Below are positions 1-64,000 of a stretch of DNA of 64,000 nt, one piece after another. A program made the position numbers and the translations under genes. The notes under the pieces are model-generated. The model worked only from the letters and a program-made list of their open reading frames with translations. It was not told the origin of the DNA and searched no databases. The first letter of the stretch is position 1, and each line of letters begins with the position of its first letter. This DNA is from Gemmatimonadota bacterium (lineage in GTDB: Bacteria; Gemmatimonadota; Gemmatimonadetes; Longimicrobiales; Gaopeijiaceae), in contig JAPPNN010000049.1 of NCBI GenBank assembly GCA_028873815.1, forward strand, positions 1 through 64,000. The letters are read 5' to 3'.

Positions 1-145
1 GCACCGAGAGCGGCGAGGCGCCGGGCCGGCAAGGCGCGACGAAGGGCCAGTAGCAGCGCTACGGGCCCGAGGAGCAACGCAGAGCGAAGCGGTCCGGCCC
101 GGATGCATCGCCGCTCGAATGCCGGGGGGATTTTGTCCACGGGCT
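1..145 (+). repeat. Dispersed intergenic repeat, copy A (two modules)
   Basis: Two modules lie side by side. Module 1 (1-86) recurs inverted at 51142-51227 with only two differences over 86 bases. Module 2 (93-140) recurs inverted at 46990-47037 with one difference over 48 bases. Shorter pieces of module 1 occur at 8888-8903, 16860-16893 and 40888-40912. No convincing coding frame was seen. It abuts the 3' end of the small minus-strand gene ending at 182. The window edge may truncate it on the left. Confidence 0.8.
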
Positions 146-181
146 GCCCACCGCCGCGTTGACGCGAAGGCGGTCTTTCCC

Positions 182-493
182 TCAGGCCGGTCCTGCGAGC
201 GTCCACCCGACTTCCACAAGCCGCGCGGCTTCGTCCGTCGCGTGGACGTCCACGCGCCCCGTTCTCGCCAGCCGGGAGTCCGAGGGCCTGCCGCCGAAAA
301 GCGCGAAGCCGTCTACGGAAAAACGCTCCTCCCTGCCGTCCGGCGCCGTGGCGGCCATCACGCAACTCTTCAGTTCCTTGACGCGCAGGGCCTCGCCCTT
401 CCCGAGCCGCAATCGCAGAATACGGCCCCCGTGGGGATGATCGTACGCGTCGATCACGCGATACGTTGCTTTGGGCGGAGCCGAGGTGGTCAC
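182..493 (-). CDS. Hypothetical protein, 103 aa
   Basis: Small, apparently soluble protein that I do not recognise. The GTG start at 493 is chosen because a GGAGGG ribosome binding site lies six bases upstream; the frame stays open further upstream but without such a site. The middle reads DHPHGGRILRLRLGKGE followed by a mixed beta-rich stretch, consistent with a compact beta fold. There is no signal peptide or membrane segment. It is divergent from the decarboxylase gene at 571, so the 77-base gap probably holds promoters for both. The alternating charged/hydrophobic pattern supports real coding; the function is unknown. Confidence 0.6.
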   Translation of the reverse strand: MTTSAPPKATYRVIDAYDHPHGGRILRLRLGKGEALRVKELKSCVMAATAPDGREERFSVDGFALFGGRPSDSRLARTGRVDVHATDEAARLVEVGWTLAGPA

Positions 494-570
494 TATCGTC
501 CCTCCGTAGACATGGAGCCGTTGCGTACCCGGACCTACACTAGAACCCCTCCAACCGAAGGCGTCAACGG

Positions 571-2076
571 ATGACAACAGAGACGACGGGAACGGCCGCC
601 GAAGCCACGGGCCGCACCCCGGCAGCGGCGGGACCCGGCGCGGAGACGGCTGGCGCCGTCCCGCCCGGTCTGTCACTGCTGGAGGACCCCGAGGAGATGC
701 GGCGTTCCGGATATCGGGTGGTCGATGCGATCGTGGACCGCTGGGCGAACCTCGCAGACGGACCGGCCTGGCGGGGGGCCTCCCGGAAGGTCACGGAGCC
801 CCTGCTTCATGGCCCGCCACCGGAATCCGGCCAGCCCCTCGAGCCGATTCTCCAGACGGTGCTGCAGGACGTGATGCCGCTCGCCGGACGCATCGACCAT
901 CCCCGCTTCCTCGCCTTCATCCCGTCCAGCCCGTCATGGGCCTCGGTCCTCGCCAGCTTCCTGGTCAACGGATTCAACGTGTTTCAGGGCACGTGGCTCG
1001 AGTCTTCCGGCCCGTCCCAGATCGAAGTCACCGTCACGGAATGGTTCCGCGAGTGGCTGGGGTATCCATCAGGGGCCGGGGGCCTGTTCACCAGCGGCGG
1101 ATCCGCCGCCAATCTGATCGCCCTCGTCGCCGCGAGGGAAGCCGCCGGCAATCCGCCCTCGGGTACGGTCTACGTCTCGGAGCAGACGCATGCCTCCGCC
1201 GTCCGTGCCGCCCGCATCGCCGGGATCGACGGCACTCGGGTCCGCCACCTGCCCGTCGACGCCGACTTCCGGATCGTGCCTTCGGGCTTTCGCGAAGCCG
1301 TCCTCCGGGATCGTGAGGGCGGCCTTGTACCGTTTTGCGTGATCGCGAACGCGGGAACCACCAATACGGGAGCCATCGACCCCCTGGCCGAAATCGCGCA
1401 CGTCGCGAAGGAGGAGGGGCTCTGGTACCACATCGACGCGGCCTACGGAGGGTTTGCGGTGCTGGACCCGAATACCAGACCGCTGCTCACCGGGCTGGAA
1501 CAGGCCGACAGTGTGAGCCTGGATCCGCACAAGTGGTTCTTTCAACCCTACGAGACCGGCTGCCTTATGGTACGGGACGTGACCAGACTGGAAGCGGCTT
1601 TCCGGATGCTGCCAGAGTACCTGCAGGACGCCGACTGGGGACCGGAGCATGTCAATTTCTGTGACCGTGGCCTGCAGCTCACGCGGACCTTTCGTGCGTT
1701 GCGCGTCTGGCTTGCGGTTCAGCGCTACGGTCTTGACGCACATCGCAGGGAGATTGCGCGCGCCATCGAACTGGCCAAACGCACCGAGGCGCGGATCCGG
1801 GACGAAGCCGAGCTGGAGCTCCTGTCGCCGCAAAGTCTCGGCGTCGTCTGCTTCCGTTACGTCGGTCACCCAGCCGCCGCCCCGCACAGCCTCGACGAAC
1901 TGAACCGGGAGATTCAGGACCGAATCACACAATCGGGCCTGGCCATGCTCTCCTCCACCCGCCTGGGACACACGTTTTCGTTGCGGTTCTGCATTCTGAA
2001 TACACGCACGACCGCCGCCGACGTCGACCTCGCGCTCGACGCGATCCTGCAAACCGGGAGGGAACTGCACGCATGA
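571..2076 (+). CDS. PLP-dependent group II decarboxylase (aromatic-L-amino-acid decarboxylase family)
   Basis: 501 aa, close to the usual 480-510 aa of the family. The cofactor lysine is in the signature DPHKWFF (about K321). The ring-stacking histidine is in SEQTHASA (about H207) and the aspartate pairing with the pyridine nitrogen is in HIDAAYGG (about D289). Members decarboxylate aromatic amino acids such as tryptophan, tyrosine, phenylalanine or DOPA in the cytoplasm; substrate cannot be read from sequence. The first 30 residues are low-complexity Ala/Gly/Thr and may be disordered. The stop overlaps the next start (ATGA), so it is probably translationally coupled to the CPBP protease. Confidence 0.9.
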   Translation: MTTETTGTAAEATGRTPAAAGPGAETAGAVPPGLSLLEDPEEMRRSGYRVVDAIVDRWANLADGPAWRGASRKVTEPLLHGPPPESGQPLEPILQTVLQDVMPLAGRIDHPRFLAFIPSSPSWASVLASFLVNGFNVFQGTWLESSGPSQIEVTVTEWFREWLGYPSGAGGLFTSGGSAANLIALVAAREAAGNPPSGTVYVSEQTHASAVRAARIAGIDGTRVRHLPVDADFRIVPSGFREAVLRDREGGLVPFCVIANAGTTNTGAIDPLAEIAHVAKEEGLWYHIDAAYGGFAVLDPNTRPLLTGLEQADSVSLDPHKWFFQPYETGCLMVRDVTRLEAAFRMLPEYLQDADWGPEHVNFCDRGLQLTRTFRALRVWLAVQRYGLDAHRREIARAIELAKRTEARIRDEAELELLSPQSLGVVCFRYVGHPAAAPHSLDELNREIQDRITQSGLAMLSSTRLGHTFSLRFCILNTRTTAADVDLALDAILQTGRELHA

Positions 2077-2858
2077 GACCGGGCTACGCGCTGGCGGGCG
2101 CGGGAGGCACGGCGGCGCTGGCGGCGATCTTCACGGCATCGGGCCTGGGCGGGGTGATCCCGTCCCTGTTGGCCGCCGCGTGGCTTGTCGCGATTCCGGT
2201 GCTGGCGGTGATCGGGGAGCCCCCTCACGCAGAGGAGATTCGCGCTGACCGGACAGCGGTCTACAAGGGTTCCGCCGTCCTGCTAGCGGTTGCCGGCCTG
2301 TTGGCCATCTGGGCGCTGGCTCGGCTTCCACATCTCGCCGCGTCCCGGCTGCTGGCATGGCCCCCGGGGATTGGCGCGCTCCTGGGTCCAGCCATTCTCA
2401 TTACCGCGGCAGGCGTCCTGGTGGCCTATGGATTCCGCACTCTCTCGCGCCGGTTCGGCTGGCAGGAAACCGAAATGGTGCGGGCAATCATGCCCGAGAC
2501 GAGACGCGAGAAGGGGGCCTTTGCGGCTCTGTCACTCGCCGCCGGATTCTCGGAAGAGATCGTCTTCCGCGCCTTCCTTCCTGCGTTTCTGCTGCCCTGG
2601 ACCGGGTCGTACCTCGCTGGCGCCTTGCCTGCCGCGGGTGTTTTTGGCTTCCTTCATGCGTATCAGGGCCGTCTGGGGATCGTGCGGACCACGGTGATCG
2701 GGGTTGTCATGGCCGGCGGCGTGGCGTGGACCGGCAGCGTGTGGCCGGCGGTTTTCGCACATGCGGCCCTGGACCTGCTGTTCGGCCTGGTGCTGGCCAG
2801 GTCACTCATGGGAGAGCCGCGCGCCGGCGCGGCCGGGGAAGGAGCTTCGTGGACGTAG
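2073..2858 (+). CDS. CPBP family intramembrane glutamic endopeptidase
   Basis: 261 aa polytopic membrane protein. The Rce1/CPBP catalytic set is complete: EExxxR in SEEIVFR (about E161-R166), a histidine in FGFLHAYQG (about H195) and a second in FAHAALDL (about H230). Family members cleave membrane substrates or act in bacteriocin self-immunity and regulation; the substrate here is unknown. About six to seven hydrophobic helices are visible. It overlaps the decarboxylase by four bases and the next gene by about ten, so it lies in a compact operon. Confidence 0.85.
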   Translation: MRPGYALAGAGGTAALAAIFTASGLGGVIPSLLAAAWLVAIPVLAVIGEPPHAEEIRADRTAVYKGSAVLLAVAGLLAIWALARLPHLAASRLLAWPPGIGALLGPAILITAAGVLVAYGFRTLSRRFGWQETEMVRAIMPETRREKGAFAALSLAAGFSEEIVFRAFLPAFLLPWTGSYLAGALPAAGVFGFLHAYQGRLGIVRTTVIGVVMAGGVAWTGSVWPAVFAHAALDLLFGLVLARSLMGEPRAGAAGEGASWT

Positions 2859-3265
2859 ACCTCGTACTCATCGCCGACGCCGCGACCATCGACGGGTCGG
2901 GCAAGCTCAACCTGCTCGGCGTCTTCGATCAGATCAGCGTGGCACGGTTCCCGGCTCGGCACGGCCGTCTTTCACTCGTTCTGCGCTTCCTCGGCGGCGC
3001 CAACGATGCCGGCACCCACAAGCTCACCATCAAGCTCGCCTCGCCGTCCGGGAAGGAGATCGTCTCCCTCAGCGGCGAGCTCAAGGTGGCCCCCAGCCCG
3101 GGGAGTCTCCAGACGGGAATCCGGGTTCCGCACGTGATCAATCTCGACGGAATCGTCTTTCAGGAGGCCGGGGTCCACACTTTCCACGTCCTGGTGAACG
3201 GACGTCACCAGGCCACGCTTCCGCTGACGATCGTCAGCCGCAACCTCGACGCGGTGGTGACTTGA
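2849..3265 (+). CDS. DUF6941-like conserved protein
   Basis: 138 aa. The GTG start at 2849 has GAAGGA just upstream and overlaps the CPBP gene end. The opening VDLVLIADAATIDGSGKLN, with LLGVFDQI after it, resembles the DUF6941 family of small beta-sandwich proteins of unknown function often encoded near translation or replication genes. The middle (KLTIKLASPSGKEI) and the end (GVHTFHVLVNGRH) are beta-rich and suggest an Ig-like or C2-like fold. No signal peptide, so cytoplasmic. The assignment rests on memory of the family pattern, not on a search. Confidence 0.65.
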   Translation: MDVDLVLIADAATIDGSGKLNLLGVFDQISVARFPARHGRLSLVLRFLGGANDAGTHKLTIKLASPSGKEIVSLSGELKVAPSPGSLQTGIRVPHVINLDGIVFQEAGVHTFHVLVNGRHQATLPLTIVSRNLDAVVT

Positions 3266-4122
3266 CTGCCACGCGCCCGGAACCGGCCCGGCCCGGCGGC
3301 GGGCCGCTCCGCGTGACCCGCCTCCGGGTCTATCCCGTGAAGGGGACCCGGGGAATCGACCTCGAGGCGATGGAATTCGACCAACTCGGTCCCCGTTGCG
3401 ATCGCCGCTGGATGATTGTGACGCCCGACGGCGAGTTCGTGAGCCAGCGCGGCACGCCCCAGCTGGCGACCATCCGTCCCCGGCTCGAAAACGGCTCGCT
3501 GGCGCTCGCGGCCCCCGGGGCGGAGACCCTGACCCTGCCCGTCGACCCGGGCGGCAGCAGCGTCCGCGTGCGCATCCACAACACCGGCGCGGACGCCCGC
3601 ACCGTCGGGACGGAGGCCGACGCCTGGCTGTCCTCGGTTCTGGGCGGCGCGTTCCGGCTGGTCTTCATGCGGAATCAGGATGCGCGCGCCACGGACCCCG
3701 AATACGCGGCGGGGCACCAGGTGGGCTTCGCCGACGGCTTTCCGGTGCTGCTCGTCAGCGAAAGCTCCGTGGACGAGTTGAGCCGGCGGGTCGGACGGCC
3801 GCTCCCGGTGGAGCGCTTCCGGCCAAATATCGTCGTGACCAGCGACTCGCCGCACGACGAGGATCGCTGGCAGCGCTTCACCATCGGCGGGCTGGCCTTC
3901 GAGGGCGTGAAGCTGTGCGCGCGCTGCAAGGTCACGACCGTCGACCAGGATTCGGGCGTCCGGGACCCCACCTCCGAGCCGCTCAGGACGCTGGCGTTCT
4001 ACCGCCGCATCGAGTCGCACGTCTACTTCGGGGTCAACGTGGTGCACAGGGGACGTGGCCGAATCGCCGTGGGCGACACGGTTGACGTGCTGGAGCGGGG
4101 GTACATACCGGGACGGCAGTGA
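3262..4122 (+). CDS. MOSC domain protein (YcbX-like)
   Basis: About 286 aa from a TTG that overlaps the previous stop (TTGA); a GTG at 3313 just before VTRLRVYPVKG is an equally possible start giving 269 aa. An N-terminal MOSC-N beta-barrel domain (RLRVYPVKGTRGIDL, DRRWMIV) is followed by a MOSC domain with the conserved cysteine motif CARCKVTTVDQDSG. MOSC proteins handle molybdenum-cofactor sulfur chemistry; YcbX-type members reduce N-hydroxylated compounds with a ferredoxin domain, which is absent here. Cytoplasmic. Encoded just before the topoisomerase gene. Confidence 0.8.
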   Translation: MTATRPEPARPGGGPLRVTRLRVYPVKGTRGIDLEAMEFDQLGPRCDRRWMIVTPDGEFVSQRGTPQLATIRPRLENGSLALAAPGAETLTLPVDPGGSSVRVRIHNTGADARTVGTEADAWLSSVLGGAFRLVFMRNQDARATDPEYAAGHQVGFADGFPVLLVSESSVDELSRRVGRPLPVERFRPNIVVTSDSPHDEDRWQRFTIGGLAFEGVKLCARCKVTTVDQDSGVRDPTSEPLRTLAFYRRIESHVYFGVNVVHRGRGRIAVGDTVDVLERGYIPGRQ

Positions 4123-4156
4123 GCAGGAACCTCAGTGAGCAGCGGCAGGAGGCCGC

Positions 4157-6640
4157 ATGAGCGTAGCCCGAGTGCGTGACCGCGTCCTGGAGCGGCACAT
4201 CGAGGAAGAGATGCAGCACGCCTTCCTCGACTACTCGATGAGCGTGATCGTGCGGCGCGCGCTTCCGGACGTCAGGGACGGGCTCAAGCCGGTGCACCGG
4301 CGGATTCTCGTGGCGATGCACGGGCTCGGCCTGCGCCCGGACCGCGACTACAAGAAGAGCGCCACCGTGGTGGGCGAGGTGCTGGGGAAGTACCACCCGC
4401 ACGGAGACGCGGCGGTATACGACGCGCTCGTCCGCATGGTGCAGGAGTTCTCGCTGCGGTATCCGCTCGTCGACGGCCAGGGCAACTTCGGCTCGATCGA
4501 TGGTGACTCGGCCGCCGCGTACCGGTACACGGAGGTGCGTCTCGCAAGCGTCGCCACCGAGCTGCTCGCCGAGATCGAGAAGGACACGGTCGACTGGGAG
4601 AACAACTTCGACGACCGTCTCAAGGAGCCGGCGGTGCTGCCGTCCACGGTCCCGAACCTGCTCGCCAACGGCTGTTCTGGGATCGCCGTGGGCATGAGCA
4701 CGAACGTGCCGCCGCACAACCTGCGTGAGGTGGCGGACGCGCTGCGCACGCTGGTGGCCAACCCGGACTGCGACACGGCGGAACTGATGGAGCAGCTTCC
4801 CGGGCCCGACTTCCCGACGGGCGGCTACATCGTGGGGCGCACCGGCATTCGCCGCATGTACGAAAACGGGCGGGGTCGGATGACGATGCGGGCCCGCGTG
4901 GTGACCGAGGCGCTGCGTGGGGGACGCAAGCAGCTCGTGGTGACCGAGTTGCCGTACGCGGTGTCGAAATCCCGCATTATCGCGCAGATCGCCGGCCTGT
5001 CGCGCAAGGGTAGCTTGCCGGACGTGGCCGACCTGCGTGACGAGTCGGACCGCGAGGGCATTCGCCTCGTGATCGAGCTGAAGCGCGGGGCCGATGTCGG
5101 CAGCATCATGGCGCTGCTCTTCAAGAAGACCGCGCTGCAGTCCACGTTCGGCGCGATTCTCCTGGCCCTCGACGGCGGCAAGCAGCCCGAGGAATTCACC
5201 CTCAAGGAACTGCTGGAACGCTTTCGCGACCATCGCCTGGACGTGATCCGGCGCAGGTCGCGGTTCGACCTGGACAAGGCCGAGGCGAACCTGCACGTCA
5301 CGCGGGGACTCCTCACTGCGCTGGCCCACATCGACGAGGTGATCGCCGTGATCCGGCGCTCGACCGACCGTGCCCAGGCCGCGGTCCGGCTGCAGGAGCG
5401 CTTCACCCTCAGCGAAATCCAGGCGGACGCGATTCTGCGGATGCGGCTCGCCCGGCTGACAGCGCTGGAAGCCGATCAGTTGCGCGCCCGCGAGGCGGAC
5501 CTGCTCGCCACGATCAAGAAGCTGCGCGGACTCCTGGCGAACGAGTCGCTCCAGCTCACGGTCATGCTCAGGGAGCTGGACGAGGTCGTCGAGCGCTACG
5601 GCGACGCCCGGCGCACGGTGATTCTGGAAGGGAAGGACAAGGCCGACTTCGCGTATGTGAAGTCGAGTGTGGCAGACGAGGACGTGGTCGTCACCATTTC
5701 CCACCAGGGCTATCTGAAGAGGATCCCGATGCACCTGTACAGGCGGCGCACGGCCGCGGGCCTCGCCATGGCCGCCATGGAGCGCTACCGCGGCGACTAC
5801 CTGGAGACCGTGGTCGTCGCTCGTACCCGGGGCTGGCTGCTCGCCTTCACCAGCAAGGGGAAGGTGTACTTCCTGCGGGTCGAAGAGGTCCCCGAGGGCT
5901 CCCGCGCCGCGCGTGGCAAGTCGATCTGGGCCCTGCTCGGAATCGACCGCCGCGACCCGATCGTCGCGATCCGCCCGGTCGACGATCTCACCGACGACCG
6001 CTACCTGGCGTTCGTCACGCGCGCCGGGCTGGCGAAGAGGACGCGCCTGCACGAGTACTCCAACCCGATGCCCGCCGGCATCATCGCGATGCGGCTCCGG
6101 CCGGGAGACACCGTCCGGGACGTGCACGATACGTCGGGAGACACGGAGTTCCTCCTCGTCACCCGGCAGGGCCGCGCGCTGCGCTTCCCGGAACGGGAGG
6201 TCCCGGTCATGGGCCGTGTGGCACTGGGCGTGAAGGGAATCAGCCTGCGCGGCGACGACGAGGTCGTTTCGTTCATCGCCGCCTTGCGCGAAGCGCCGGT
6301 CCTTCTTGTCACCGAGAGGGGCGCCGCCAAGCGGACACCCCTCACCGACTTCCCGATCCGCAAGCGGAGCGGGCTCGGCGTAGCGGCGATGGCCACCGGT
6401 GACTGCGCCCACGGGATCGTCGGGGCGCTGGAGGGTCTGGACGACGACCGGGTCATCCTGCTGTCGGCCGGCGGTGTCCCGACCGCCGCGAACGTCGGCT
6501 CGGTCGCGCTTAAGCGGCGCACCGCACCAGCGCAGAGCATCGCGTCGCCCGGCGCCGGGGACAGAATCGTGGAGGTCACACGGCTCAACGGCGACGAGCC
6601 CGCGGACGAGACGCAGTTCGACCTCATGGGGCCCGAGTGA
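4157..6640 (+). CDS. gyrA: DNA gyrase/topoisomerase IV subunit A
   Basis: 827 aa type IIA topoisomerase breakage-reunion subunit. The N-terminus has [20 protein letters not shown] and the catalytic tyrosine in AAYRYTE (about Y124). A six-bladed C-terminal propeller follows from about residue 500. No canonical GyrA box (QRRGGKG) is evident; [11 protein letters not shown] occupies a similar place, so ParC identity is not excluded. The quinolone pocket reads [11 protein letters not shown], with alanine where E. coli GyrA has Ser83 while the acidic residue is kept. CAGGAGG precedes the ATG. The stop overlaps the next start (GTGA). No gyrB/parE partner is present in the window. Confidence 0.92.
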
Positions 6641-7815
6641 GGTTCCTCGTGCTGGGCGGCGGCGCCCAGGGATCCGCGGCCGCTTTCGACCTCCTCCGCC
6701 AGGACACGGTCGAGAAGGTCGTCATCGCCGACCTGCATCCGGACCGGCTGCACCCGGCGCTCCGGCCTCATCGCGGGCGACGCCTGGCGACGCTGCAGGT
6801 CGACGCCTCCTCCAACGACGGCATCATGGGGGCGATGGAGGGAGCCAGCGGCGTGCTGTGCGCGCTCCCGTACCACTTCAACCACGAGATGGCGCGGATG
6901 GCGGTCGAGGCCGGCGCCCACTTCACGGACCTGGGCGGCAACACCGAAATCGTCACGCGCCAGCGCGGGCTGGACACGGCAGCCCGGCAGAAGGGCGTGT
7001 CGGTGGCGCCCGACATCGGGCTGGCCCCGGGCATGGTCAACATCCTGGCCCAGGCGGGTATCGAGCGCTTCGACGCTGTCCACTCGGTACGGCTGTGGGT
7101 GGGGGGCCTGCCTCGCCGCCCCCGCCCACCGCTCAACTACCAGATCGTCTACGCGCTCGAAGGCATGTTCGACTACTACGTGACGCAGGCCGAGATCCTG
7201 AGGGACGGAAAGCGGATCCGCGTGGATGCGCTGTCGGAACTCGAAACCGTCGAGTTCGCGTCACCCATCGGGCGCCTCGAGGCCTTCCACACCGGGGGCG
7301 GGACATCGACGATGCCCGCGCGGTACGAGAACCGCATCAGCAGCTTCGAGTACAAGACGCTGCGCTACCCGGGCCACGCCCAAGTGATGCGCGCCATCCG
7401 CGAGCTGGGGCTCCTGAGCGACCGGGACGTCGACTACAACGGGGCGGTGGTCAATCCCCGCAAGTTCTTCATCCAGCAGGTGACGCCCTTCCTCAGAAAC
7501 GAGGACGGGGACGACCTGGTCGTGGCGCGCGTGGAGGTGACGGGAGAGAAGGGCGGCGCACGGTCCCGGGTCCGCTATGAAGTCATCGACCACTACGACC
7601 CGTCAACGAGGATCACCGCCATGGCCAGGACCACCGGGTTCACGCTGGCGATCGTGGCGCTGATGCAGGCGCGTGGCGAGGTTGCCGCGGGCGTGGGCAC
7701 ACCCGACGAGATCATCCCTGCGCAGACCTACATCGATGAACTGGGAGAGCGCGGAATTCGTGTTACTTTTGACCGCTTGCCACAACATGCAACCAAGGCG
7801 GACCCGGTCCAATGA
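6637..7815 (+). CDS. Saccharopine dehydrogenase-like NAD(P)-dependent oxidoreductase
   Basis: 392 aa. The N-terminal Rossmann fold begins [18 protein letters not shown]. The stretch [18 protein letters not shown] followed by HFTDLGGN is typical of the saccharopine dehydrogenase / lysine 6-dehydrogenase family, and [11 protein letters not shown] is another family motif. Such enzymes oxidise lysine or saccharopine, or act on related amino acids; the substrate is not assigned. The GTG start overlaps the topoisomerase stop and the gene end overlaps the next ATG (ATGA), so at least three genes are coupled. Cytoplasmic. Confidence 0.8.
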
Positions 7816-8882
7816 CGATACATCGTGCCACACTCCTGGTCGCCCTTGCGGCCATTGCCTCGCCCACCGACGCGAACGCGCAGCAGGGCGTCGCGCCGCT
7901 GGAGCTCGTCAAGTCCGGCGAGAGCCGCTTCGGCGAAATGCAGCAACTCACTTTCGCGGGAGAGAACGCCGAAGCCTACTGGTCGTTCGACGGTTCCATG
8001 CTGGTCTTCCAGTCGACCCGGTCGCCCGGAGAGGGGTGCGACCAGATCTACACATACGATCCGGCTACGGGCGAGCAGCAGCTCGTCAGCACGGGTGACG
8101 GCCGCACCACCTGCTCGTACTTCTACCCGGGCGGCAACCGGATCCTCTACTCGTCGACACATCACTACAGCCGCGCCTGCCCCACCCCGCCCGATTTTTC
8201 GCGAGGATACGTATGGGCGGTGTACCCTAGCTTCGACATTTTCGCGGCGGACGTGGACGGATCGAACCTGCGGCAGCTGACGAACGAATTCGGCTACGAC
8301 GCCGAGGCCACGTTCTCGCCCACGGGAGACCGGATCATTTTCACGTCCATCCGGGACGGCGACCTGGACCTGTATTCCATGCGGCCCGACGGCTCCGACG
8401 TGACACGCATCACCGACCGCCTCGGCTACGACGGCGGCGCATTCTACAGTCCCGACGGCACGAAGATCGTATGGCGGGCCCATTACCCGGAGACCGCCGA
8501 GGAGCGGGAGGACTACCTGGCCCTCCTGGCCGACGGCCTGATCCGTCCGTCCGCCCTCGACATCTACATCGCCGATGCGGACGGCTCCAACGTCAGACAG
8601 CTGACCGACAACGGCGCGGCCAACTTCGCCCCCTACTGGCACCCCTCCGGAGAGCAGATCATCTTCTCGTCGAACATGGACGACCCGAGGGGACGCAACT
8701 TCGAGCTCTACCTGATCAACGTGGACGGGACCGGCCTCGAGCGGATCACCTGGTCGGAGGGCTTCGACGGGTTCCCCGTGTTCCACCCCGACGGCAACAG
8801 GCTCGTATTCGGCTCCAACCGCAACATGTCGCACGAAGGCAACACGAACCTGTTCCTGGTGGAGTGGCGGGATTCGCGGTAG
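7812..8882 (+). CDS. Exported PD40/TolB-like beta-propeller protein
   Basis: 356 aa with an N-terminal signal peptide (residues 1 to about 24, ending NAQQ). Repeated PD40 motifs of the type FSPTGDRIIFTS, YSPDGTKIVWRA, WHPSGEQIIFSS and FHPDGNRLVFGS define a six- to seven-bladed propeller like that of TolB and the propeller domains of S9 peptidases. There is no catalytic domain. Probably periplasmic, with a binding or scaffolding role. It overlaps the preceding dehydrogenase by four bases and is the last gene of the plus-strand run; a convergent NUDIX gene follows after about 100 bases. Confidence 0.8.
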   Translation: MTIHRATLLVALAAIASPTDANAQQGVAPLELVKSGESRFGEMQQLTFAGENAEAYWSFDGSMLVFQSTRSPGEGCDQIYTYDPATGEQQLVSTGDGRTTCSYFYPGGNRILYSSTHHYSRACPTPPDFSRGYVWAVYPSFDIFAADVDGSNLRQLTNEFGYDAEATFSPTGDRIIFTSIRDGDLDLYSMRPDGSDVTRITDRLGYDGGAFYSPDGTKIVWRAHYPETAEEREDYLALLADGLIRPSALDIYIADADGSNVRQLTDNGAANFAPYWHPSGEQIIFSSNMDDPRGRNFELYLINVDGTGLERITWSEGFDGFPVFHPDGNRLVFGSNRNMSHEGNTNLFLVEWRDSR

Positions 8883-8884
8883 GG

Positions 8885-8963
8885 CAAGGAGCAACGCAGA
8901 GCGCGGCCCCGACAGGCTAAGGGGGATTTGCCTCACGGGCTGCCGGGTAAACTATAGTTGAAC
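8885..8963 (+). repeat. Degenerate copy of the dispersed intergenic repeat
   Basis: Sits between two convergent genes. It contains GAGCAACGCAGAGCG (8890-8904), identical to module 1 of copy A, followed by CGGCCCCGACA, which matches the flank of the inverted copy at 51131-51141. Then comes GGGGGATTTGCCTCACGGGCTGCC-like sequence resembling module 2. It ends with GTAAACTATAGTTGAAC (8947-8963), a weak relative of the palindrome upstream of the SDR gene at 56312. Confidence 0.6.
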
Positions 8964-8984
8964 TTGTGCCTGGCCCGCGGGCGC

Positions 8985-9599
8985 TCAGACGGGGCTTCGA
9001 AGCACTTCCAGAAACTGCGTGAGGATCCGGTAGGTCAGCCCCCAGATCACCTGGCCGTCCAGCCGGATGCACGGGAACTTCCTCTCCCCCAGGGCCGGAT
9101 CGCGGTATGCGTACGAGCTGCGGTTCGACCGATCAGCGAGCGCGCGCACCTGGAACCAATGCACCGAGGCCACTTCGGGGCTGGCGATCCGGGCGTGGGC
9201 GGCGGGATCCGACTGGAAGACGAAAGGCCAGATCGTGATGACCGGCAGGCGAACCCCCAGGGGCCGCATCGGCTCGATCCTGCCCAACGGGTGGCCATCC
9301 ACATCCAGGCGTAGCCCCGTTTCCTCACGCGCCTCGCGCACGGCGGCGGCCATCAACCCGGGATCCGCCGCGTCCAGGCTTCCTCCCGGCAACGCCATCT
9401 GCCCCGACCACGGATCGCGAGAGGAGTCCGCCCTTCTGATCGCCAGCACCTCGCAACGGTCGACCCGAGGGTCCGTAACGCCGGGCGGCGGACGCAGCAC
9501 GAGCGCAACCGCGGCGTTCTTGCGGTGACGATCCGGAAACGCCGAGCTGGTCGGTCCGAATCGGTCGGCCAGCGCGTCCGGAAGCTGCGAGAGGCGCAT
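8985..9599 (-). CDS. NUDIX hydrolase, CoA pyrophosphatase-like
   Basis: 204 aa. The NUDIX region (about residues 71-96) reads LPGGSLDAADPGLMAAA followed by VREAREETGL; the REARE-ETG part is canonical, while the first glutamate of the box is replaced by aspartate as in several CoA pyrophosphatases. The preceding RDPWSGQMALPGG resembles the NuCoA signature. Likely hydrolyses coenzyme A or other nucleoside diphosphate derivatives in the cytoplasm. It lies 35 bases downstream of queE on the same strand and may be cotranscribed. No strong ribosome binding site is seen at the ATG. Confidence 0.8.
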   Translation of the reverse strand: MRLSQLPDALADRFGPTSSAFPDRHRKNAAVALVLRPPPGVTDPRVDRCEVLAIRRADSSRDPWSGQMALPGGSLDAADPGLMAAAVREAREETGLRLDVDGHPLGRIEPMRPLGVRLPVITIWPFVFQSDPAAHARIASPEVASVHWFQVRALADRSNRSSYAYRDPALGERKFPCIRLDGQVIWGLTYRILTQFLEVLRSPV

Positions 9600-9634
9600 A
9601 CCGGGTCTCGTCGCTGACCGTCGTGGCGTCCGGC

Positions 9635-10303
9635 CTATACGCCGGCGCGGTCGGGTCCCCAGATGTGCTTGTGGAGCTGGGTCTGGAACCGGACCGGCAG
9701 TCCGCTCGCCAGGATCGCTGTGGCCAGTTCCTCCATCTCCTCCAGTCCCCAGACCGGCGAGACGAGCAGCGCCCCCAGCGTGCCGGCGCGCACGCGCTCG
9801 TCAAGTCCGTGACGGCGGATCACGTCCGCGGCCCATTCGAAGTCGTCCCGGCCGGAGACCACGAACTTGACCTCGTCGCGTTCCGTCAGGTGATCCAGAT
9901 TGGTCCAGAGGTTGCGGTCGGCTTCGCCCGAGCCCGGGCACTTGAGGTCCATGATCGTGTGGACGCGGTCGTCCAGGACGCTCACGTCGACCGCGCCCGA
10001 GGTCTCGACCAGAACGGTGAATCCGTCGTCCAGAAGGCGTGAGGCCAACGTCGCGGCACCCGGCTGAACCAGCGGCTCGCCGCCGGTGATCTCGACCAGC
10101 CGGCAGCGCTTCGCGGCCACCGTCTCCACGACTTCGACGATCGACATGCGCGTGCCCCCGTGGAAGGCGTACGCGGTATCGCACCACACGCAGCGCAGCG
10201 GGCAGCCCGTCAGGCGCACGAAGGTGCACGGCAGGCCCGCCCAGGTGGACTCCCCCTGGATCGAATGGAAGATCTCCGTCACGCGCACGGACTGCGGCGT
10301 CAC
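9635..10303 (-). CDS. queE: 7-carboxy-7-deazaguanine synthase (radical SAM)
   Basis: 222 aa from a GTG at 10303 that overlaps the stop of the upstream gene (GTGA) and has GGGGAG before it. A much longer frame upstream is ignored because it overlaps that gene. The opening TEIFHSIQGEST and the CxxxCxxC cluster motif in CPLRCVWC (about residues 34-41), plus TGGEPL, are QueE signatures. QueE converts 6-carboxytetrahydropterin to 7-carboxy-7-deazaguanine on the route to queuosine. No queC, queD or queF is in this window, so partner genes must lie elsewhere. Confidence 0.9.
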   Translation of the reverse strand: MTPQSVRVTEIFHSIQGESTWAGLPCTFVRLTGCPLRCVWCDTAYAFHGGTRMSIVEVVETVAAKRCRLVEITGGEPLVQPGAATLASRLLDDGFTVLVETSGAVDVSVLDDRVHTIMDLKCPGSGEADRNLWTNLDHLTERDEVKFVVSGRDDFEWAADVIRRHGLDERVRAGTLGALLVSPVWGLEEMEELATAILASGLPVRFQTQLHKHIWGPDRAGV

Positions 10304-10698
10304 CCCGATCTCCCCTCTCTCTCCGCCCTGGCCACCACGGCTTCGTTCAGCATTCGTTGCACATCGTTCAGCGTCACGGCCCGGGCAGCGTCCAGCACGG
10401 CACCGCGCGTGGGGCCCCACCACTGCAAAGGGCTCTCCACGTGTCCCACGACCCCCAATCCGGTCTCGGCCCAGCGCGGAAAGACGAGGTATCCCGCCAC
10501 CGGCGCCTTCAGGTCGCCGGTGCGTTCGGTCTCGATGGAAACCGTGTACGGCTGACCGTCGACCGCCTCGAACGCGGGCGGACGGCTATGGACATCGAAA
10601 TAGCCCCCCAGGGTGCGGTCGTCCTCTCCCGCTCCCGGCCCCGCTGCCGGCTCTGTCACGAACCCACCTCCGTCGTCTCCGTGGTCCCGCCCCCCCAC
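10300..10698 (-). CDS. Conserved hypothetical protein, 132 aa
   Basis: GTG start at 10698 with AAGGGG five bases upstream; the stop overlaps the queE start. No signal peptide or membrane segment. The central part (DGQPYTVSIETERTGDLKAP, then VAGYLVFPRWAETG) is beta-rich and the C-terminal 40 residues are helical (LNDVQRMLNEAVVARAERE). I do not recognise a family. Tight coupling to queE suggests joint expression, but a role in queuosine synthesis is not supported by any motif. Confidence 0.6.
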   Translation of the reverse strand: MGGRDHGDDGGGFVTEPAAGPGAGEDDRTLGGYFDVHSRPPAFEAVDGQPYTVSIETERTGDLKAPVAGYLVFPRWAETGLGVVGHVESPLQWWGPTRGAVLDAARAVTLNDVQRMLNEAVVARAEREGRSG

Positions 10699-10758
10699 AT
10701 CGTCCCCTTATGTTAGTGACTACAGCCCGACATCGCCCAAATCCGCGGAGGTCCGAAG

Positions 10759-11838
10759 GTGCTGGCTGCAGTGTTTCACGAGAACGGCGGCCCCGAGGTC
10801 GTCACCGTCGAGGATCTCGACATCCCCCGGCCCGCACCCGGCGAAGTCCGAATCCGGGTTGAGGCCGCGTCCATGAACCACCTGGATCTGTGGATGCGCC
10901 GCGGACTTCCGATCGAGATCCCCATGCCCCACATCGGCGGTGCGGACATCGCGGGTGTCGTGGACAAGACCGGTCCCGGCGTCATGCGCACCCTACTCGG
11001 CAAGCGCGTGGTCGTGGACCCTTCTCTCCATTACGACTGGTATCGGCTTGCCTCCAGCCTCGGCAGCCGTGCGGAGCCCTTTCAGATCATCGGGGAGCAT
11101 ACGCAGGGCGGCTTCGCGGAGTACGCGGTCGTTCCCGCGGAGAATGTCGTCGAGATCCCCGATCACGTGTCGTCGGCCACCGCCGCCGCTGCCGCGCTGG
11201 TAGGCGTGACCGCATGGCACGGACTCACATCGCGGGGCGGTGTTCGCGGGAACGAAAGGGTGCTGATCACGGGTGCGAGCGGTGGCGTGTCCTGCATGGC
11301 TGTGCAGTTCGCCAAGCACCTCGGCGCGGAGGTCTACGCGATCACCTCGTCGGAGGAGCGGGTCCGGCAAGTCCGCACATTGGGCGCCGACCACGTCCTT
11401 GACCGCACCACGGCCGACTGGAGCAGGGAGGTCTTCAAGGCGACCGGCAAGCGGGGGATCGACGTCTGCCTCGACTCGGTCGGCGAAGCGATCTGGCCTC
11501 AACTGGTGAGAAGCCTGGCCGTCGGGGGCCGGCTCGTGTCCTTCGGAGCGACGACCGGTCCCGGCGGAAAGATCGATATCCGGCTCCTCTTCTGGCGCCA
11601 GCTCTCGATCCTCGGCTCCACCATGGGCACGCCCGAGGAGTTCCGGAAAACGATGGAGCTTGTCTTCAGCGGGGTGGCGACGCCGCCCATCCACGCGGTG
11701 CTGCCGCTTTCAGAGGCGCGGCGGGCACACGAGCTGCTCGAGGCGGGCGATGTCTTCGGCAAGCTCGTGCTGGACCCGAGGCTGCGCCCGGGCGGCGAAG
11801 GGGCGGCGGGCTCGGCGACGCCGAGTTCGGAGGACTGA
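10759..11838 (+). CDS. MDR-family NAD(P)H-dependent oxidoreductase (quinone oxidoreductase-like)
   Basis: 359 aa medium-chain dehydrogenase. A GroES-like N-terminal domain (RIRVEAASMNHLDLWMRRG, PHIGGADIAGVV) is followed by a Rossmann fold with VLITGASGGVSCMAVQFAKH (about residues 168-190). The GHE zinc motif is replaced by GGAD and no structural-zinc cysteine cluster is present, which points to a quinone oxidoreductase or enoyl reductase type rather than a zinc alcohol dehydrogenase. The GTG start has GGAGG upstream. It ends five bases before the MazG-like gene, suggesting one transcript. Confidence 0.85.
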   Translation: MLAAVFHENGGPEVVTVEDLDIPRPAPGEVRIRVEAASMNHLDLWMRRGLPIEIPMPHIGGADIAGVVDKTGPGVMRTLLGKRVVVDPSLHYDWYRLASSLGSRAEPFQIIGEHTQGGFAEYAVVPAENVVEIPDHVSSATAAAAALVGVTAWHGLTSRGGVRGNERVLITGASGGVSCMAVQFAKHLGAEVYAITSSEERVRQVRTLGADHVLDRTTADWSREVFKATGKRGIDVCLDSVGEAIWPQLVRSLAVGGRLVSFGATTGPGGKIDIRLLFWRQLSILGSTMGTPEEFRKTMELVFSGVATPPIHAVLPLSEARRAHELLEAGDVFGKLVLDPRLRPGGEGAAGSATPSSED

Positions 11839-11843
11839 GCCGG

Positions 11844-12188
11844 GTGGACTTCCGCGAAGCCCAGGATCGCGTGGACGAGTGGATCGGCCGTTTCGAGGAG
11901 GGATACTGGCCACCGCTCGCGATCCTCGCCCGTCTTGTTGAGGAGGTCGGGGAACTGTCGCGCGAGATCAATCATCGTTTCGGCTCGAAGCCCAAGCGCG
12001 CCGACGAGGGGGAGGCGGAACTCGAACTGGAGATCGCCGACGTTCTCTTCGTACTGGTCTCGCTGGCGAACCAGCAGGGAATCGACCTGGGCGATGCGTT
12101 CGAGCGGGTCATGGAAAAGTACGAGCGCCGGGACCGCGGACGATGGACGCCCAAGGTCGGGCCCGGCCCGGCGGGGACCGCTTCGTAA
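11844..12188 (+). CDS. MazG-like nucleotide pyrophosphohydrolase
   Basis: 114 aa all-alpha protein. The metal-binding motifs EEVGE (about residues 33-37) and ELEIADVLF (about 62-70) match the single-domain MazG / EAR family that hydrolyses nucleoside triphosphates to monophosphates, often acting in nucleotide-pool housekeeping. Start GTG at 11844, five bases after the upstream oxidoreductase. Single MazG domains are typically 95-120 aa and act as dimers or tetramers, consistent with this length. The last 15 residues (RWTPKVGPGPAGTAS) look disordered. Confidence 0.85.
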   Translation: MDFREAQDRVDEWIGRFEEGYWPPLAILARLVEEVGELSREINHRFGSKPKRADEGEAELELEIADVLFVLVSLANQQGIDLGDAFERVMEKYERRDRGRWTPKVGPGPAGTAS

Positions 12189-12263
12189 CAAAGCTCGCTG
12201 GCTGGCTGTCCGCAGAAGCGAGGGCACACTTCGTCCGAATCAACTCCAGCCAGCCTGACATCC

Positions 12264-12842
12264 ATGGACAACGGGGAGACAGACGGAATCCTCGTCGAGC
12301 GTGTTCGCCGCGGCGACAGCAGCGCGTTCGATCAGTTGGTCCGGCGGCACCTGAGAACCGCGCACGCGGTGGCCAGGGCCAATCTGGACAACCCCAGCGA
12401 CGCGGACGGAGTGTGCCAGGATGCTTTCATAAAGGCGTTGCAGCAGATCGACGCATGCCGCAACCCCGACCGATTCGGTGCATGGCTCATGGTCATCGTT
12501 CGCAACACCGCGCACAATCGCCGCGACTACAACCGCGTGCGGACCGCGATACCGTTGGAGAAGGCGACGTCTGCCGCGTCGGGCCACGACCCGCTTGCCG
12601 ACACGGCCAGGTCGGAGCTGCGCGGCCGGCTCCGCGAGGCCATGACGCACCTCACGGAACTGCAGCGCAAGGTGCTCGTCCTCTACGATCTGGAGGGCTG
12701 GCGACATGGAGAGATCGCCGCCGAACTCGGCATCTCGGCCGGCTCGTCCCGGGTCCACCTGCATATGGCACGAAAGACGATGAGAAAGCGGCTCGCCGAT
12801 TCGAGCGGCTTTTGGCCAAGGACAGTCAACGGAGTCATTTGA
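12264..12842 (+). CDS. ECF-type RNA polymerase sigma factor
   Basis: 192 aa. Sigma region 2 is seen in SSAFDQLVRRHLRTAHAVAR and DADGVCQDAFIKALQQID (about residues 19-68). Region 4 is TELQRKVLVLYDLEGWRHGE, then the helix-turn-helix IAAELGISAGSSRVHLHMARK (about 130-175). ECF factors are usually held by a membrane anti-sigma factor encoded next door. The next gene starts one base after the stop and encodes a single-pass membrane protein that may play that role, though it lacks a zinc-finger anti-sigma motif. A Spy-like periplasmic gene follows. Confidence 0.88.
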   Translation: MDNGETDGILVERVRRGDSSAFDQLVRRHLRTAHAVARANLDNPSDADGVCQDAFIKALQQIDACRNPDRFGAWLMVIVRNTAHNRRDYNRVRTAIPLEKATSAASGHDPLADTARSELRGRLREAMTHLTELQRKVLVLYDLEGWRHGEIAAELGISAGSSRVHLHMARKTMRKRLADSSGFWPRTVNGVI

Positions 12843-12843
12843 G

Positions 12844-13236
12844 ATGAACGACCACCAGAACAAGGCGCGGGACTCCGCACCTGCGGGTGCCCGCCATGCC
12901 GCCGCGGCCGATCTCGACCCGGAGGCCGACCCGAACCGCTGGGAGGCCCTTGTCGCCCGGATCCTGGCAGAGGCCCGGCCAATGCTGGACGCCCGCCGGC
13001 GTCAGGCAACGCTTGCCGGCATACTTGCCGGTTGGCGCCGTCCCGTCATTGCAGCTGCCAGTGGCCTTGCCGCGGCGGCCGTTGCCACGTTGATGCTTCT
13101 GCCGAGCGATGGCGGAGCGGAGGAAGTCGCGATGGCCGAAGTGATGGTCCCGTGGTCCGTTGCCGCCTGGATCGAGGGAAGCTATGCGCCAACCGTGGAA
13201 GAGCTTGTCGTAGCCGTGGAGGAGTACGCCCCATGA
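12844..13236 (+). CDS. Single-pass membrane protein, possible anti-sigma factor
   Basis: 130 aa. The N-terminal 60 residues are hydrophilic (DPEADPNRWEALVARILAEA), one membrane helix lies at about residues 67-88 (VIAAASGLAAAAVATLMLL), and a short extracytoplasmic tail follows. No HxxxCxxC zinc anti-sigma motif is present. Its position directly after the ECF sigma gene and its one-helix topology suggest it could tether or sense for that sigma factor; this is inference. It overlaps the next gene by four bases (ATGA). Confidence 0.7.
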   Translation: MNDHQNKARDSAPAGARHAAAADLDPEADPNRWEALVARILAEARPMLDARRRQATLAGILAGWRRPVIAAASGLAAAAVATLMLLPSDGGAEEVAMAEVMVPWSVAAWIEGSYAPTVEELVVAVEEYAP

Positions 13237-13718
13237 ACAGGAGAGCGACCGCCGCCGCACTGCTCGCCGCAGTATTCTTCGCCGGAGCCACCGTAACCCT
13301 GGGTGTCCTGCGGATCATGGACAACCGGGCCGAGGCCTACGCCGGAGCAGACACGCGCTCTCGCGATTCCGACCGGCGCCCCGAGGTGGCGAGGCGTCCG
13401 GGAACTCTCCGTGGACCGGCTGAGTTCGACCAGTTGGCCCGCATGCAGGTCACCGAACGGATGGCCCGGTCCCTGCAGCTGTCCGATGAGCAGCGGGAGC
13501 AGATCGACGCGGCCATGGAACGCTCCCGCGTGGCCGCCCAGCAGGTCATGGAAGGGGTGCTGCCGCGTCTTCGCAGCCAGATGGATTCCCTCCGGATCGA
13601 GATCGACGGCATTCTGACCGAGGATCAGCGCGCGGCCTTTCGTGAGTTCCAGAGGCAGGATCGGGAACGCTTTCGCCGATGGACCAGCAGGCGGGGACGG
13701 TCGGGCGGCCGGAGGTGA
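13233..13718 (+). CDS. Spy/CpxP-like periplasmic LTxxQ-type protein
   Basis: 161 aa with an N-terminal membrane/signal segment (AAALLAAVFFAGATVTLGVL). The mature part is helical and contains two LTxxQ-like helices: LQLSDEQREQIDAAMERSR (about residues 83-101) and ILTEDQRAAFREFQRQDR (about 128-145). This arrangement is typical of Spy/CpxP/ZraP periplasmic proteins that chaperone misfolded proteins or bind metals. It is the third gene of a sigma factor / membrane protein / periplasmic sensor set, which suggests an envelope-stress module. The Arg-rich tail is unusual. A terminator follows. Confidence 0.75.
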   Translation: MNRRATAAALLAAVFFAGATVTLGVLRIMDNRAEAYAGADTRSRDSDRRPEVARRPGTLRGPAEFDQLARMQVTERMARSLQLSDEQREQIDAAMERSRVAAQQVMEGVLPRLRSQMDSLRIEIDGILTEDQRAAFREFQRQDRERFRRWTSRRGRSGGRR

Positions 13719-13720
13719 CG

Positions 13721-13766
13721 CCGGGGGCGCCAGCCTTGCCCCCGGTGCGTTTACCCGCATTTTTTC
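13721..13766 (+). terminator. Tandem hairpins with T-run after the sigma operon
   Basis: CCGGGGGC (13721-13728) pairs with GCCCCCGG (13738-13745). A smaller TGCG/CGCA stem follows and runs straight into TTTTTT (about 13760-13765). This is a strong candidate intrinsic terminator for the ECF/Spy-like operon. Confidence 0.7.
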
Positions 13767-13768
13767 AT

Positions 13769-13788
13769 GGCCGGTCAATCGACCGGCC
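13769..13788. other. Perfect GC-rich hairpin upstream of tdh
   Basis: GGCCGGTC (13769-13776) and GACCGGCC (13781-13788) form a perfect 8-bp stem with loop AATC. It lies about 55 bases before the tdh ATG. It could be an operator, a second terminator or a leader structure. Confidence 0.45.
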
Positions 13789-13844
13789 GGTCCATCGCAG
13801 GACCGTTTGCCCGCAGACTCCGGAGAGCCGGCCATCTCTCTCAC

Positions 13845-14816
13845 ATGAAGCGTATCCTCATAACCGGAGCCGCCGGGCAGATCGGGACCGAGCTATCCGC
13901 AACCTTCCGGACGCGCTACGGACCCGACGCGGTGTTGGCCACGGACATCCGCAATCCCGCGGAGTGGGCCGGAGCGAACCCGGCCGAAGAGCTCGACTCC
14001 CTGGACATGCGAGCGTTGCGTGACGCCGTGGGGCGTTTCGCAGCCACCGAGATCTTTCACCTCGCAGCGGTCCTCTCCGCGGCCGCCGAGCAGGATCCGG
14101 CGCGCGCCTACCGAGTCAACATGGGCTCGCTCCTGAACGTGTTGCAGGTCGCGGCCGAGACGGGCTGCCGGGTCTTCACGCCCAGTTCGATTGCGGTCTT
14201 CGGTCCGGAGACGCCGCGTGATCCGGCACCGCAGTCCACCCTGCAGCGGCCCACGACCATGTACGGCGTGACCAAGGTCGCCGGCGAACTTCTGTGCGAC
14301 TACTACCACACCCGTTTCGGAGTCGACGCCCGCGGACTCCGCTTCCCGGGACTCGTTTCCTACACGGCTCCTCCGGGCGGCGGCACAACCGACTACGCCG
14401 TCGACATCTTCCGCTGCGCGCTAACCGAGGGCCGCTACACCTGCTTCCTGAAGCCGGACACGCGCATGGACATGTTGTACATGCCCGACGCGATGCGCGC
14501 GATCGTCGAGCTGATGGAGGCACCGTCCGAGGCGCTGGTCCACCGCAACGCATTCAACGTCACGGGCATGCACTTCACCCCGGCCGAGCTCGCGGAAGCG
14601 ATACGCGTGCACCTGCCCGATTTCGAAATCGCCTACGAGCCGGATCCCTTGCGCCAGGCCATCGCGGATTCGTGGCCCGCCCGTCTCGACGACTCGGAGG
14701 CGTTCGAACAGTGGGGCTGGCGCGCCGAATTCGGGCTTCCGGAGATGGTCGCGGACATGTTCAGGGGACTGAGAGGCCAACTCGCCCGCGAGGGATCGGG
14801 CTCAGCACGGAGGTAA
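13845..14816 (+). CDS. tdh: L-threonine 3-dehydrogenase, SDR type
   Basis: 323 aa extended-SDR protein. The opening KRILITGAAGQIGTELSATF with the GxxGxxG NAD site matches the UDP-glucose epimerase-like threonine dehydrogenases. The active-site pair is in YGVTK (about Y140/K144), with the upstream TPSSIAVFGPETP segment. It oxidises L-threonine to 2-amino-3-ketobutyrate with NAD+. The next gene encodes the ligase that converts that product to glycine, which strongly supports the call. The ATG at 13845 is preferred over an in-frame upstream start because the family begins at this residue. Confidence 0.88.
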   Translation: MKRILITGAAGQIGTELSATFRTRYGPDAVLATDIRNPAEWAGANPAEELDSLDMRALRDAVGRFAATEIFHLAAVLSAAAEQDPARAYRVNMGSLLNVLQVAAETGCRVFTPSSIAVFGPETPRDPAPQSTLQRPTTMYGVTKVAGELLCDYYHTRFGVDARGLRFPGLVSYTAPPGGGTTDYAVDIFRCALTEGRYTCFLKPDTRMDMLYMPDAMRAIVELMEAPSEALVHRNAFNVTGMHFTPAELAEAIRVHLPDFEIAYEPDPLRQAIADSWPARLDDSEAFEQWGWRAEFGLPEMVADMFRGLRGQLAREGSGSARR

Positions 14817-14824
14817 GCGACAAC

Positions 14825-16057
14825 ATGCCGATGGATCGCCTGACCGACGTGGTGAATGGCCTGGTCGCCGGAATGGAAGAGGCGGGTACGGCAAAGGGAG
14901 CCGAAGTCGTCGTCCGTGAGGTGGTCCCGCCGCGGGACGGACACGGACCCCGGTTCCTCCTGGAAGGGCAGGGCGACAAGCCGTTCATCCGCATGAATGC
15001 CAACTCATACCTGGGTCTCAGCCTGCACCCCGAGGTAATCGAGGCCGAAGAGGTCACGGCGCGTGCGATGGGCGCCGGGCCGGGCGCGGTCCGCTTCATC
15101 GCCGGAACCCACACCCCGCACATCGAGTTGGAGCGCGCGCTGGCGGCGTTTCACGGCCGCGAAGAGGGGATGATCTTCTCCTCGGCCTACGCGGCGGTCG
15201 TGAGCGCGCTCGTGTCGCTGACCGACAAGACTACCTTCCTGCTGTCCGACGAACTCAATCACAACTGCATCATCAACGCGATCCGGATGTCGCGTCCGGC
15301 TGGGAAGGCGATCTACCCGCACCTGGATCTGGCCACGCTGGATCGCCAACTGGACGAAGCGAAGGGTGTCGCGCGCCGGGCGATCGTCGTCACCGACGGC
15401 ATCTTCTCGATGCGGGGGGACCACGCCCCGGTGGACGAGATCTTGGACATCGCGAGGAAGCACGACCCCGACTATCCCGAGAACGTGGTGGTGGTGGTTG
15501 ACGACTCCCACGGTGTCGGCTCGTTCGGGGCCACCGGCAGGGGCACGGAGGAATACACGGGCAGCCCGCCCTGCGACCTGCTCGTGGGCACCCTGGGCAA
15601 GGCGTTCGGCGTCAACGGCGGCTACGTCGTGTCGAGTGCCCCGGTGATCCGCTTTCTGCGCGAGTCTTCGCCGTTGTACATCTACTCGAATCCCATCACC
15701 GCCGGCGAAGCCGCAGCCGCGCGGAAGTCGCTGGAGATCCTGCAGGGACCGGAAGGCGGGGCCCGGCTGAGGCACCTGCGCAACCTCACGAAGCGCTTCG
15801 AATCCGGGCTCGTCTCGCGGGGCTTCGAGATCATCCCGGGCGATCACCCCATCGTCCCCATCATGGTGCGCGACACGACCGAGACCCGCCGCCTGGTCGC
15901 CGCCCTCTTCGACGCCGGCGTCCTGGCCACGGGTCTCGCGTTCCCCGTCGTTCCGCGCGGCGACGAGTCGATCCGCTTCCAGATCAACGCCGACCACACC
16001 GAGGCCGGGATCGACTACGTCCTGGCCGCGCTTGAAGGAGCCCGCCAAGCCCCCTGA
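14825..16057 (+). CDS. kbl: Glycine C-acetyltransferase (2-amino-3-ketobutyrate CoA ligase)
   Basis: 410 aa, PLP-dependent alpha-oxoamine synthase family. The cofactor lysine is in LVGTLGKAFGVNGGY (about residue 258), and DDSHGVGSFGATGRG carries the cofactor-contacting Asp and His. GGAGGT lies about ten bases before the ATG at 14825; a second ATG two codons later is possible. It cleaves 2-amino-3-ketobutyrate with CoA to give glycine and acetyl-CoA. It lies eight bases after tdh, so the two form a threonine-degradation operon. Confidence 0.9.
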   Translation: MPMDRLTDVVNGLVAGMEEAGTAKGAEVVVREVVPPRDGHGPRFLLEGQGDKPFIRMNANSYLGLSLHPEVIEAEEVTARAMGAGPGAVRFIAGTHTPHIELERALAAFHGREEGMIFSSAYAAVVSALVSLTDKTTFLLSDELNHNCIINAIRMSRPAGKAIYPHLDLATLDRQLDEAKGVARRAIVVTDGIFSMRGDHAPVDEILDIARKHDPDYPENVVVVVDDSHGVGSFGATGRGTEEYTGSPPCDLLVGTLGKAFGVNGGYVVSSAPVIRFLRESSPLYIYSNPITAGEAAAARKSLEILQGPEGGARLRHLRNLTKRFESGLVSRGFEIIPGDHPIVPIMVRDTTETRRLVAALFDAGVLATGLAFPVVPRGDESIRFQINADHTEAGIDYVLAALEGARQAP

Positions 16058-16089
16058 TCGCGCCACCGCCCAACCGGACCCGACACGCA

Positions 16090-16836
16090 GTGCGCATTGC
16101 CATCATCTCCGACATCCACGGCAACCTGCCCGCCCTGGAGGCGGTTCTCGCCGACATCGCGTCCCGGGACGTCAACGCCACGTATCACCTCGGAGATCTA
16201 GTCGGCTACGGCCCTTGGCCCAACGAGGTCATCGAACGGATCCGCTCGGACAGCATCGCGGGGGTGGCGGGCAACTACGACACGACGGTCGCGCTCGGCC
16301 ACCCGAGCTGCGGCTGCCAGCACGACGATCCCCGTCACCGGGAGCTCTCGGCCTTGAGCTACCGCTGGACCCGCGACAACATCACGGCCAGCAACCGGCG
16401 CTACCTGGCCAGCCTCCCGTTTCGCCTCGATCTGCGACCGTTCGGCGGCCATGCGCCCGGGCGCACCCTGATCCTCGTGCATGGCGCCGCCACGCTGAAC
16501 ACCGTCTACTGGCGCGAGGACCGGTCCGACCGCTTCTGCGACGAGATGATCGCCCTGCTCCGCGCCCGCGAAGGCGACGCGATCTTCTTCGGTCACACCC
16601 ACAAGCCGTGGACCAGCACATTCAACGGCCGGACCTTGGTGAACACCGGCTCGGCGGGCAGGCCCAAGGACGGTGACCCGCGCGGTTCCTACGCGCTCGT
16701 GCACTTCGCCAACGACGAGATCGAGGTCCGTTGCCCCCGCGTCTCCTACGACCTGGATCGCGCCGTCGCGGCGATCGAAGCGGCGGGGTTGCCCGCCGAA
16801 CTGGGGATCGTCCTCAGGACCGGCGGAACGCTCTAG
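16090..16836 (+). CDS. Metallophosphoesterase family protein
   Basis: 248 aa calcineurin-like phosphoesterase. The metal-binding motifs are in order: SDIHGN (about residue 8), LGDLVGYGP (about 37), GNYD (about 61) and FFGHTHKPW (about 172). This pattern is the YfcE / MJ0936 type, small cytoplasmic phosphodiesterases of uncertain substrate. The start is GTG at 16090, about 30 bases after kbl, so it may be cotranscribed, but no functional link to glycine metabolism is evident. A convergent gene follows after a 63-base gap containing a repeat. Confidence 0.82.
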   Translation: MRIAIISDIHGNLPALEAVLADIASRDVNATYHLGDLVGYGPWPNEVIERIRSDSIAGVAGNYDTTVALGHPSCGCQHDDPRHRELSALSYRWTRDNITASNRRYLASLPFRLDLRPFGGHAPGRTLILVHGAATLNTVYWREDRSDRFCDEMIALLRAREGDAIFFGHTHKPWTSTFNGRTLVNTGSAGRPKDGDPRGSYALVHFANDEIEVRCPRVSYDLDRAVAAIEAAGLPAELGIVLRTGGTL

Positions 16837-16859
16837 CATCGCGCCCCAGGACTTCCCAA

Positions 16860-16893
16860 GCCGCCGAGAGTGCCGAGGCGCCGGGTCCTCGGT
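16860..16893 (+). repeat. Short copy of dispersed repeat module 1
   Basis: GAGAGTGCCGAGGCGCCGGG resembles bases 6-25 of copy A with two differences. CCGAGG (16873-16878) and CCTCGG (16887-16892) form a hairpin. It lies between two convergent genes and may also act in termination. Confidence 0.55.
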
Positions 16894-16899
16894 GCGACG

Positions 16900-18021
16900 C
16901 TAGTTCCAGGGTCTCACGCGCAGGAAGAAGGACCCGCCGAACCGCGTATAGTACGCCCCGCTGATGTTCGTCTCCACCTTCTGCCAGCCGAACTGGAACG
17001 CGCCCGAAACCCGCTCACCCAAGTGCCTGGTCAAATCGGCGTACAGCATCGAGGCGTTGTCCGCCTCTTCCCCCGGGACCAGGGCGTCCTGACCGGGCTG
17101 AATGAAGCGCTTGCGCGCCAGAGTGCCATAGAGGCCGACCTGCGTCTTCTCTCCCAGAATCCAGTCGGCCCGGCCGCTCAGGCGCGCGGCGTTGTATTCC
17201 ACCCGCAGCGACGTCGAGCGGCTGCGCGTTCCTTCCAGCGTGAACTCGAGCGACAGCCGCTCCCACCTTCCCTGGAAGGCGGCGCCCGCACCCAGGGCAT
17301 GGTCGATTCGGGTCGAACCCTGCCCCTGTTGCGGATAGCTGTGATAGCTGTAGCTGCTGAATAGCCGCAGGCCCCAGGAGTCGTTTCGATCAAGCTCCGC
17401 CGGACTGCGGTAGATCTTCCTGACGCCCGCATTCACCACCAGCGAGGACCGGTCCAGCAGGTCCAGCGCGGGCAGCACCTTCGGGGCCGCGTAGTCGGCG
17501 ATCTCTCCCTCGACGCCGACATCGAGGAAGTCCCGGTACCGGTAGGACACCCCGCTGGTGTAGCGATCGTATCCCGGAGCGAGGTACAGCGGCAACGGGG
17601 GCCGGTCGGCAATGCTCCTGAACCGTGCCCCCGCATCGGCCGTCAGGGTCCCGCCCCGGATCAGGCGCTGATACATCGTTTCCACGCTTCCGCTGTGCTC
17701 GCGGGGCGCGTAGTTGCGCAGCTGGAAGCCGCCTGTCGCGAACTGGCGGATCCCACCGTCAAAGGCCATGTCCAGGGTCTGGTTCTCGCGGCCCATGAGC
17801 CGCAGGATGCCGCGGACACTTACCTCTCCCACGCCGGCCACCGCCCTCTCGGTCGAGTCGATCTGGGGGACCGTTATCGCGGCGAAGTTCCCCAGGTAGC
17901 CTTCGAGCGAAGCCCCCTCCGTGATCACGAAGTCACGGAGACGAATCTGACCGTCGGCCTCAGCCGGTATGACGAGGCCGACGCAGATCACGGCGAACGG
18001 CAGAAGACATCCGGTCCTCAT
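16900..18021 (-). CDS. Exported barrel-like protein, hypothetical
   Basis: 373 aa with a signal peptide (residues 1 to about 25, LLPFAVICVGLVIPAEADG). The rest is rich in alternating aromatic strands (YTSGVSYRYRDFLDVGVEG, WGLRLFSSYSYHSYPQ, RLSLEFTLEG, AFQFGWQKVE), and the protein ends in a strand-like FGGSFFLRVRPWN, as expected for an outer-membrane beta barrel. I do not recognise the family. Its start overlaps the end of the coiled-coil gene by four bases. It is the last gene of an operon with a two-component system, so it may be an outer-membrane component of that system. Confidence 0.65.
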   Translation of the reverse strand: MRTGCLLPFAVICVGLVIPAEADGQIRLRDFVITEGASLEGYLGNFAAITVPQIDSTERAVAGVGEVSVRGILRLMGRENQTLDMAFDGGIRQFATGGFQLRNYAPREHSGSVETMYQRLIRGGTLTADAGARFRSIADRPPLPLYLAPGYDRYTSGVSYRYRDFLDVGVEGEIADYAAPKVLPALDLLDRSSLVVNAGVRKIYRSPAELDRNDSWGLRLFSSYSYHSYPQQGQGSTRIDHALGAGAAFQGRWERLSLEFTLEGTRSRSTSLRVEYNAARLSGRADWILGEKTQVGLYGTLARKRFIQPGQDALVPGEEADNASMLYADLTRHLGERVSGAFQFGWQKVETNISGAYYTRFGGSFFLRVRPWN

Positions 18022-18929
18022 GGCCTGCGCTCCGCTTCTCTCTGGAAGTCCTCGACCTTCTCCTGAAATCGCTCGATCCGCTCGAGCACCCTGTCCCGGA
18101 GCCCGGTCAGCCTGGCTATCCGCGTCTCCAGGGGCTGTAGCGCCAGGTCCACCGCCGTTGTATCGCCGACCGCGGTGGTCGCGCCCGAGCGCGGCATTAC
18201 CGGAACCACGACGTCGTCGAATCCTGTCAGGCTCGCGTCGAAGTCGGCGCGCGTCCGCTCCCAGCGCTGCCTGTTCTCCAGCTGCGCGATCTTCGCGTCC
18301 AGCTCGCCCGACAGGTCTTCGAGGACGGTGATCCTGTTCTGGAGATTGCGGATCTTGAAATTGATCTCTCCACGGGTGTCGTCCGGCTGGACCTGCAGGT
18401 CGGGCATCGGCGGCAGCTCCAGCTCCCGCCAGGGGCCCAACTCCGTCTCCGTCTCGCTCTCGACCTCAGCGAGGCGGGCACTGTACAGATTGTACTCCGC
18501 GAGCAAATCGGGATTGGAGCCTACGGGGGAGCGCTCCATCTGCTGCACTTGGAGTTCGATCCGCGCCTCCAGCGCGCTGATGAGACCCTCGCTGGCATCG
18601 TGCCATTCGTCCTTGCGTATCCGCAGGGCGCTCTCGGCCCGGTCCCTTTCCTGCGAAAGATCCTGGAGCTGTGCGAGGATTTCGGTGGTGCGCCTCTCGT
18701 CGTCCGCGGCTTGCGCCCGGCCGTATTCCTCCATGAGCTGTTGCCAGCGGCTTTCGTAGTATTCCCACTCCTGGTACGCGGCCTGGTAGTTCTCCCTGGC
18801 CACCTCGTACCTGCCCTCCCAGTCGTCGACGACCTGGGACAGGTTTCCCTGCGCGTCGAGAGCGGCCGGCGCGCCTGCGGCGGCCAGTGCTCCGATCAGC
18901 AGCGAGACGGACCAGCGCAAGTACCTCAT
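18018..18929 (-). CDS. Exported coiled-coil protein, hypothetical
   Basis: 303 aa with a signal peptide (SVSLLIGALAAAGAPAALDA) and then almost entirely heptad-like helices rich in Glu, Arg, Gln and Leu: about residues 35-145 (QQLMEEYGRAQAADDERR, ILAQLQDLSQERDRAESAL) and about 180-300 (NLQNRITVLEDLSGELDAKI, then RIERFQEKVEDFQREAE). Probably a long periplasmic antiparallel coiled coil. Its ATG overlaps the stop of the sigma-54 activator by one base and its stop overlaps the next start, so it is made together with the regulator and the barrel-like protein. Function unknown. Confidence 0.65.
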   Translation of the reverse strand: MRYLRWSVSLLIGALAAAGAPAALDAQGNLSQVVDDWEGRYEVARENYQAAYQEWEYYESRWQQLMEEYGRAQAADDERRTTEILAQLQDLSQERDRAESALRIRKDEWHDASEGLISALEARIELQVQQMERSPVGSNPDLLAEYNLYSARLAEVESETETELGPWRELELPPMPDLQVQPDDTRGEINFKIRNLQNRITVLEDLSGELDAKIAQLENRQRWERTRADFDASLTGFDDVVVPVMPRSGATTAVGDTTAVDLALQPLETRIARLTGLRDRVLERIERFQEKVEDFQREAERRP

Positions 18930-20338
18930 CAGTCGATGCCGTATTTCTCGATCTTGTAGTACAGCCGGCTCTTCGGAATGCTCAGCAGCCGGGCGGCCTC
19001 CGCCTTGGCGCCCCCCGTGCGTGCCAGTGCCTGCCGTATCAGCCTCTCCTCCATGCCCTCCACGGCTCGGCCGAGGTCGACGCCCTCTTCACCCAGGTTT
19101 ACCACAGACACGCCAGCGCCAGCGCCGTTTGCCAGCAGAGGCAGGTCGCCCTCCTCCAGCTTTTCACCGTCCGCAAGCACAAGGGCCCGCTCGATGACGT
19201 TTTCCAGTTCGCGCACGTTCCCCGGCCAGTCGTACTCCTTCAACCGACTCAGCGCGTCCTGACTGATCTCCGTGACGCCGGAACGCGTCCTGGCCCGGAG
19301 CTTGCCGATGAAGTGACCGGCGAGGAGCTCGATGTCGTCCTTGCGATCCCTCAGGGGAGGCACCGTCACGGGCACGACGTGGAGGCGGTAGTACAGGTCT
19401 TCGCGGAAGCCGTCGCCCGCCAGAAGATCCTCGGCGGGCGTGTTTGTCGCCGCCACGATGCGCACGTCGACCGCGATGGTGTCTTCGCCGCCCACTCGCT
19501 CCAGCTCCCGCTCCTGAAGCACGCGCAACAGTCGCACCTGCGTAGCCGGACTGATGGTCGAGATCTCGTCGAGGAAGAGGGTTCCGCCATCCGCCAGCTC
19601 GAAGCGGCCGCGCCTCCGCTTCGCCGCGCCGGTGAAAGCGCCGCGCTCATGGCCGAAGAGTTCCGAGTCGAGCAGGCCCTCTGGCAGCGCGCCGCAGTTG
19701 ACGCGCACGAACGGACCCTTGTGGCGCGCGGAGCGTGCGTGGATCGCGCGCGCGACCAGTTCCTTCCCTGTGCCCGACTCGCCGTACACCATGACCGTGG
19801 AGTCGGAACGCGCCACGCGCTCGACGAAGCGCTTGACACGGCTGATGCTCTCGGAGTTGCCCACCATCTCGCCGTACTGGGTGCTGTCGTCTCCCGCCTC
19901 GCTCCGCAGGTAGGTGTTCTCGACCCTGAGCGCGAGATTCTCCTGCTGCAGGCGCAACCGCTCGTCACGTTCGCGCAGAATCCGGTCCACCTTGATCCCG
20001 AACTCCTCCGACGAGAACGGCTTGGAGATGAAGTCGCAGGCGCCGAGCTTCATCGCCTCGACCGCCCGCTCGACCGTGCCGTGCGCGGTGATCACCAGGA
20101 CATCGGTGTTCGGCGAGCTGGTCTTCACTTCCTTCAGAACCCTGATCCCGTCGTCCGCCCTGGCCATCTTGAGATCCGTGATGACCAGGTCGGCCCCCGC
20201 CTCCTCGAGGATCCGCAGACCTTCGTCCCTGCCCCCCGCGGAGAACGTCTTGTGTCCGCGTCGGCGCATGAGCAACTCCAGCCCTTCGCGAATGGCGTCG
20301 TGATCGTCGATGATCAGTACCTGCCTGTGGCCGCTCAT
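18929..20338 (-). CDS. Sigma-54-dependent response regulator (NtrC family)
   Basis: 469 aa with three domains. The receiver (about 5-120) has the phospho-acceptor in DLVITDLKM (D55). The AAA+ domain has Walker A GESGTGKE, the sigma-54 contact loop GAFTGA and Walker B GTLFLDEI. The C-terminal Fis-type helix-turn-helix (about 430-469) is GGAKAEAARLLSIPKSRLYY. It activates sigma-54 promoters when phosphorylated by its kinase, which is encoded immediately upstream with a four-base overlap. Targets are not visible here; the exported genes downstream are candidates. Confidence 0.92.
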   Translation of the reverse strand: MSGHRQVLIIDDHDAIREGLELLMRRRGHKTFSAGGRDEGLRILEEAGADLVITDLKMARADDGIRVLKEVKTSSPNTDVLVITAHGTVERAVEAMKLGACDFISKPFSSEEFGIKVDRILRERDERLRLQQENLALRVENTYLRSEAGDDSTQYGEMVGNSESISRVKRFVERVARSDSTVMVYGESGTGKELVARAIHARSARHKGPFVRVNCGALPEGLLDSELFGHERGAFTGAAKRRRGRFELADGGTLFLDEISTISPATQVRLLRVLQERELERVGGEDTIAVDVRIVAATNTPAEDLLAGDGFREDLYYRLHVVPVTVPPLRDRKDDIELLAGHFIGKLRARTRSGVTEISQDALSRLKEYDWPGNVRELENVIERALVLADGEKLEEGDLPLLANGAGAGVSVVNLGEEGVDLGRAVEGMEERLIRQALARTGGAKAEAARLLSIPKSRLYYKIEKYGID

Positions 20339-21846
20339 TTCGCCACGTCCTCCTCCTGCGCCGCCTGCCGTCGCGCCCCTTCGGTCGGGAGGTCCTCGGG
20401 GCCACTGAAGTATACGTGGAACTCGGCGCCGCCCCCAATTCGGTCGTTCCCACCGTCTCCTTCACTCCCGCCGTCCTGCCCCACAAGCTCCACCCGCCCC
20501 TGGTTCGCTTCCGCCATCTCCTTGACGATCGCCAGCCCGAGCCCGGCTCCCTGCGCCTTGTCGCCCACAAAGGGCTCGAAGATGCGGTCCCTGATCTCCG
20601 CCGGGACCCCCGGGCCGTCGTCGCGCACCGCGATCCGCACCTGGCCGTTGACCATGGCGCCTTCGACCCAGACCGTCTCGCCGGCGTGGGCTGCGTTGCG
20701 GAGCAGGTTCAGGACCAGGCGCTTGACCTGACGCGGGTCGGCGTTCGCGAGAAGCGGCTCGGTGGGGAATTCGACATGCAATTCCCCGCCCTTTTCCCTG
20801 ACCTCCGCCTTGGCCAGTGAGACGGCATCGCCAACGGGATCCCGGACATCGTGCAACTCGAGCTCCGTGCGTCCCGGCCGAGCGAAGCCGAGGAATTCGT
20901 TGATAATGCTGTTGAGGCCCACGACCTCTCGCCGCACCCGCCCCAGAATCCGCCGCCGTTCCTCCCGGTCGTCGGTGTCCTGCGCAGCAGCAGCGAAGAG
21001 CTCGAGGCCCGCCAACGGGTTCCGGATCTCGTGCGCGACGCGAGAGAGCATTAGTCGCAACTGCTCGTCCCTGCGCCGAATCCCGGTCCTCATGCGCTCC
21101 ATCGCCCGGGCGAGCCGCCCCACCTCGTCTTCCCCCTCGAGGTCGAAGGGCCGGTCCATCATGCCGCGCTGAATGCGCAGGGCGCCCCTGCTGAGCACCT
21201 CCAGACGAGACACGATGCCGGTCGCGAGCCTCCAGCCGATCAGGGCCCCCAGGGCGGCCGCGGCCAGCGAGAGCACGACGATCGTCCATGCCAGCGCGTC
21301 CAGCGGTGCCAGGTGATCTTCCGGAATCCGCAGTATGAGGAACGTCTCCCCCGCGTCCAGACGCAGAATTCCGTGCCGGTAGTCGCGTCCGTCCAGGCCG
21401 GGAAAGTAGGGTGTCGTCGCGGCTCCGGTTTCATACGCCCGCTGCACCAGTCCCGAGACGACGTACGGTTCGACCCAGCTCAGGCGCTGCAGGATCGCGA
21501 TGGAGTCGGGCGGATAAGGCGTCACCAGGGCCCTGACCTCCAGGTCGCCGGGACTCCACCGGAAGATGTCCGCTCGGTCCACGACGCCGGAGTTCATCAT
21601 CCGCCTGAGGTGGTTCTGAAACTCGAACCAGCCGGGCGGCGGATCCTGCCCTTCCTCCAGCAACAGGAGTACCTCGTCCTGCCGAAACAGCGTTTCCTTC
21701 GCCAACTCCCCGGCCGACAGCAGCTCACGGTCGAGCTGCTCCTCGAGCGCCCGACGCGCGCCATTCCAGGTCAGCACGCCGCCCAAAGCGCTGATCAGCA
21801 CCGCGAACGCCACGAAGAAGGCGGTGAACCGGTTTCGCAGAGTCAT
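20335..21846 (-). CDS. Membrane sensor histidine kinase (NtrB/AtoS-like)
   Basis: 503 aa. The first membrane helix is at about 8-28 and the second at about 185-207 (IVVLSLAAAALGALIGW), enclosing an extracytoplasmic sensor domain of about 155 residues. Then come a HAMP domain (LEVLSRGALRIQRGMMDRP, EDEVGRLARAMERMR), a dimerisation/phosphoacceptor site in LSRVAHEIRNPLAG, and a catalytic ATPase with NLLRNAAHAG, DDGPGVP and GAGLGLAIVKEM. It phosphorylates the adjacent sigma-54 activator. The gene lies 15 bases after a lipoprotein gene and overlaps the regulator, so it is in one operon. The signal is unknown. Confidence 0.9.
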   Translation of the reverse strand: MTLRNRFTAFFVAFAVLISALGGVLTWNGARRALEEQLDRELLSAGELAKETLFRQDEVLLLLEEGQDPPPGWFEFQNHLRRMMNSGVVDRADIFRWSPGDLEVRALVTPYPPDSIAILQRLSWVEPYVVSGLVQRAYETGAATTPYFPGLDGRDYRHGILRLDAGETFLILRIPEDHLAPLDALAWTIVVLSLAAAALGALIGWRLATGIVSRLEVLSRGALRIQRGMMDRPFDLEGEDEVGRLARAMERMRTGIRRRDEQLRLMLSRVAHEIRNPLAGLELFAAAAQDTDDREERRRILGRVRREVVGLNSIINEFLGFARPGRTELELHDVRDPVGDAVSLAKAEVREKGGELHVEFPTEPLLANADPRQVKRLVLNLLRNAAHAGETVWVEGAMVNGQVRIAVRDDGPGVPAEIRDRIFEPFVGDKAQGAGLGLAIVKEMAEANQGRVELVGQDGGSEGDGGNDRIGGGAEFHVYFSGPEDLPTEGARRQAAQEEDVAK

Positions 21847-21861
21847 TGCCCGGAACTCCGG

Positions 21862-22905
21862 CTACGTGCCGCAGGGGACCCGCTCGGCCCGCACCTCGGG
21901 ATAGAACGGCTCCGGCGTCTTCGGTGCGACGACGATGTGATACGGCCGGACGATCCGCCTTGCCGGCGCGCAGAAGTCGCCCGGGTTCCTCTCTACGATC
22001 TCGATCCTGGTCCCGGTGACACGCTCGTCGTTGCCAATCAGCAGAAGACGCCGCACCTCGACCGAGTCCCCTACCTCCTCGCGCACCCCCACCGCCCCGA
22101 CCAGGACCATCTCCTCGGCCCAGTCGATCTCCGGCGCCGCCCGGCCGGAGCCCGCCGTGTGCGAATCCCAGAAGGCCATGAACCGATCCTGCGTCTCGGC
22201 ACCGTCGGAGTCGTCGGGAGCGCGGAACCATATCGGGCTGTCCACCCCGGATCCCGTCTCGGTCCCCTTGTCCAGCGTCCCGTACGGCAGGCTCCCCGAG
22301 TACACCGACAGGAAATCCTGGCCCACCGTCCAGTCCCTGATCTTGATCGCCGCCTGAATGATCCGACTCGCGCCCGTGTCCGGCCCGGCCCCCTCGGTCT
22401 TCACGTTCCGCAAGGTGCTGGCATCCCCCGCGCAACGGGTCCATTCCCTGCGCTCCTCGCGCCGGGAGTCATAGATCTGCAACGTCACCTTCGTCTTCCC
22501 GACGCCGCAGTCCGGCTCCAGGTCCGGCTCCAGGATCGAGTCCACACCGAACACCTTCGCGCCACCGTCGTTGAGCAGCTGGATCAGGCTCGGGTACTGG
22601 GCGGCGTAGTGGACCGGCAATCCCGGGTTCCGGCTCAGATTCTCGTCTCCGGTCGCGCCGCGATAGCCGATCTGCTCGAACAGCTTCCAGGCCCCGTCCG
22701 AGCTCCATGTCACCACCTGCTGGAGCCAGCCGATATCCCCCTGGAGCGGCACCTCGACCGTGATGCGCACCTCGCCTTCCGACCCGAACCGCAGCAACCC
22801 GTTGGGGGGACCAGTGCTCTCGCAGCCCGCCACGAGACCGTAAAACATGGTCAGACCTAGAGTTATGCCTACACGGCGAAATCGGCGCAGGCTTCCTTTC
22901 CGCAT
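21862..22905 (-). CDS. Lipoprotein, hypothetical
   Basis: About 347 aa. The start is set at the ATG giving KGSLRRFRRVGITLGLTMFY followed by the lipobox LVAGC, a normal short basic signal; in-frame ATGs up to 22956 are also possible. The mature part is mixed alpha/beta with no recognised domain: it opens VRITVEVPLQGDIGWLQQVV and contains an aromatic-rich centre and LLLIGNDERVTGTRIEIVER near the end. It is the first gene of the kinase/regulator operon, so it could be an accessory sensor anchored in a membrane. Divergent from pyrE; the two 5' ends nearly touch, and the longer start would overlap pyrE. Confidence 0.65.
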   Translation of the reverse strand: MRKGSLRRFRRVGITLGLTMFYGLVAGCESTGPPNGLLRFGSEGEVRITVEVPLQGDIGWLQQVVTWSSDGAWKLFEQIGYRGATGDENLSRNPGLPVHYAAQYPSLIQLLNDGGAKVFGVDSILEPDLEPDCGVGKTKVTLQIYDSRREERREWTRCAGDASTLRNVKTEGAGPDTGASRIIQAAIKIRDWTVGQDFLSVYSGSLPYGTLDKGTETGSGVDSPIWFRAPDDSDGAETQDRFMAFWDSHTAGSGRAAPEIDWAEEMVLVGAVGVREEVGDSVEVRRLLLIGNDERVTGTRIEIVERNPGDFCAPARRIVRPYHIVVAPKTPEPFYPEVRAERVPCGT

Positions 22906-22930
22906 CCTTTCAGTGTATCTTTGCATCGCC

Positions 22931-23473
22931 ATGTCCGCCATCTCCCGTCTCCGCAATCTACTCTGCGACCGCAGCGTGAGGACAGGTGATTTTACACTGG
23001 CCAGCGGCCGTCGTTCGCGGTACTACATCGACGCCCGCCTCACGACGATGACCGGCGAAGGCCAGATTCTCGTCGGCGAAGTTTGCTTCGGGGCCATTCA
23101 GGAGGCCGGCTGGACCCCCGAATTCGTGGGCGGCATGACGCTGGGCGCGGACCCCGTCGCCTACGCGATCGCGCACCACGCGACCCGCACCGGCACCGCC
23201 CTCGACGCCTTCACGGTCCGCAAGGAGGCCAAGGGGCACGGGACCGGCCGTCAGATCGAGGGCGGCCTCGCCCCCGGGGGGCGCGTCGTCGTGGTCGAGG
23301 ATTCGGTTACGACCGGAGGAAGCCTGCTCAGGGCGCTCGACGTGGTGGCGGCCCATGGAGCCGTCATCCTTGGAGTGCTGGCCCTGGTCGATCGTCAGGA
23401 GGGCGGTGCGGCGCGCTTGGCGGCGGCCGGGTACGACTTTCGCGCGGTCTTTTCGGCCAGGGAACTGCTTTAG
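22931..23473 (+). CDS. pyrE: Orotate phosphoribosyltransferase
   Basis: 180 aa. The PRPP-binding loop VVVVEDSVTTGGS (about residues 117-129) and the opening DFTLASGRRSRYYIDARL are OPRTase hallmarks. It joins orotate to PRPP in pyrimidine synthesis. The ATG at 22931 is used because the family starts at this point; an in-frame upstream ATG would run into the divergent lipoprotein gene. No other pyr gene is nearby. Convergent with dnaN, with a hairpin between them. Confidence 0.9.
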   Translation: MSAISRLRNLLCDRSVRTGDFTLASGRRSRYYIDARLTTMTGEGQILVGEVCFGAIQEAGWTPEFVGGMTLGADPVAYAIAHHATRTGTALDAFTVRKEAKGHGTGRQIEGGLAPGGRVVVVEDSVTTGGSLLRALDVVAAHGAVILGVLALVDRQEGGAARLAAAGYDFRAVFSARELL

Positions 23474-23490
23474 GAGCCGCGCACGGGTTC

Positions 23491-23510
23491 CGCAGGCGGT
23501 CCGGCCTGCG
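23491..23510. terminator. Hairpin between convergent pyrE and dnaN
   Basis: CGCAGGC (23491-23497) pairs perfectly with GCCTGCG (23504-23510) across a six-base loop. There is no T-run on either side. Its position between two converging gene ends suggests a bidirectional terminator. Confidence 0.45.
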
Positions 23511-23544
23511 GCCCGCAACGTGACGCCGCGTTCACAACCGCGGG

Positions 23545-24648
23545 TCAGTCGACCAGTCGCAACGGCATGACCAGACACAGGTAGTCCAGGTCGTCGCTGG
23601 CGGGCGTCACGGTGGCCGCGCGCTCCGCGCTCTTGAAAGCGAGTCTGACTTCGCCGGGCGGCATGTTCCGCAGAACCTCCAGCAGGTAGTTCGCGTTGAA
23701 GCCGATTTCCAGCCCGTCACCCTCGTAGTCCAGCTCCAGTTCGTCGTGCGCCTCGCCCAGATCGGGCGTCATGACGTCGAAGTGTACCCGGTCGGTCTGG
23801 AACGACAGCTTCACGCGGCGTGTCTGGTCGCTGGCGAGGACCGCCATCCGGCGCAGGGCCCCCTCCAGGATCTGTCGGTCCACCGTGGCGATCCTGTCGT
23901 TGTCCTTGGGAATGACCTGTTCGTAGTTCGGGTACTTGCCCTCGATCAGCCGCGTGTAGACCTCCTTTTCGTCCGAGCGGAACGCCAAGTGGTTGCCGCC
24001 TCTCGCGACAGTGAGGGTTCCGTCCTCATCGAACAGCCGCTCCACCTGCCCGAGAGCAATCGGCGGAACGATGAGGTCAGCACTTCCGGCTTCCGTCGAA
24101 TCCGACTTCACGACCATCTTCGCCAGGCGATGCCCGTTGGTCGCCACCATGCACATCTGCGTGTCCTCGAGCTCCCACAGCACGCCGTTGAGGATGGGCC
24201 GACTCTCTTCCGTCGACACCGCGAACGACGTGGTCTTGATCAGCAGGCGCAGCGACTCTTCCGAGACCCTCCAGCCATCCTCGAAGTCGATCGCGGGCAG
24301 GTTCGGGAACTCCTCGCTCGGGAGACCGTTGAGCTTGAATCGGCTGTGGCCGCAGGCGATCTCGAGCTGGTCCCCGCGAGCCTGCATGTCCACGGGCTCA
24401 TCCGGGAGCTCCCGGGTCAGTTCCTGGAGCTTGCGCCCCGGAGCCGTGATCGCGCCGCCCTGCGCCACTTCGGCCGGAACCCTCATCCGGATGGAAACAT
24501 CCAGATCCGTGCCGCTCAGCCAGACAGCGTTGTCCTCGGCTTCCAGCAGGACGTTGGAGAGCACGGGCAGCGTGGTCTTGGCGGGGATGCTGGCCGAGAC
24601 TGCGGCGAGCCCTTTGTGGAGGTTCTGCCGAGTGATCGTGAATTTCAT
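23545..24648 (-). CDS. dnaN: DNA polymerase III beta sliding clamp
   Basis: 367 aa, the normal length for a beta clamp with three repeated domains. Family motifs include the opening FTITRQNLHKGLAAVSASIP, the middle RPILNGVLWEL and the C-terminal DDLDYLCLVMPLRLVD, whose MPL(R) segment helps form the protein-binding pocket. It encircles DNA and tethers polymerase. It lies downstream of dnaA on the same strand, 333 bases away, with the likely origin between. recF and gyrB, often next, are absent; the neighbour is convergent pyrE. Confidence 0.96.
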   Translation of the reverse strand: MKFTITRQNLHKGLAAVSASIPAKTTLPVLSNVLLEAEDNAVWLSGTDLDVSIRMRVPAEVAQGGAITAPGRKLQELTRELPDEPVDMQARGDQLEIACGHSRFKLNGLPSEEFPNLPAIDFEDGWRVSEESLRLLIKTTSFAVSTEESRPILNGVLWELEDTQMCMVATNGHRLAKMVVKSDSTEAGSADLIVPPIALGQVERLFDEDGTLTVARGGNHLAFRSDEKEVYTRLIEGKYPNYEQVIPKDNDRIATVDRQILEGALRRMAVLASDQTRRVKLSFQTDRVHFDVMTPDLGEAHDELELDYEGDGLEIGFNANYLLEVLRNMPPGEVRLAFKSAERAATVTPASDDLDYLCLVMPLRLVD

Positions 24649-24981
24649 GGAAGCCTGTTGGAGAGCGTGGTGGGGAAATGCACGGACAAGGCCGGTCCTC
24701 GCCTGTGAAATATGGTATTAAAGATAGATAAACTCATCATCATAGGGGCTGTGAACACTGTGGAAATCGTTCGTGCGGCGGTGTCCGGGAGGGTGGATCC
24801 AGTGGGCTGGAGAGCGGAATCCGGCCGGTGTGGAAAGTCGTGGAGAAAACGGAGTTCTCCCACCTCGGATCCGGCCCGCTGTGGAAAAAGGGGGAAATCA
24901 GGACGCTTTTCCACGGGGTTTTCCACATTGTGGTAGCGCTGCCACCACATGGGGTGATGATCCCACGCGATGCCTTCCGGC
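24649..24981. other. Candidate chromosomal origin (oriC) between dnaA and dnaN
   Basis: This 333-base gap has no gene. It holds a cluster of DnaA-box-like nonamers related to TTATCCACA: TGTGGAAAT (24759-24767), TGTGGAAAG (24829-24837), TGTGGAAAA (24880-24888), TTTTCCACG (24907-24915) and TTTTCCACA (24919-24927). An A/T-rich stretch at about 24707-24745 stands out from the GC-rich surroundings and could be the unwinding element. The other candidate gap, between dnaA and rpmH, shows no such boxes. Confidence 0.65.
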
Positions 24982-26376
24982 TCACGCCGATTTCGCCAGG
25001 GTTTCCCGAAGCTCGTCGACTTTAGCCTGGAAGACACCGTCGGCCTGCAGGCGCGACTCGACCTTGCGGATGGAGTGGATGACCGTGGCATGGTCACGGC
25101 CCCCGAAGGCACCCCCGATCCGCGCCAGTGGAAGATCCAGCAGCTCCCGCGTCAGAAACATCGCGACCTGCCTCGGGACGACCAGGTTGCGCGTTCTGCT
25201 CCTCGAGGCGAGGGCCTTGCCGGTCACGCCCCAGACATCGGCCACCTTGTCCCGGATACTCTCGGCGTCGAGCGGGCGGCGCTCCTGCGGCTCCGCCATT
25301 CCGGCCAGCGCGATGCGCGCGAGGTCGAGGCTGGGCTCCCGCTTCATCACGGAGGCCACCGCCAACAGCTTGATGAGCGCGCCCTCCAGTTCCCGAACGG
25401 ACGAATGGCAGCAGCGCGCGATCAGGTCGACGACATTCGGCCCGATCGCCAGCTCGCCTTCCTCGGCCTTGCGCTGCAGGATGGCCACGCGGGTCTCGTA
25501 TTCGGGACGGTCGACCCCGGCCACGAGCCCCCACTCGAAGCGCGAGACAAGCCGGTCCTCGAGGCCCTCGAGTTCCCGCGGGTGACGGTCGCTGGTCAGA
25601 ACGATCTGGCGGCCGCTGTTGTACAGCACGTTGAAGGTATGGAAGAACTCCTCCTGGGTACGCTCCTTGCCGCGCAGAAACTGGACATCGTCCACCAGCA
25701 GCAGGTCGTAGGACCGGTAGCGGCCCCGGAAGGCGTCGGTGGTATGGCTGCCGATCGCGGAGACCATCTCGTTCACGAACTGTTCGGCCGGGATGTAGCA
25801 GATGCGGGTGCTGCCGGCCTCGCGCAGCCGATTCGCGATGGCCTGCATCAGATGGGTCTTCCCCAGGCCGGTGCCTCCGTAGAGGAACAGCGGGTTGTAG
25901 CTGCGCGCCGGACGCTCCGCAACGGCCATGCTCGCGGCCTGTGCCAGACGGTTGTTCTCGCCTACGATGAAGCGGTCGAAGGTGTAGCGGACGTTGAGCC
26001 CCGGTACCGGCCGGGCTGGTGCCGGGGGCGTGTCTGCCGCCGCGTGCCGCTCGCCGTAGGGCGGTGACGGGGGCGGTTCTTCGACCTGCGCGACCGAGAT
26101 CTCCGGCGTCGAACGCTCCTGGGCCCCGGGTTCCGTGGAGACCCGCAGTTCAACCGGCGCCCCCACGATCGCGCGGGCGATCTCGTGCACCGTGTCGCCG
26201 TACTTGTCTTCCAGCCACTCCGCGTGGAAGCGGCTCGGCGCCGCGATGCGCAGGATTCCGTCCGACCAGGAGACCGCCTCCGCGCTGGCAAGCCAGGTGC
26301 GGAAAGCCTGTTCGGGGAGGCCGCGCCTGACCTGCCCGAGTATGCGGTCCCAGAGTTCGGTTGCGCCTAGTTCCAT
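24982..26376 (-). CDS. dnaA: Chromosomal replication initiator DnaA
   Basis: 464 aa from the ATG at 26376 (reading ELGATELWDRILGQVRR after it); an upstream in-frame extension to 26445 lacks family character and would cover the promoter. Domains in order: N-terminal domain I (about 1-80), a variable linker rich in Pro/Ala, AAA+ ATPase with Walker A GGTGLGKTHLM and Walker B LLVDDVQFLRGKE, and the C-terminal DNA-binding domain with the DnaA signature GGRDHATVIHSIRKVE. It binds the DnaA boxes and opens the origin. Encoded next to dnaN and divergent from rpmH. Confidence 0.95.
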   Translation of the reverse strand: MELGATELWDRILGQVRRGLPEQAFRTWLASAEAVSWSDGILRIAAPSRFHAEWLEDKYGDTVHEIARAIVGAPVELRVSTEPGAQERSTPEISVAQVEEPPPSPPYGERHAAADTPPAPARPVPGLNVRYTFDRFIVGENNRLAQAASMAVAERPARSYNPLFLYGGTGLGKTHLMQAIANRLREAGSTRICYIPAEQFVNEMVSAIGSHTTDAFRGRYRSYDLLLVDDVQFLRGKERTQEEFFHTFNVLYNSGRQIVLTSDRHPRELEGLEDRLVSRFEWGLVAGVDRPEYETRVAILQRKAEEGELAIGPNVVDLIARCCHSSVRELEGALIKLLAVASVMKREPSLDLARIALAGMAEPQERRPLDAESIRDKVADVWGVTGKALASRSRTRNLVVPRQVAMFLTRELLDLPLARIGGAFGGRDHATVIHSIRKVESRLQADGVFQAKVDELRETLAKSA

Positions 26377-26404
26377 ACCCTCACGGTGTTCAACAGGGGC
26401 GCCA

Positions 26405-26433
26405 ACGTTACGGACGCACACACCCGAAGTCAA
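26405..26433 (-). promoter_or_regulatory. Probable dnaA promoter
   Basis: On the minus strand TTGACT (26433-26428) is followed after exactly 17 bases by TAACGT (26410-26405). The expected transcription start is about 20-25 bases before the dnaA ATG at 26376. Found by eye. Confidence 0.55.
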
Positions 26434-26510
26434 ACGCCCACCCAAGCCGCGCCGGATCCCTCCCGGGGGGCCCGCTTCCGGTCTCCGGGGCTCCGTGCCG
26501 GCGGCTGCGG

Positions 26511-26540
26511 TTGACCGGGAGTGAGTCGTTCGGATACCTT
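26511..26540 (+). promoter_or_regulatory. Probable rpmH promoter
   Basis: TTGACC (26511-26516) and TACCTT (26535-26540) are spaced by 18 bases, followed by the locally A/T-rich TTTAAAGG. It lies about 85 bases before rpmH, leaving a short leader. Confidence 0.45.
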
Positions 26541-26625
26541 TAAAGGCTAGCCCGTTATTGGTCGCGCGCCCTTCCTCGCGGATTGGGGGCGACCGTTACC
26601 GAGACCGCCACCGCGAGCGGATCAG

Positions 26626-26784
26626 ATGAAACCGACTTACAGGCCCCGTAACCGCAAGCGCTTGAACAAGCATGGCTTTCGGGCGCGCATGAGCACGAAG
26701 GCGGGCCGGGCGACACTCAATCGCCGCCGCCGCCGGGGACGACGGTCGCTGGTGGTGCGCATCGGGTCCAAGAATCCCAGGTAG
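26626..26784 (+). CDS. rpmH: 50S ribosomal protein L34
   Basis: 52 aa: [20 protein letters not shown] is diagnostic for L34, which is very basic and binds 23S rRNA. The usual length is about 44-46 aa; here a tail [12 protein letters not shown] follows the RRRRRGRR stretch. It starts the conserved rpmH-rnpA-yidD-yidC-mnmE-mnmG block that flanks many bacterial origins. Divergent from dnaA. rnpA starts nine bases downstream. Confidence 0.95.
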
Positions 26785-26793
26785 CGGTGCAAG

Positions 26794-27156
26794 GTGGAGC
26801 CGGAGGGCCAGCGGCTCCCCAGGACGGCGCGGATCCGGCGGGGCGGCGAAATCCGGGCCGTATTGCGAAGGGGGGTCCGCGCGCGAACACCAACGCTGGA
26901 TGTCTACATCCTCCGTGTGCCGTCACGACCGCAGCCGCGCGTCGGATGGGTGGTCCCCAAGCTGGGGAACGGGAGCGTCGCGCGGAACCGTCTCAAGCGC
27001 AGGTTGCGGGAGATCGCGCGGACGCGCGTGCTGGGCGCGCTCAGGGCCAGGGCAGTCGGGGTGGATCTGCTGGTGCGGGTTAGAACAAGCGCCTACCGGG
27101 CGACGTATCATCAACTCGAGGAGGAGCTGATGAGCGTCGTGGACGGAAAATGGTAG
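26794..27156 (+). CDS. rnpA: Ribonuclease P protein component
   Basis: 120 aa basic protein. The RNP motif is [13 protein letters not shown] (about residues 66-78), with the preceding [14 protein letters not shown] typical of RnpA. It binds the M1 RNA and aids 5' maturation of tRNA. The start is a GTG at 26794 just after rpmH. The C-terminus ([16 protein letters not shown]) overlaps the start of yidD by seven bases. Confidence 0.93.
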
Positions 27157-27425
27157 AGGGCCAGCCACAGCGCAGCGCGGGGCTGAACAGCCTCACCGTG
27201 CGCTTCATGGTCGGGGCGATCCGGGCGTACCAGGTGACGATTTCGGCATTCAGGACCTCTCCCTGCCGGTACCTGCCGACCTGTTCGGAGTACGCCCGCG
27301 TGGCGATCGAGGCATACGGGCCCTGGAGGGGCGGATGGCTCGGCGTCCGGCGCCTGGCGCGGTGTCACCCGTGGGGCGGGCACGGATTTGATCCGGTCCC
27401 CGGTGTGGAGACGGGCGAGCGATGA
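27150..27425 (+). CDS. yidD: Membrane protein insertion efficiency factor YidD
   Basis: 91 aa. The core [20 protein letters not shown] and [15 protein letters not shown] and the [12 protein letters not shown] ending are standard YidD motifs, including the CRYxPTCSxY signature. It is a small membrane-associated helper of YidC. It starts inside rnpA and its stop overlaps the yidC ATG by four bases, so the three are translationally coupled. Confidence 0.93.
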
Positions 27426-29098
27426 AGACCGGACTGAGGTTCCTCCTGGCGATGTTCCTGATGCTCGGCGTCTTCGTGCTCACGAACCTGCTCTTTCCAC
27501 CGGTCACCCCCGATCCGGTTTCCGAGCCCCCGGGCGAGCCGGCCGCACCGCAGGCGGGAGAGCCGGGCGTACGCGACGAAATCGGCGTCGACAGGCCCTT
27601 CGAAGCACCGCGGGGCGACGATCCGGAGGAGCTGGTCACCGTGGAGACGCCACTGTTCCACCTGACCTTTTCGAACCGCGGCGCCCTGGTGCGCTCGGTC
27701 CGCCTCCCCGGTTACGAGTCCTTTCAGCGCGAGGGCGCGGTGGAACTGGTCCCCGAGGGCGTGGACGGCGTCCTCGGCGCGACGTGGCTGTATGGCGGAG
27801 GCGCGGACTCGGTCGCCCTGGACCGGTATTCCTACACGGTCAGTCCGGCGGGCGGGATCCGGCTCAGCGAGGGGAGCGGACCCCGTACGCTGACGTTCCG
27901 CTACGATTATCCCGAGGGGCAGTTCTTCAGCGAAATCCGGTACACGTTCACGGCGGAGTCGTACCTGGTCGAAGTCGAGGGCGAATTGCCGGAGGTGGAG
28001 CGATCCGCGCTGTTCGTGGATCTCGGGCCTGGCCTCGCGATCAATGAACTCCAGGAGTCCGAGGACTGGAGGGCGATGGCGTACCTCGGAAACCACGCGG
28101 AGGACGGCACGAGGTCGCGCCCGCTGTCCCGCGTGGACGAGCCGGAGGTGGTGGAGGGCCCGCTCCGGTGGGCGGCCGTCAAGAGCAAGTATTTCGTCCA
28201 GGTGATTCTGCCGGGGGACGGCATCTCCGTTGGTGACTATCTCACCGCCATGTGGGCGGAACCGCTGCCGGTGGAAGGCCGGGCCCACGTGCATGTCGCC
28301 AGCCCGGTTGGTGACGACGGCAGCTATGCGTACCGGGCGTACCTGGGGCCGATCGAGCGCGAGCGCCTGGTCGCGATCGGAAACGACCTCGAGGAGGTCA
28401 ACCCCTACGGGTGGCGCATCTTCCGCCCCATCATCCGGCCCCTGGTGGCCGTGATCCTGTGGCTCGTCCGGGTACTGCACGAGAACCTGCTGCTGGGGTA
28501 CGGCTGGGTGCTGATCGTGATCGGCGTGCTGATGCGCGTTCTCCTGTGGCCGCTGCAGCGCAAGGCGATGCTCGCGCAGGTCAACATGATGAGCGTTCAG
28601 CCGCTGGCGCAGGAGATCAAGGAGAAATACCCCAACGACCCGCAGCGGATGCAGCAGGAGACGATGAAGCTGTACAAGGAGCACGGCGTCAACCCGTTGG
28701 CGGGGTGTGTACCGATGCTCATTCCCATGCCCATGCTGATTGCGCTGTTCCTGGTCTTCCGGACCACGATCGAGCTCCGTGGCGAGTCGTTCATGTGGCT
28801 TCCGGACCTGTCCGCTGCGGACCCCTTCTACATCCTGCCGCTCTCGCTCGGGGCGAGCATGTTCCTGCTGCAGTTCATCATGTACAAGACCAGTCCGGCC
28901 CAGGGGATGGCGAACCAGCAGATGAAGATGATGATGTACATCATGCCGGTCTTCATGACCGTGCTCTTCTGGCGGTGGGCGTCGGGACTCAATCTCTACT
29001 ACGTGACCGTCAACCTCGCGACGATTCCGCAGCAGGTCCTGATCGCCAAGGAGAGAAGGAAGATGCAGGCGGCGGGTCCGGTGAAGCGCGCACGCTGA
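27422..29098 (+). CDS. yidC: Membrane protein insertase YidC
   Basis: 558 aa, Gram-negative type: an N-terminal membrane helix (about 5-24), a large periplasmic beta domain (about 60-320) and a C-terminal insertase core with about five helices. The core includes [20 protein letters not shown], the cytoplasmic hairpin [19 protein letters not shown] and [19 protein letters not shown]. It inserts and folds inner-membrane proteins with or without SecYEG. The presence of the periplasmic domain supports a diderm host. Coupled to yidD; mnmE follows after 22 bases. No jag/khpB gene lies between. Confidence 0.94.
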
Positions 29099-29120
29099 CG
29101 GCTGGCAGGGTGGTGCTCCC

Positions 29121-30494
29121 GTGGATTCCGGCGTGGTGCCCGACACGATCGTGGCCCTGGCGACGGCTCCCGGGTTCGGCGCCATCGCGCTGGTGCGCCT
29201 CTCCGGATCCGACGCGCTACGGATCGCGGGGGAACTGACCGGGGACCCCCAGGTCGCCACCGCCGCGTGGGCGGAACGAACCAGCCGTCTCCGCACCCTG
29301 AGCCGCCCGGGCTCCGGCGAGACCCTCGACCGGGCGCTGGTGACCGTGTACCGGGCGCCGGCGAGCTACACCGGCGAAGACATGGTGGAGATCTCGACGC
29401 ACGGCGGCCACTCGATCCCCGGGAATGTGGTCGCCGCGTGCATCGCGCTGGGAGCCCGCAAGGCGAGACGGGGCGAATTCACCGAGCGCGCGTACCTGAA
29501 CGGCAAGCTGGATCTGACCCAGGCGGAAGCGGTCGCGGATCTGGTTGCGGCGCGCTCCGAGAAGGGCCGGACCGTGGCCCTGCACCAGCTGGAACGGGGA
29601 CTCGGCGCGAGGATCGCCGCCCTGCGAGAGGACGTGGTTGGGCTCGCCGCCCTGCTGGTGCAGCACATCGATTTCCCCGAGGAGGACGACGCCCCGACGC
29701 CCCTGGACGCCATCGCGGAGAGGGCCGCCAACGTCGCGCGCGACATGGGCGTGATCCTGGCCACGGCTCCGTCCGGCGAGCTGCTGAGGGAGGGGGCGGT
29801 GACGGTGCTGGCCGGTCGTCCCAATTCCGGTAAGTCCAGTCTGTTCAATGCTTTAGTGGGACAGGAGCGTGCAATTGTCACGGACGTTCCGGGTACAACG
29901 CGCGACGCGATCGAAGCCGTTGTGGAGGTCGACGGGTTTCCATTCCGCCTGGTCGATACGGCCGGGTTGCGCGGCGATGCGGGTACGGTGGAGCGACTGG
30001 GTATCGAGGTCGCACGCCGCTACCTGGCCGGGGCCGATGTCGTGCTGTACTGCAGGGAAGCGGGGCGTGCTGCCGCGGGAAAGGGGGAAGAGGAGTTTCT
30101 GGCGTCGGTCGGGTCGCCGGTGATCGTGGTGAGGACGAAGTGGGACCTTGCCGGGCCAGGAAAGGCGCCGTGGGACGGGGAGGTGGCGGTCTCGGTGGAG
30201 TCGGGCGAGGGGCTCGCCAAACTGAGGGGCATGCTGCGCGCACTCGTGTTCCAGGGTATCGTGGAGAATCGCGACGAGGTACCGGTGGTCACCAATCGAC
30301 GGCAGGCCGAGTTGTTGCGGGTGGCGCGAGCCGAGGTGGAGGCCTTCGCCGAAGCGCTCTCGGCGGAGATTCCGCCCGAGGTCGCGTCTGCCCACCTCAA
30401 GTCCGCCGAGAGCGCGCTCGAGGAGATCCTCGGCGTGATCGCGCCGGACGACGTGCTCGATCGGGTGTTCAGGGACTTCTGCATAGGAAAGTGA
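29121..30494 (+). CDS. mnmE: tRNA modification GTPase MnmE
   Basis: 457 aa. The N-terminal tetrahydrofolate-binding domain opens DTIVALATAPGFGAIALVRL. The inserted G domain has G1 GRPNSGKSSLFN, G2 PGTTRDAIE, G3 DTAGLRG and a later TKWD. The C-terminus is FCIGK, the invariant cysteine-containing end. With MnmG it installs carboxymethylaminomethyl groups on wobble uridines of tRNA. The start is GTG at 29121. mnmG begins three bases after the stop, so the two partners are cotranscribed. Confidence 0.95.
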   Translation: MDSGVVPDTIVALATAPGFGAIALVRLSGSDALRIAGELTGDPQVATAAWAERTSRLRTLSRPGSGETLDRALVTVYRAPASYTGEDMVEISTHGGHSIPGNVVAACIALGARKARRGEFTERAYLNGKLDLTQAEAVADLVAARSEKGRTVALHQLERGLGARIAALREDVVGLAALLVQHIDFPEEDDAPTPLDAIAERAANVARDMGVILATAPSGELLREGAVTVLAGRPNSGKSSLFNALVGQERAIVTDVPGTTRDAIEAVVEVDGFPFRLVDTAGLRGDAGTVERLGIEVARRYLAGADVVLYCREAGRAAAGKGEEEFLASVGSPVIVVRTKWDLAGPGKAPWDGEVAVSVESGEGLAKLRGMLRALVFQGIVENRDEVPVVTNRRQAELLRVARAEVEAFAEALSAEIPPEVASAHLKSAESALEEILGVIAPDDVLDRVFRDFCIGK

Positions 30495-30497
30495 GCG

Positions 30498-32462
30498 GTG
30501 CGGCTTCGCTATGACGTGATCGTGGTCGGCGGGGGCCACGCGGGGACCGAGGCCGCCGCCGCGGCCGCGCGCCTGGGCGCCAGGACGGTCCTCGTGACCC
30601 CGGACCTGACCCGGATTGCGCAGATGAGCTGCAATCCCGCGATCGGCGGCGTCGCAAAGGGGACCGTAGCCCGCGAGGTCGGCGCCCTCGGCGGGGTCAT
30701 GGCGCGGGCCACGGACGCTACTCGTATACACTTTCGTATGCTGAACCGCTCCAAGGGTCCGGCGGTCTGGGGACCACGCGCCCAGTGCGACCGGGCCCGG
30801 TATCCGGTGGCCGTCCGGCGCATTCTCGACGGACTTGAGGACCTCGATCTCTTCCAGGAGATGGTCACGGGCCTGTTGGTGGACGACGACCGCGTCCAGG
30901 GTGTTGTCACGCGCGGAGGCGTGGTTTTCGAGGGCCCGACCGTCGTTGTCACGGCCGGGACGTTTCTCCGGGGCAGGATCCACGTGGGGGGCAGCAGCGC
31001 GCACGGGGCGGGGCGGGCGGGCGAAGGCCCCTCGATCGACCTCGCCGAAGCGCTTGAGGAGCGCGGCCTGGAAGTGGCACGCTTCAAGACGGGGACGCCA
31101 CCACGGGTTGACGGGCGCTCGGTGGATTTGTCGCGCTGCGAGCGGCAGGACGGGGAGGACAGCGCATTCCGCTTCTGCTTCTACAGCCGCGAACCCATAC
31201 CCGCGCAGCGGCCCTGCTGGATCACCTGGTGCGGAGCGGGACTGAAGCGCATCGTTACCGCAAACCTTTCTCGCAGTGCACTTTACGGCGGTGAGATATC
31301 GGGACGGGGCCCGCGGTATTGTCCGTCCATCGAGGACAAGGTGGTGCGGTTCCCGGACGTCGCACGTCACCAGGTCTTCCTGGAACCGGAAGGGCTGGAT
31401 ACGACCGAACTGTACGTCAACGGCCTCTCGACCTCACTCCCGCCCGAGGTGCAGCTCGCATTCCTCCGGTCGATTCCCGGCCTGGAGGAAGCAAGGATGA
31501 CCAAACCCGGGTACGCGATCGAATACGACTACTTCCCCCCGTATCAACTGCGGCACACCCTGGAGGTGCGTTGCATTCCCGGACTGTACTTCGCCGGACA
31601 GATCAACGGAACAACGGGCTATGAGGAAGCCGCCGGGCAGGGGCTTGTGGCGGGCACCAACGCGGCGCTCGACGTGCTGCGCAGGGATCCGTTCGTGGTC
31701 GAGAGGGACCAGGGCTACATCGGGGTCCTGATCGACGATCTGGTCACAAAGGGGGTGGACGAGCCCTACCGGCTCTTCACCTCCAGGGCCGAATTCCGCC
31801 TGTTGCTCCGCCAGGACAACGGTCCGAGCCGCCTGGGGACCCTTGCCCGGGAGGTGGGGCTTCTGACGCCCGAACAGGAATCGGCGCTGGAGGCCCGTCT
31901 GGGCGAGGAATCGCGTGCGATGGCATGGTTCCGAGGCGAGGCCATGCAGCCGGCGACGGTGAATCCCACGCTGGAACGGGCTGGAAGCCATCCTATCGAC
32001 CGTCCGCGCCGGGCCAGGGACATCCTGCGTCGGCCGCGGGTGACCGCGGAAGACCTCCTGCGTGCGGCCGGGGATGCAGCCCCAAGCTTTGACCCCGACG
32101 TGCTGGCAACCGTCGAGATCGATACCAAGTACGAGGGATACGTGCGCCGAGAGCTGGAACGGGCGGCCAAACTGCGGACGCAGGCCGAATTCGCCATCCC
32201 GGAAGACGCGCCCTTCAGGAGCTTCGCCACGCTGTCGATCGAAGCGCGCCAGAAGCTCGAGAAGATACGGCCGCGGAGCCTGGCCCAGGCAGGCAGGATC
32301 CCCGGCGTCTCGCCCGCCGACCTGCAGAACCTCGTGATGGAGATCCGCAGAATGCCGAACCGCCGTACGGCAGCCGGAAGTCCGGCAATGGCAGCGGATG
32401 GTCGGTCTCGCCAACCGGCAAAGGATGCCGGGCCGCCGCCGAACCGGCCTCCTCCTGCCTGA
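30498..32462 (+). CDS. mnmG: tRNA uridine-5-carboxymethylaminomethyl modification enzyme MnmG
   Basis: 654 aa FAD enzyme. The N-terminal dinucleotide fold is [20 protein letters not shown]. The family signatures [13 protein letters not shown] and [15 protein letters not shown] are present, with [15 protein letters not shown] in the middle. It pairs with MnmE in wobble-uridine modification. The last 35 or so residues (after [10 protein letters not shown]) are a Pro/Ala/Arg-rich tail longer than in most homologues. rsmG, which usually follows, is missing; two parS sites and parA come next. Confidence 0.95.
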
Positions 32463-32481
32463 CCCTCGGGTGGGGCCGGGT

Positions 32482-32497
32482 TGTTCCACGTGGAACA
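32482..32497. promoter_or_regulatory. parS centromere site 1
   Basis: The perfect 16-bp palindrome TGTTCCACGTGGAACA matches the conserved chromosomal parS sequence bound by ParB. It lies just upstream of parA. A second identical copy starts 46 bases downstream. Confidence 0.93.
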
Positions 32498-32527
32498 TTC
32501 GCCGGGGCGACCCGTTGACCGCCCTTT

Positions 32528-32543
32528 TGTTCCACGTGGAACA
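32528..32543. promoter_or_regulatory. parS centromere site 2
   Basis: An identical second TGTTCCACGTGGAACA palindrome. With site 1 it forms the loading platform for ParB in the gap between mnmG and parA. Because it lies in the parA promoter region, ParB binding could also affect parAB expression; this is inference. Confidence 0.93.
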
Positions 32544-32612
32544 CGGGACGGTTAGATTCCGGAGTCGATAGCCGTTTCGTCGTTCCCGGGATCCCAAGGA
32601 AAACGCCGCGCC

Positions 32613-33401
32613 TTGAACCGAATCATCGCTCTCGCCAACCAGAAGGGCGGCGTTGGCAAGACCACGACTGCGGTCAACCTCGGTGCAAGCCTGGCTCGTG
32701 ACGGTGCCCGGGTGCTGCTCGTGGACATGGATCCACAGGGGAACGCGTCCAGCGGCCTGGGCATCATCCAGCGCGACAACATCCCTACCGTGTATGACGT
32801 GCTGGTCCGGGGGCTTCCCGCATTTCGAGCGGTCCTTCGATCCGACGGGCGCGCGAATCTCGACGTGATTCCGGCCAACCGCGATCTCGTGGGGGCCGAG
32901 GTCGAGCTGGTCGGCGTTCGGGATCGTGAGACGATCCTTCGCGACACCCTGGCGCCGCTCGCGGCCGACTACGACTTCGTCTTCATCGACTGCCCCCCGT
33001 CGCTGGGCCTACTGACGCTGAATACGCTCGCGGCGGCCGACTCGGTCCTGATCCCGATTCAGTGCGAATTCTACGCCCTCGAAGGGCTTACCCAACTGCT
33101 GAACACGATCGGTCTGGTACAGAGAGGCCTGAATCCGGGCCTGGAAGTCGAGGGCGTGCTCCTCACCATGTACGACCAGCGCCTCAGTCTTTCGCGCCAG
33201 GTCGCTACCGAGGCGAAACGCTACTTCGGCGAGAAGGTATTTGACACGGTGATCACGCGGAATGTCAGCATCGCCGAGGCGCCGGGGTTCGGACAGCCGG
33301 TGACGGACTACGAGCCCTCGTCGGTGGGCGCACGCCGTTACGCGTCGCTCGCCAGGGAGATTCGGGGCAGGACGGGGCTTGCACACAATCACAGGAGCTG
33401 A
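32613..33401 (+). CDS. parA: Chromosome partitioning ATPase ParA
   Basis: 262 aa. A TTG start at 32613 gives NRIIALANQKGGVGKTTTAVN, with the deviant Walker A (KGGVGKTT) typical of ParA/Soj. Walker B is in YDFVFIDCPPSLGLLTLN, and EVEGVLLTMYDQRLSLSRQV is another family motif. It forms ATP-dependent dimers on DNA and moves ParB-parS complexes. It ends directly at the parB start. GC-rich leader with two parS sites. Confidence 0.94.
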   Translation: MNRIIALANQKGGVGKTTTAVNLGASLARDGARVLLVDMDPQGNASSGLGIIQRDNIPTVYDVLVRGLPAFRAVLRSDGRANLDVIPANRDLVGAEVELVGVRDRETILRDTLAPLAADYDFVFIDCPPSLGLLTLNTLAAADSVLIPIQCEFYALEGLTQLLNTIGLVQRGLNPGLEVEGVLLTMYDQRLSLSRQVATEAKRYFGEKVFDTVITRNVSIAEAPGFGQPVTDYEPSSVGARRYASLAREIRGRTGLAHNHRS

Positions 33402-34316
33402 GTGTTCATGAACCGAGGCGACCGACTTGGAAGAGGGCTCGGCGCCCTCCTGGGCGACTATATGCAGGAGCCGGTTGCGGCGGGATCCGAACCGGATGCG
33501 CCGACCACGGTTCCGGTCCGCTCCGTGGCCGCCAACCCGTACCAGCCGCGGAGGCAGTTCCGCACCGCCGAGCTGAGCGAACTCGCCGCCTCCATACGGG
33601 TCAACGGACTGCTTCAGCCGGTGCTTGTGCGAAGGTCGCCTTCCGGCCGAACCTACCAGCTGGTGGCGGGCGAGCGGAGGCTTCGCGCCGTCAAGCTGTT
33701 GGGCTGGACCGAGATACCGGCACAGGTGCGCGAGGTCGACGATCGCACACTGCTCGTTCTCGCGCTCGTCGAGAACATCCAGCGCGAAGATCTCGGGCCG
33801 CTGGAGGAAGCCAATGCCTACGGGATACTTCGGGATACGTTCGGGTACGGGCAGCGCGAAGTGGCTGAGGCCGTAGGCAAGAGCCGGTCCACCGTGGCGA
33901 ACGTGCTGCGTCTGCTGACACTCCCTCCCTCCGTTCGGCGCCTGCTTGAGGAAGGGGCTCTGACCATGGGGCACGCCAGGGCGATCCTGGGGGTGGACGA
34001 TCCGGTGAAGGCCGCGGATCTGGCGCGGCAAGCGGTCGCCGAATCCTGGTCGGTGCGCGAAACGGAACGCCGGGTTCGGGAACTGGCCGCCGGCGGGGAG
34101 TCACCTGCCCGGGAGCCTTCGGACGAGGCGCCGGAACGGGATCCCGCGATCGGCGTCCTGGAGGAGGCGCTCAGCGATCACTTGGACGCGCGCGTCGGCA
34201 TCCAGTGGCGGGGCCGCGGCAACGGTGCCATCCGCATATCGTTTCGTGGAGCGCGAGAGCTGGAAAGGGTTTTCGCCGCCGTGACCGGAAAGGAAGCGGC
34301 CGAGATAGTTGGCTGA
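33402..34316 (+). CDS. parB: Chromosome partitioning protein ParB (CTPase)
   Basis: 304 aa. The start may be GTG 33402 or ATG 33408; AGGAG lies four or ten bases upstream respectively. An N-terminal ParA-activating peptide (GDRLGRGLGALLGDY) is followed by the CTP-binding domain with AGERRLRAVK and ENIQREDL, and a helix-turn-helix (YGQREVAEAVGKSRSTVAN) for parS recognition. A Glu/Pro-rich linker and a C-terminal dimerisation domain close it. It loads at parS and slides as a CTP clamp. Confidence 0.94.
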   Translation: MFMNRGDRLGRGLGALLGDYMQEPVAAGSEPDAPTTVPVRSVAANPYQPRRQFRTAELSELAASIRVNGLLQPVLVRRSPSGRTYQLVAGERRLRAVKLLGWTEIPAQVREVDDRTLLVLALVENIQREDLGPLEEANAYGILRDTFGYGQREVAEAVGKSRSTVANVLRLLTLPPSVRRLLEEGALTMGHARAILGVDDPVKAADLARQAVAESWSVRETERRVRELAAGGESPAREPSDEAPERDPAIGVLEEALSDHLDARVGIQWRGRGNGAIRISFRGARELERVFAAVTGKEAAEIVG

Positions 34317-34383
34317 ACCGCGTCCGGCCCGACAATATGTAGGGGTGTATCACAGCGGACCGGGCACGGAGTCGGGAGCATAG

Positions 34384-35142
34384 GTGGACGGCAAGGACGG
34401 CATATCGATCATCGTGGTGCGTGGCGACACGGAACAACCGCGCACCATCACACTGTCCCCGCGTCGTGTGGTGGCCGTCAAGGTTGCCGCGGTGGCGCTG
34501 GGAGTCCTGATCGTGGCGATGGCGGCGAGCTGGTCGGCCCTGGCCAGCCGCGCGGCAAGAACCGCTGTTCTCCAGCAACAGAACGACTCGCTGATGGCCC
34601 GGCACCTGCGGATGGATTCGCTGGCCAGTCGATTGGCGGCCTCCGAGGCGCGACAGGACAACTTGCGCCAGTTGATCGGGATCGACAGCTCCCGCGATTC
34701 CGCCCTCTGGCTCACGAATCGCGGGGTGGCGGGCGGGAGCGCCGGCGGATTGGGCGAAGGAGCCGCGACCGAGCCGACCGCCTGGCCGCTTACGACACAG
34801 GGGTTCGTCACGCGGTCCGATGGCGGGGCCAGCGACCATCCGGGAATCGACATCGCGGTAGCGAGCGGCTCGTACGTCAGAGCGGCGGGCGGAGGCGTTG
34901 TTGTTGACGCGGCGAACGATCCCGTCTACGGTCTCTTCGTTCTCATCGATCACGGCAATGGCTGGCGCACCAGGTACGGCCATGCCTCCTATCTGGTCGC
35001 GGAACGGGGCCGGCAGGTTCGGCAGGGAGAGGTGGTCGCCCTGTCGGGTTCGACGGGTCGGTCTACCGCGCCCCATCTTCATTTCGAGATATTGAGAAAC
35101 GGCAGGCCAATCGATCCATTGTCGATGGTGACACCGCCATAG
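34384..35142 (+). CDS. M23 (LytM) family peptidoglycan endopeptidase, membrane anchored
   Basis: 252 aa. One membrane helix at about 30-52 (VKVAAVALGVLIVAMAASWS) is followed by a coiled-coil stretch (about 55-100) and the LytM domain (about 135-250). Zinc ligands are visible in DHPGIDIAV (HxxxD) and in PHLHFEI (HxH). It probably cleaves peptidoglycan cross-links in the periplasm. The start is a GTG at 34384. Placed between parAB and a bactofilin, it matches the M23-bactofilin pairs that set cell shape in other bacteria. Confidence 0.88.
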   Translation: MDGKDGISIIVVRGDTEQPRTITLSPRRVVAVKVAAVALGVLIVAMAASWSALASRAARTAVLQQQNDSLMARHLRMDSLASRLAASEARQDNLRQLIGIDSSRDSALWLTNRGVAGGSAGGLGEGAATEPTAWPLTTQGFVTRSDGGASDHPGIDIAVASGSYVRAAGGGVVVDAANDPVYGLFVLIDHGNGWRTRYGHASYLVAERGRQVRQGEVVALSGSTGRSTAPHLHFEILRNGRPIDPLSMVTPP

Positions 35143-35190
35143 TGGGGCGGTTCTCCGGAAGATCACCCGTATCCCAAGGAAGGAAGACGT

Positions 35191-35664
35191 TTGGAAGCCA
35201 TGGCACGAAAAGGACCCACCCCAGCGTCATCGCCCGAACAGGTCATCTCCATCGTCGGGCCCGGACTGCGCGTCGTCGGTGATTGCGACACGACCGACAC
35301 GATCCGTATCGAAGGGCATATCGAAGGGTCGGTCCGCGCCCACAAGGCGGTCGTGATCGGAAAGGCGGGACGGGTCAACGGCGACATTCACACTCAGGAC
35401 GCCGTGATCGCGGGCACCGTGAAGGGTTCGCTGATCGTGGAGTCCCGTCTGGAGCTGCAGGCGACCTGTCACATCGACGGTGAAATCAGCGCCGCGCGCC
35501 TCCAGCTCGAGGAAGGCGGGGTCGTAAACGGCACCATCAGTGTCGGTCGCAAGGACGCAGGGGTGGCGATCGACCCGGGGGCGGCAGGTGCCGACCGGCC
35601 CAAGGGCGCGGGGACCGGGCAGGCGGGGAAGGTGCTGGGCGTCGGCGGTAAGGTGAAGGTCTAG
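35191..35664 (+). CDS. Bactofilin
   Basis: 157 aa. The central beta-helix has the bactofilin repeat pattern: SIVGPGLRVVGDCDTTDTIR, IEGHIEGSVRAHKAVVIGKA, VNGDIHTQDAVIAGTVKGSL and VNGTISV. The tails are disordered (N-terminal MARKGPTPASSP, C-terminal Gly/Ala-rich). The TTG at 35191 has AAGGAAGG upstream; ATG 35200 is an alternative. Bactofilins polymerise without nucleotide into filaments at the membrane that position cell-wall enzymes or ParA-type systems. The neighbours are exactly those two partners. Confidence 0.9.
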   Translation: MEAMARKGPTPASSPEQVISIVGPGLRVVGDCDTTDTIRIEGHIEGSVRAHKAVVIGKAGRVNGDIHTQDAVIAGTVKGSLIVESRLELQATCHIDGEISAARLQLEEGGVVNGTISVGRKDAGVAIDPGAAGADRPKGAGTGQAGKVLGVGGKVKV

Positions 35665-35700
35665 CACCGCGGGACAGCCACGACGCGGAGATCGGCGGTC

Positions 35701-36459
35701 ATGCCTTCCCTGGCGCTGGCGGAGATCGCCGGGTTCCTCGACGACTACCTTGCGGTCCCGGGTTTTCCCGACTATCCGAACGCCCTCAACGGCGTTCAGG
35801 TCGAGAATTCCGGGCCGATACGAAGGGTCGCCGCCGCGGTCGACGCCAGCCAGGCGGTGATCGACGCGGCGAAGGACTGGGCCGACCTTCTCATTGTTCA
35901 TCACGGCCTGTTCTGGGCCGGCCTGCAGCCGCTGACCGGACCCCGCTTCGGTCGCGTGAAGGCCCTGGTCGAGACGAACACCGCCCTCTACAGCGCCCAT
36001 CTGCCGCTGGACGCCCACGCCGAGGTGGGGAACTCGGCGGTACTGGCCCGGAAGCTGGGGGTCGCGAGCCTGGAGCCGTTCGGCGACTTCCAGGGAACCG
36101 CGGTGGGCTGGAAGGGGGTCGTCGATGCACCGCTGGAGGCACTGGCACGCAGTCTCGAGGAGGCTACGGGCACACGCCCGCAGATCCTCCCGGGAGGACC
36201 CGGGCACGTGAGGACGGCGGCCGTGGTCACCGGTGCGGGAGCCTCGACGTTGTCGGAGGCGGCTGCCGCGGGGCTGGATCTGCTGGTTACCGGAGAGGCC
36301 CAGCACCATCATGCCATCGAGGCCGCCGAACTCGGCGTCTCGGTTGCGCTCGGCGGCCACTACGCGACCGAGACCTGGGGCGTCAAGGCCCTCGCCAGCC
36401 TCCTCGAGCAACGTTTCGGAATCGAGGGCCGTTTCGTAGACTCGCCTACGGGACTGTAA
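35701..36459 (+). CDS. Nif3-like dinuclear metal centre protein
   Basis: 252 aa Nif3/YbgI/YqfO family. Metal-binding histidines are in LLIVHHGLFW and in the C-terminal LGGHYATE, with SAHLPLDAHAEVGN and VTGEAQHHHAIEA in between. Family members form toroidal hexamers with a two-metal site; a GTP cyclohydrolase-like activity was proposed but the role remains unsettled. Cytoplasmic. It follows the bactofilin by 36 bases on the same strand. Confidence 0.88.
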   Translation: MPSLALAEIAGFLDDYLAVPGFPDYPNALNGVQVENSGPIRRVAAAVDASQAVIDAAKDWADLLIVHHGLFWAGLQPLTGPRFGRVKALVETNTALYSAHLPLDAHAEVGNSAVLARKLGVASLEPFGDFQGTAVGWKGVVDAPLEALARSLEEATGTRPQILPGGPGHVRTAAVVTGAGASTLSEAAAAGLDLLVTGEAQHHHAIEAAELGVSVALGGHYATETWGVKALASLLEQRFGIEGRFVDSPTGL

Positions 36460-36483
36460 CAGGCACACGAACCAGGAGTTGGC

Positions 36484-38817
36484 ATGCGCCCTTCACCACT
36501 GACCCCGACCCGGGCACGGCACGGCGCCCCATTCGCGATCGCCCTTCTCGCGGCCCTGCTGCCGGCGGCCCTGACCGCCCAGGTGCCGACCCCGGCCGAG
36601 CATTTCGGCTTCCGTCTGGGTGCCGAGGGCAGACTCGCCAACTGGGACGACCTGACGTCGTACTACGAGGCTCTCGCGCGGACGAGCGACCGCGTCGCCG
36701 TGGACACTCTCGGCCCCACCACGCGGGGACGGCCGTTCGTCATGCTGACCATCACGAGCCCAGCGAACCACGCCCGCCTGGCGGAGCTGCACCGCATCCA
36801 GCGCAGCCTTGCCGACCCCCGCACGGTCGGCGGCGACGAACTCGAGCGCCTGCTGGACGCGGGCCGCACGGTCGTCATGATCACCCATGCCATCCACTCC
36901 ACCGAGGTCGGCAGCGCGCAGTCCGCCGCCAAGCTCGCACACCACCTGGCCTCGTCCGCCGACGAGCGCGTCAGCGAGATCCTCGACAACGTGATCCTCC
37001 TGCAGATCCCGTCGCTCAACCCCGACGGCACCCAGTGGGTGAACGACTTCTACAACGAGCACGCCGGCACCGAGTTCGAAGGGCAGGCGCCCCCCTGGCT
37101 CTACCACTTCTACACCGGCCACGACAACAACCGCGACTGGTACACCTTCTATCAGAACGAAACGCAGCACACCGTCCGGGCCCAGAACGACTGGCACCCG
37201 CAGATCGTGCACGACATCCACCAGATGGGCGGGAGCGGCGCGCGCATCTTCTTCCCGCCCTACATCGACCCGATGGAACCCAACGTCGATCCCGGCCTGA
37301 TCTCGGCAGTGAACCAGCTCGGTGCCTACATGGCTGCGGAACTGACTTCTCAGGGAAAGAAGGGCGTCGTCATCAACGCGATCTACGACGGCTTTCATCC
37401 CGGGCGCGCGTACATGCACTACCACGGAGGGGCTCGAATCCTCAGCGAGACCGCGTCCGCACAACTGGCCACCACCGTGAACGTGCCGCGCGAAGTGGTG
37501 CAGGGCGGCCGCGAGTACGATGCCGGCCGGGCGAACTGGAAGTTCCCCTGGCCCTGGGAAGGAGGCGAGTGGGGGCTTCCCGACATCGTCGAGTACCAGT
37601 TCTCGGGCGCGATGGCGCTGCTGGTCAACGCCGCGAAGAACCGCCGCTTCTGGCTGGAGAACTTCTACCGCGTGGGCGAGCGGGCCGTCGCGGGATGGGA
37701 CGAGTGGCCCGCCGCCTGGGTGATCCCGGCGGGTCAGGAGAACCGGGTCGGGGTCGAAAGCGTACTGCGCATCCTGACGATGGGCGATGTCGAGGTGCGC
37801 CGCGCCGAGTCGGACTTCACGGCCGGGGGCGCGTCCTATCCCGCCGGGTCGCACGTGGTGGTGATGCGGCAGCCGTACGCGGCCTTCGCGCAGACGCTCC
37901 TGACGGAGCAGGAATACCCGGACATGCGCGAATACCCCGGCGGCCCGCCGAAGCGCCCCTACGACGTGACCGCGCACACGCTGCCGCTGTTGATGGAAAT
38001 CGAGGCGGCCGCGCTGGACGCCGAGCCCGACGTAGTGCTGAGCGATCCGATCCCGGTGCAGGGCGTCGACTACGAGCTGCCTGCGTCGCTAGCCGGCGCG
38101 GATGCCCCGCGGATCGCGCTGTACAAGGGGCACCAGGAGCCCATGATCGCCGGGTGGACGCGGTGGATGTTCGACCGGCACGAGATGGTGTACGACTCGC
38201 TGCACGACGCGCGCGTCCGGGCGGGGTCGCTGGGCGACGACTACGACGTGCTGATCTTCCAGAGCCAGTCGGACCGGTCGATCAGCCGGGGGCGCCTGCC
38301 GGGGTCGCTGCCGGAGCAGTACACGGGGGGCATCGGCGAGGAAGGCCGGGCCGCCGTGCGCGAATTCGTGGAGTCCGGCGGACGGCTGGTGGTGATGGAG
38401 GAAGCGGCCGAGTTTGCGATCGGGCTTTTCGGGCTGGACGTGGGCGATCCCGTGGAGGGGCTGTCCAACACGGAATTCTACGTGCCCGGATCGATCGTGC
38501 GCGTGGACCTCGAACCGGACCCGGTGTCGTCCGGCTACGACGGTTCGACGGCGGCGTGGTACTGGCGGAGCAGCCGGGCCTTTGTGGTCGACGACGAGCG
38601 CGTGGACGTGCTGGGACGGTACGGCGGGGCCGATCCCGTGATCGCCGGGTGGATCCTGGGGCCCGAGAGGCTGGCCGGGCAGGCGGCGCTCCTGCGCGCA
38701 CGCGTTGGCCAGGGTGAAGTCATCCTCTTCGGGTTCCAGCCGAACTACCGGGGGCAGAGCATCGTGACGTGGCCGCTGCTCTTTAACGCCATCGCCGGCG
38801 CGAGGCTCGTCGGATGA
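36484..38817 (+). CDS. Exported M14 family zinc carboxypeptidase
   Basis: 777 aa with a signal peptide (FAIALLAALLPAALTAQ). The M14 domain has the HxxE zinc motif in THAIHSTEVGS (about residue 140) and the substrate-site segment IPSLNPDGTQWVND; another conserved histidine follows at QIVHDIHQMGG. The C-terminal half (about 400-777) is a large extension with a class-I glutamine-amidotransferase-like look (DYDVLIFQSQSD, GEVILFGFQPNYRGQ), as in several Bacteroidota and Gemmatimonadota M14 proteins. Probably digests peptides in the periplasm or outside. Overlaps the next gene by four bases. Confidence 0.85.
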   Translation: MRPSPLTPTRARHGAPFAIALLAALLPAALTAQVPTPAEHFGFRLGAEGRLANWDDLTSYYEALARTSDRVAVDTLGPTTRGRPFVMLTITSPANHARLAELHRIQRSLADPRTVGGDELERLLDAGRTVVMITHAIHSTEVGSAQSAAKLAHHLASSADERVSEILDNVILLQIPSLNPDGTQWVNDFYNEHAGTEFEGQAPPWLYHFYTGHDNNRDWYTFYQNETQHTVRAQNDWHPQIVHDIHQMGGSGARIFFPPYIDPMEPNVDPGLISAVNQLGAYMAAELTSQGKKGVVINAIYDGFHPGRAYMHYHGGARILSETASAQLATTVNVPREVVQGGREYDAGRANWKFPWPWEGGEWGLPDIVEYQFSGAMALLVNAAKNRRFWLENFYRVGERAVAGWDEWPAAWVIPAGQENRVGVESVLRILTMGDVEVRRAESDFTAGGASYPAGSHVVVMRQPYAAFAQTLLTEQEYPDMREYPGGPPKRPYDVTAHTLPLLMEIEAAALDAEPDVVLSDPIPVQGVDYELPASLAGADAPRIALYKGHQEPMIAGWTRWMFDRHEMVYDSLHDARVRAGSLGDDYDVLIFQSQSDRSISRGRLPGSLPEQYTGGIGEEGRAAVREFVESGGRLVVMEEAAEFAIGLFGLDVGDPVEGLSNTEFYVPGSIVRVDLEPDPVSSGYDGSTAAWYWRSSRAFVVDDERVDVLGRYGGADPVIAGWILGPERLAGQAALLRARVGQGEVILFGFQPNYRGQSIVTWPLLFNAIAGARLVG

Positions 38818-39695
38818 ACGAACCAGGCGTTGCGTGCCCGACCTGCAACTACCGGGAGCGTTCGGCGGGAGCCAATTTCTGCTCGCAGTGCGGCGGTGCC
38901 CTGCGGGGCCCGCCGTGCCCCGACTGCGGAGCCGGCTCGGAGCCCGGGAACCGCTTTTGCACCCAGTGCGGAGTGCCTCTGGGAAAACGGGGCGCGCGGC
39001 GGCGGGCTGTGGGAGCGGGCGCAGCGGGGACAGGTCCCGCGGCGGGTGGCACAACGGCGGCAGGTGCCGCGGAAACGGACGCCGGGCCACGTACGGCCTG
39101 GCTTCCCTGGGCGGCCACGGGGACCCTTGCGTTGGTTGTTATCGTTGTATTAGTTGTGCGCGACGGCGGCCGCGAAATCACCATGTCTCCTCCTCCGGCG
39201 GCTCCGGCGGGGACGCTTGGGCCCACGTCGGCCATCGATCTGAACTCAATGACTCCCCGACAGGCCGCCGACCGCCTCTTCCGGCGGGTCATGGGCGCGG
39301 TCGAAGCCGGCGATCAGGCCGAGGCGAACCTCTTTCTCCCGATGGCCATCGCCTCGTATGACCTGATTGACGCCCTGAGTCTCGACGACCGCTTCCATCT
39401 CTCTCTCCTCCACGCGGTGGCCGAAGACGGCCCGTCGGCGCTGGCCGTCGCCGAGGCGGGACTCGCGTTTCGGCCCACCCACCTGCTGTGCCTCGCCGCG
39501 GCCGCCGAGGCCGCGCTGCTGATGGGCGACGACGAACGGGCAGCGGGCTACTACCAGACCCTCGTGGATGTCTACGACGACGAGATCGGTGCGGGGCTGG
39601 AAGAGTACGGTACGGGCGCAACCGGCCACGCCAGCCTGCTGCCGCAGTTGCGGGCCGAGGCGATGGCCTTCCTCGCGGGTTCGGATCAGGGATGA
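38814..39695 (+). CDS. Double zinc-ribbon membrane protein with helical repeat domain
   Basis: 293 aa. Two CxxC...CxxC zinc ribbons open the protein (CPTCNYRE to NFCSQCGGA, then CPDCGAGSE to RFCTQCGVP, about residues 8-55). An Ala/Gly linker and one membrane helix (about 100-117, TLALVVIVVLVV) follow. The last 130 residues are helical and TPR-like (AEAALLMGDDERAAGYYQTL). Zinc-ribbon plus membrane anchor proteins of this kind are common but uncharacterised. Overlapped by both neighbours (ATGA at each end). Confidence 0.7.
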   Translation: MNEPGVACPTCNYRERSAGANFCSQCGGALRGPPCPDCGAGSEPGNRFCTQCGVPLGKRGARRRAVGAGAAGTGPAAGGTTAAGAAETDAGPRTAWLPWAATGTLALVVIVVLVVRDGGREITMSPPPAAPAGTLGPTSAIDLNSMTPRQAADRLFRRVMGAVEAGDQAEANLFLPMAIASYDLIDALSLDDRFHLSLLHAVAEDGPSALAVAEAGLAFRPTHLLCLAAAAEAALLMGDDERAAGYYQTLVDVYDDEIGAGLEEYGTGATGHASLLPQLRAEAMAFLAGSDQG

Positions 39696-40864
39696 TCCAG
39701 TCGCCCCTGGCGCTCGCCGCCGTCATTGCCGCGGCCACTGCGCTCGCCTTCTGGCTCGACTACCGCTTTCCGGCGCTGGGGAAGATCGGCGCGTCCATGC
39801 TGGCGATCATCTTCGGCGCGATCCTGTCCAACACCGGGCTCGTGCCGGTGAGTTCGGTGGTCTACGACATCGTGCTCGGGCCGGTCACATCGGTGTCGAT
39901 CGCGTGGCTGCTGCTGTCGGTCGACCTGCGCGACCTGGCGAAGGCGGGTCCGCGCATGACGGGCGCGTTCGCGATCGCGGTAACCGGGACGGTCCTGGGG
40001 GCGCTGGTGGCCGCCGCAGTGTACGGGTCGCAATTCGGTGACGACACCTGGCGGATCGCCGGCGCGCTGACCGGCACCTATTCGGGCGGCTCGGTGAACT
40101 TCGTGTCGGTGGGCCGCGAGGTCGGGCTGACAGGGACGCTCTTCGCGGGGCTGAACGCGGCCGACGCGGTCATGACGGCACTGTGGCTGGCGGCCACCCT
40201 CATGCTGCCGGTGTGGCTTGGCCGCTTCTACGCGCCCGTGACCGAGGGGAGCGATGATGGGGCTACGGTCCGGGCGCGAACCGGCAATGCCGGCGAGGAA
40301 GAGGACGATGCGGCTTCGGACCGCCGCCGGCATCATCCCTATTTCGTCCGTGAGGGATTGTCCGCGCTGAGCCTCGCGAACCTCTTCGCCGCCGGGATCA
40401 TCCTCGTCTTCCTCGCGGAATGGCTCGGCCGCGCGGTTCCCGGGGTCCCGTCGATCCTCTGGCTGACCACCCTGGCCCTGGCGCTCGGGCATTCTCCGCT
40501 CTGCCGGGATGCGCGCGGCGCGATGCAGCTCGGGTCTGTCGGCCTCCATTTCTTCTTCGTGCTGATCGGCATTCTGTCCCGGGTCTCGGAGATCGTCGCG
40601 GTGGGTGCCGAGGTCTTCGTATTCACCCTGATCGTCGTTGCCGTGCACGGTGTCGTCGTGTTCGGCGCGGGGAAGCTCCTGCGCCTGGACATCGGGACCA
40701 TCTCGGTCGCGTCACAGGCCGCCGTGGGCGGTCCGTCGAGCGCGCTTGCGGTCGCCATATCGCGAGAGTGGCGGCACCTCATCCTGCCCGGGGTGGTGAT
40801 GGGTCTGTTCGGCTATGCCGTCGGCACCTATCTGGGGCTGGGCGTGGCATATCTGCTTCGCTGA
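39692..40864 (+). CDS. DUF819 (YjcL-like) integral membrane protein
   Basis: 390 aa with about ten membrane helices. Family motifs include ALTGTYSGGSVNFVSVGR and AGLNAADAVMTALW, and the repeated C-terminal GGPSSALAVAISREW, all typical of DUF819 proteins related to the BASS/CPA transporter fold. A charged cytoplasmic loop (about 180-215, EEEDDAASDRRRHH) divides the two halves. Substrate unknown. The ATG overlaps the previous stop; a longer upstream frame is ignored because it overlaps that gene. Confidence 0.82.
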   Translation: MIQSPLALAAVIAAATALAFWLDYRFPALGKIGASMLAIIFGAILSNTGLVPVSSVVYDIVLGPVTSVSIAWLLLSVDLRDLAKAGPRMTGAFAIAVTGTVLGALVAAAVYGSQFGDDTWRIAGALTGTYSGGSVNFVSVGREVGLTGTLFAGLNAADAVMTALWLAATLMLPVWLGRFYAPVTEGSDDGATVRARTGNAGEEEDDAASDRRRHHPYFVREGLSALSLANLFAAGIILVFLAEWLGRAVPGVPSILWLTTLALALGHSPLCRDARGAMQLGSVGLHFFFVLIGILSRVSEIVAVGAEVFVFTLIVVAVHGVVVFGAGKLLRLDIGTISVASQAAVGGPSSALAVAISREWRHLILPGVVMGLFGYAVGTYLGLGVAYLLR

Positions 40865-40884
40865 GCGGTCGCGGACAGGACGCC

Positions 40885-40916
40885 CCGGCGGCGAGAGCGG
40901 CGAGGCGCCGGGGCCC
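40885..40916 (+). repeat. Short copy of dispersed repeat module 1
   Basis: GCGAGAGCGGCGAGGCGCCG at 40891-40910 matches bases 4-23 of copy A except at one position. It lies in the 126-base gap before lipA. The rest of that gap shows no clear promoter. Confidence 0.6.
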
Positions 40917-40990
40917 GGGCGGGTCATGGTGCGAAAAGTGCGACTTTCTTATGATTTACGGCCCTTTGAGACATCGGAGATCACGGACAG

Positions 40991-42112
40991 GTGACTTTTT
41001 CGCAGGCAAAAGCACGGGGCGGGTACGCGCCCGCGGGGAAGGACACCGGGACGGTCAAGCCGAAAGGCACGTCCCGGATCCGGGCCCATTGCGGGATCGA
41101 CACCATCCCGATCACGTCGCGAAAGCCGTCGTGGCTGAAGGTGAGCTCTCCCGGCGGGCCGAACTATCTGCGCCTCAAGCAGCTCATGCGCAGCCAGTCG
41201 TTGCACACGGTCTGCGAAGAGGCGGGCTGCCCGAACATCGGAGAGTGCTGGGAGGCGGGCACGGCGACGTTCATGATCCTCGGAGACGTCTGTACCCGGG
41301 CCTGCAAGTACTGCGCGGTCGCGCACGGGATGCCCACGGAACTCGACCTGGACGAACCACGCCGCGTTGCCGACACGATCGTCGCGATGGACCTCGACCA
41401 CGTTGTCATCACCTCGGTCAACCGGGACGAACTCGCCGACGGCGGGGCGAGCATCTACGCGGCGACGATCCGCGAGGTGCGGGACCGGCTGCCGGACTGT
41501 TCGGTCGAGGTGCTGATCCCCGACTTCAAGGGTGACGAGGCCGCGCTGCGGGCCGTGATGGACGCGCGGCCCGCGATTCTCGGGCACAACCTGGAAACGG
41601 TCGAGCGGCTGCATCCGGAAGTGCGCCCCGGGGGCCGCTACTGGCGCTCGATCTCCTACCTCGGACTCGCCAAGCGGATCGACGCCTCGATGCTGACCAA
41701 GACGGGGATCATCCTGGGCATGGGCGAAGAGGAGGCTGAAATCCGGCAGGCCATGGCGGATCTGCGCGAGGCCGCGGTCGATATCCTGACGCTCGGACAG
41801 TACCTGAGACCGTCCCGTCAGCACATCCCCGTGGCCCGCTGGGTCACGCCGGAGGAATTCCGCGATTGGAAGCGGATCGGCGAGGGCGAGTTCGGTTTCC
41901 GCCATGTTGAATCGGGCCCGCTGGTGCGTTCCAGCTATCACGCCAAGGAACAGGCGCGCGAGGTGGAGGCAGGCGGGCCGGGCAACATCCGCGACGTGAT
42001 GGAGGCCGATGTTCCGGCGCCGGCGGAGGTGGTTGCGATGCCCGTGAACGGCCAGCAGCGACGCCCCCTGATCCAGCTCCGCACGAATCGGGCCGTGGGG
42101 ACGGGGGGCTGA
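40991..42112 (+). CDS. lipA: Lipoyl synthase (radical SAM)
   Basis: 373 aa. The auxiliary cluster motif is CEEAGCPNIGEC and the radical-SAM motif is CTRACKYC. The LipA segment SSPGGPNYLRLKQLMRSQ and the ending VESGPLVRSSYHAKEQA are also present. It inserts two sulfurs into octanoyl groups on carrier proteins to make lipoate. The N-terminal 45 residues (AKARGGYAPAGKDTGTVKPK) are longer than in E. coli LipA, so a start further downstream cannot be excluded. It directly precedes the pyruvate dehydrogenase genes whose E2 needs lipoate. No lipB is seen. Confidence 0.93.
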   Translation: MTFSQAKARGGYAPAGKDTGTVKPKGTSRIRAHCGIDTIPITSRKPSWLKVSSPGGPNYLRLKQLMRSQSLHTVCEEAGCPNIGECWEAGTATFMILGDVCTRACKYCAVAHGMPTELDLDEPRRVADTIVAMDLDHVVITSVNRDELADGGASIYAATIREVRDRLPDCSVEVLIPDFKGDEAALRAVMDARPAILGHNLETVERLHPEVRPGGRYWRSISYLGLAKRIDASMLTKTGIILGMGEEEAEIRQAMADLREAAVDILTLGQYLRPSRQHIPVARWVTPEEFRDWKRIGEGEFGFRHVESGPLVRSSYHAKEQAREVEAGGPGNIRDVMEADVPAPAEVVAMPVNGQQRRPLIQLRTNRAVGTGG

Positions 42113-42117
42113 GGCGA

Positions 42118-43293
42118 ATGGCGCAAGGGGCACGGACAGCCACGATGACCGACGGTGCCGGGCCGGGCGAGAACACGATGGCGGACGGGAGCGAGCCTGC
42201 CGCGTCCACGGGACCTGGCGGGTTCACGCGAGAGGAACTGCACGCGCTCCTCGCCGACATGCTCCTGTACCGCCGGTTCGAGGAGAAGGCTGAAGAGGCG
42301 TACGCGATCGGCAAGATCGGGGGGTTCTGTCACCTGCACATCGGCCAGGAGGGACTGGCGGCGGGGTCGATCAAGCCGCTCCGTGACGACGATCTGGTGA
42401 TCACCGCCTACCGCGAACACACGCAGGCCATCGCCAAGGGCATCAGCCCGGGTGCGGTGATGGCCGAGCTGTATGGGCGGGTGGGCGGGTGTTCGGGTGG
42501 CCGGGGCGGCTCCATGCACCTCTTCGACACCACGCTCGGGTTCTGGGGCGGCCACGGGATCGTCGGTGGACAGATTCCGCTGGGCGCGGGGCTGGCGTGG
42601 GCGGTCAAGTACCGTGGCGGCGACCAGATCTGCCTGTGCTTCATGGGTGACGCCGCGGTTAATCAGGGCGCGTTTCTGGAAGCGCTGAACATGTCCGCGA
42701 TCTGGCACCTGCCGGTCATATACGTCGTCGAAAACAACGGCTACGGGATGGGCACGGCGTTTTCGCGCGTCTCGGCCACCGAGATGGAAGCCCGGTCGGG
42801 CGCCTGTGGGATCCCGGCGCACACCGTGAACGGGCAGGACGTCGTGGAGACGCACCGGTTCTTCGAGGAGCTGGCGGAGCGGGTGCGCGCAGGGGCCGGC
42901 CCGCAGTTCGTGAATGCCGTGACCTACCGTTTCCGGGGCCACTCCATGTCCGATCCGGTGTCCGGCACGTACCGGTCGAAGGAAGAGGTGGATTCCCACG
43001 TCGAAGCGCAGGATCCGATCAAGATCCTGAGGGATCGTCTGATGGACGCGGGGCTGCTGACGCAAGAGGAACTCGAGGCGCTGGACGCCGAGGCGCGGGC
43101 CTTGAGCGACGAGGCCGCCGAATTCGCGGATGCGTCGCCCCTGCCGGATCCGTCGACGCTCTACGACCACGTGTACGCCGAGATCAATCCGCACGGCCGG
43201 CTGTTCCTGGACGGGCGAGAGCACGGGTCCGGCGGGGCGCGGGACGGCGGCCGGGGCGCGAGCGGCAGTCCTGCTGGAGGCGCCCATGGCTGA
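42118..43293 (+). CDS. pdhA: Pyruvate dehydrogenase E1 component, alpha subunit
   Basis: 391 aa. The thiamine diphosphate motif begins GDAAVNQGAFLEALNMSAIW and ends VVENNGYGMG; GGRGGSMHLFDTTLGFWGGH and YRFRGHSMSDPVSGTYRSKE are E1-alpha signatures, the latter near the phosphorylation loop of eukaryotic homologues. With E1 beta it decarboxylates pyruvate and acetylates lipoyl-E2. The first 40 residues look disordered, so a later ATG is possible. It overlaps pdhB by eight bases. Confidence 0.92.
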   Translation: MAQGARTATMTDGAGPGENTMADGSEPAASTGPGGFTREELHALLADMLLYRRFEEKAEEAYAIGKIGGFCHLHIGQEGLAAGSIKPLRDDDLVITAYREHTQAIAKGISPGAVMAELYGRVGGCSGGRGGSMHLFDTTLGFWGGHGIVGGQIPLGAGLAWAVKYRGGDQICLCFMGDAAVNQGAFLEALNMSAIWHLPVIYVVENNGYGMGTAFSRVSATEMEARSGACGIPAHTVNGQDVVETHRFFEELAERVRAGAGPQFVNAVTYRFRGHSMSDPVSGTYRSKEEVDSHVEAQDPIKILRDRLMDAGLLTQEELEALDAEARALSDEAAEFADASPLPDPSTLYDHVYAEINPHGRLFLDGREHGSGGARDGGRGASGSPAGGAHG

Positions 43294-44263
43294 GCTCACC
43301 TACCGCGAGGCCCTGAATGCGGCCATGTGCCAGGAGATGGACCGGGACGACTCGGTCTTCCTGATGGGCGAGGAGGTCGCGGAGTACGACGGCGCGTACA
43401 AGGTCTCCCGTGGAATGCTGGAGCGCTACGGCGACCGGCGGGTCGTGGATTCCCCGATCAGCGAGCTGGGGTTCACCGGCCTTTGCGTGGGCGCGGCGAT
43501 GGCGGGCCTGCGCCCAATCTGCGAATTCATGACCTTCAACTTCTCGATCCTCGCGTTGGACCAGGTGATCAACAGCGCGGCCAAGATGCTGTACATGACG
43601 AACGGCCAGGTTCCCGTGCCGATCGTCTTTCGCGGCCCGACCGGGGCGGCGCTGCAGCTGTCGGCGCAGCACTCCCAGGCGTGCGAGACCTACTATGTGC
43701 ACGCGCCCGGGGTGAAGCTGGTGACCCCGGCCACGCCCGCCGACGCCAAGGGGCTGCTCGCGGCCGCGATCCGTGACGACGATCCGGTCGCGGTGATGGA
43801 GGGCGAACTGCTGTACAACGTCCGGGGCGAGGTGCCCGACGGCGAATACGTGATCCCCCTTGGCGTGGCCGACCGCAAGCGCTCGGGCGACGACGTGAGC
43901 ATCGTGACGCACGGCAAGATGGTGCACGTGGCGCTGCAGGCGGCCACCGCGCTGGCGCGAGAGGAGATCGAGGCCGACGTGCTGGATCTGCGCTCGATCC
44001 GGCCGCTCGACGTGGATGCGATCCTGGAGAGCGTGGCGCGCACCAACCGGGTGGTCTACCTGGAAGAGGGATGGCCCTTCGCGGGCGTGGGCGCGCAGAT
44101 CGTGGCCCTGATCCAGGACGAGGCCTTCGACGACCTGGACGCGCCCGTGGTGCGTGTGACCCAGGCGGACGTGCCGATGCCGTACGCCAAGAACCTCGAG
44201 CAGCTCGCCAAGCCGGGCGTCAACGCCGTCGTGGACGCGTGCAAGCGCGTGCTCTACCTCTGA
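43286..44263 (+). CDS. pdhB: Pyruvate dehydrogenase E1 component, beta subunit
   Basis: 325 aa. Typical segments: LTYREALNAAMCQEMDRDDS, VFLMGEEVAEYDGAYKVSRG, DSPISELGFTGLCVGAAMAG, and RSIRPLDVDAILESVARTNR. It forms the alpha2beta2 E1 with PdhA. The ATG at 43286 lies inside the pdhA end; upstream frame is non-coding. pdhC follows after 13 bases. Confidence 0.93.
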   Translation: MAELTYREALNAAMCQEMDRDDSVFLMGEEVAEYDGAYKVSRGMLERYGDRRVVDSPISELGFTGLCVGAAMAGLRPICEFMTFNFSILALDQVINSAAKMLYMTNGQVPVPIVFRGPTGAALQLSAQHSQACETYYVHAPGVKLVTPATPADAKGLLAAAIRDDDPVAVMEGELLYNVRGEVPDGEYVIPLGVADRKRSGDDVSIVTHGKMVHVALQAATALAREEIEADVLDLRSIRPLDVDAILESVARTNRVVYLEEGWPFAGVGAQIVALIQDEAFDDLDAPVVRVTQADVPMPYAKNLEQLAKPGVNAVVDACKRVLYL

Positions 44264-44276
44264 GAGAAGCGAAGCA

Positions 44277-45623
44277 ATGGCAACCAGGGTCCACATGGAG
44301 GCGCTCTCGCCCACGATGGAAGAGGGCCAGGTCGTCACGTGGCTGAAGGCTGAAGGCGACGCGGTCGCGCAGGGTGACATCCTCGCCGAGATCGAGACCG
44401 ACAAGGCGACGATGGAGTTGGTGGCGCGCGGTGAGGGCGTGCTGAGGAGAATCCTCGTGGAAGAGGGCGCGACCGCGCCTGTCGGCGACGTGATTGCGGT
44501 CATCGGAGCGGAGGATGAGGACATCGCCGCGCTGGTGGCGTCGGTCGGGGGTGGGGCGGCGCGCTCGGCCGGGCCGGCCGGAGGCGCACCGGGTGCTGAT
44601 GAGACCGAGCCGGCCGCGCCGGACCCCGCCGCGGCGACGGCCTCCGCCGTGACACCCGCAGCGCCGGCGGCGCCCGAGACCGGGGTGGCCACGGCCGAAT
44701 CCGCAACGCCGCCTTCGACGGCGCCCATGACGGTCGCCACCACCGCCGCCCCGGCCGCCACCGCGGGACGGATCAAGGCCTCCCCTGTCGCCCGGCGGCT
44801 CGCGGGCGAACTCGGCGTTGATCTTGCGACGGTGCACGGGTCGGGACCCAACGGCCGGGTGATCAAGCGGGACGTTGAAGCGGCTGCGGCTGCGGCCCCC
44901 GCAGCGCCCGTGCTCACGCCGGCCCTCCCGGACACCGAATTCGAGGACGTTCCGCTGACGCAGATGAGAAAGACGGTCGCCCGCCGCCTCGCCGAGTCGC
45001 TTGGGCCCGTGCCTCACTTCTTCCTCACGGTGGACGTGGACATGACGCGGGCGCTGCAAGCCCGCGTGCGCGTCAACGAGCTCCTGGCCGCCCAGGGCGC
45101 GAAGGCGTCGCTGAACGACATGGTCATCAAGGCGGCCGCCGTCGCGCTGACCCACCACCCGGAGTGCAACGCCTGGTGGCAGGGTGATTCCATCCGCCGT
45201 TTCAACCGCGTGCACATGGGTGTCGCAGTGGCCGTGCCGGACGGGCTGATCACCCCCGTCGTGCGGGATGCCCACGCCAAGGGCCTCGGCCAGATCAGCA
45301 CGGAGATCCGGGAACTGGCGGGGCGCGCACGGGAGAAGAAGCTGCAGCCGCACGAATACACCGGGTCGACCTTCTCCATCTCGAATCTGGGCATGTTCGG
45401 GATCGAGGAATTCACCGCCGTGATCAATCCGCCGGAAGCGGGGATCATCGCGGTGGGGGCGATCGAGGACCGGCCCGTGGTGGCTGACGGGCACGTGGTC
45501 GTGCAGGCGCGGATGCGGATCACCATGAGTTGCGACCACCGGGTGATCGACGGTGCCCAGGGAGCGCGCTTCCTGGCCACGCTGAAGTCGTTCCTCGAGG
45601 AGCCCGCGGCGATCCTGATCTGA
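44277..45623 (+). CDS. pdhC: Dihydrolipoamide acetyltransferase (pyruvate dehydrogenase E2)
   Basis: 448 aa. One lipoyl domain (about 1-80) has the lipoylated lysine in EIETDKATMEL. An Ala/Pro/Thr linker follows, then a peripheral subunit-binding domain (about 162-196, KASPVARRLAGELGVDLATV) and the catalytic acyltransferase (about 220-448) with the active-site SCDHRVIDGA. It forms the core of the complex and transfers acetyl to CoA. Operon: lipA-pdhA-pdhB-pdhC; the E3 gene lpdA is separated by an amidohydrolase and a mobile element. Confidence 0.94.
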   Translation: MATRVHMEALSPTMEEGQVVTWLKAEGDAVAQGDILAEIETDKATMELVARGEGVLRRILVEEGATAPVGDVIAVIGAEDEDIAALVASVGGGAARSAGPAGGAPGADETEPAAPDPAAATASAVTPAAPAAPETGVATAESATPPSTAPMTVATTAAPAATAGRIKASPVARRLAGELGVDLATVHGSGPNGRVIKRDVEAAAAAAPAAPVLTPALPDTEFEDVPLTQMRKTVARRLAESLGPVPHFFLTVDVDMTRALQARVRVNELLAAQGAKASLNDMVIKAAAVALTHHPECNAWWQGDSIRRFNRVHMGVAVAVPDGLITPVVRDAHAKGLGQISTEIRELAGRAREKKLQPHEYTGSTFSISNLGMFGIEEFTAVINPPEAGIIAVGAIEDRPVVADGHVVVQARMRITMSCDHRVIDGAQGARFLATLKSFLEEPAAILI

Positions 45624-45633
45624 AGACGCACCC

Positions 45634-46983
45634 ATGAGTCCTCATCGGTCCCGAGCCAGCCACCGTTCGCTCACGCAGGCGTCCCGCGGCTTCGGCGTGG
45701 CCGTCCTCATGGGGATGTCGAACGTAGCGATGCCGGCCGCCCTGTCCGCCCAGGAACACATCCTGATCCGCGCGGACCGCATGATCGACGGCAAGGGGAA
45801 CCTGATCGAACCCGGGGCGGTCGTCGTTCTGGACGACCGGATTGTCGCGGTGGGCTCCGAGGCGGCCAACATGTCGGGCGACATCCTCGTCGACCTCGGC
45901 GATGCCACCCTCCTTCCCGGCCTGATCGACCTGCACACGCACCTCACCGACAAGGTCGGCACGCACTGGGAGGAGGTCCTGATCACGACCACTCCGGCCC
46001 AGGCCGCGCTCTACGGTGCGGCGAACGCGCTCACCACCCTGCGCGCCGGCTTCACCACCGTCCGCGACATGGGCCCCACCTGGTCCTACACCGACGTGGA
46101 CCTGCGGGACGCCATCGACGCGGGCGTGATTCCCGGGCCGCGCATGCAGGTGGCCGGCAACTACGTCTCGGCCACGGGTGGTGCCGGCGACGCTCGCCAG
46201 TTCTCGATCTACGTGGATGTGCCCACCGTGCGGAACCTCGCCGACGGAGTGGACGCGGTGAGGGCGGCCGTGCGCACCAACCACAAGAACGGCGCCGACT
46301 TCACCAAGATCCTGGCCACCGGTGCGGTGCTGTCGCAGGGGCTGCCGCCCGGGGCGCAGCAGTACTCGGACGAGGAGCTGGCGGTCGCGGTCGAGGAGAC
46401 GAACCGCTGGGGCCGCTTCACCGCCGCGCACGCGCACGGCACCGAGGGGATCAAGGCGGCGATCCGCGCCGGCGTCCGCACCGTCGACCACGGCTCGATG
46501 CTCGACGACGAGGCGATCGCGATGCTGCAGCAGAGCGACCACACCTACTACGTCCCCACGCTGTACGTGGGCGTGATCGTGCCGCGCGACGGGGCGGCTC
46601 TCGGCATTCCCGAACCGCTCATCCAGCGCTCCATTGAGATGATGCGCTACCGCAACGCCACCTTCCGGCGCGCCCTCGAGGCCGGGCTGACGATCGGCTT
46701 CGCCACCGACGCGGGTGTCTTCGAACACGGTCACAACGCCCGCGAGTTCCAGATCCGGGTCGAGATCGGCGAGAGCGAAATGGACGCGATCACCTCGGCG
46801 ACCAGCGTGTCGGCGATGATCATGGGCTGGGAGGCGGACGTGGGTTCGCTGGAGGCGGGGAAGTATGCCGACATCATCGCGGTGCCTGGCAACCCGCTCG
46901 ACGACATCACCGCGCTCGAGCGGGTGACGTGGGTGATGAAGGGCGGCGAAGTCTACCGGTCCGACCCGGCGGAGGGGCGCTAG
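45634..46983 (+). CDS. Exported metal-dependent amidohydrolase
   Basis: 449 aa with a signal peptide (GFGVAVLMGMSNVAMPAALS, ending AQEH). The amidohydrolase fold has DLHTHLTDK (metal-binding HxH), a lysine in ADFTKILATGAV that would be carboxylated, HAHGTEGIKAAIRAG, and ATDAGVFEHGHN with the catalytic aspartate. Closest in style to imidazolonepropionase-like and Xaa-Pro dipeptidase amidohydrolases acting on cyclic amides or dipeptides in the periplasm. It starts ten bases after pdhC, so it is likely cotranscribed despite no obvious link to pyruvate metabolism. The mobile element lies about 90 bases downstream. Confidence 0.85.
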   Translation: MSPHRSRASHRSLTQASRGFGVAVLMGMSNVAMPAALSAQEHILIRADRMIDGKGNLIEPGAVVVLDDRIVAVGSEAANMSGDILVDLGDATLLPGLIDLHTHLTDKVGTHWEEVLITTTPAQAALYGAANALTTLRAGFTTVRDMGPTWSYTDVDLRDAIDAGVIPGPRMQVAGNYVSATGGAGDARQFSIYVDVPTVRNLADGVDAVRAAVRTNHKNGADFTKILATGAVLSQGLPPGAQQYSDEELAVAVEETNRWGRFTAAHAHGTEGIKAAIRAGVRTVDHGSMLDDEAIAMLQQSDHTYYVPTLYVGVIVPRDGAALGIPEPLIQRSIEMMRYRNATFRRALEAGLTIGFATDAGVFEHGHNAREFQIRVEIGESEMDAITSATSVSAMIMGWEADVGSLEAGKYADIIAVPGNPLDDITALERVTWVMKGGEVYRSDPAEGR

Positions 46984-46989
46984 GAGCCC

Positions 46990-47037
46990 GTGGACAAAAT
47001 CCCCCCGGCATTCGAGCGTCGATGCATCCGGGCCGGA
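46990..47037 (-). repeat. Dispersed repeat, inverted module 2 (left of the mobile element)
   Basis: Reverse complement of bases 93-140 of copy A, 47 of 48 positions identical. Match weakly continues outward to about 46986. Its partner module 1 is at 51142-51227 in the same inverted orientation, on the other side of the insertion. Before insertion the two modules were separated by about 80 bases. Confidence 0.8.
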
Positions 47038-47065
47038 CGCTCGGCCTCACCTCGTCGCGCTGTAA

Positions 47066-47073
47066 ATCAAAGT
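47066..47073 (+). repeat. Target site duplication, left (ATCAAAGT)
   Basis: ATCAAAGT directly abuts the left terminal inverted repeat and is repeated exactly at 51090-51097 after the right one. Eight bases is the duplication length known for the IS1595 family. Confidence 0.92.
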
Positions 47074-47097
47074 GGTGATTGTGTACTTGACTCACAC
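47074..47097 (+). repeat. Left terminal inverted repeat
   Basis: 24 bases beginning GGTGATTGTGTACTTGACTC, identical in reverse complement to 51066-51089. It includes TTGACT, which may be the -35 box of an inward promoter. Confidence 0.93.
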
Positions 47098-47115
47098 GGA
47101 ATGAGCCGCTAACTT
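47087..47115 (+). promoter_or_regulatory. Possible inward promoter formed partly by the left end
   Basis: TTGACT (47087-47092, inside the terminal repeat) and TAACTT (47110-47115, just inside the element) are spaced by 17 bases. It would read toward the 109-aa gene and the transposase and would be antisense to the small minus-strand frame at 47118-47291. Confidence 0.45.
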
Positions 47116-47117
47116 CC

Positions 47118-47291
47118 CTAAGTGGATGCGTTATCGGCAGTTCCGTTGTACTCGGCCAAAACACGGTCGGCTTCTTTGAGTACACGCTTGCCGAGCACGG
47201 ATTCCATGATTTCGCGGTCGGTCTTGTCCCCGATGTTTCGGGGCACCTTACGCCGCCGCACGGACTTCTTTCGCTTGGGAGTGTGAGCCAT
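47118..47291 (-). CDS. Small basic protein, 57 aa, hypothetical
   Basis: Reads AHTPKRKKSVRRRKVPRNIG then a helical DREIMESVLGKRVLKEADRV. Basic N-terminus followed by an amphipathic helix, possibly a small DNA- or RNA-binding protein. Its ATG shares a CCATGG palindrome with the ATG of the plus-strand gene at 47290, so the two starts overlap back to back. No ribosome binding site is seen, and a plus-strand promoter may run through it. It may be a real gene or a fortuitous frame. Confidence 0.4.
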   Translation of the reverse strand: MAHTPKRKKSVRRRKVPRNIGDKTDREIMESVLGKRVLKEADRVLAEYNGTADNAST

Positions 47292-47619
47292 GGCTACCAA
47301 CGGTTTCGGGAACGGGCTTGACGCCCTGCTGGGCGATCCCGGCGACACTGACATGCTGGAGAAGTACAACCGGGCGTTGGGAGACGCGATCGCATTACGA
47401 ATCGCCCTCCAACTCCTTCTGCGGAGCGGGACCGTCGCCGGACGGAATGCTGAACAGGTATCTGAGGCCCTCCGCGAATGTAAGGCCCGCTTCAAGCATG
47501 AATGGATCGCCGCTGGCGGCGAGATCCAGCCCTCTTGGACCGTAGCGCGCTATCACTCGTTCGCGGAAACGATGGACGAGATCATCAATGGATTCCGCGC
47601 CGCCGGTCGGAGCGGGTGA
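47290..47619 (+). CDS. Hypothetical protein, 109 aa (element cargo)
   Basis: Mostly helical (TDMLEKYNRALGDAIALRIA, then EQVSEALRECKARFKHEW), no signal peptide or membrane segment, function unknown. GGGAG lies eight bases before the ATG. It ends 16 bases before the transposase start, on the same strand, so the two are probably cotranscribed and it could be an accessory to transposition. I do not recognise a family. Confidence 0.6.
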   Translation: MATNGFGNGLDALLGDPGDTDMLEKYNRALGDAIALRIALQLLLRSGTVAGRNAEQVSEALRECKARFKHEWIAAGGEIQPSWTVARYHSFAETMDEIINGFRAAGRSG

Positions 47620-47635
47620 GGAAAGGGAGTCAGCC

Positions 47636-48526
47636 ATGAAGAACATCAACCTCGTTTCGCTGTTGGACCGTTACAACACGGATGATAGGTGCCGGGACGC
47701 CTTGGAGGCAATTCGGTGGCCGTCCGGCGTGGCTTGTCCGCGGTGCGGCGACATGGACGTATCCGAGATCACCACGCGCAACGTGTGGGCGTGCGCGTCG
47801 TGCGACTACCGCTTCAGCGTGACGGTCGGAACGATCATGCACCGCAGCCACCTGCCGCTACGCAAGTGGTTCCTCGCGATCTACCTGATGTGCGAGTCCA
47901 AGAAGGGCATGAGCGCCAACCAGCTCAAGCGTAGTCTCGGGGTCCAGTACAAGACGGCGTGGCACCTCTGCCACCGGATCCGCGAGGCGATGGGCAACGA
48001 CCCGTTTACCGGCCCTACCCTCGTCGGCATCGTCGAAATGGACCAGACGCTGATCGGCGGGAAGGCCAAGGGGAAGGACTGGCGGGACAACAAGCATTGG
48101 GTCGCCGGTGCTATCGAGCGGGGCGGGAGGGTTCGGCTGGAACGGATCCCCGACATCAGGAAGGGCACGATCCACGACTTCGTGAAGCGCACCATCAGCG
48201 ACGAGGCCGAGGCGATCTACACCGACGAGTTGCGGTCCCACGTCGGGCTTGAGACAGACACGAGGCGTCACGAGAGCGTCAACCACAGCGCCGAGGAGTG
48301 GGTGGTCGGCGATGTCCACACGAACAGCGTGGAAGGCGTCTGGAGCCTGTTCAAGCGGTCCATCGTGGGTAGCTTCCACAAGATGTCGGTCAAGCACATG
48401 GACCGTTACCTGGAGGAACTCGAGTGGCGGTTCAACAACCGCGACAACCCCTACATCTTTCGCGACGCGCTCCGGCGCATCATGCGGACCAGCCCGCTTG
48501 AGTACCGGACGCTGATCGCGAACTGA
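47636..48526 (+). CDS. IS1595 family transposase (ISXO2-like)
   Basis: 296 aa, normal length for the family. An N-terminal zinc ribbon has CPRCGD and CASC (about residues 34-55), followed by HRSHLPLRKWFLAIYLMCES and the helix-turn-helix GMSANQLKRSLGVQYKTAWH. The DDE-type catalytic core (about 130-260) has IVEMDQTLIGGK, IYTDEL and HTNSVEGVWSLFKRSIVGSF. It cuts and joins the element ends. The ATG at 47636 has AAGGGAG upstream. No frameshift or stop interrupts it. Confidence 0.93.
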   Translation: MKNINLVSLLDRYNTDDRCRDALEAIRWPSGVACPRCGDMDVSEITTRNVWACASCDYRFSVTVGTIMHRSHLPLRKWFLAIYLMCESKKGMSANQLKRSLGVQYKTAWHLCHRIREAMGNDPFTGPTLVGIVEMDQTLIGGKAKGKDWRDNKHWVAGAIERGGRVRLERIPDIRKGTIHDFVKRTISDEAEAIYTDELRSHVGLETDTRRHESVNHSAEEWVVGDVHTNSVEGVWSLFKRSIVGSFHKMSVKHMDRYLEELEWRFNNRDNPYIFRDALRRIMRTSPLEYRTLIAN

Positions 48527-48551
48527 TCCCGCGTCCACCATCAGCACCCCG

Positions 48552-48585
48552 AGGCCGGGGGCGTGTCGAAGCGCTCCCGGCCTTT
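48552..48585 (+). terminator. Intrinsic terminator after the transposase
   Basis: AGGCCGGG (48552-48559) pairs with CCCGGCCT (48576-48583), then TTT and C. It lies 26 bases after the transposase stop. Confidence 0.65.
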
Positions 48586-48638
48586 CCCATGGCATCCGGC
48601 CTACGGGTATCCCCATGCTGCCCAAAGGAGGCAGACCC

Positions 48639-48842
48639 ATGTCCAAGCGCTTGCCACCCCCCGAAAAGGCCCTTGCCGTCCTATTGCGCGGCATCAGCGG
48701 TCCTGTCCCGAGGACCAAGACCGAGATGAAGGAATCGGACAGGGCGTTCAAGGAGGAACTCAAGGAGTTGTTCAGGCCATCTGACGACGCCAGCGCCCCC
48801 CCCGAAATGCACGGCCACGATTTCGGGAAACATCTGGCCTAG
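48639..48842 (+). CDS. Hypothetical protein, 67 aa (element cargo)
   Basis: A near-perfect AAAGGAGG lies about seven bases before the ATG at 48639, much stronger than most host gene sites. The protein opens SKRLPPPEKALAVLLRGISG and continues with a charged helix (EMKESDRAFKEELKELFRPS). No membrane segment. Its stop overlaps that of the convergent 110-aa gene by three bases. Function unknown. Confidence 0.6.
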   Translation: MSKRLPPPEKALAVLLRGISGPVPRTKTEMKESDRAFKEELKELFRPSDDASAPPEMHGHDFGKHLA

Positions 48843-49171
48843 TCCAGATCAACTAGCCATTCGGCGCACCTGCGAGTCTCGTCCATCGCCGCATCCAAGC
48901 GCGTGTAGCGGGACGTCGGGGGCAATATTTCCTCCAACCCCCGAACCAGCGTCCAAAGCCAACTCACGAGTTCCGCCTTGGCGGATTCACTCAAATGGCT
49001 ACAGGCGGTTTCCAGCACGAAACACCGGGTACGAGATTCAGCGTAGTACGCGCCCAGTGCTTCGTCCTTGTCCAGAAAGCGTTCCGTCGGGTTGCTGAAG
49101 TGTTCCATCGGGATCGGGCCGGAAACAAACCCGGCCAGCATTTCAGCGGTGGGATGATCGTCGTTCGACAT
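48839..49171 (-). CDS. Hypothetical protein, 110 aa (element cargo)
   Basis: AGGAG lies about eight bases before the ATG. The acidic, helical protein contains EHFSNPTERFLDKDEALGAY and ETACSHLSESAKAELVSWLW and ends ETRRCAEWLVDLD. No signal or membrane segment; not recognised. It lies downstream of the lipoprotein gene on the same strand but two hairpins separate them. Confidence 0.6.
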   Translation of the reverse strand: MSNDDHPTAEMLAGFVSGPIPMEHFSNPTERFLDKDEALGAYYAESRTRCFVLETACSHLSESAKAELVSWLWTLVRGLEEILPPTSRYTRLDAAMDETRRCAEWLVDLD

Positions 49172-49201
49172 TTCTTGCTCCTGTTTGGAATGTCGGGCGT
49201 A

Positions 49202-49236
49202 GGCGGGTGGCCCGGGGTCAGAGCCGGGCGCCCGCC
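49202..49236 (-). other. Strong hairpin upstream of the 110-aa gene
   Basis: GGCGGG/CCCGCC (49202-49207 with 49231-49236) and GCCCGG/CCGGGC (49210-49215 with 49224-49229) stack into one long stem. It lies about 30 bases upstream of the minus-strand start at 49171. It could be a terminator for the lipoprotein transcript or a leader structure. Confidence 0.5.
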
Positions 49237-49304
49237 GCTTGTAGGTGGGATCGTGGGCTGTCAGAGGCTCACGGTCCCTTTGGGGGTGGCCGTTAGACTA
49301 CTCG

Positions 49305-49337
49305 CCCCCGTCCCTGAACAGCAACAGGGACCGGGGG
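49305..49337 (-). terminator. Hairpin just after the lipoprotein gene
   Basis: CCCC-GTCCCTG (from 49305) pairs with CAGGGAC-CGGGG (to 49337) with one bulged base and an eight-base loop. It begins nine bases beyond the stop at 49346. No long T-run follows. Confidence 0.45.
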
Positions 49338-49345
49338 GCTGTCTC

Positions 49346-50017
49346 TCAGCAATCGGTGGTGGTCATCCACACGGTATCGCTGAACATCGCGTCGAGCGGA
49401 AAGGATCCGCTTCCGCTCCTGTGCAGTAGCCGGTAGCCGTACCACGACGTGCCGCAGCCGATGACGCGCGGGGCGTGCGATCGCTCGATGTTGCGCCACG
49501 GGGCGGGGATGAACTCGACCTTGGTGGTGTCCCAGAAGTGCTGCCAGCGGACGAGCCCGAAGCAACTGCTCACCGTGAGGACGAGTCGGCCGCCGACCGC
49601 GTTGGTGTCGCCGGTGGTGCAACCGGAGAGGTTCGCGGTCACCGCGTCCACTGCGGCCTGGCCGATGACGATGAACCCGGCGCGCTCCATTTCGGCGCAG
49701 TCGGGAAAGCCCGCCCCGGGTTCCCGGTCGCACCTGATGATCCAAGGCTCGTTTTCCGACCGGGTGTAGGTGACGTGCACGCCGGGCGTTCCTGCGTATT
49801 GGGACGGCCGCGACAGGCCGCTCTCGTTGTGGAGCCAGTCGCCCCGCCTCACGGCGAAGGAATCGGGCGACAGCGCGATCGCCGGCACGGCGGCATACTC
49901 GATCGCGGGATGGGTTTCGGTCATGATCTCGGGCTCGCAAGCCGCGAGGACGAGGCAAAGGGCGATGAGGAGCGCGGCGAGCAGGGACACGGGGACGATA
50001 CGGGGTGTGATGCTCAT
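49346..50017 (-). CDS. Lipoprotein, hypothetical (element cargo)
   Basis: 223 aa. AGGAGG lies six bases before the ATG at 50017, a very strong site. The signal is RIVPVSLLAALLIALCLVLA followed by the lipobox cysteine (LAAC). The mature part is beta-rich with several further cysteines (RCDREPGAGFPDCAEMERAG, LSGCTTGD, SSCFGLVRW, VIGCGTSW, TTTDC) that could form disulfides, consistent with an extracytoplasmic domain. No known family. Such a protein on a small transposon is unexpected; surface exclusion or immunity roles are speculation. Confidence 0.65.
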   Translation of the reverse strand: MSITPRIVPVSLLAALLIALCLVLAACEPEIMTETHPAIEYAAVPAIALSPDSFAVRRGDWLHNESGLSRPSQYAGTPGVHVTYTRSENEPWIIRCDREPGAGFPDCAEMERAGFIVIGQAAVDAVTANLSGCTTGDTNAVGGRLVLTVSSCFGLVRWQHFWDTTKVEFIPAPWRNIERSHAPRVIGCGTSWYGYRLLHRSGSGSFPLDAMFSDTVWMTTTDC

Positions 50018-50353
50018 GGGGGGACCTCCTCCACACTTGGGACGATTCCCCGGCTTCCAGACGTGGAGCCGGGCCGTTGTCACCAATCAGTGGAGGAAAT
50101 GCTCCGACGGCCCCGCCTATTCACCCCTGGAGCGCGGCGCGGGAGCTACCCGCGTGTTCCGGCCCCGTAACGGAGCTGTTGTGTTCAGCGAGCGACCCGA
50201 CATAAGGGCCTCGCACTGATTGATGACCCGGAGACGGTACGCACCTGCGGCGAACACCGCAAGGGAAAGAGGGCCGCGCACCACGCCCCGAGCTACTTGG
50301 CGCACACCAACCGAGTCTCTTTGACTCACAGAAAGGAGGCAGTATCATGCAGC
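50018..50353. other. Gene-free stretch inside the element
   Basis: A hairpin with arms CCGGCT/AGCCGG lies at about 50051-50074. At the right end TTGACTCACA (50321-50330) repeats ten bases of the terminal inverted repeat, and TATCAT follows TTGACT after 16 bases (50343-50348). AAAGGAGG sits at 50332-50339. No convincing gene was seen on either strand. Confidence 0.5.
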
Positions 50354-51031
50354 ATGACCAAAAAACGAAAGCTGTTGGTTGGGGCGAAGGTGACCAACTG
50401 GGCTGCCAGCATTCCCGGCACGATCAAGGACTGGAAGGACATCGTGGCCGCTGTCCGCGAGAAGCTGTTCTCTGGGGCGATAGGCTTGTTGGTCGCCCCC
50501 GTAGCAGCATTCTTCACGTTCGTGGTGGCCGTCATGGGTAGCTGGGCGTGGTGGGAGGTGGTGATATTCGTCGTCCTGTGGGTGTGGGCGGCGTGCGCGC
50601 TGTGGTTCGGCTTTGACGCATGGTGGCAGAAGCGGACCACGACAACGCGGGACTTGGAGACCCACAGCCTCGACGGTTGGGGCGACATCCTGCCGGACAT
50701 GGAGCGGCTTGCGGAGAGGCTTCAGGCCGAACGCTTGGACAGGACCGGCGAGGATACGGTTCTGCTGAACCGGAACCGATTGAAGCTGGCGGGGATCGCG
50801 AAGCGGTTGGACGAGCGGGAGATCCCGCGCCCCGATCTGTGGCCCCAGCATGGCGAGACCAAGGAGTGGGAAACGTTTCTGTGGGGCTTCGTCCAGCGCG
50901 TGAACGCGAGCGAAGCCACCACGCTACCCACCCTCCATCAGGACGTGCGGGAGGCGCTCGAACAGCACCGCGAAGCATGGGACCCCGACAACCTTCTACG
51001 GCGCTACCAAGAGGAACAGGAACCCGAATGA
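50354..51031 (+). CDS. Two-helix membrane protein, hypothetical (element cargo)
   Basis: 225 aa. After a basic N-terminus (TKKRKLLVGAKVTNWAAS) come two closely spaced membrane helices at about 40-62 (AIGLLVAPVAAFFTFVVAVM) and 67-87 (VVIFVVLWVWAACALWFGF), then a hydrophilic, helical cytoplasmic domain of about 135 residues (GDILPDMERLAERLQAER, REALEQHREAWDPDN). The AAAGGAGG is 14 bases from this ATG and seven from an out-of-frame ATG at 50347, so the true start is uncertain. Family unknown. The two-helix plus soluble-domain layout resembles membrane effectors of some defence systems, but no motif proves it. Confidence 0.6.
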   Translation: MTKKRKLLVGAKVTNWAASIPGTIKDWKDIVAAVREKLFSGAIGLLVAPVAAFFTFVVAVMGSWAWWEVVIFVVLWVWAACALWFGFDAWWQKRTTTTRDLETHSLDGWGDILPDMERLAERLQAERLDRTGEDTVLLNRNRLKLAGIAKRLDEREIPRPDLWPQHGETKEWETFLWGFVQRVNASEATTLPTLHQDVREALEQHREAWDPDNLLRRYQEEQEPE

Positions 51032-51065
51032 GAGGCTACCGAATCCCCCGAAAACCAGCTATCTT

Positions 51066-51089
51066 GTGTGAGTCAAGTACACAATCACC
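51066..51089 (-). repeat. Right terminal inverted repeat
   Basis: Perfect inverted copy (24 of 24) of 47074-47097. It ends the IS1595-type element and is directly followed by the target duplication. Confidence 0.93.
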
Positions 51090-51097
51090 ATCAAAGT
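51090..51097 (+). repeat. Target site duplication, right (ATCAAAGT)
   Basis: Exact repeat of 47066-47073. Joining the left flank to this copy rebuilds the palindrome GTAAATCAAAGTTTAC. Confidence 0.92.
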
Positions 51098-51125
51098 TTA
51101 CACAATGTCATGTTTACTTTACGAT
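51097..51125 (+). promoter_or_regulatory. Probable lpdA promoter abutting the mobile element
   Basis: TTTACA (51097-51102) and TACGAT (51120-51125) are spaced by 17 bases. The first T is the last base of the target duplication. The spacer contains AATGTCAT, also present in the matching block upstream of the SDR gene (56312-56351). The leader to lpdA would be about 185 bases and would include the inverted repeat module. In the uninterrupted site a 16-bp palindrome overlapped the -35 region. Confidence 0.55.
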
Positions 51126-51141
51126 TGGGGTGTCGGGGCCG

Positions 51142-51227
51142 CGCTCTGCGTTGCTCCTCGCGCCCGTAGCGCTGCTACTGGCCCTTCGTCGCGCCTTGCC
51201 CGCCCGGCGCCTCGCCGCTCTCGGTGC
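51142..51227 (-). repeat. Dispersed repeat, inverted module 1 (right of the mobile element)
   Basis: Reverse complement of bases 1-86 with 84 of 86 positions identical. It lies in the 5' leader of lpdA. The remaining gap to lpdA (51228-51316) has TTTCCACGGGCTGCC (51268-51282), related to the end of module 2. Confidence 0.85.
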
Positions 51228-51316
51228 TCGGGCGGCTTTATCCACGGACTCCTAGGTTAGCTTTCCACGGGCTGCCGACCGCGGTCCCGGAATCACACCC
51301 TGAAGAGAGGTTTCCC

Positions 51317-52735
51317 TTGGCAGGCAATTCACAGGACAAGACCGATTTCGACGTCATCGTGATCGGCGGCGGGCCAGGCGGCTACGTCGCGGCCATCCGC
51401 GCGGGCCAACTGGGCCTCAGGACCGCCTGCGTGGAAGCCGACAAGCTGGGCGGCGTGTGTCTCAACGTCGGATGCATCCCGACCAAGGCGCTCTTGAGCA
51501 GCGCGCTGCTGGTCAACGAGTTGAAGAAGGCGGAAGGACACGGGATCTCGTTCGACGGAGTCAAGGTCGACCTGGGGCCGGCGCAGGCCCGGAGCCGGAA
51601 AGTGGCGAGCCGCCTTTCCAACGGCGTGGGTTTCCTGCTGAAGAAGAACAAGGTCGAGCACATCGAGGGCTACGGCCGATTGCTGGGTGGTGGAGCGGTC
51701 GAGGTCGAGAACGACGGGGAAAAGCGCACCATCACTGCGAAGGACATCATCATCGCGACGGGATCGCGGCCGCGGAGCCTTCCCTTCCTCGAAATCGACG
51801 AGGAGCGGATCTGGTCCTCGACGGGCGCGCTCTTTCAGGACAAGGCGCCCGCATCGCTCGTCGTCGTCGGCGCGGGCGCGGTGGGCGTGGAGTTTGCGGA
51901 CATCTACAACGCCTACGGGACGAAGGTGACCCTCATCGAGGCCCTCGATCGCATCCTGCCGCTGGAGGACAAGGACTCGTCGCGCACGGTGGCGCAGTCG
52001 TTCAAGAAGCGGAAGATGGACATCTTCACGAGTGCCCGCGTGGAAAGCACCGTGGCCCGTGAGGACCGGGTCACCATCTCCTTCACGGACAAGCGTGGGA
52101 AGGCGCATACGCTCGATGTGGACTACGTCCTGTCGGCGGTCGGGCGGATTCCGAATACGGAGGATATCGGCGCCGAGGCGGCCGGCGTGAAGCTGACCGA
52201 GCGCGGCGGATTCGTCGCGGTGGACGAGACCATGCGGACCAACGTTCCGGGCGTATGGGCGGTGGGGGACTGCGCCGGCGAGCAGTTGCTGGCCCACAAG
52301 GGAATGCACGAGGGCGTTGTCGCGGCGGAGCACATCGCGGGCGTCGGACACCACACGGTCGACTACGGCAACGTCCCCAACTGCACCTACTGCCACCCGG
52401 AGGTCGCGTCCGTCGGGCTCACCGAGGAACAGGCGCGCGAGAAGGGCCTCGACATCGACGTCGGGAAGTTCCCCTGGGCGGGCAACGGCCGGGCCCTGGC
52501 GGGCGGCGACTCCACCGGATTCGTCAAGGTGATCCGCGACAAGCGCTACTCCGAGGTCGTCGGGGCGCACATCGTCGGGCCACACGCCACCGAGCTCATC
52601 GCGGAGTTCGTGATGGCGAGGCATCTGGAATCGACCGTCGAGGAGATCGACCTGGCCATGCACCCGCACCCAACACTGTCGGAGGCGGTGGCGGAGGGCG
52701 CGCTCGGCGCGCTGGGCAGGGCGCTGCACATCTAG
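51317..52735 (+). CDS. lpdA: Dihydrolipoyl dehydrogenase (E3)
   Basis: 472 aa. The TTG at 51317 with AGAGG seven bases upstream is chosen; the frame runs further upstream into the repeat but without family sequence. FAD site DFDVIVIGGGPGGYVAAIRA, redox-active disulfide GGVCLNVGCIPTK, NAD site VVVGAGAVGVEFA, and the C-terminal His-Glu pair in MHPHPTLSEAV. It reoxidises lipoamide of the pyruvate and other 2-oxoacid dehydrogenases. It follows the pdh genes but the 4-kb insertion lies between, so its expression probably depends on the promoter at 51097 or on readthrough. Confidence 0.94.
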   Translation: MAGNSQDKTDFDVIVIGGGPGGYVAAIRAGQLGLRTACVEADKLGGVCLNVGCIPTKALLSSALLVNELKKAEGHGISFDGVKVDLGPAQARSRKVASRLSNGVGFLLKKNKVEHIEGYGRLLGGGAVEVENDGEKRTITAKDIIIATGSRPRSLPFLEIDEERIWSSTGALFQDKAPASLVVVGAGAVGVEFADIYNAYGTKVTLIEALDRILPLEDKDSSRTVAQSFKKRKMDIFTSARVESTVAREDRVTISFTDKRGKAHTLDVDYVLSAVGRIPNTEDIGAEAAGVKLTERGGFVAVDETMRTNVPGVWAVGDCAGEQLLAHKGMHEGVVAAEHIAGVGHHTVDYGNVPNCTYCHPEVASVGLTEEQAREKGLDIDVGKFPWAGNGRALAGGDSTGFVKVIRDKRYSEVVGAHIVGPHATELIAEFVMARHLESTVEEIDLAMHPHPTLSEAVAEGALGALGRALHI

Positions 52736-52853
52736 GCGCCCCGACAACCGGCCAGTCCCGTTGCCGACGGGCGGCGCTCTGCTGTCCAATTGCCGGCTGT
52801 CGCCCCATCTTGAGGCCGGTTCCCGCATTCTCCCGCATCGCAGGAGGTCTTCC

Positions 52854-54911
52854 ATGAAGGCCGTGGTCCCCGCCGTCACATTCATCGCCGTGCTCGCCGC
52901 GGTCGCTCCCGAATCCGTCCGTGCTCAGGCCCCCGCCCCCCTCGCCCTCGAGACCTGGCTCGACTGGGAGCGCGTCTCGGACCCCAGGATCTCGCCCGAC
53001 GGATCCGCCGTCGTCTACACGCTCGGCTGGGTCGACAGGATCCACGACCGCTGGGAGTCGTCGATCCACATCGTCGACTCGGACGGGTCGCGCCCCCGCA
53101 ACCTGATCGCGGGTGCCTCGCCGCGCTGGTCGCCCAACGGGGACCGGATCGCCTTCCTCGCCCCCGACGACGGGGGCAACACGCAGATCTTCGTGCGCTG
53201 GATGGACGCCGGAGGCGCGGTATCGCAGGTAACCCGCGTCGATGAGAGCCCCTCGGCCCCCGAGTGGTCACCCGACGGAACGCAGCTGGCGTTCACCATG
53301 AGCGTGCCTGCCGAAAACCCGAGCTCGCGCCACTGGCAGGTCTCGCTGCCGAGGCCCGAGGGCGCCGACTGGACCCCCGGCCCCCGCATCATCGAGAGCC
53401 TGGTCTACCGCCAGGACCGCGTCGGATTCCTCGACGAGAGCTTCCGCCACATCTTCGTCGTGCCGGCAGACGGGGGCACGCCGCGACAGCTCACCCGCGG
53501 GGACCACAACTACGGGACGCCCGTCTGGGAGCCCAGCGGCGAGACCGTGCTCTTCAGCGGCCTGATCGAAGACGACGCGCTTTACAGGTGGCAAGAGAGC
53601 GAAGTCTACAGGCTCGGCGTCGATTCCGGCGAGCTTCACCAGGTGACCGAGCGCAAGGGGCCTGACGGAGCGCCGGCACCCTCGCCCGACGGAAGCATGA
53701 TCGCCTACGTCGGTCACGACACGACCACCTTCGACTACATCGAGTCCACGCTCTACGTGATGAACGCCGACGGCTCGAACCCGAGGGCGCTCACCACCGA
53801 GCTCGACCGCACGCCGCGCGGCCTGCAGTGGGCGCCGGATGGCCGGGGCGTCTACTTCAACGTCCAGGCCGATGGCTACGCAAACATCATGTACGCGTCG
53901 ATCGACGGCGATGTGCGCGCCGCGAGCGAAGGCCCGCAGATGTTCTCGCTGAACGACGTCAGCGCGGGTGGCATGGCGGTGGGGACGTGGGGCGATGCCC
54001 ATGAGCCGGGCGATGTCTACGCCTTCCCCGTGGACCGGCCGCAGCAGCGCACCCGCCTCACGGACGTCAACGGGGACGTGCTGGCCGGGGTGACCCTGGG
54101 AGAAGTGGAGCAGATCTGGGCGGAGTCGTCGCACGACGGCCTGCCGATCCACGGCTGGGTCATCAAGCCGCCCGGCTTCCGCCCGGGGATCCGCTACCCG
54201 ATGATGCTCGTGATTCACGGCGGGCCGCACGGCATGTACAACGGGGGCTTCAACTTCGGCTGGCAGGAACACGCGGCGAACGGCTACGTCGTGCTGTACA
54301 CGAACCCGCGGGGGAGTTCCGGGTACGGCACCGAGTTCGGCAACATGATCCAGTACGACTACCCGAACAACGACTTCCACGACCTCATGTCGAGCGTCGA
54401 CGAACTGCTGTCCCGCGGCTACGTGGACGAGGACAACATGTTCGTCTACGGCTGCTCGGGCGGCGGCGTGCTCACCGCCTGGGTGGTGGGACACACCGAC
54501 CGCTTCCGCGCGGCCTCGTCGAACTGCCCGGTGACCAACTGGCTGGCCTTTCCCGGCGAGGTCGACGGGAACCCGCTGCGCTGGTACGCGGACTTCGAGC
54601 ACTTTCCCTGGGAAGACCCGAGCGAGCACATCCGGCGCTCTCCGATCATGTACGTCGGCAACGTGACCACGCCGACCATGCTGATGACCGGCGAGCTCGA
54701 CCTGCGCACGCCGATGTCGCAGACCGAGCAGTTCTACCAGGCGCTCAAGGCGCAGAAGAAGCCCACGGCGATGCTGCGCTTCCAGGGCGAGTGGCACGGC
54801 ACGTCGCGACTCCCTTCGAACTTCCTGCGTACTCAACTCTACCTGCGGAAGTGGTTCGAGCGCTGGGGCACCCACGATGACGAGAGAGCGGCGACCCAAT
54901 CCGGGACCTGA
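52854..54911 (+). CDS. Exported S9 family prolyl oligopeptidase-type serine peptidase
   Basis: 685 aa. CAGGAGG precedes the ATG at 52854. Signal peptide ends VRAQA (about residue 24). An N-terminal beta-propeller (about 40-410) with PD40-like repeats (RISPDGSAVVYT, EWSPDGTQLAFT) is followed by an alpha/beta hydrolase domain (about 430-680). The nucleophile is in YGCSGGGVLTAW, and the catalytic histidine is in FQGEWHGTSRLP. It likely cleaves peptides from the N-terminus (acylaminoacyl or dipeptidyl type) in the periplasm. Confidence 0.9.
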   Translation: MKAVVPAVTFIAVLAAVAPESVRAQAPAPLALETWLDWERVSDPRISPDGSAVVYTLGWVDRIHDRWESSIHIVDSDGSRPRNLIAGASPRWSPNGDRIAFLAPDDGGNTQIFVRWMDAGGAVSQVTRVDESPSAPEWSPDGTQLAFTMSVPAENPSSRHWQVSLPRPEGADWTPGPRIIESLVYRQDRVGFLDESFRHIFVVPADGGTPRQLTRGDHNYGTPVWEPSGETVLFSGLIEDDALYRWQESEVYRLGVDSGELHQVTERKGPDGAPAPSPDGSMIAYVGHDTTTFDYIESTLYVMNADGSNPRALTTELDRTPRGLQWAPDGRGVYFNVQADGYANIMYASIDGDVRAASEGPQMFSLNDVSAGGMAVGTWGDAHEPGDVYAFPVDRPQQRTRLTDVNGDVLAGVTLGEVEQIWAESSHDGLPIHGWVIKPPGFRPGIRYPMMLVIHGGPHGMYNGGFNFGWQEHAANGYVVLYTNPRGSSGYGTEFGNMIQYDYPNNDFHDLMSSVDELLSRGYVDEDNMFVYGCSGGGVLTAWVVGHTDRFRAASSNCPVTNWLAFPGEVDGNPLRWYADFEHFPWEDPSEHIRRSPIMYVGNVTTPTMLMTGELDLRTPMSQTEQFYQALKAQKKPTAMLRFQGEWHGTSRLPSNFLRTQLYLRKWFERWGTHDDERAATQSGT

Positions 54912-54971
54912 TGACGACTACCGCAGCAGGAGCATTCTGACGGCAATGCCCCCGGATGCGCCGGGGCGCGG

Positions 54972-56273
54972 TCATGGAGGCCCCACCAGCTCCATTGCCG
55001 CCAGCGCCATCACCTGCGTGCTCGCCACGATATCGTCGACCGCGCACGACTCGTCCGGCTGGTGCGCCTCCTCCAGCGGACCGGGGCCGTAGGCGACGCA
55101 ATGCTCCACGCCCGCGATGCGCGCGAAGTGTTTCTGGTCGTAGGTGCCGGGGCTGGCCACCTGCTCGGCATCCGCGCCGGTCACGCTCTGGACCGCCCGT
55201 GACAGCGCCGTCACCACCGGGGACCCTCGCGGCGCCCAGGTGGGGTGCACGGTCATGCGGTCCTCGATGGTGAAGCGGCGTCCCCGCTCGGCCGCCTCGA
55301 CGGCCTTCACGAGACCGACGATCTCGTCCCGCACGTCCGCGAACGGCTCCTCGGGGATGAAGCGCCGGTCGAAGGTCGCCGTGCAGCGATCCGCGACGCA
55401 GGGCGACTGGCTCGTTTCGCCCGCCTGGCCGCCGATGATGGCGTTGACGTTGAGCGACGGCCGACGCGACGGCTCCGGCACGACGGGCAGTTCCGAAAGG
55501 CGGGCGGCGAGATCGGGACCGAGCTCGGTGCGCAGTGTCTCCAGCAGCGCACCCATGTCGTCGATCGCGCTGTGCCCCAGGTGGCTCATGCTGCCATGGG
55601 CGGTGTGCCCGTGCGCGACGACGTCGAACCAGTAGACGCCGCGGTGCCCCACACAGACCCGCGCCGGCCCGAAGGGTTCCGGGATGATCGCGAAGTCCGT
55701 ATTCTCCGCCGAGATCAGTCCGGCTTCGCACAGGTGGGCCACGCCCGCGAAGCCCCCGCTTTCCTCGTCGACCGTCCCGCTGACGTCGACCGCGCCGTGG
55801 AGCCGGACACCCGCCCGGCGGATGGCCTCGACGGCGAACACCGCCGCCGCGATCCCCGACTTCATATCGGAGGCGCCGCGCCCGTAGATGCGACCGTCGC
55901 GCACCAGCCCGGCAAACGGATCGACCGTCCAGTCGTCCCCCGGCGGAACCACGTCGAAGTGACCGTTCAGGTGGAGCCGCGGGCGCGCGCCGGCATCGCC
56001 GCTTCGCCCGATCACGTTGATTCGCGGGTGATCCGGTGTGTGCTCCGGCCGGCCCTCCGCCGCCACGTACTGCACGGCCATCCCGGCCTCCTGCAGTCGT
56101 CCGTGGATCAATTCCGCGCACTCGCGGTAGAAGTCGCCCGGGGGGTTGACGGTGGGGATGCGAATCAGGTCCGCGGTGAACGCGACGATTTCGTCCCGGG
56201 CGGCCTCCGCCTCGGCCAGGACGCGGTCGATGAGGGCGGCCCGGCGCGGTCGTTGCCTAGGCGCCGAGCGCAC
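54972..56273 (-). CDS. M20 family metallopeptidase (ArgE/DapE/aminoacylase type)
   Basis: 433 aa from a GTG at 56273 with GGGAGGG upstream. Metal ligands appear in LNGHFDVVPPGD (HxD), GRGASDMKSG (bridging Asp) and TVDEESGGFAG (catalytic and metal Glu pair). A dimerisation domain occupies about 190-300. It hydrolyses N-acyl amino acids or dipeptides; the substrate is not certain. No signal peptide, so cytoplasmic. Divergent from the SDR gene; the intervening 133 bases hold a palindromic regulatory block. Convergent with the S9 peptidase. Confidence 0.88.
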   Translation of the reverse strand: MRSAPRQRPRRAALIDRVLAEAEAARDEIVAFTADLIRIPTVNPPGDFYRECAELIHGRLQEAGMAVQYVAAEGRPEHTPDHPRINVIGRSGDAGARPRLHLNGHFDVVPPGDDWTVDPFAGLVRDGRIYGRGASDMKSGIAAAVFAVEAIRRAGVRLHGAVDVSGTVDEESGGFAGVAHLCEAGLISAENTDFAIIPEPFGPARVCVGHRGVYWFDVVAHGHTAHGSMSHLGHSAIDDMGALLETLRTELGPDLAARLSELPVVPEPSRRPSLNVNAIIGGQAGETSQSPCVADRCTATFDRRFIPEEPFADVRDEIVGLVKAVEAAERGRRFTIEDRMTVHPTWAPRGSPVVTALSRAVQSVTGADAEQVASPGTYDQKHFARIAGVEHCVAYGPGPLEEAHQPDESCAVDDIVASTQVMALAAMELVGPP

Positions 56274-56311
56274 CCCTGAACCCTCCCGGTTGGATGGACA
56301 GGTTCCCCATG

Positions 56312-56351
56312 GTAAACTCCAGTTTACTTAATGTCATCTTTGGTTTACAAG
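56312..56351 (+). promoter_or_regulatory. Palindromic operator plus promoter upstream of the SDR gene
   Basis: GTAAACTCCAGTTTAC (56312-56327) is an almost perfect palindrome. TTTACT (56323-56328) and TACAAG (56346-56351) are spaced by 17 bases and could be the promoter. The block AGTTTACTTAATGTCATCTT matches the rebuilt empty site before lpdA at most positions. A TetR- or GntR-type repressor would be a natural binder; none is encoded adjacent. Confidence 0.55.
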
Positions 56352-56406
56352 AGCGGCGCGTTGCATACGGGACCGTGCGCGCCACCTGGCAACGAGAGAG
56401 AGGAAA

Positions 56407-57225
56407 ATGAACTCCGTATTCAGTCTGGCGGGGCGCAGCGCCGCCGTGGTGGGCGCGGGCTCCGGCATCGGCGAGGCGGTCGCGATCGGGTGTGCGGAGG
56501 CCGGCGCGCGGGTGCATTGCCTGGACATCGACGCGGAGGGCGCCGCGACGACGGCGGCCGCGATCCAGGGGGCCAGCCCCCGCGGAGGCGAGGCGGGGGC
56601 GCGCGTGCCCCACGCAACCAGCGCCCAGCTCGACATCCTGGACGGACCCGCGGTCACGGCCGCGTTCGAGGCAATTGCAGCCGATCATGGATCGCTGGAC
56701 ATCGTCGTCTGTACGCCCGGCGTGAACGTGCGCAAGCCCATCCTCGACTACACCGACGACGAGATCGACCGGGTGCTCGGGCTCAACCTCAAGGGCGGCG
56801 CGCACGTCATCCAGGCCGCCGGACGGATCATGCGGGAGCAGGGGAGCGGGTCGATCATCCTGTTCAGTTCGGTCCGGTCGGTCGTCGTCGAGCCGGGCCA
56901 GAGCATGTACGCGGCCACGAAGGCGGGCATCGTGCAGATGGTCCGCGCGGCGGCCGCCGAACTGGGGCCGCACGGGGTGCGCGTCAACGCGGTCGCGCCC
57001 GGTGTGATCGACACGCCGCTGACGGCGCCGATCAAGGAGCAGCCCGAGTGGTACGGCGCCTACGCGGCGGGCAACATTCTCGAACGCTGGGGGAGTGCGC
57101 GCGAGATGGCCGGCCCGACGGTCTTCCTCGCCTCGGACGCGGCCAGCTACGTGACCGGGGCGGTGCTCTTCGCCGACGGTGGCTGGACGGCGATCGACGG
57201 GAGGTTCACGCCACCGGGGATGTGA
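56407..57225 (+). CDS. SDR family NAD(P)-dependent oxidoreductase
   Basis: 272 aa classical short-chain dehydrogenase. NAD(P) site GRSAAVVGAGSGIGEAVAIG; catalytic serine in IILFSSVRSVV and YxxxK in MYAATKAG; the PG motif in VNAVAPGVIDTPL. A 15-residue insertion after AAAIQGASPRGGEA is unusual. GAGAGAGG precedes the ATG. It reduces or oxidises a small alcohol/ketone; the substrate is unknown. A conserved promoter/operator block lies about 60 bases upstream. Confidence 0.88.
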   Translation: MNSVFSLAGRSAAVVGAGSGIGEAVAIGCAEAGARVHCLDIDAEGAATTAAAIQGASPRGGEAGARVPHATSAQLDILDGPAVTAAFEAIAADHGSLDIVVCTPGVNVRKPILDYTDDEIDRVLGLNLKGGAHVIQAAGRIMREQGSGSIILFSSVRSVVVEPGQSMYAATKAGIVQMVRAAAAELGPHGVRVNAVAPGVIDTPLTAPIKEQPEWYGAYAAGNILERWGSAREMAGPTVFLASDAASYVTGAVLFADGGWTAIDGRFTPPGM

Positions 57226-57288
57226 CCGGGGGCCGCCGGCCGCCGGGGGGCATTCCGTCGTCCTTCCGCAGGCGCACCGGACCCGATT

Positions 57289-57306
57289 CCCCCGTACGCG
57301 CGGGGG
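57289..57306. terminator. Hairpin between convergent SDR and ispH
   Basis: CCCCCG (57289-57294) pairs with CGGGGG (57301-57306) over a six-base loop, between two converging gene ends. No T-run. Confidence 0.4.
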
Positions 57307-57320
57307 CCGCAAACGGGCTG

Positions 57321-58532
57321 CTAAACGTCGGGCTCGATCCCCTTGATCGTCAGCACCCGGAAAACCGCCTCGCCGATCTTGTTGTTCGGCGTCGAGGCGC
57401 CGGCGGTGATCCCCAGTTCGAAGGGGCCCGCCGGCAGCCAGTCCAGCTCGGTGACTTCGGGCGACTGCGGATCCAGCCCGGGCTTGTGGTGGATCGCGCC
57501 GGTGTCCATGTCGATGCACGACGCGTCCTTGATGTGGTAGGTCTCGGTGTACTCGCGGCACAGGTGGGCCAGGTGGTTCGTGTTGGACGAGTTGTAGCCA
57601 CCCACCACGATCATGATGTCGGGCGGTTCGCGCATCATTTCGAGCACGGCGTCCTGGCGCTCCTGCGTCGCCGAACAGATGGTCCCGAATGATCGGAAGT
57701 GCTCGCTCGCGTGGTCCTCGCCCTGTGCGTCGACCATCATCTCGCGCAGGCGGGCGCCGATGGCGAGCGACTCGGTGGCCAGCATCGTCGTCTGGTTGGC
57801 CACGCCGATCTTCACCAGGTCGGCGTCGGGGTCGAAGCCCTCGGAGGTGCGGTCGGCGAAGCGGCGGAGGAACTGGTCGCGGGTCGGCGCATCGGGGCGG
57901 CCCGTCATGTAGGCGCCCACACTCTCGGCCTCGGCCATGTCCCGGACGATGATGTACTTGCCGCCCTCGTGCTTGTGCACCTGGCTGGCGGTCGCCCGCG
58001 ATTCCTCGTGCCTGTACTTGCCGTGGATGACCGCGGTGTAGCCGTCGCGGGCGTAGCCGTTGACGCGCTTCCAGACCAGCAGCACGGAGCCGCAGGTGGT
58101 GTCGACAAGGATGCAGCCGATGTTCTGGAGCTTCTTCATGTCGCCGATCGTGACCCCGAAGGCGGGGATGATCACGACGTCCTCGGCGGCGATGTGGCTG
58201 TAATCGAACTCGCCGTCCTCGCCCGGGAGGAGCATTTCGATGCCCATCTCGGCGAGCCGCCGGTTCACGTGCGGGTTGTGAATGATCTCGCCGACCAGGT
58301 AGATGCGCTTGTCCGGGAACTTGTGGCGCGCCTCGTAGGCGTAGTCGATCGCGCGGTCGACGCCGTAGCAGAAACCGAAATCCTTGGCCAGCCGTACCTT
58401 GATATCGCCGAACTTGTCGGTGTAGGCGCGTGACCGGATGCGCTCGACGATGGCCGAGTGGTACTCGGAATCGATGAGCGGCCTGACCTCGGCCTTGAGC
58501 CCGAAGCCTTTGCGGAAGTAGGTCTGCTGCAT
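57321..58532 (-). CDS. ispH: 4-hydroxy-3-methylbut-2-enyl diphosphate reductase, plant/cyanobacterial type
   Basis: About 403 aa (ATG 58532); an ATG at 58550 would add six residues. The three iron-sulfur cysteines are in DFGFCYGVDRAI, VDTTCGSVL and TICSATQERQDAV. The opening YFRKGFGLKAEVRPLIDSEY and overall length (about 400 rather than 310 aa) match the plant/cyanobacterial form rather than the E. coli form. It makes isopentenyl and dimethylallyl diphosphate at the end of the MEP pathway. No other MEP gene is nearby. Divergent from fxsA. Confidence 0.9.
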   Translation of the reverse strand: MQQTYFRKGFGLKAEVRPLIDSEYHSAIVERIRSRAYTDKFGDIKVRLAKDFGFCYGVDRAIDYAYEARHKFPDKRIYLVGEIIHNPHVNRRLAEMGIEMLLPGEDGEFDYSHIAAEDVVIIPAFGVTIGDMKKLQNIGCILVDTTCGSVLLVWKRVNGYARDGYTAVIHGKYRHEESRATASQVHKHEGGKYIIVRDMAEAESVGAYMTGRPDAPTRDQFLRRFADRTSEGFDPDADLVKIGVANQTTMLATESLAIGARLREMMVDAQGEDHASEHFRSFGTICSATQERQDAVLEMMREPPDIMIVVGGYNSSNTNHLAHLCREYTETYHIKDASCIDMDTGAIHHKPGLDPQSPEVTELDWLPAGPFELGITAGASTPNNKIGEAVFRVLTIKGIEPDV

Positions 58533-58610
58533 GGTCCGAAGAATATACATTGCAATGTGGACCGGGGGTATTCTCCGGGGACTTCAGACCCGCGAACTGG
58601 AGCCGAGGCA

Positions 58611-59093
58611 GTGCTGAGCAGACTGATCTTTCTCTTTGTCGCCGTTCCGCTTGTGGAGCTGGCGATCCTGCTGCAGGTCGGACAGTGGATCGGCATCGGC
58701 CCGACCTTCGCGCTGGTCGTGGTGACCGGGGTGGCGGGCGCGGCCCTGGCTCGGCGGCAGGGGCTGCGCGCGTTCATGGCGGTGCAGCGTGAACTCGCAG
58801 AGGGCCGGCTGCCGGGACGGTCGCTGCTGGACGGTCTCGCGATCCTGGTGGGCGGAGCGTTTCTGCTGACGCCCGGGATTCTCACCGATATCGCCGGTTT
58901 CAGCCTGCTCGTTCCAACATCCCGGCGGTGGCTACAGCGGCTGGTCCGCCGTAGGCTCGAGCGGCGCATGAGCGAGGGGACGGTCGAGTTTCGGGTCTGG
59001 GGCCCCGGCGGCGGGTTCACGTCGCGGCGAACCGAGGTGCATGGGCGAACCGAGGTGCATGGTCGGCGATCCGACTGGGGGGACTCGCAGTGA
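58611..59093 (+). CDS. FxsA family membrane protein
   Basis: 160 aa. GTG start at 58611. Typical FxsA pattern: LIFLFVAVPLVELAILLQVG, then WIGIGPTFALVVVTGVAGAA, and later LVGGAFLLTPGILTDIAGFS. Three to four membrane helices and a basic tail. FxsA relieves phage exclusion in E. coli when overproduced; its normal role is unclear. The tail holds a tandem repeat (RTEVHG twice at about residues 141-152). Its stop overlaps the M42 gene start (GTGA). Confidence 0.85.
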   Translation: MLSRLIFLFVAVPLVELAILLQVGQWIGIGPTFALVVVTGVAGAALARRQGLRAFMAVQRELAEGRLPGRSLLDGLAILVGGAFLLTPGILTDIAGFSLLVPTSRRWLQRLVRRRLERRMSEGTVEFRVWGPGGGFTSRRTEVHGRTEVHGRRSDWGDSQ

Positions 59094-60154
59094 GCGGGGA
59101 CATCGCCTTCCTGGAGCGGCTGCTGGATGCTCCCGGCCCGTCGGGGTTCGAGGCGCGGCCCGCGCGGGTGTGGCGCGACGAGGCGGCCTCCTTTGCCGAG
59201 GCCTGGTCCGACGTGGTCGGCAACAGCTACGCGGCGGTGCGTCGCGAGGCGCGGCCCCTGGCGCTGCTGGCGGGTCATATCGACGAGATCGGCCTCCAGG
59301 TCACGCACGCGGACAAGTCGGGGCTGCTCTACTTCGGAGGCATCGGCGGCTGGGATCCGCAGGTGCTGGTGGGGCAGCGCGTGCGCGTGCTGGGGTCGAA
59401 GGGCGACGTTCCGGGCGTGATCGGCCGCAAGGCCATCCACCTGATCGACCCGAAGGAGCGGGAAAAGGCCGTGAAGGTGAAGAAGCTCTGGATCGATGTG
59501 GGCGCCGAATCGCGGGAGCAGCTCGCGGAACTGGGCGTGCGGGTGGGCGACCCCGCAGTGATCGATGCGGGGATGGTGCGCCTCGCGGGAGACCGGGTGG
59601 CCAGCAGGGCGATCGACAACCGCGTCGGCGCGTTCATCGTGCTCGAGGCGCTGCGCATGGTCGCCGGGCAGGGGGGTGGGTCGGGAGCGGTGGCCGTCGC
59701 GACCGCGCAGGAGGAGATCGGCTACTCGGGGGGCGGCGCGCGCGCCAGCGCGTTCGGTCTGGCGCCCGACGTGGCGCTGGTGGTGGACGTGACGCACGCC
59801 ACCGACGTGCCGGAGGTGGAAAAGTCCGAGGTGGGCGAGCATTCGCTGGGCGGCGGTCCGGTCCTGACGCGCGGGTCGGCCACGCATCCCCGGGTGTTCG
59901 AAGTGCTGGCCGAGACCGCGGAGGCCAACGACATCCCCTACTCGATCCAGGCCGCGCCGCTGCGCACGAGCACCGACGCCGACGCGATTCACCTGGCGCG
60001 CGGCGGCATTCCGACCGGCCTCGTTTCCGTGCCGAACCGGTATATGCACTCGCCCAGCGAGATGGTGTCGGTCTCCGACCTGTTTCTGACGGCGCGCCTG
60101 CTGGCGGCGTTCGTCGCCAGGCTGGATGAAGGCATCGATTTCGGGCGCGGTTGA
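59090..60154 (+). CDS. M42 family metallopeptidase (glutamyl aminopeptidase/endoglucanase type)
   Basis: 354 aa. Metal-binding and catalytic motifs: LAGHIDEIGLQV (HxD), SRAIDNRVGAFIVLEAL, ATAQEEIGYSGG (EE) and DVTHATDVP. The final metal histidine is expected in RYMHSPSEMV. M42 enzymes are cytoplasmic tetrahedral aminopeptidases. The GTG start overlaps the fxsA stop, so the two are coupled. Confidence 0.9.
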   Translation: MSGDIAFLERLLDAPGPSGFEARPARVWRDEAASFAEAWSDVVGNSYAAVRREARPLALLAGHIDEIGLQVTHADKSGLLYFGGIGGWDPQVLVGQRVRVLGSKGDVPGVIGRKAIHLIDPKEREKAVKVKKLWIDVGAESREQLAELGVRVGDPAVIDAGMVRLAGDRVASRAIDNRVGAFIVLEALRMVAGQGGGSGAVAVATAQEEIGYSGGGARASAFGLAPDVALVVDVTHATDVPEVEKSEVGEHSLGGGPVLTRGSATHPRVFEVLAETAEANDIPYSIQAAPLRTSTDADAIHLARGGIPTGLVSVPNRYMHSPSEMVSVSDLFLTARLLAAFVARLDEGIDFGRG

Positions 60155-60211
60155 CGCGGCGCTATATTGAGGGCCCGTGAAATCAGCGAATCCTGATCAA
60201 GAAGCGAGGAG

Positions 60212-60679
60212 ATGGTCGACGCGCGGATCGTAATAAGGGAAATCCAGGAGATGAGGGAGGAGGGGTACCTTTCGGACGCCATTCTCCGACACGCCGTAAA
60301 GACCCTCCACCGGGACGATCGTGCCGACTGGGTCGGAGCCTATCTGCTCAACGACGAAGGTCTCGAGTTGTGGCTCCACAACTATGTGGGCGCGCCCACC
60401 GAGCACGCGCGGATCCCCGTGGGCGAGGGCGTGTGCGGCACCGCGATCGCGCACGGGGCCAACCAGAACGTCCCCGACGTGACGAAGTTCGAGGGCTATC
60501 TGGCCTGCAGCCCTGACGTGAAGTCGGAGTTGGTGGTCCTGATCCGTGCCGGAACGGAGATCTACGGACAGTTCGACATCGACTCGCACCAGGAGGCCGC
60601 CTTCACTCCGCAGGACGAGGTGGCGGTGCAGATGATCGCCGACAAGCTGGCGGAGCAGATCGCCCACGAGCGCCGCTAG
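60212..60679 (+). CDS. GAF domain protein related to free methionine-R-sulfoxide reductase
   Basis: 155 aa single GAF domain. The segment TEHARIPVGEGVCGTAIAHG and the downstream YLACSPDVKSELVVLI align by eye with fRMsr enzymes, which reduce free methionine-R-sulfoxide. Two of the three family cysteines are present (GVCG and LACS); the first (usually AC before RI) reads EHA. It may therefore be a related but altered subfamily. Cytoplasmic, no regulator domains attached. Lies between the M42 and MBL genes on one strand. Confidence 0.8.
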   Translation: MVDARIVIREIQEMREEGYLSDAILRHAVKTLHRDDRADWVGAYLLNDEGLELWLHNYVGAPTEHARIPVGEGVCGTAIAHGANQNVPDVTKFEGYLACSPDVKSELVVLIRAGTEIYGQFDIDSHQEAAFTPQDEVAVQMIADKLAEQIAHERR

Positions 60680-60685
60680 GACGTC

Positions 60686-61417
60686 GTGCCGGCGGTGGTG
60701 CGGTCCTTCCGGGCCGACAATCCCGGACGCTTCACCCTCGACGGCACTCGAAGCCATGTAGTCGGTGAACGCAGGGCGGCCGTGATCGATCCCGGCCCTG
60801 TTCTCGAAAGTCACCTTGGGGTGCTCGCGGAGGCGGTGGGCGACGCCCGTGACATCGTCGTCCTCGTCACCCACGCCCACGCGGACCATGCGGCCGGCGC
60901 GGAGGAGCTGGCGCGCCTGACCGGAGCCGTGGTGCGGGGGCCCGGGAGCGGCCACGACCTGCGTGACGGCGAGGCCATTGCAACCGACGGCGGCGATCTG
61001 TTCGCCGTCTGGACTCCCGGGCACGCGCGCCGCCACTTCTGCTTCCATCTGCCGGACGAGGGCGCCGTCTTTACCGGCGACCTCATCCTGGGAGAGGGCG
61101 ACACGACCTGGGTCGGTGAATACCCGGGAGGCGTCGCCGACTACCTGGCCTCGCTGGATCGTGTCGACGCGCTGGACGCCCGCGTGCTCTACCCGGGTCA
61201 CGGCGACCCGCTCCTCGACCCCGCGGACGCCATCGCGCGCTTCCGGAACCACCGCCTCGCCCGGATCGATCAGGTCCGCCATGCGCTCGCGGAGACAGGC
61301 AGCGCCGACCTCGATCTGCTCACCGAGCGTGTCTATGGCGAGCTTCCATCCGAGGTGCACGACATGGCCGCATCGGGCGTGGGCGCGATTCTGGACTACC
61401 TCGCCAGCGCCGGATAG
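60686..61417 (+). CDS. MBL-fold metallo-hydrolase
   Basis: 243 aa. Zinc motif THAHADHAAG (HxHxDH), a second histidine in TPGHARRHFCFH, the bridging aspartate in VFTGDLILGEGDT and the final YPGHGDPLLDP. A C-terminal helical domain (about 185-243) resembles LACTB2/glyoxalase-II-like proteins. Likely acts on thioesters, phosphodiesters or RNA; the substrate is not clear. Start GTG at 60686, six bases after the GAF gene. Confidence 0.85.
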   Translation: MPAVVRSFRADNPGRFTLDGTRSHVVGERRAAVIDPGPVLESHLGVLAEAVGDARDIVVLVTHAHADHAAGAEELARLTGAVVRGPGSGHDLRDGEAIATDGGDLFAVWTPGHARRHFCFHLPDEGAVFTGDLILGEGDTTWVGEYPGGVADYLASLDRVDALDARVLYPGHGDPLLDPADAIARFRNHRLARIDQVRHALAETGSADLDLLTERVYGELPSEVHDMAASGVGAILDYLASAG

Positions 61418-61426
61418 CTTGCCCGA

Positions 61427-62860
61427 ATGGTACCCGTCACCCTCGCGAAATCGCTCGTCGAGATCTGCGGTCGCGACGGCGTGATCCTGGACGAGGAGCG
61501 GCTTCTCGTCTACGAATCGGACGCGCTTACCGCCTACCGCCACCGTCCCGGCGCGGTTGTGCTGCCGCGTTCCACCGATCAGGTGCAAGGCGCCGTGCGC
61601 GCGATCGCGGAGCACGGCTTGCCGATCGTGCCGCGGGGCGCGGGCACCGGACTGTCGGGGGGTGCGGTGGCGCTCGACGGAGCGGTCGTGATCGGCACCG
61701 CGCGGATGAACCGGATCCTGGACATCGACGCGCCGAACCGGCGGGCCGTGCTCCAGCCGGGCGTGATCAACGCGGAACTCTCGGTCGCGGCGGGGGCGCA
61801 CGGGCTGTATTACGCGCCCGACCCGTCCTCGCAGACGGCGTGCACGATCGGCGGGAACGTGGCGGAGAACTCGGGCGGGCCGCACTGCCTCAAGTACGGG
61901 GTGACGTCGCGCTACGTGACGGGTCTTGCGGTCGTCCTGGCGGATGGGTCGATGGTCCGGCTGGGCGGACAGGGACGTGAATCGCCGGGGTATGACCTGG
62001 TGGGCCTCTTCGTGGGCTCGGAGGGGTGTTTCGGGATCGCGACCGAGATCGAGGTGGGGCTTCTCCCCGTGCCGGAGGGCGTGTGCACGCTGCTCGGCAT
62101 CTTCGACCGCATCGATGACGCGGGGCAGGCCGTGTCCGACATCGTGGGCGCGGGACTGCTGCCCGCCGCGCTCGAGATCATCGACGGGCCCACGATCCGC
62201 GCCGTCGAGGACAGCGTCTTCGCGGCGGGGTACCCGATCGACGCCGAGGCCGCCCTGGTGATCGAGTTCGACGGAATGGAGGCGGGGCTGGAACACGACG
62301 CGGAGAGGGCGGCGGCGCTGTGTGCGCTTGCCGGTGCGCGTGAAGTGCGTACCGCCCGCGACGAGGACGAGCGCATGGCGCTGTGGAAGGGACGGAAGAA
62401 GGCGTTCGGCGCCATGGGGCGGATCGCGCCGGATCTCCTGGTGCAGGACGCCACCGTGCCTAGGACGACCCTGCCGTCGATCCTGCGCGGCATTTCGGAC
62501 ATCGGCCAGCGCTACGACCTCGTCGTCGCGAACGTATTCCACGCCGGCGACGGCAACCTTCATCCGAACATTCTCTTCGACCGCCGCGACGAGCACGAGC
62601 TGGAGCGCGTCGAGCGCGCCTCGAAGGAGATCATGCAGCTCTGCGTCGATTCCGGCGGCACGATCACGGGCGAACACGGTGTCGGGCTCGACAAGAAGCA
62701 TCACATGGACCTCATCTACGGCCCGGACGAGCTCGACGCGATGTGGCAGGTGCGGAGAGTGTTCGATCCCGGCGGCGTGATGAATCCCGGCAAGGTTCTT
62801 CCGGAGGACACCGGTCCAGCGGAGGGCGCCGGTCTGCCCGAGGGCATCGGCGGTGATTGA
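61427..62860 (+). CDS. glcD: Glycolate oxidase FAD-linked subunit GlcD
   Basis: 477 aa FAD-binding (PCMH-type) oxidoreductase. PRGAGTGLSGGAVALDGAVV and CTIGGNVAENSGGPHCLKYG form the FAD site; NVFHAGDGNLHPNILFD and ITGEHGVGLDKKHHM carry the catalytic/metal histidines of the C-terminal domain. It oxidises glycolate (or D-lactate) and passes electrons on with GlcE and GlcF. It overlaps glcE by eight bases. ATG start at 61427. Confidence 0.93.
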   Translation: MVPVTLAKSLVEICGRDGVILDEERLLVYESDALTAYRHRPGAVVLPRSTDQVQGAVRAIAEHGLPIVPRGAGTGLSGGAVALDGAVVIGTARMNRILDIDAPNRRAVLQPGVINAELSVAAGAHGLYYAPDPSSQTACTIGGNVAENSGGPHCLKYGVTSRYVTGLAVVLADGSMVRLGGQGRESPGYDLVGLFVGSEGCFGIATEIEVGLLPVPEGVCTLLGIFDRIDDAGQAVSDIVGAGLLPAALEIIDGPTIRAVEDSVFAAGYPIDAEAALVIEFDGMEAGLEHDAERAAALCALAGAREVRTARDEDERMALWKGRKKAFGAMGRIAPDLLVQDATVPRTTLPSILRGISDIGQRYDLVVANVFHAGDGNLHPNILFDRRDEHELERVERASKEIMQLCVDSGGTITGEHGVGLDKKHHMDLIYGPDELDAMWQVRRVFDPGGVMNPGKVLPEDTGPAEGAGLPEGIGGD

Positions 62861-64000
62861 CGCCGGCGTGGCACGGGCGGGCGATGCGGAGGGGCCAGCG
62901 GTCGTCTATCCGGCCAGCGTGGAAGAGGCGGCGGAGGTAATCCGTGCGGCGAACAGGACGGGTACGCGTCTGATCCCCGCCGGGCTGGGGAGCTGGCTGG
63001 GGGCCGGAGGGTGGACGGGGCCCGCCGACGTCATCGTGTCGTGCGAGCGCCTCAACGCGGTGCAGCACTACGAACCCGCCGACCTCACGATGACGGCGGG
63101 TGCCGGGCTCGGCATGGCCGAGCTGGATGACGTGTTGCGGCCCAACGGGCAGTGGCTGCCTGTGGACGCGCCCGGCGTGGGGGCGGGAACGGTGGGGGGG
63201 ATGGTGGCGTGCGGTGTTTCGGGGGCGCTGCAGGGCCGCTACGGGGCGGTTCGCGACAACGTGCTGGGCGTCGATGTGGTGACTGGAGCCGGCCGCGTGC
63301 TGCGGATCGGCGGCCGGGTGGTCAAGAACGTGGCCGGGTACGACCTGGTCCGGCTCTTCACGGGAAGCCGGGGCAGCCTCGGGATCATCACGAGCGTTTC
63401 CGTGCGCCTGTTCCCGCGTCCGGAGGCCGACGTGACCCTGTGCTACGGTGGTGGGACGACGGAGATCGTGGCGCTGGCGCGCACCATGTGCACGAGTCCG
63501 CTGCCGATTGCGGCGGTCGAAGTGGAGGCCGGCGGGGAGAACGGGGAGACGGTCATGGTGCGGTTGCTGGGAAGCGTGGGCGAGGTGGAAGAGGTCCTGT
63601 CGCGCCTGGTCGACAGCGTCGGGCCGAAGCCCCGGGCCATCGTGCGTGGAGACGAGAGCGCGGCGCTGCACAGGGATCGCGGCGCGTGGGAGGAGGGGAG
63701 CGCCCTGGTCGTGCGTCTGGCGGCGCTCCCGGATCGGCTGGCCGACACGTTCGGCCGCGGGGCGGCGCTGGCGGGCGCGCTGGGCGGCGAGATCGCCGCC
63801 GATGCGATGAGCGGGGTCGTGCGCGTGAAGGCGTCGCCGGACGCGGGCCGGGACGGGGACGTCGTACGCGAGCTGTCGCGGGCGCGTGAGGAGATGGAAG
63901 CGGCGGGCGGGACGATGACGCTGAGCCAGGCGCGTGGGGAGGTCGCCGCGCGGGTGGGGTGGACGGGGGGGCGGGGAAGTGACGGGGGTCTCGGGACCAG
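62853..64000 (+). CDS. glcE: Glycolate oxidase FAD-binding subunit GlcE (partial at window end)
   Basis: GTG start at 62853 inside the end of glcD. The frame stays open to the window end, giving 382 residues with the C-terminus missing. The FAD-binding domain has TRLIPAGLGSWLGAGGWTGP and VGAGTVGGMVACGVSGALQG, then VVKNVAGYDLVRLFTGSRG. GlcE is the smaller FAD subunit of the glycolate oxidase complex. The coupling to glcD supports the assignment. glcF, the iron-sulfur subunit, would be expected just beyond the edge. Confidence 0.88.
   Translation, partial: MIDAGVARAGDAEGPAVVYPASVEEAAEVIRAANRTGTRLIPAGLGSWLGAGGWTGPADVIVSCERLNAVQHYEPADLTMTAGAGLGMAELDDVLRPNGQWLPVDAPGVGAGTVGGMVACGVSGALQGRYGAVRDNVLGVDVVTGAGRVLRIGGRVVKNVAGYDLVRLFTGSRGSLGIITSVSVRLFPRPEADVTLCYGGGTTEIVALARTMCTSPLPIAAVEVEAGGENGETVMVRLLGSVGEVEEVLSRLVDSVGPKPRAIVRGDESAALHRDRGAWEEGSALVVRLAALPDRLADTFGRGAALAGALGGEIAADAMSGVVRVKASPDAGRDGDVVRELSRAREEMEAAGGTMTLSQARGEVAARVGWTGGRGSDGGLGT

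Follow-up and report, generated by a model that had tools for sequence, protein, structure and literature searches.

A complete cargo-bearing IS1595-type transposon in a Gemmatimonadota genome: insertion in a palindrome and a structured leader RNA upstream of an envelope lipoprotein gene

A complete IS1595-type transposon occupies positions 47074-51089 of the window, the 64,000-nucleotide stretch of DNA from a Gemmatimonadota genome analysed here. The best explanation overall, which we regard as probable, is that of a cargo-bearing IS1595 element (tIS) inserted in a palindrome, with envelope cargo controlled by a leader RNA. The ends, the duplication, the transposase family, the covariation of the leader, its location before lipoprotein genes and the recurrence of a divergent gene pair are directly supported, and so is the palindromic target for part of the related insertions. 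A broader reading is put forward tentatively, as falling just short of an even chance: a group of IS1595 elements would home to a genus-specific tandem palindrome, and a new RNA switch for envelope lipoproteins would be carried between genomes. The core of the element is made up of the following features.

47074..47097, plus strand: left terminal inverted repeat, beginning with GG, from repeat comparison
51066..51089, minus strand: right terminal inverted repeat, from repeat comparison
47066..47073: left copy of the 8-bp target duplication ATCAAAGT, the centre of TGTAA-N8-TTACA
51090..51097: right copy of the 8-bp target duplication
47118..47291, minus strand: conserved 57-aa basic ORF, between the terminal repeat and the transposase gene
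47588..48526, plus strand: IS1595/ISXO2-type transposase of 312 codons (alternative start at 47636, giving 296 aa)

The two terminal repeats are identical at 24/24 nucleotides (25 nt with one duplication base included), and ATCAAAGT is exactly repeated on both sides. The transposase frame is open across its 312 codons and matches the Pfam families DDE_Tnp_IS1595 (1.6e-32) and Zn_ribbon_IS1595 (6.3e-15), as well as the NCBIfam family transpos_IS1595 with 195 bits (cut-off 75). The element thereby presents the traits of the IS1595 family, namely terminal inverted repeats starting with GG, an 8-bp duplication, a DDE transposase of the IS1595 type with an N-terminal zinc ribbon and, as in tIS elements, passenger genes within the ends. 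Since a perfect 24-nt inverted repeat, an exact 8-bp duplication and a matching transposase coincide, a chance pattern is ruled out. The 24-bp ends, the 8-bp duplication and the uninterrupted transposase described in the first-pass annotation were all confirmed in the sequence, and its proposal of a complete, probably recent IS1595-type element with passengers is supported, since the transposon is intact and its insertion is therefore probably recent. A single full copy is present in its own genome (assembly 86% complete, in 87 contigs).

The 57-aa ORF appears in 11 other loci, nine of which also contain a related transposase; among the 11 is L030, an element of 1159 bp without cargo that has its own 8-bp duplication. 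The core unit would consist of the transposase and the 57-aa basic protein, as in this short element. Related elements exist in the relatives, several of them with cargo; two (L024 and L025) are whole contigs with the terminal repeat at both start and end, and the record of L024 gives a coverage of 323. The first-pass annotation had staked its reading on the existence of further loci with matching ends; such loci were found in relatives, so the reading passed the test that it had set for itself. Nor is the cargo fixed at this site: 21 relative loci were compared, both flanks could be aligned in 11 of them, and in these 11 neither transposon nor cargo lies between the flanks.

Cargo-bearing IS1595 elements are already known. 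According to the available text of PMC5704250, elements with passengers (tIS) such as MTnSag1 and tISCpe8 have terminal inverted repeats of about 25 bp and an 8-bp duplication, both are mobilizable, and tISCpe8 carries lincomycin resistance. The window element resembles them in its IS1595 transposase, ends, 8-bp duplication and passengers, but differs from them in its envelope genes, its structured leader and its palindromic target, whose parts are these.

47061..47065, plus strand: left arm of the target palindrome, TGTAA
51098..51102, plus strand: right arm of the target palindrome, TTACA
51106..51123, plus strand: second tandem palindrome, with 2 mismatches to TGTAA-N8-TTACA
46987..51253: outer limits of the block missing from a relative (locus L168, genome G004), a MITE-like intergenic repeat

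The target duplication is the exact centre of TGTAA-N8-TTACA, an intergenic interrupted palindrome, and the second palindrome lies 21 bp from the first once the flanks are joined. The target sits in a block of about 240 bp (46987-47073 plus 51098-51253, split by the transposon), and relatives, L168 among them, lack the block at the same place. This block is one among many intergenic repeats. TGTAA-N8-TTACA occurs at 18 sites in the genome of the element (reversed control, 0), at 0-368 sites per genome in 23 genomes of the genus (control, 0-1) and at 0-1 in the 36 other genomes searched (control, 0-2). In 185.8 kb of G011 (coding fraction 0.88), 21/22 palindromes fall outside called ORFs and ten pairs are spaced by exactly 21 bp; in the element's own genome, 7/18 are within ORFs as called in this analysis.

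The use of a repeated, mostly intergenic palindrome as target corresponds to REP-type targeting. IS1016 is a member of the IS1595 family. Insertion in REP palindromes has been described for IS1397, ISKpn1, IS621, ISPpu9/10 and ISRm22, and in the available text of the 2006 survey that reports it the REP-targeting families are five (IS3, IS110, IS4, IS256 and IS5), without IS1595, the association found for IS1016 being low (2/17 and 1/3) (PMC1525189). The window element likewise lies in a repeated intergenic palindrome, but this one is A+T-rich and, by its sequence, not a REP. Palindromic target choice by an IS1595 element appears to be new.

Among 23 related insertions, mostly with one end assembled only, GTAA stands directly beside the duplication in 9, against a background frequency of 8.4e-4 per base, and is missing in the other 14, including a cargo element (L025, end L133). 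Seven rows were left out of the 23: L066, L043, L044, L045 and L058 (no GTAA), L031 (TGTAT, by eye) and G015:C138, for which the locus was not built; L044, L045 and L058 are matches in distant genomes. If all seven are counted, 9/23 becomes 9/30. Taking into account that 14/23 are without GTAA, either some of the ends have decayed or only part of the group chooses its target in this way; most of the ends without GTAA are contig ends without transposase.

We infer that the transposase itself selects the palindrome; it would presumably bind the 24-bp ends and insert at a stagger of 8 bp whose midpoint is that of the dyad. The palindrome could instead be just a favoured DNA shape, if A+T-rich symmetric sites are preferred and palindromes happen to be the most frequent kind of such site where the genome is GC-rich. 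The 14/23 insertions elsewhere, and the existence of many intergenic repeats besides the window's block, would fit this alternative, which we nevertheless consider rather unlikely: what matches are defined letters at a fixed distance, with GTAA immediately outside the 8 bp, and the second palindrome of the tandem adjoins the insertion in the window, L028, L030 and L127 (by eye). It is quite improbable that a host regulator uses the palindromes as its operators and brings the transposase there. Dyads of 18 bp with a variable centre, set in tandem two helical turns (21 bp) apart, are reminiscent of operators, but the sites of G011 are found equally often between convergent (6/21) and divergent genes (6/21), and a range from 0 to 368 sites across one genus is unlike an operator. 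With selection of the palindrome by the transposase, insertions would seldom disrupt genes, the palindrome being repeated intergenically.

The remainder of the element carries the cargo and the leader.

47290..47619, plus strand: 109-aa ORF, with relatives in L029 (56%) and L032 (72%)
48615..48842, plus strand: 75-aa (or 67-aa) ORF, frame call
48839..49171, minus strand: 110-aa ORF (MSND...), frame call
49163..49281, minus strand: motif X, conserved and containing a hairpin, just 5' of the 110-aa ORF
49346..50017, minus strand: 223-aa lipoprotein, with signal peptide and LAAC lipobox recognised by eye
50049..50073, minus strand: hairpin excluding the closing helix of the leader, one strand of which it uses
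50052..50206, minus strand: structured leader RNA (motif Y, model R1) that precedes the lipoprotein gene
50354..51031, plus strand: membrane protein of 225 aa, divergent from the lipoprotein; it has two hydrophobic helices, and its C-terminal domain is helical

All the cargo frames named earlier (109, 67/75, 110, 223 and 225 aa) are present. Relatives of the 75/67-aa ORF were sought in the compared loci and none was found, and motif X occurs at 10 places among these loci. The inner portion of the terminal repeat recurs internally, ahead of the membrane-protein gene. The divergent lipoprotein/membrane-protein pair is found in the window, L025, L028 and L036, the examined DNA of L036 showing no transposase. 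The membrane gene of L025 matches that of the window at 25% (3e-4), and those of L025 and L028 are at most distantly similar to it, if at all.

Searches of the cargo against Pfam, NCBIfam and PDB sequences gave nothing above cut-offs, the transposase alone being matched; PADLOC gave no match and PHROGs matches at chance level only. None of these libraries gave a name to the cargo proteins, for which the first-pass annotation had proposed HMM searches. Relatives of the membrane protein were sought in viral contigs and none was found. The membrane protein is weakly similar, over residues 43-207, to the phage-shock envelope protein PspM in NCBIfam (E 0.0088); since the 16 bits scored stay below the cut-off of 80, this is a lead and not membership. 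Its structure model is all-helical (pLDDT 68), and that of the lipoprotein is poor (pLDDT 43).

We infer that the two proteins modify the cell envelope, their genes being presumably transcribed outwards from one shared intergenic region. It had been suggested earlier that a lipoprotein together with a membrane protein points to immunity, exclusion or defence. The anatomy stands, and the divergent pair recurs in related elements; for the function no positive evidence was obtained, homology to any known exclusion or defence system having been sought in PADLOC and PHROGs without success. A superinfection/entry-exclusion or phage-resistance device, with the lipoprotein masking a surface receptor and the membrane protein acting as a barrier to incoming DNA, is judged improbable. 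It would suit a lipoprotein and a membrane protein placed together on a mobile element, both varying between elements and both rare in relatives (membrane protein in 4/118 genomes, lipoprotein in 3/118, own genome counted). However, besides the empty PADLOC and chance-level PHROGs results and the low pLDDT, the lipoprotein has no match among PDB sequences, and copies of the leader also precede large lipoproteins outside transposons. As a whole, the first-pass annotation was right about the type of element and its passengers, its suggestion of immunity, exclusion or defence found no positive support, and it had missed the palindrome, the leader RNA and the 57-aa frame.

The leader, of about 150 nt, comprises helices P1-P4 with strong covariation, seen in every helix. 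In the copies used for the model, 95.9% of 961 cells are paired, with both-side changes in 79 cells, where shuffles give 22.8 and slid versions no more than 27; in 31 copies outside model building, 96.0% of 826 cells are paired, with 81 such changes versus 20.7 in shuffled and at most 26 in slid alignments. G-U pairs fill 123/961 cells (our count), and since these would read A-C on the opposite strand, the leader belongs to the strand of the lipoprotein mRNA. Single-sequence folding of four leaders was no better than shuffles (z of -1.26, 0.31, -1.48 and -0.42). The best Rfam match, anti-hemB, reached 15.8 bits on the opposite strand (cut-off 49.5), so that no family was matched at threshold.

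The leader was found in 27/96 searched genomes of the lineage, all of one bacterial family, with 1-7 copies per positive genome, inside transposons and elsewhere, upstream of the window lipoprotein and of other lipoprotein genes. A lipoprotein-like start lies downstream of 18/36 copies, versus 9/210 control genes; about half of the copies do not satisfy the strict lipoprotein rule, and a few stand before frames clearly of another kind. A conserved, covarying secondary structure located 5' of a gene class on the same strand is characteristic of riboswitches and attenuators. The alternative hairpin is present in 35/36 copies, with a mean z of -1.46 (range -3.4 to +2.1, versus shuffles) in GC-rich sequence, and because it draws on one strand of the closing helix P1, the two would be mutually exclusive.

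An exclusive hairpin replacing the closing helix suggests a genetic switch. The lipoprotein mRNA would start with the structured leader, which would form either P1 or the downstream hairpin and so probably control lipoprotein expression. There is a serious possibility, if a lesser one, that no switch exists and that the leader merely travels with shuffled lipoprotein genes, as part of a promoter-and-leader cassette or as the target of an RNA-binding protein. Its confinement to a single family among the 96 genomes searched, at 1-7 copies per positive genome, the copies within and outside transposons, and an alternative hairpin that just moderately beats shuffles are compatible with such a cassette; covariation extends, however, to helices that gene shuffling does not need, and a copy at 2214-2334 of L078 keeps P1-P3 with hairpin P4 missing. 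Read as a switch, the leader resembles riboswitches and other 5' leader RNAs in its several covarying helices, its position 5' of genes and its predicted mutually exclusive hairpin, and differs from them in matching no Rfam family at threshold. In the available text of a Palauibacterales paper on the phylum, riboswitches are named in a reference alone. The leader appears to be new.

Transposons that insert in repeated palindromes spare their host from damage. The palindrome is easily counted, from 0 to 368 per genome, which makes target choice in IS1595 directly testable, and the covarying, lipoprotein-linked leader of 27/96 genomes lends itself readily to tests for a new regulatory RNA.

The transposon at 47074-51089 is an ordinary cargo-bearing member of the IS1595 family, whose two unusual parts are the palindromic repeat that served as its target and a leader RNA, with covariation, for lipoprotein genes. 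As the first-pass annotation had described, its 24-nt terminal repeats match each other perfectly, the target duplication ATCAAAGT is exact, and the IS1595 transposase is intact. One full copy is present in the source assembly, which has 87 contigs and is 86% complete. The family's founding paper, Siguier 2009, reportedly addressed the frontier between IS and transposons. Cargo-bearing IS1595 elements, MTnSag1 and tISCpe8, are already known (PMC5704250), and the present element likewise has cargo. The features concerned are as follows.

47118-47291, (-): basic 57-aa ORF beside the terminal repeat, conserved in other loci
46987-47073 and 51098-51253: MITE-like intergenic repeat, about 240 bp around the target, without counterpart here in relatives
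49163-49281, (-): motif X, conserved and with a GC-rich hairpin, immediately preceding the 110-aa ORF
49346-50017, (-): 223-aa lipoprotein
50052-50206, (-): leader RNA, 5' of the lipoprotein gene
50354-51031, (+): 225-aa two-helix membrane protein

The 57-aa frame, with the conserved core PRNI..KTDREIME..F.KRV, belongs to the minimal element; it recurs in 11 other loci, of which 9 also have a related transposase, and the 1159-bp element of locus L030, which has an exact 8-bp duplication, encloses transposase and 57-aa frame without cargo. The first-pass list of frames did not include it. Element DNA is matched in 41 of 196 related genomes, mainly over short stretches, and loci L024 (3850 bp) and L025 (3559 bp) are entire contigs with a terminal repeat at both start and end. 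Proteins matching the cargo carry Gemmatimonadota names; two named records are MAGs, which by the style of their names are probably sponge symbionts, and one of the two, genome G104, is labelled Gammaproteobacteria by its depositors but placed taxonomically in the same family as the present genome.

Of 21 relative loci compared, 11 align on both sides and lack the transposon, 9 align on the lpd side alone, and one gives no alignment. In the 11, the block around the target is likewise missing (208 nt in L167, 243 nt in L168). Inspection by eye shows the block again in L111 and L122, both from the element's own genome, and in several copies in genome G011; the ends follow the pattern GTGGACAAA. 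Taking into account that these relatives lack both block and transposon, and that block copies exist elsewhere, the intergenic repeat came earlier and the transposon entered its palindrome afterwards.

The duplicated 8 bp form the central N8 of TGTAA-N8-TTACA, a pattern that occurs 18 times in this genome (reversed control, 0), 11 outside and 7 inside the ORFs called here. Of the 59 genomes searched, 23 belong to the genus and carry between 0 and 368 copies each (control 0-1); the remaining 36 carry 0 or 1 (control 0-2). The 2.8-Mb G011 has 368 copies and its congener G009 none; in 185.8 kb of G011, where the coding fraction is 0.88, 21 of the 22 sites avoid called ORFs, and 10 pairs are spaced 21 bp. 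When the element's flanks are joined, a second, imperfect palindrome stands 21 bp further. Another imperfect tandem, also spaced 21 bp, lies at 56311-56349. Among 23 insertions of related ends, GTAA directly adjoins the 8 bp in 9 (7 of them TGTAA) and is not found there in 14; by hand calculation, from a background of 8.4e-4 per base, the binomial chance of 9 in 23 is about 1e-22. Targeting of REP sequences is known for IS3, IS110, IS4, IS256 and IS5 elements (PMC1525189), and no report of REP-type palindrome targeting by IS1595 was found in the open-access literature searched.

The cargo is rare: the lipoprotein and the membrane protein each have 7 relatives besides themselves in a large protein set, and occur in 3 and 4, respectively, of 118 related genomes, this one included. 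No match naming a function was found above cut-offs in Pfam, PHROGs, PADLOC, NCBIfam or PDB sequences. The membrane gene diverges from leader and lipoprotein here and in L025, L028 (right end lost) and L036 (one terminal repeat, no transposase seen), and L024 has the leader with two lipoproteins, facing another, small membrane protein. Proteins P0002 and P0003 match the membrane protein in its C-terminal half (84 and 78%) and not in its N-terminal helices; these proteins are mosaics, with the C-terminal half kept and the N-terminal helices exchanged. Just 5' of the membrane gene, 50321-50333 (+) is an internal copy of the inner portion of the terminal repeat; at the corresponding position in L025, 12 nt agree exactly with the terminal repeat of the L025 element itself. 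Motif X is found at 10 places in related loci, several preceding small proteins with an MSN start.

The leader is the stronger of the two unusual parts. The stretch upstream of the lipoprotein recurs 13 times in a similarity search within related loci, and RNAalifold predicts four main helices, with 12 of 26 pairs showing compensatory changes. With a covariance model, 19 of 59 genomes give 64 hits in all (18 of 23 in the genus, one in another genus, 0 of 24 in other families); among 37 additional family members, selected by the analyst, 8 give 14 hits. It has to be noted that the alignments are biased towards the model and that shuffles, though not the slid control, ignore relatedness; so read, 36 distinct copies have 95.9% of 961 cells paired with 79 double changes (22.8 in shuffles), 31 copies outside model building have 96.0% of 826 cells paired with 81 (20.7 in shuffles), and in slid controls the paired share never exceeds 48%. 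Against the structure, folding of four single sequences gives no improvement over shuffles. G-U pairs, which make up 123 of the 961 cells by manual count, show that the strand is that of the lipoprotein mRNA. A lipoprotein-like start follows 18 of 36 copies under a strict rule, versus 9 of 210 control genes, and 21 of 36 under a looser one; of 8 copies from beyond the genus that were examined by eye, 5 have one downstream. The leader matches no Rfam family at threshold, and no earlier report of it was found in the open-access literature searched. A downstream hairpin, with a mean z of -1.46, takes the 3' strand of P1, the closing helix, in 35 of 36 copies, and a role of the leader as a candidate switch is put forward as a proposal.
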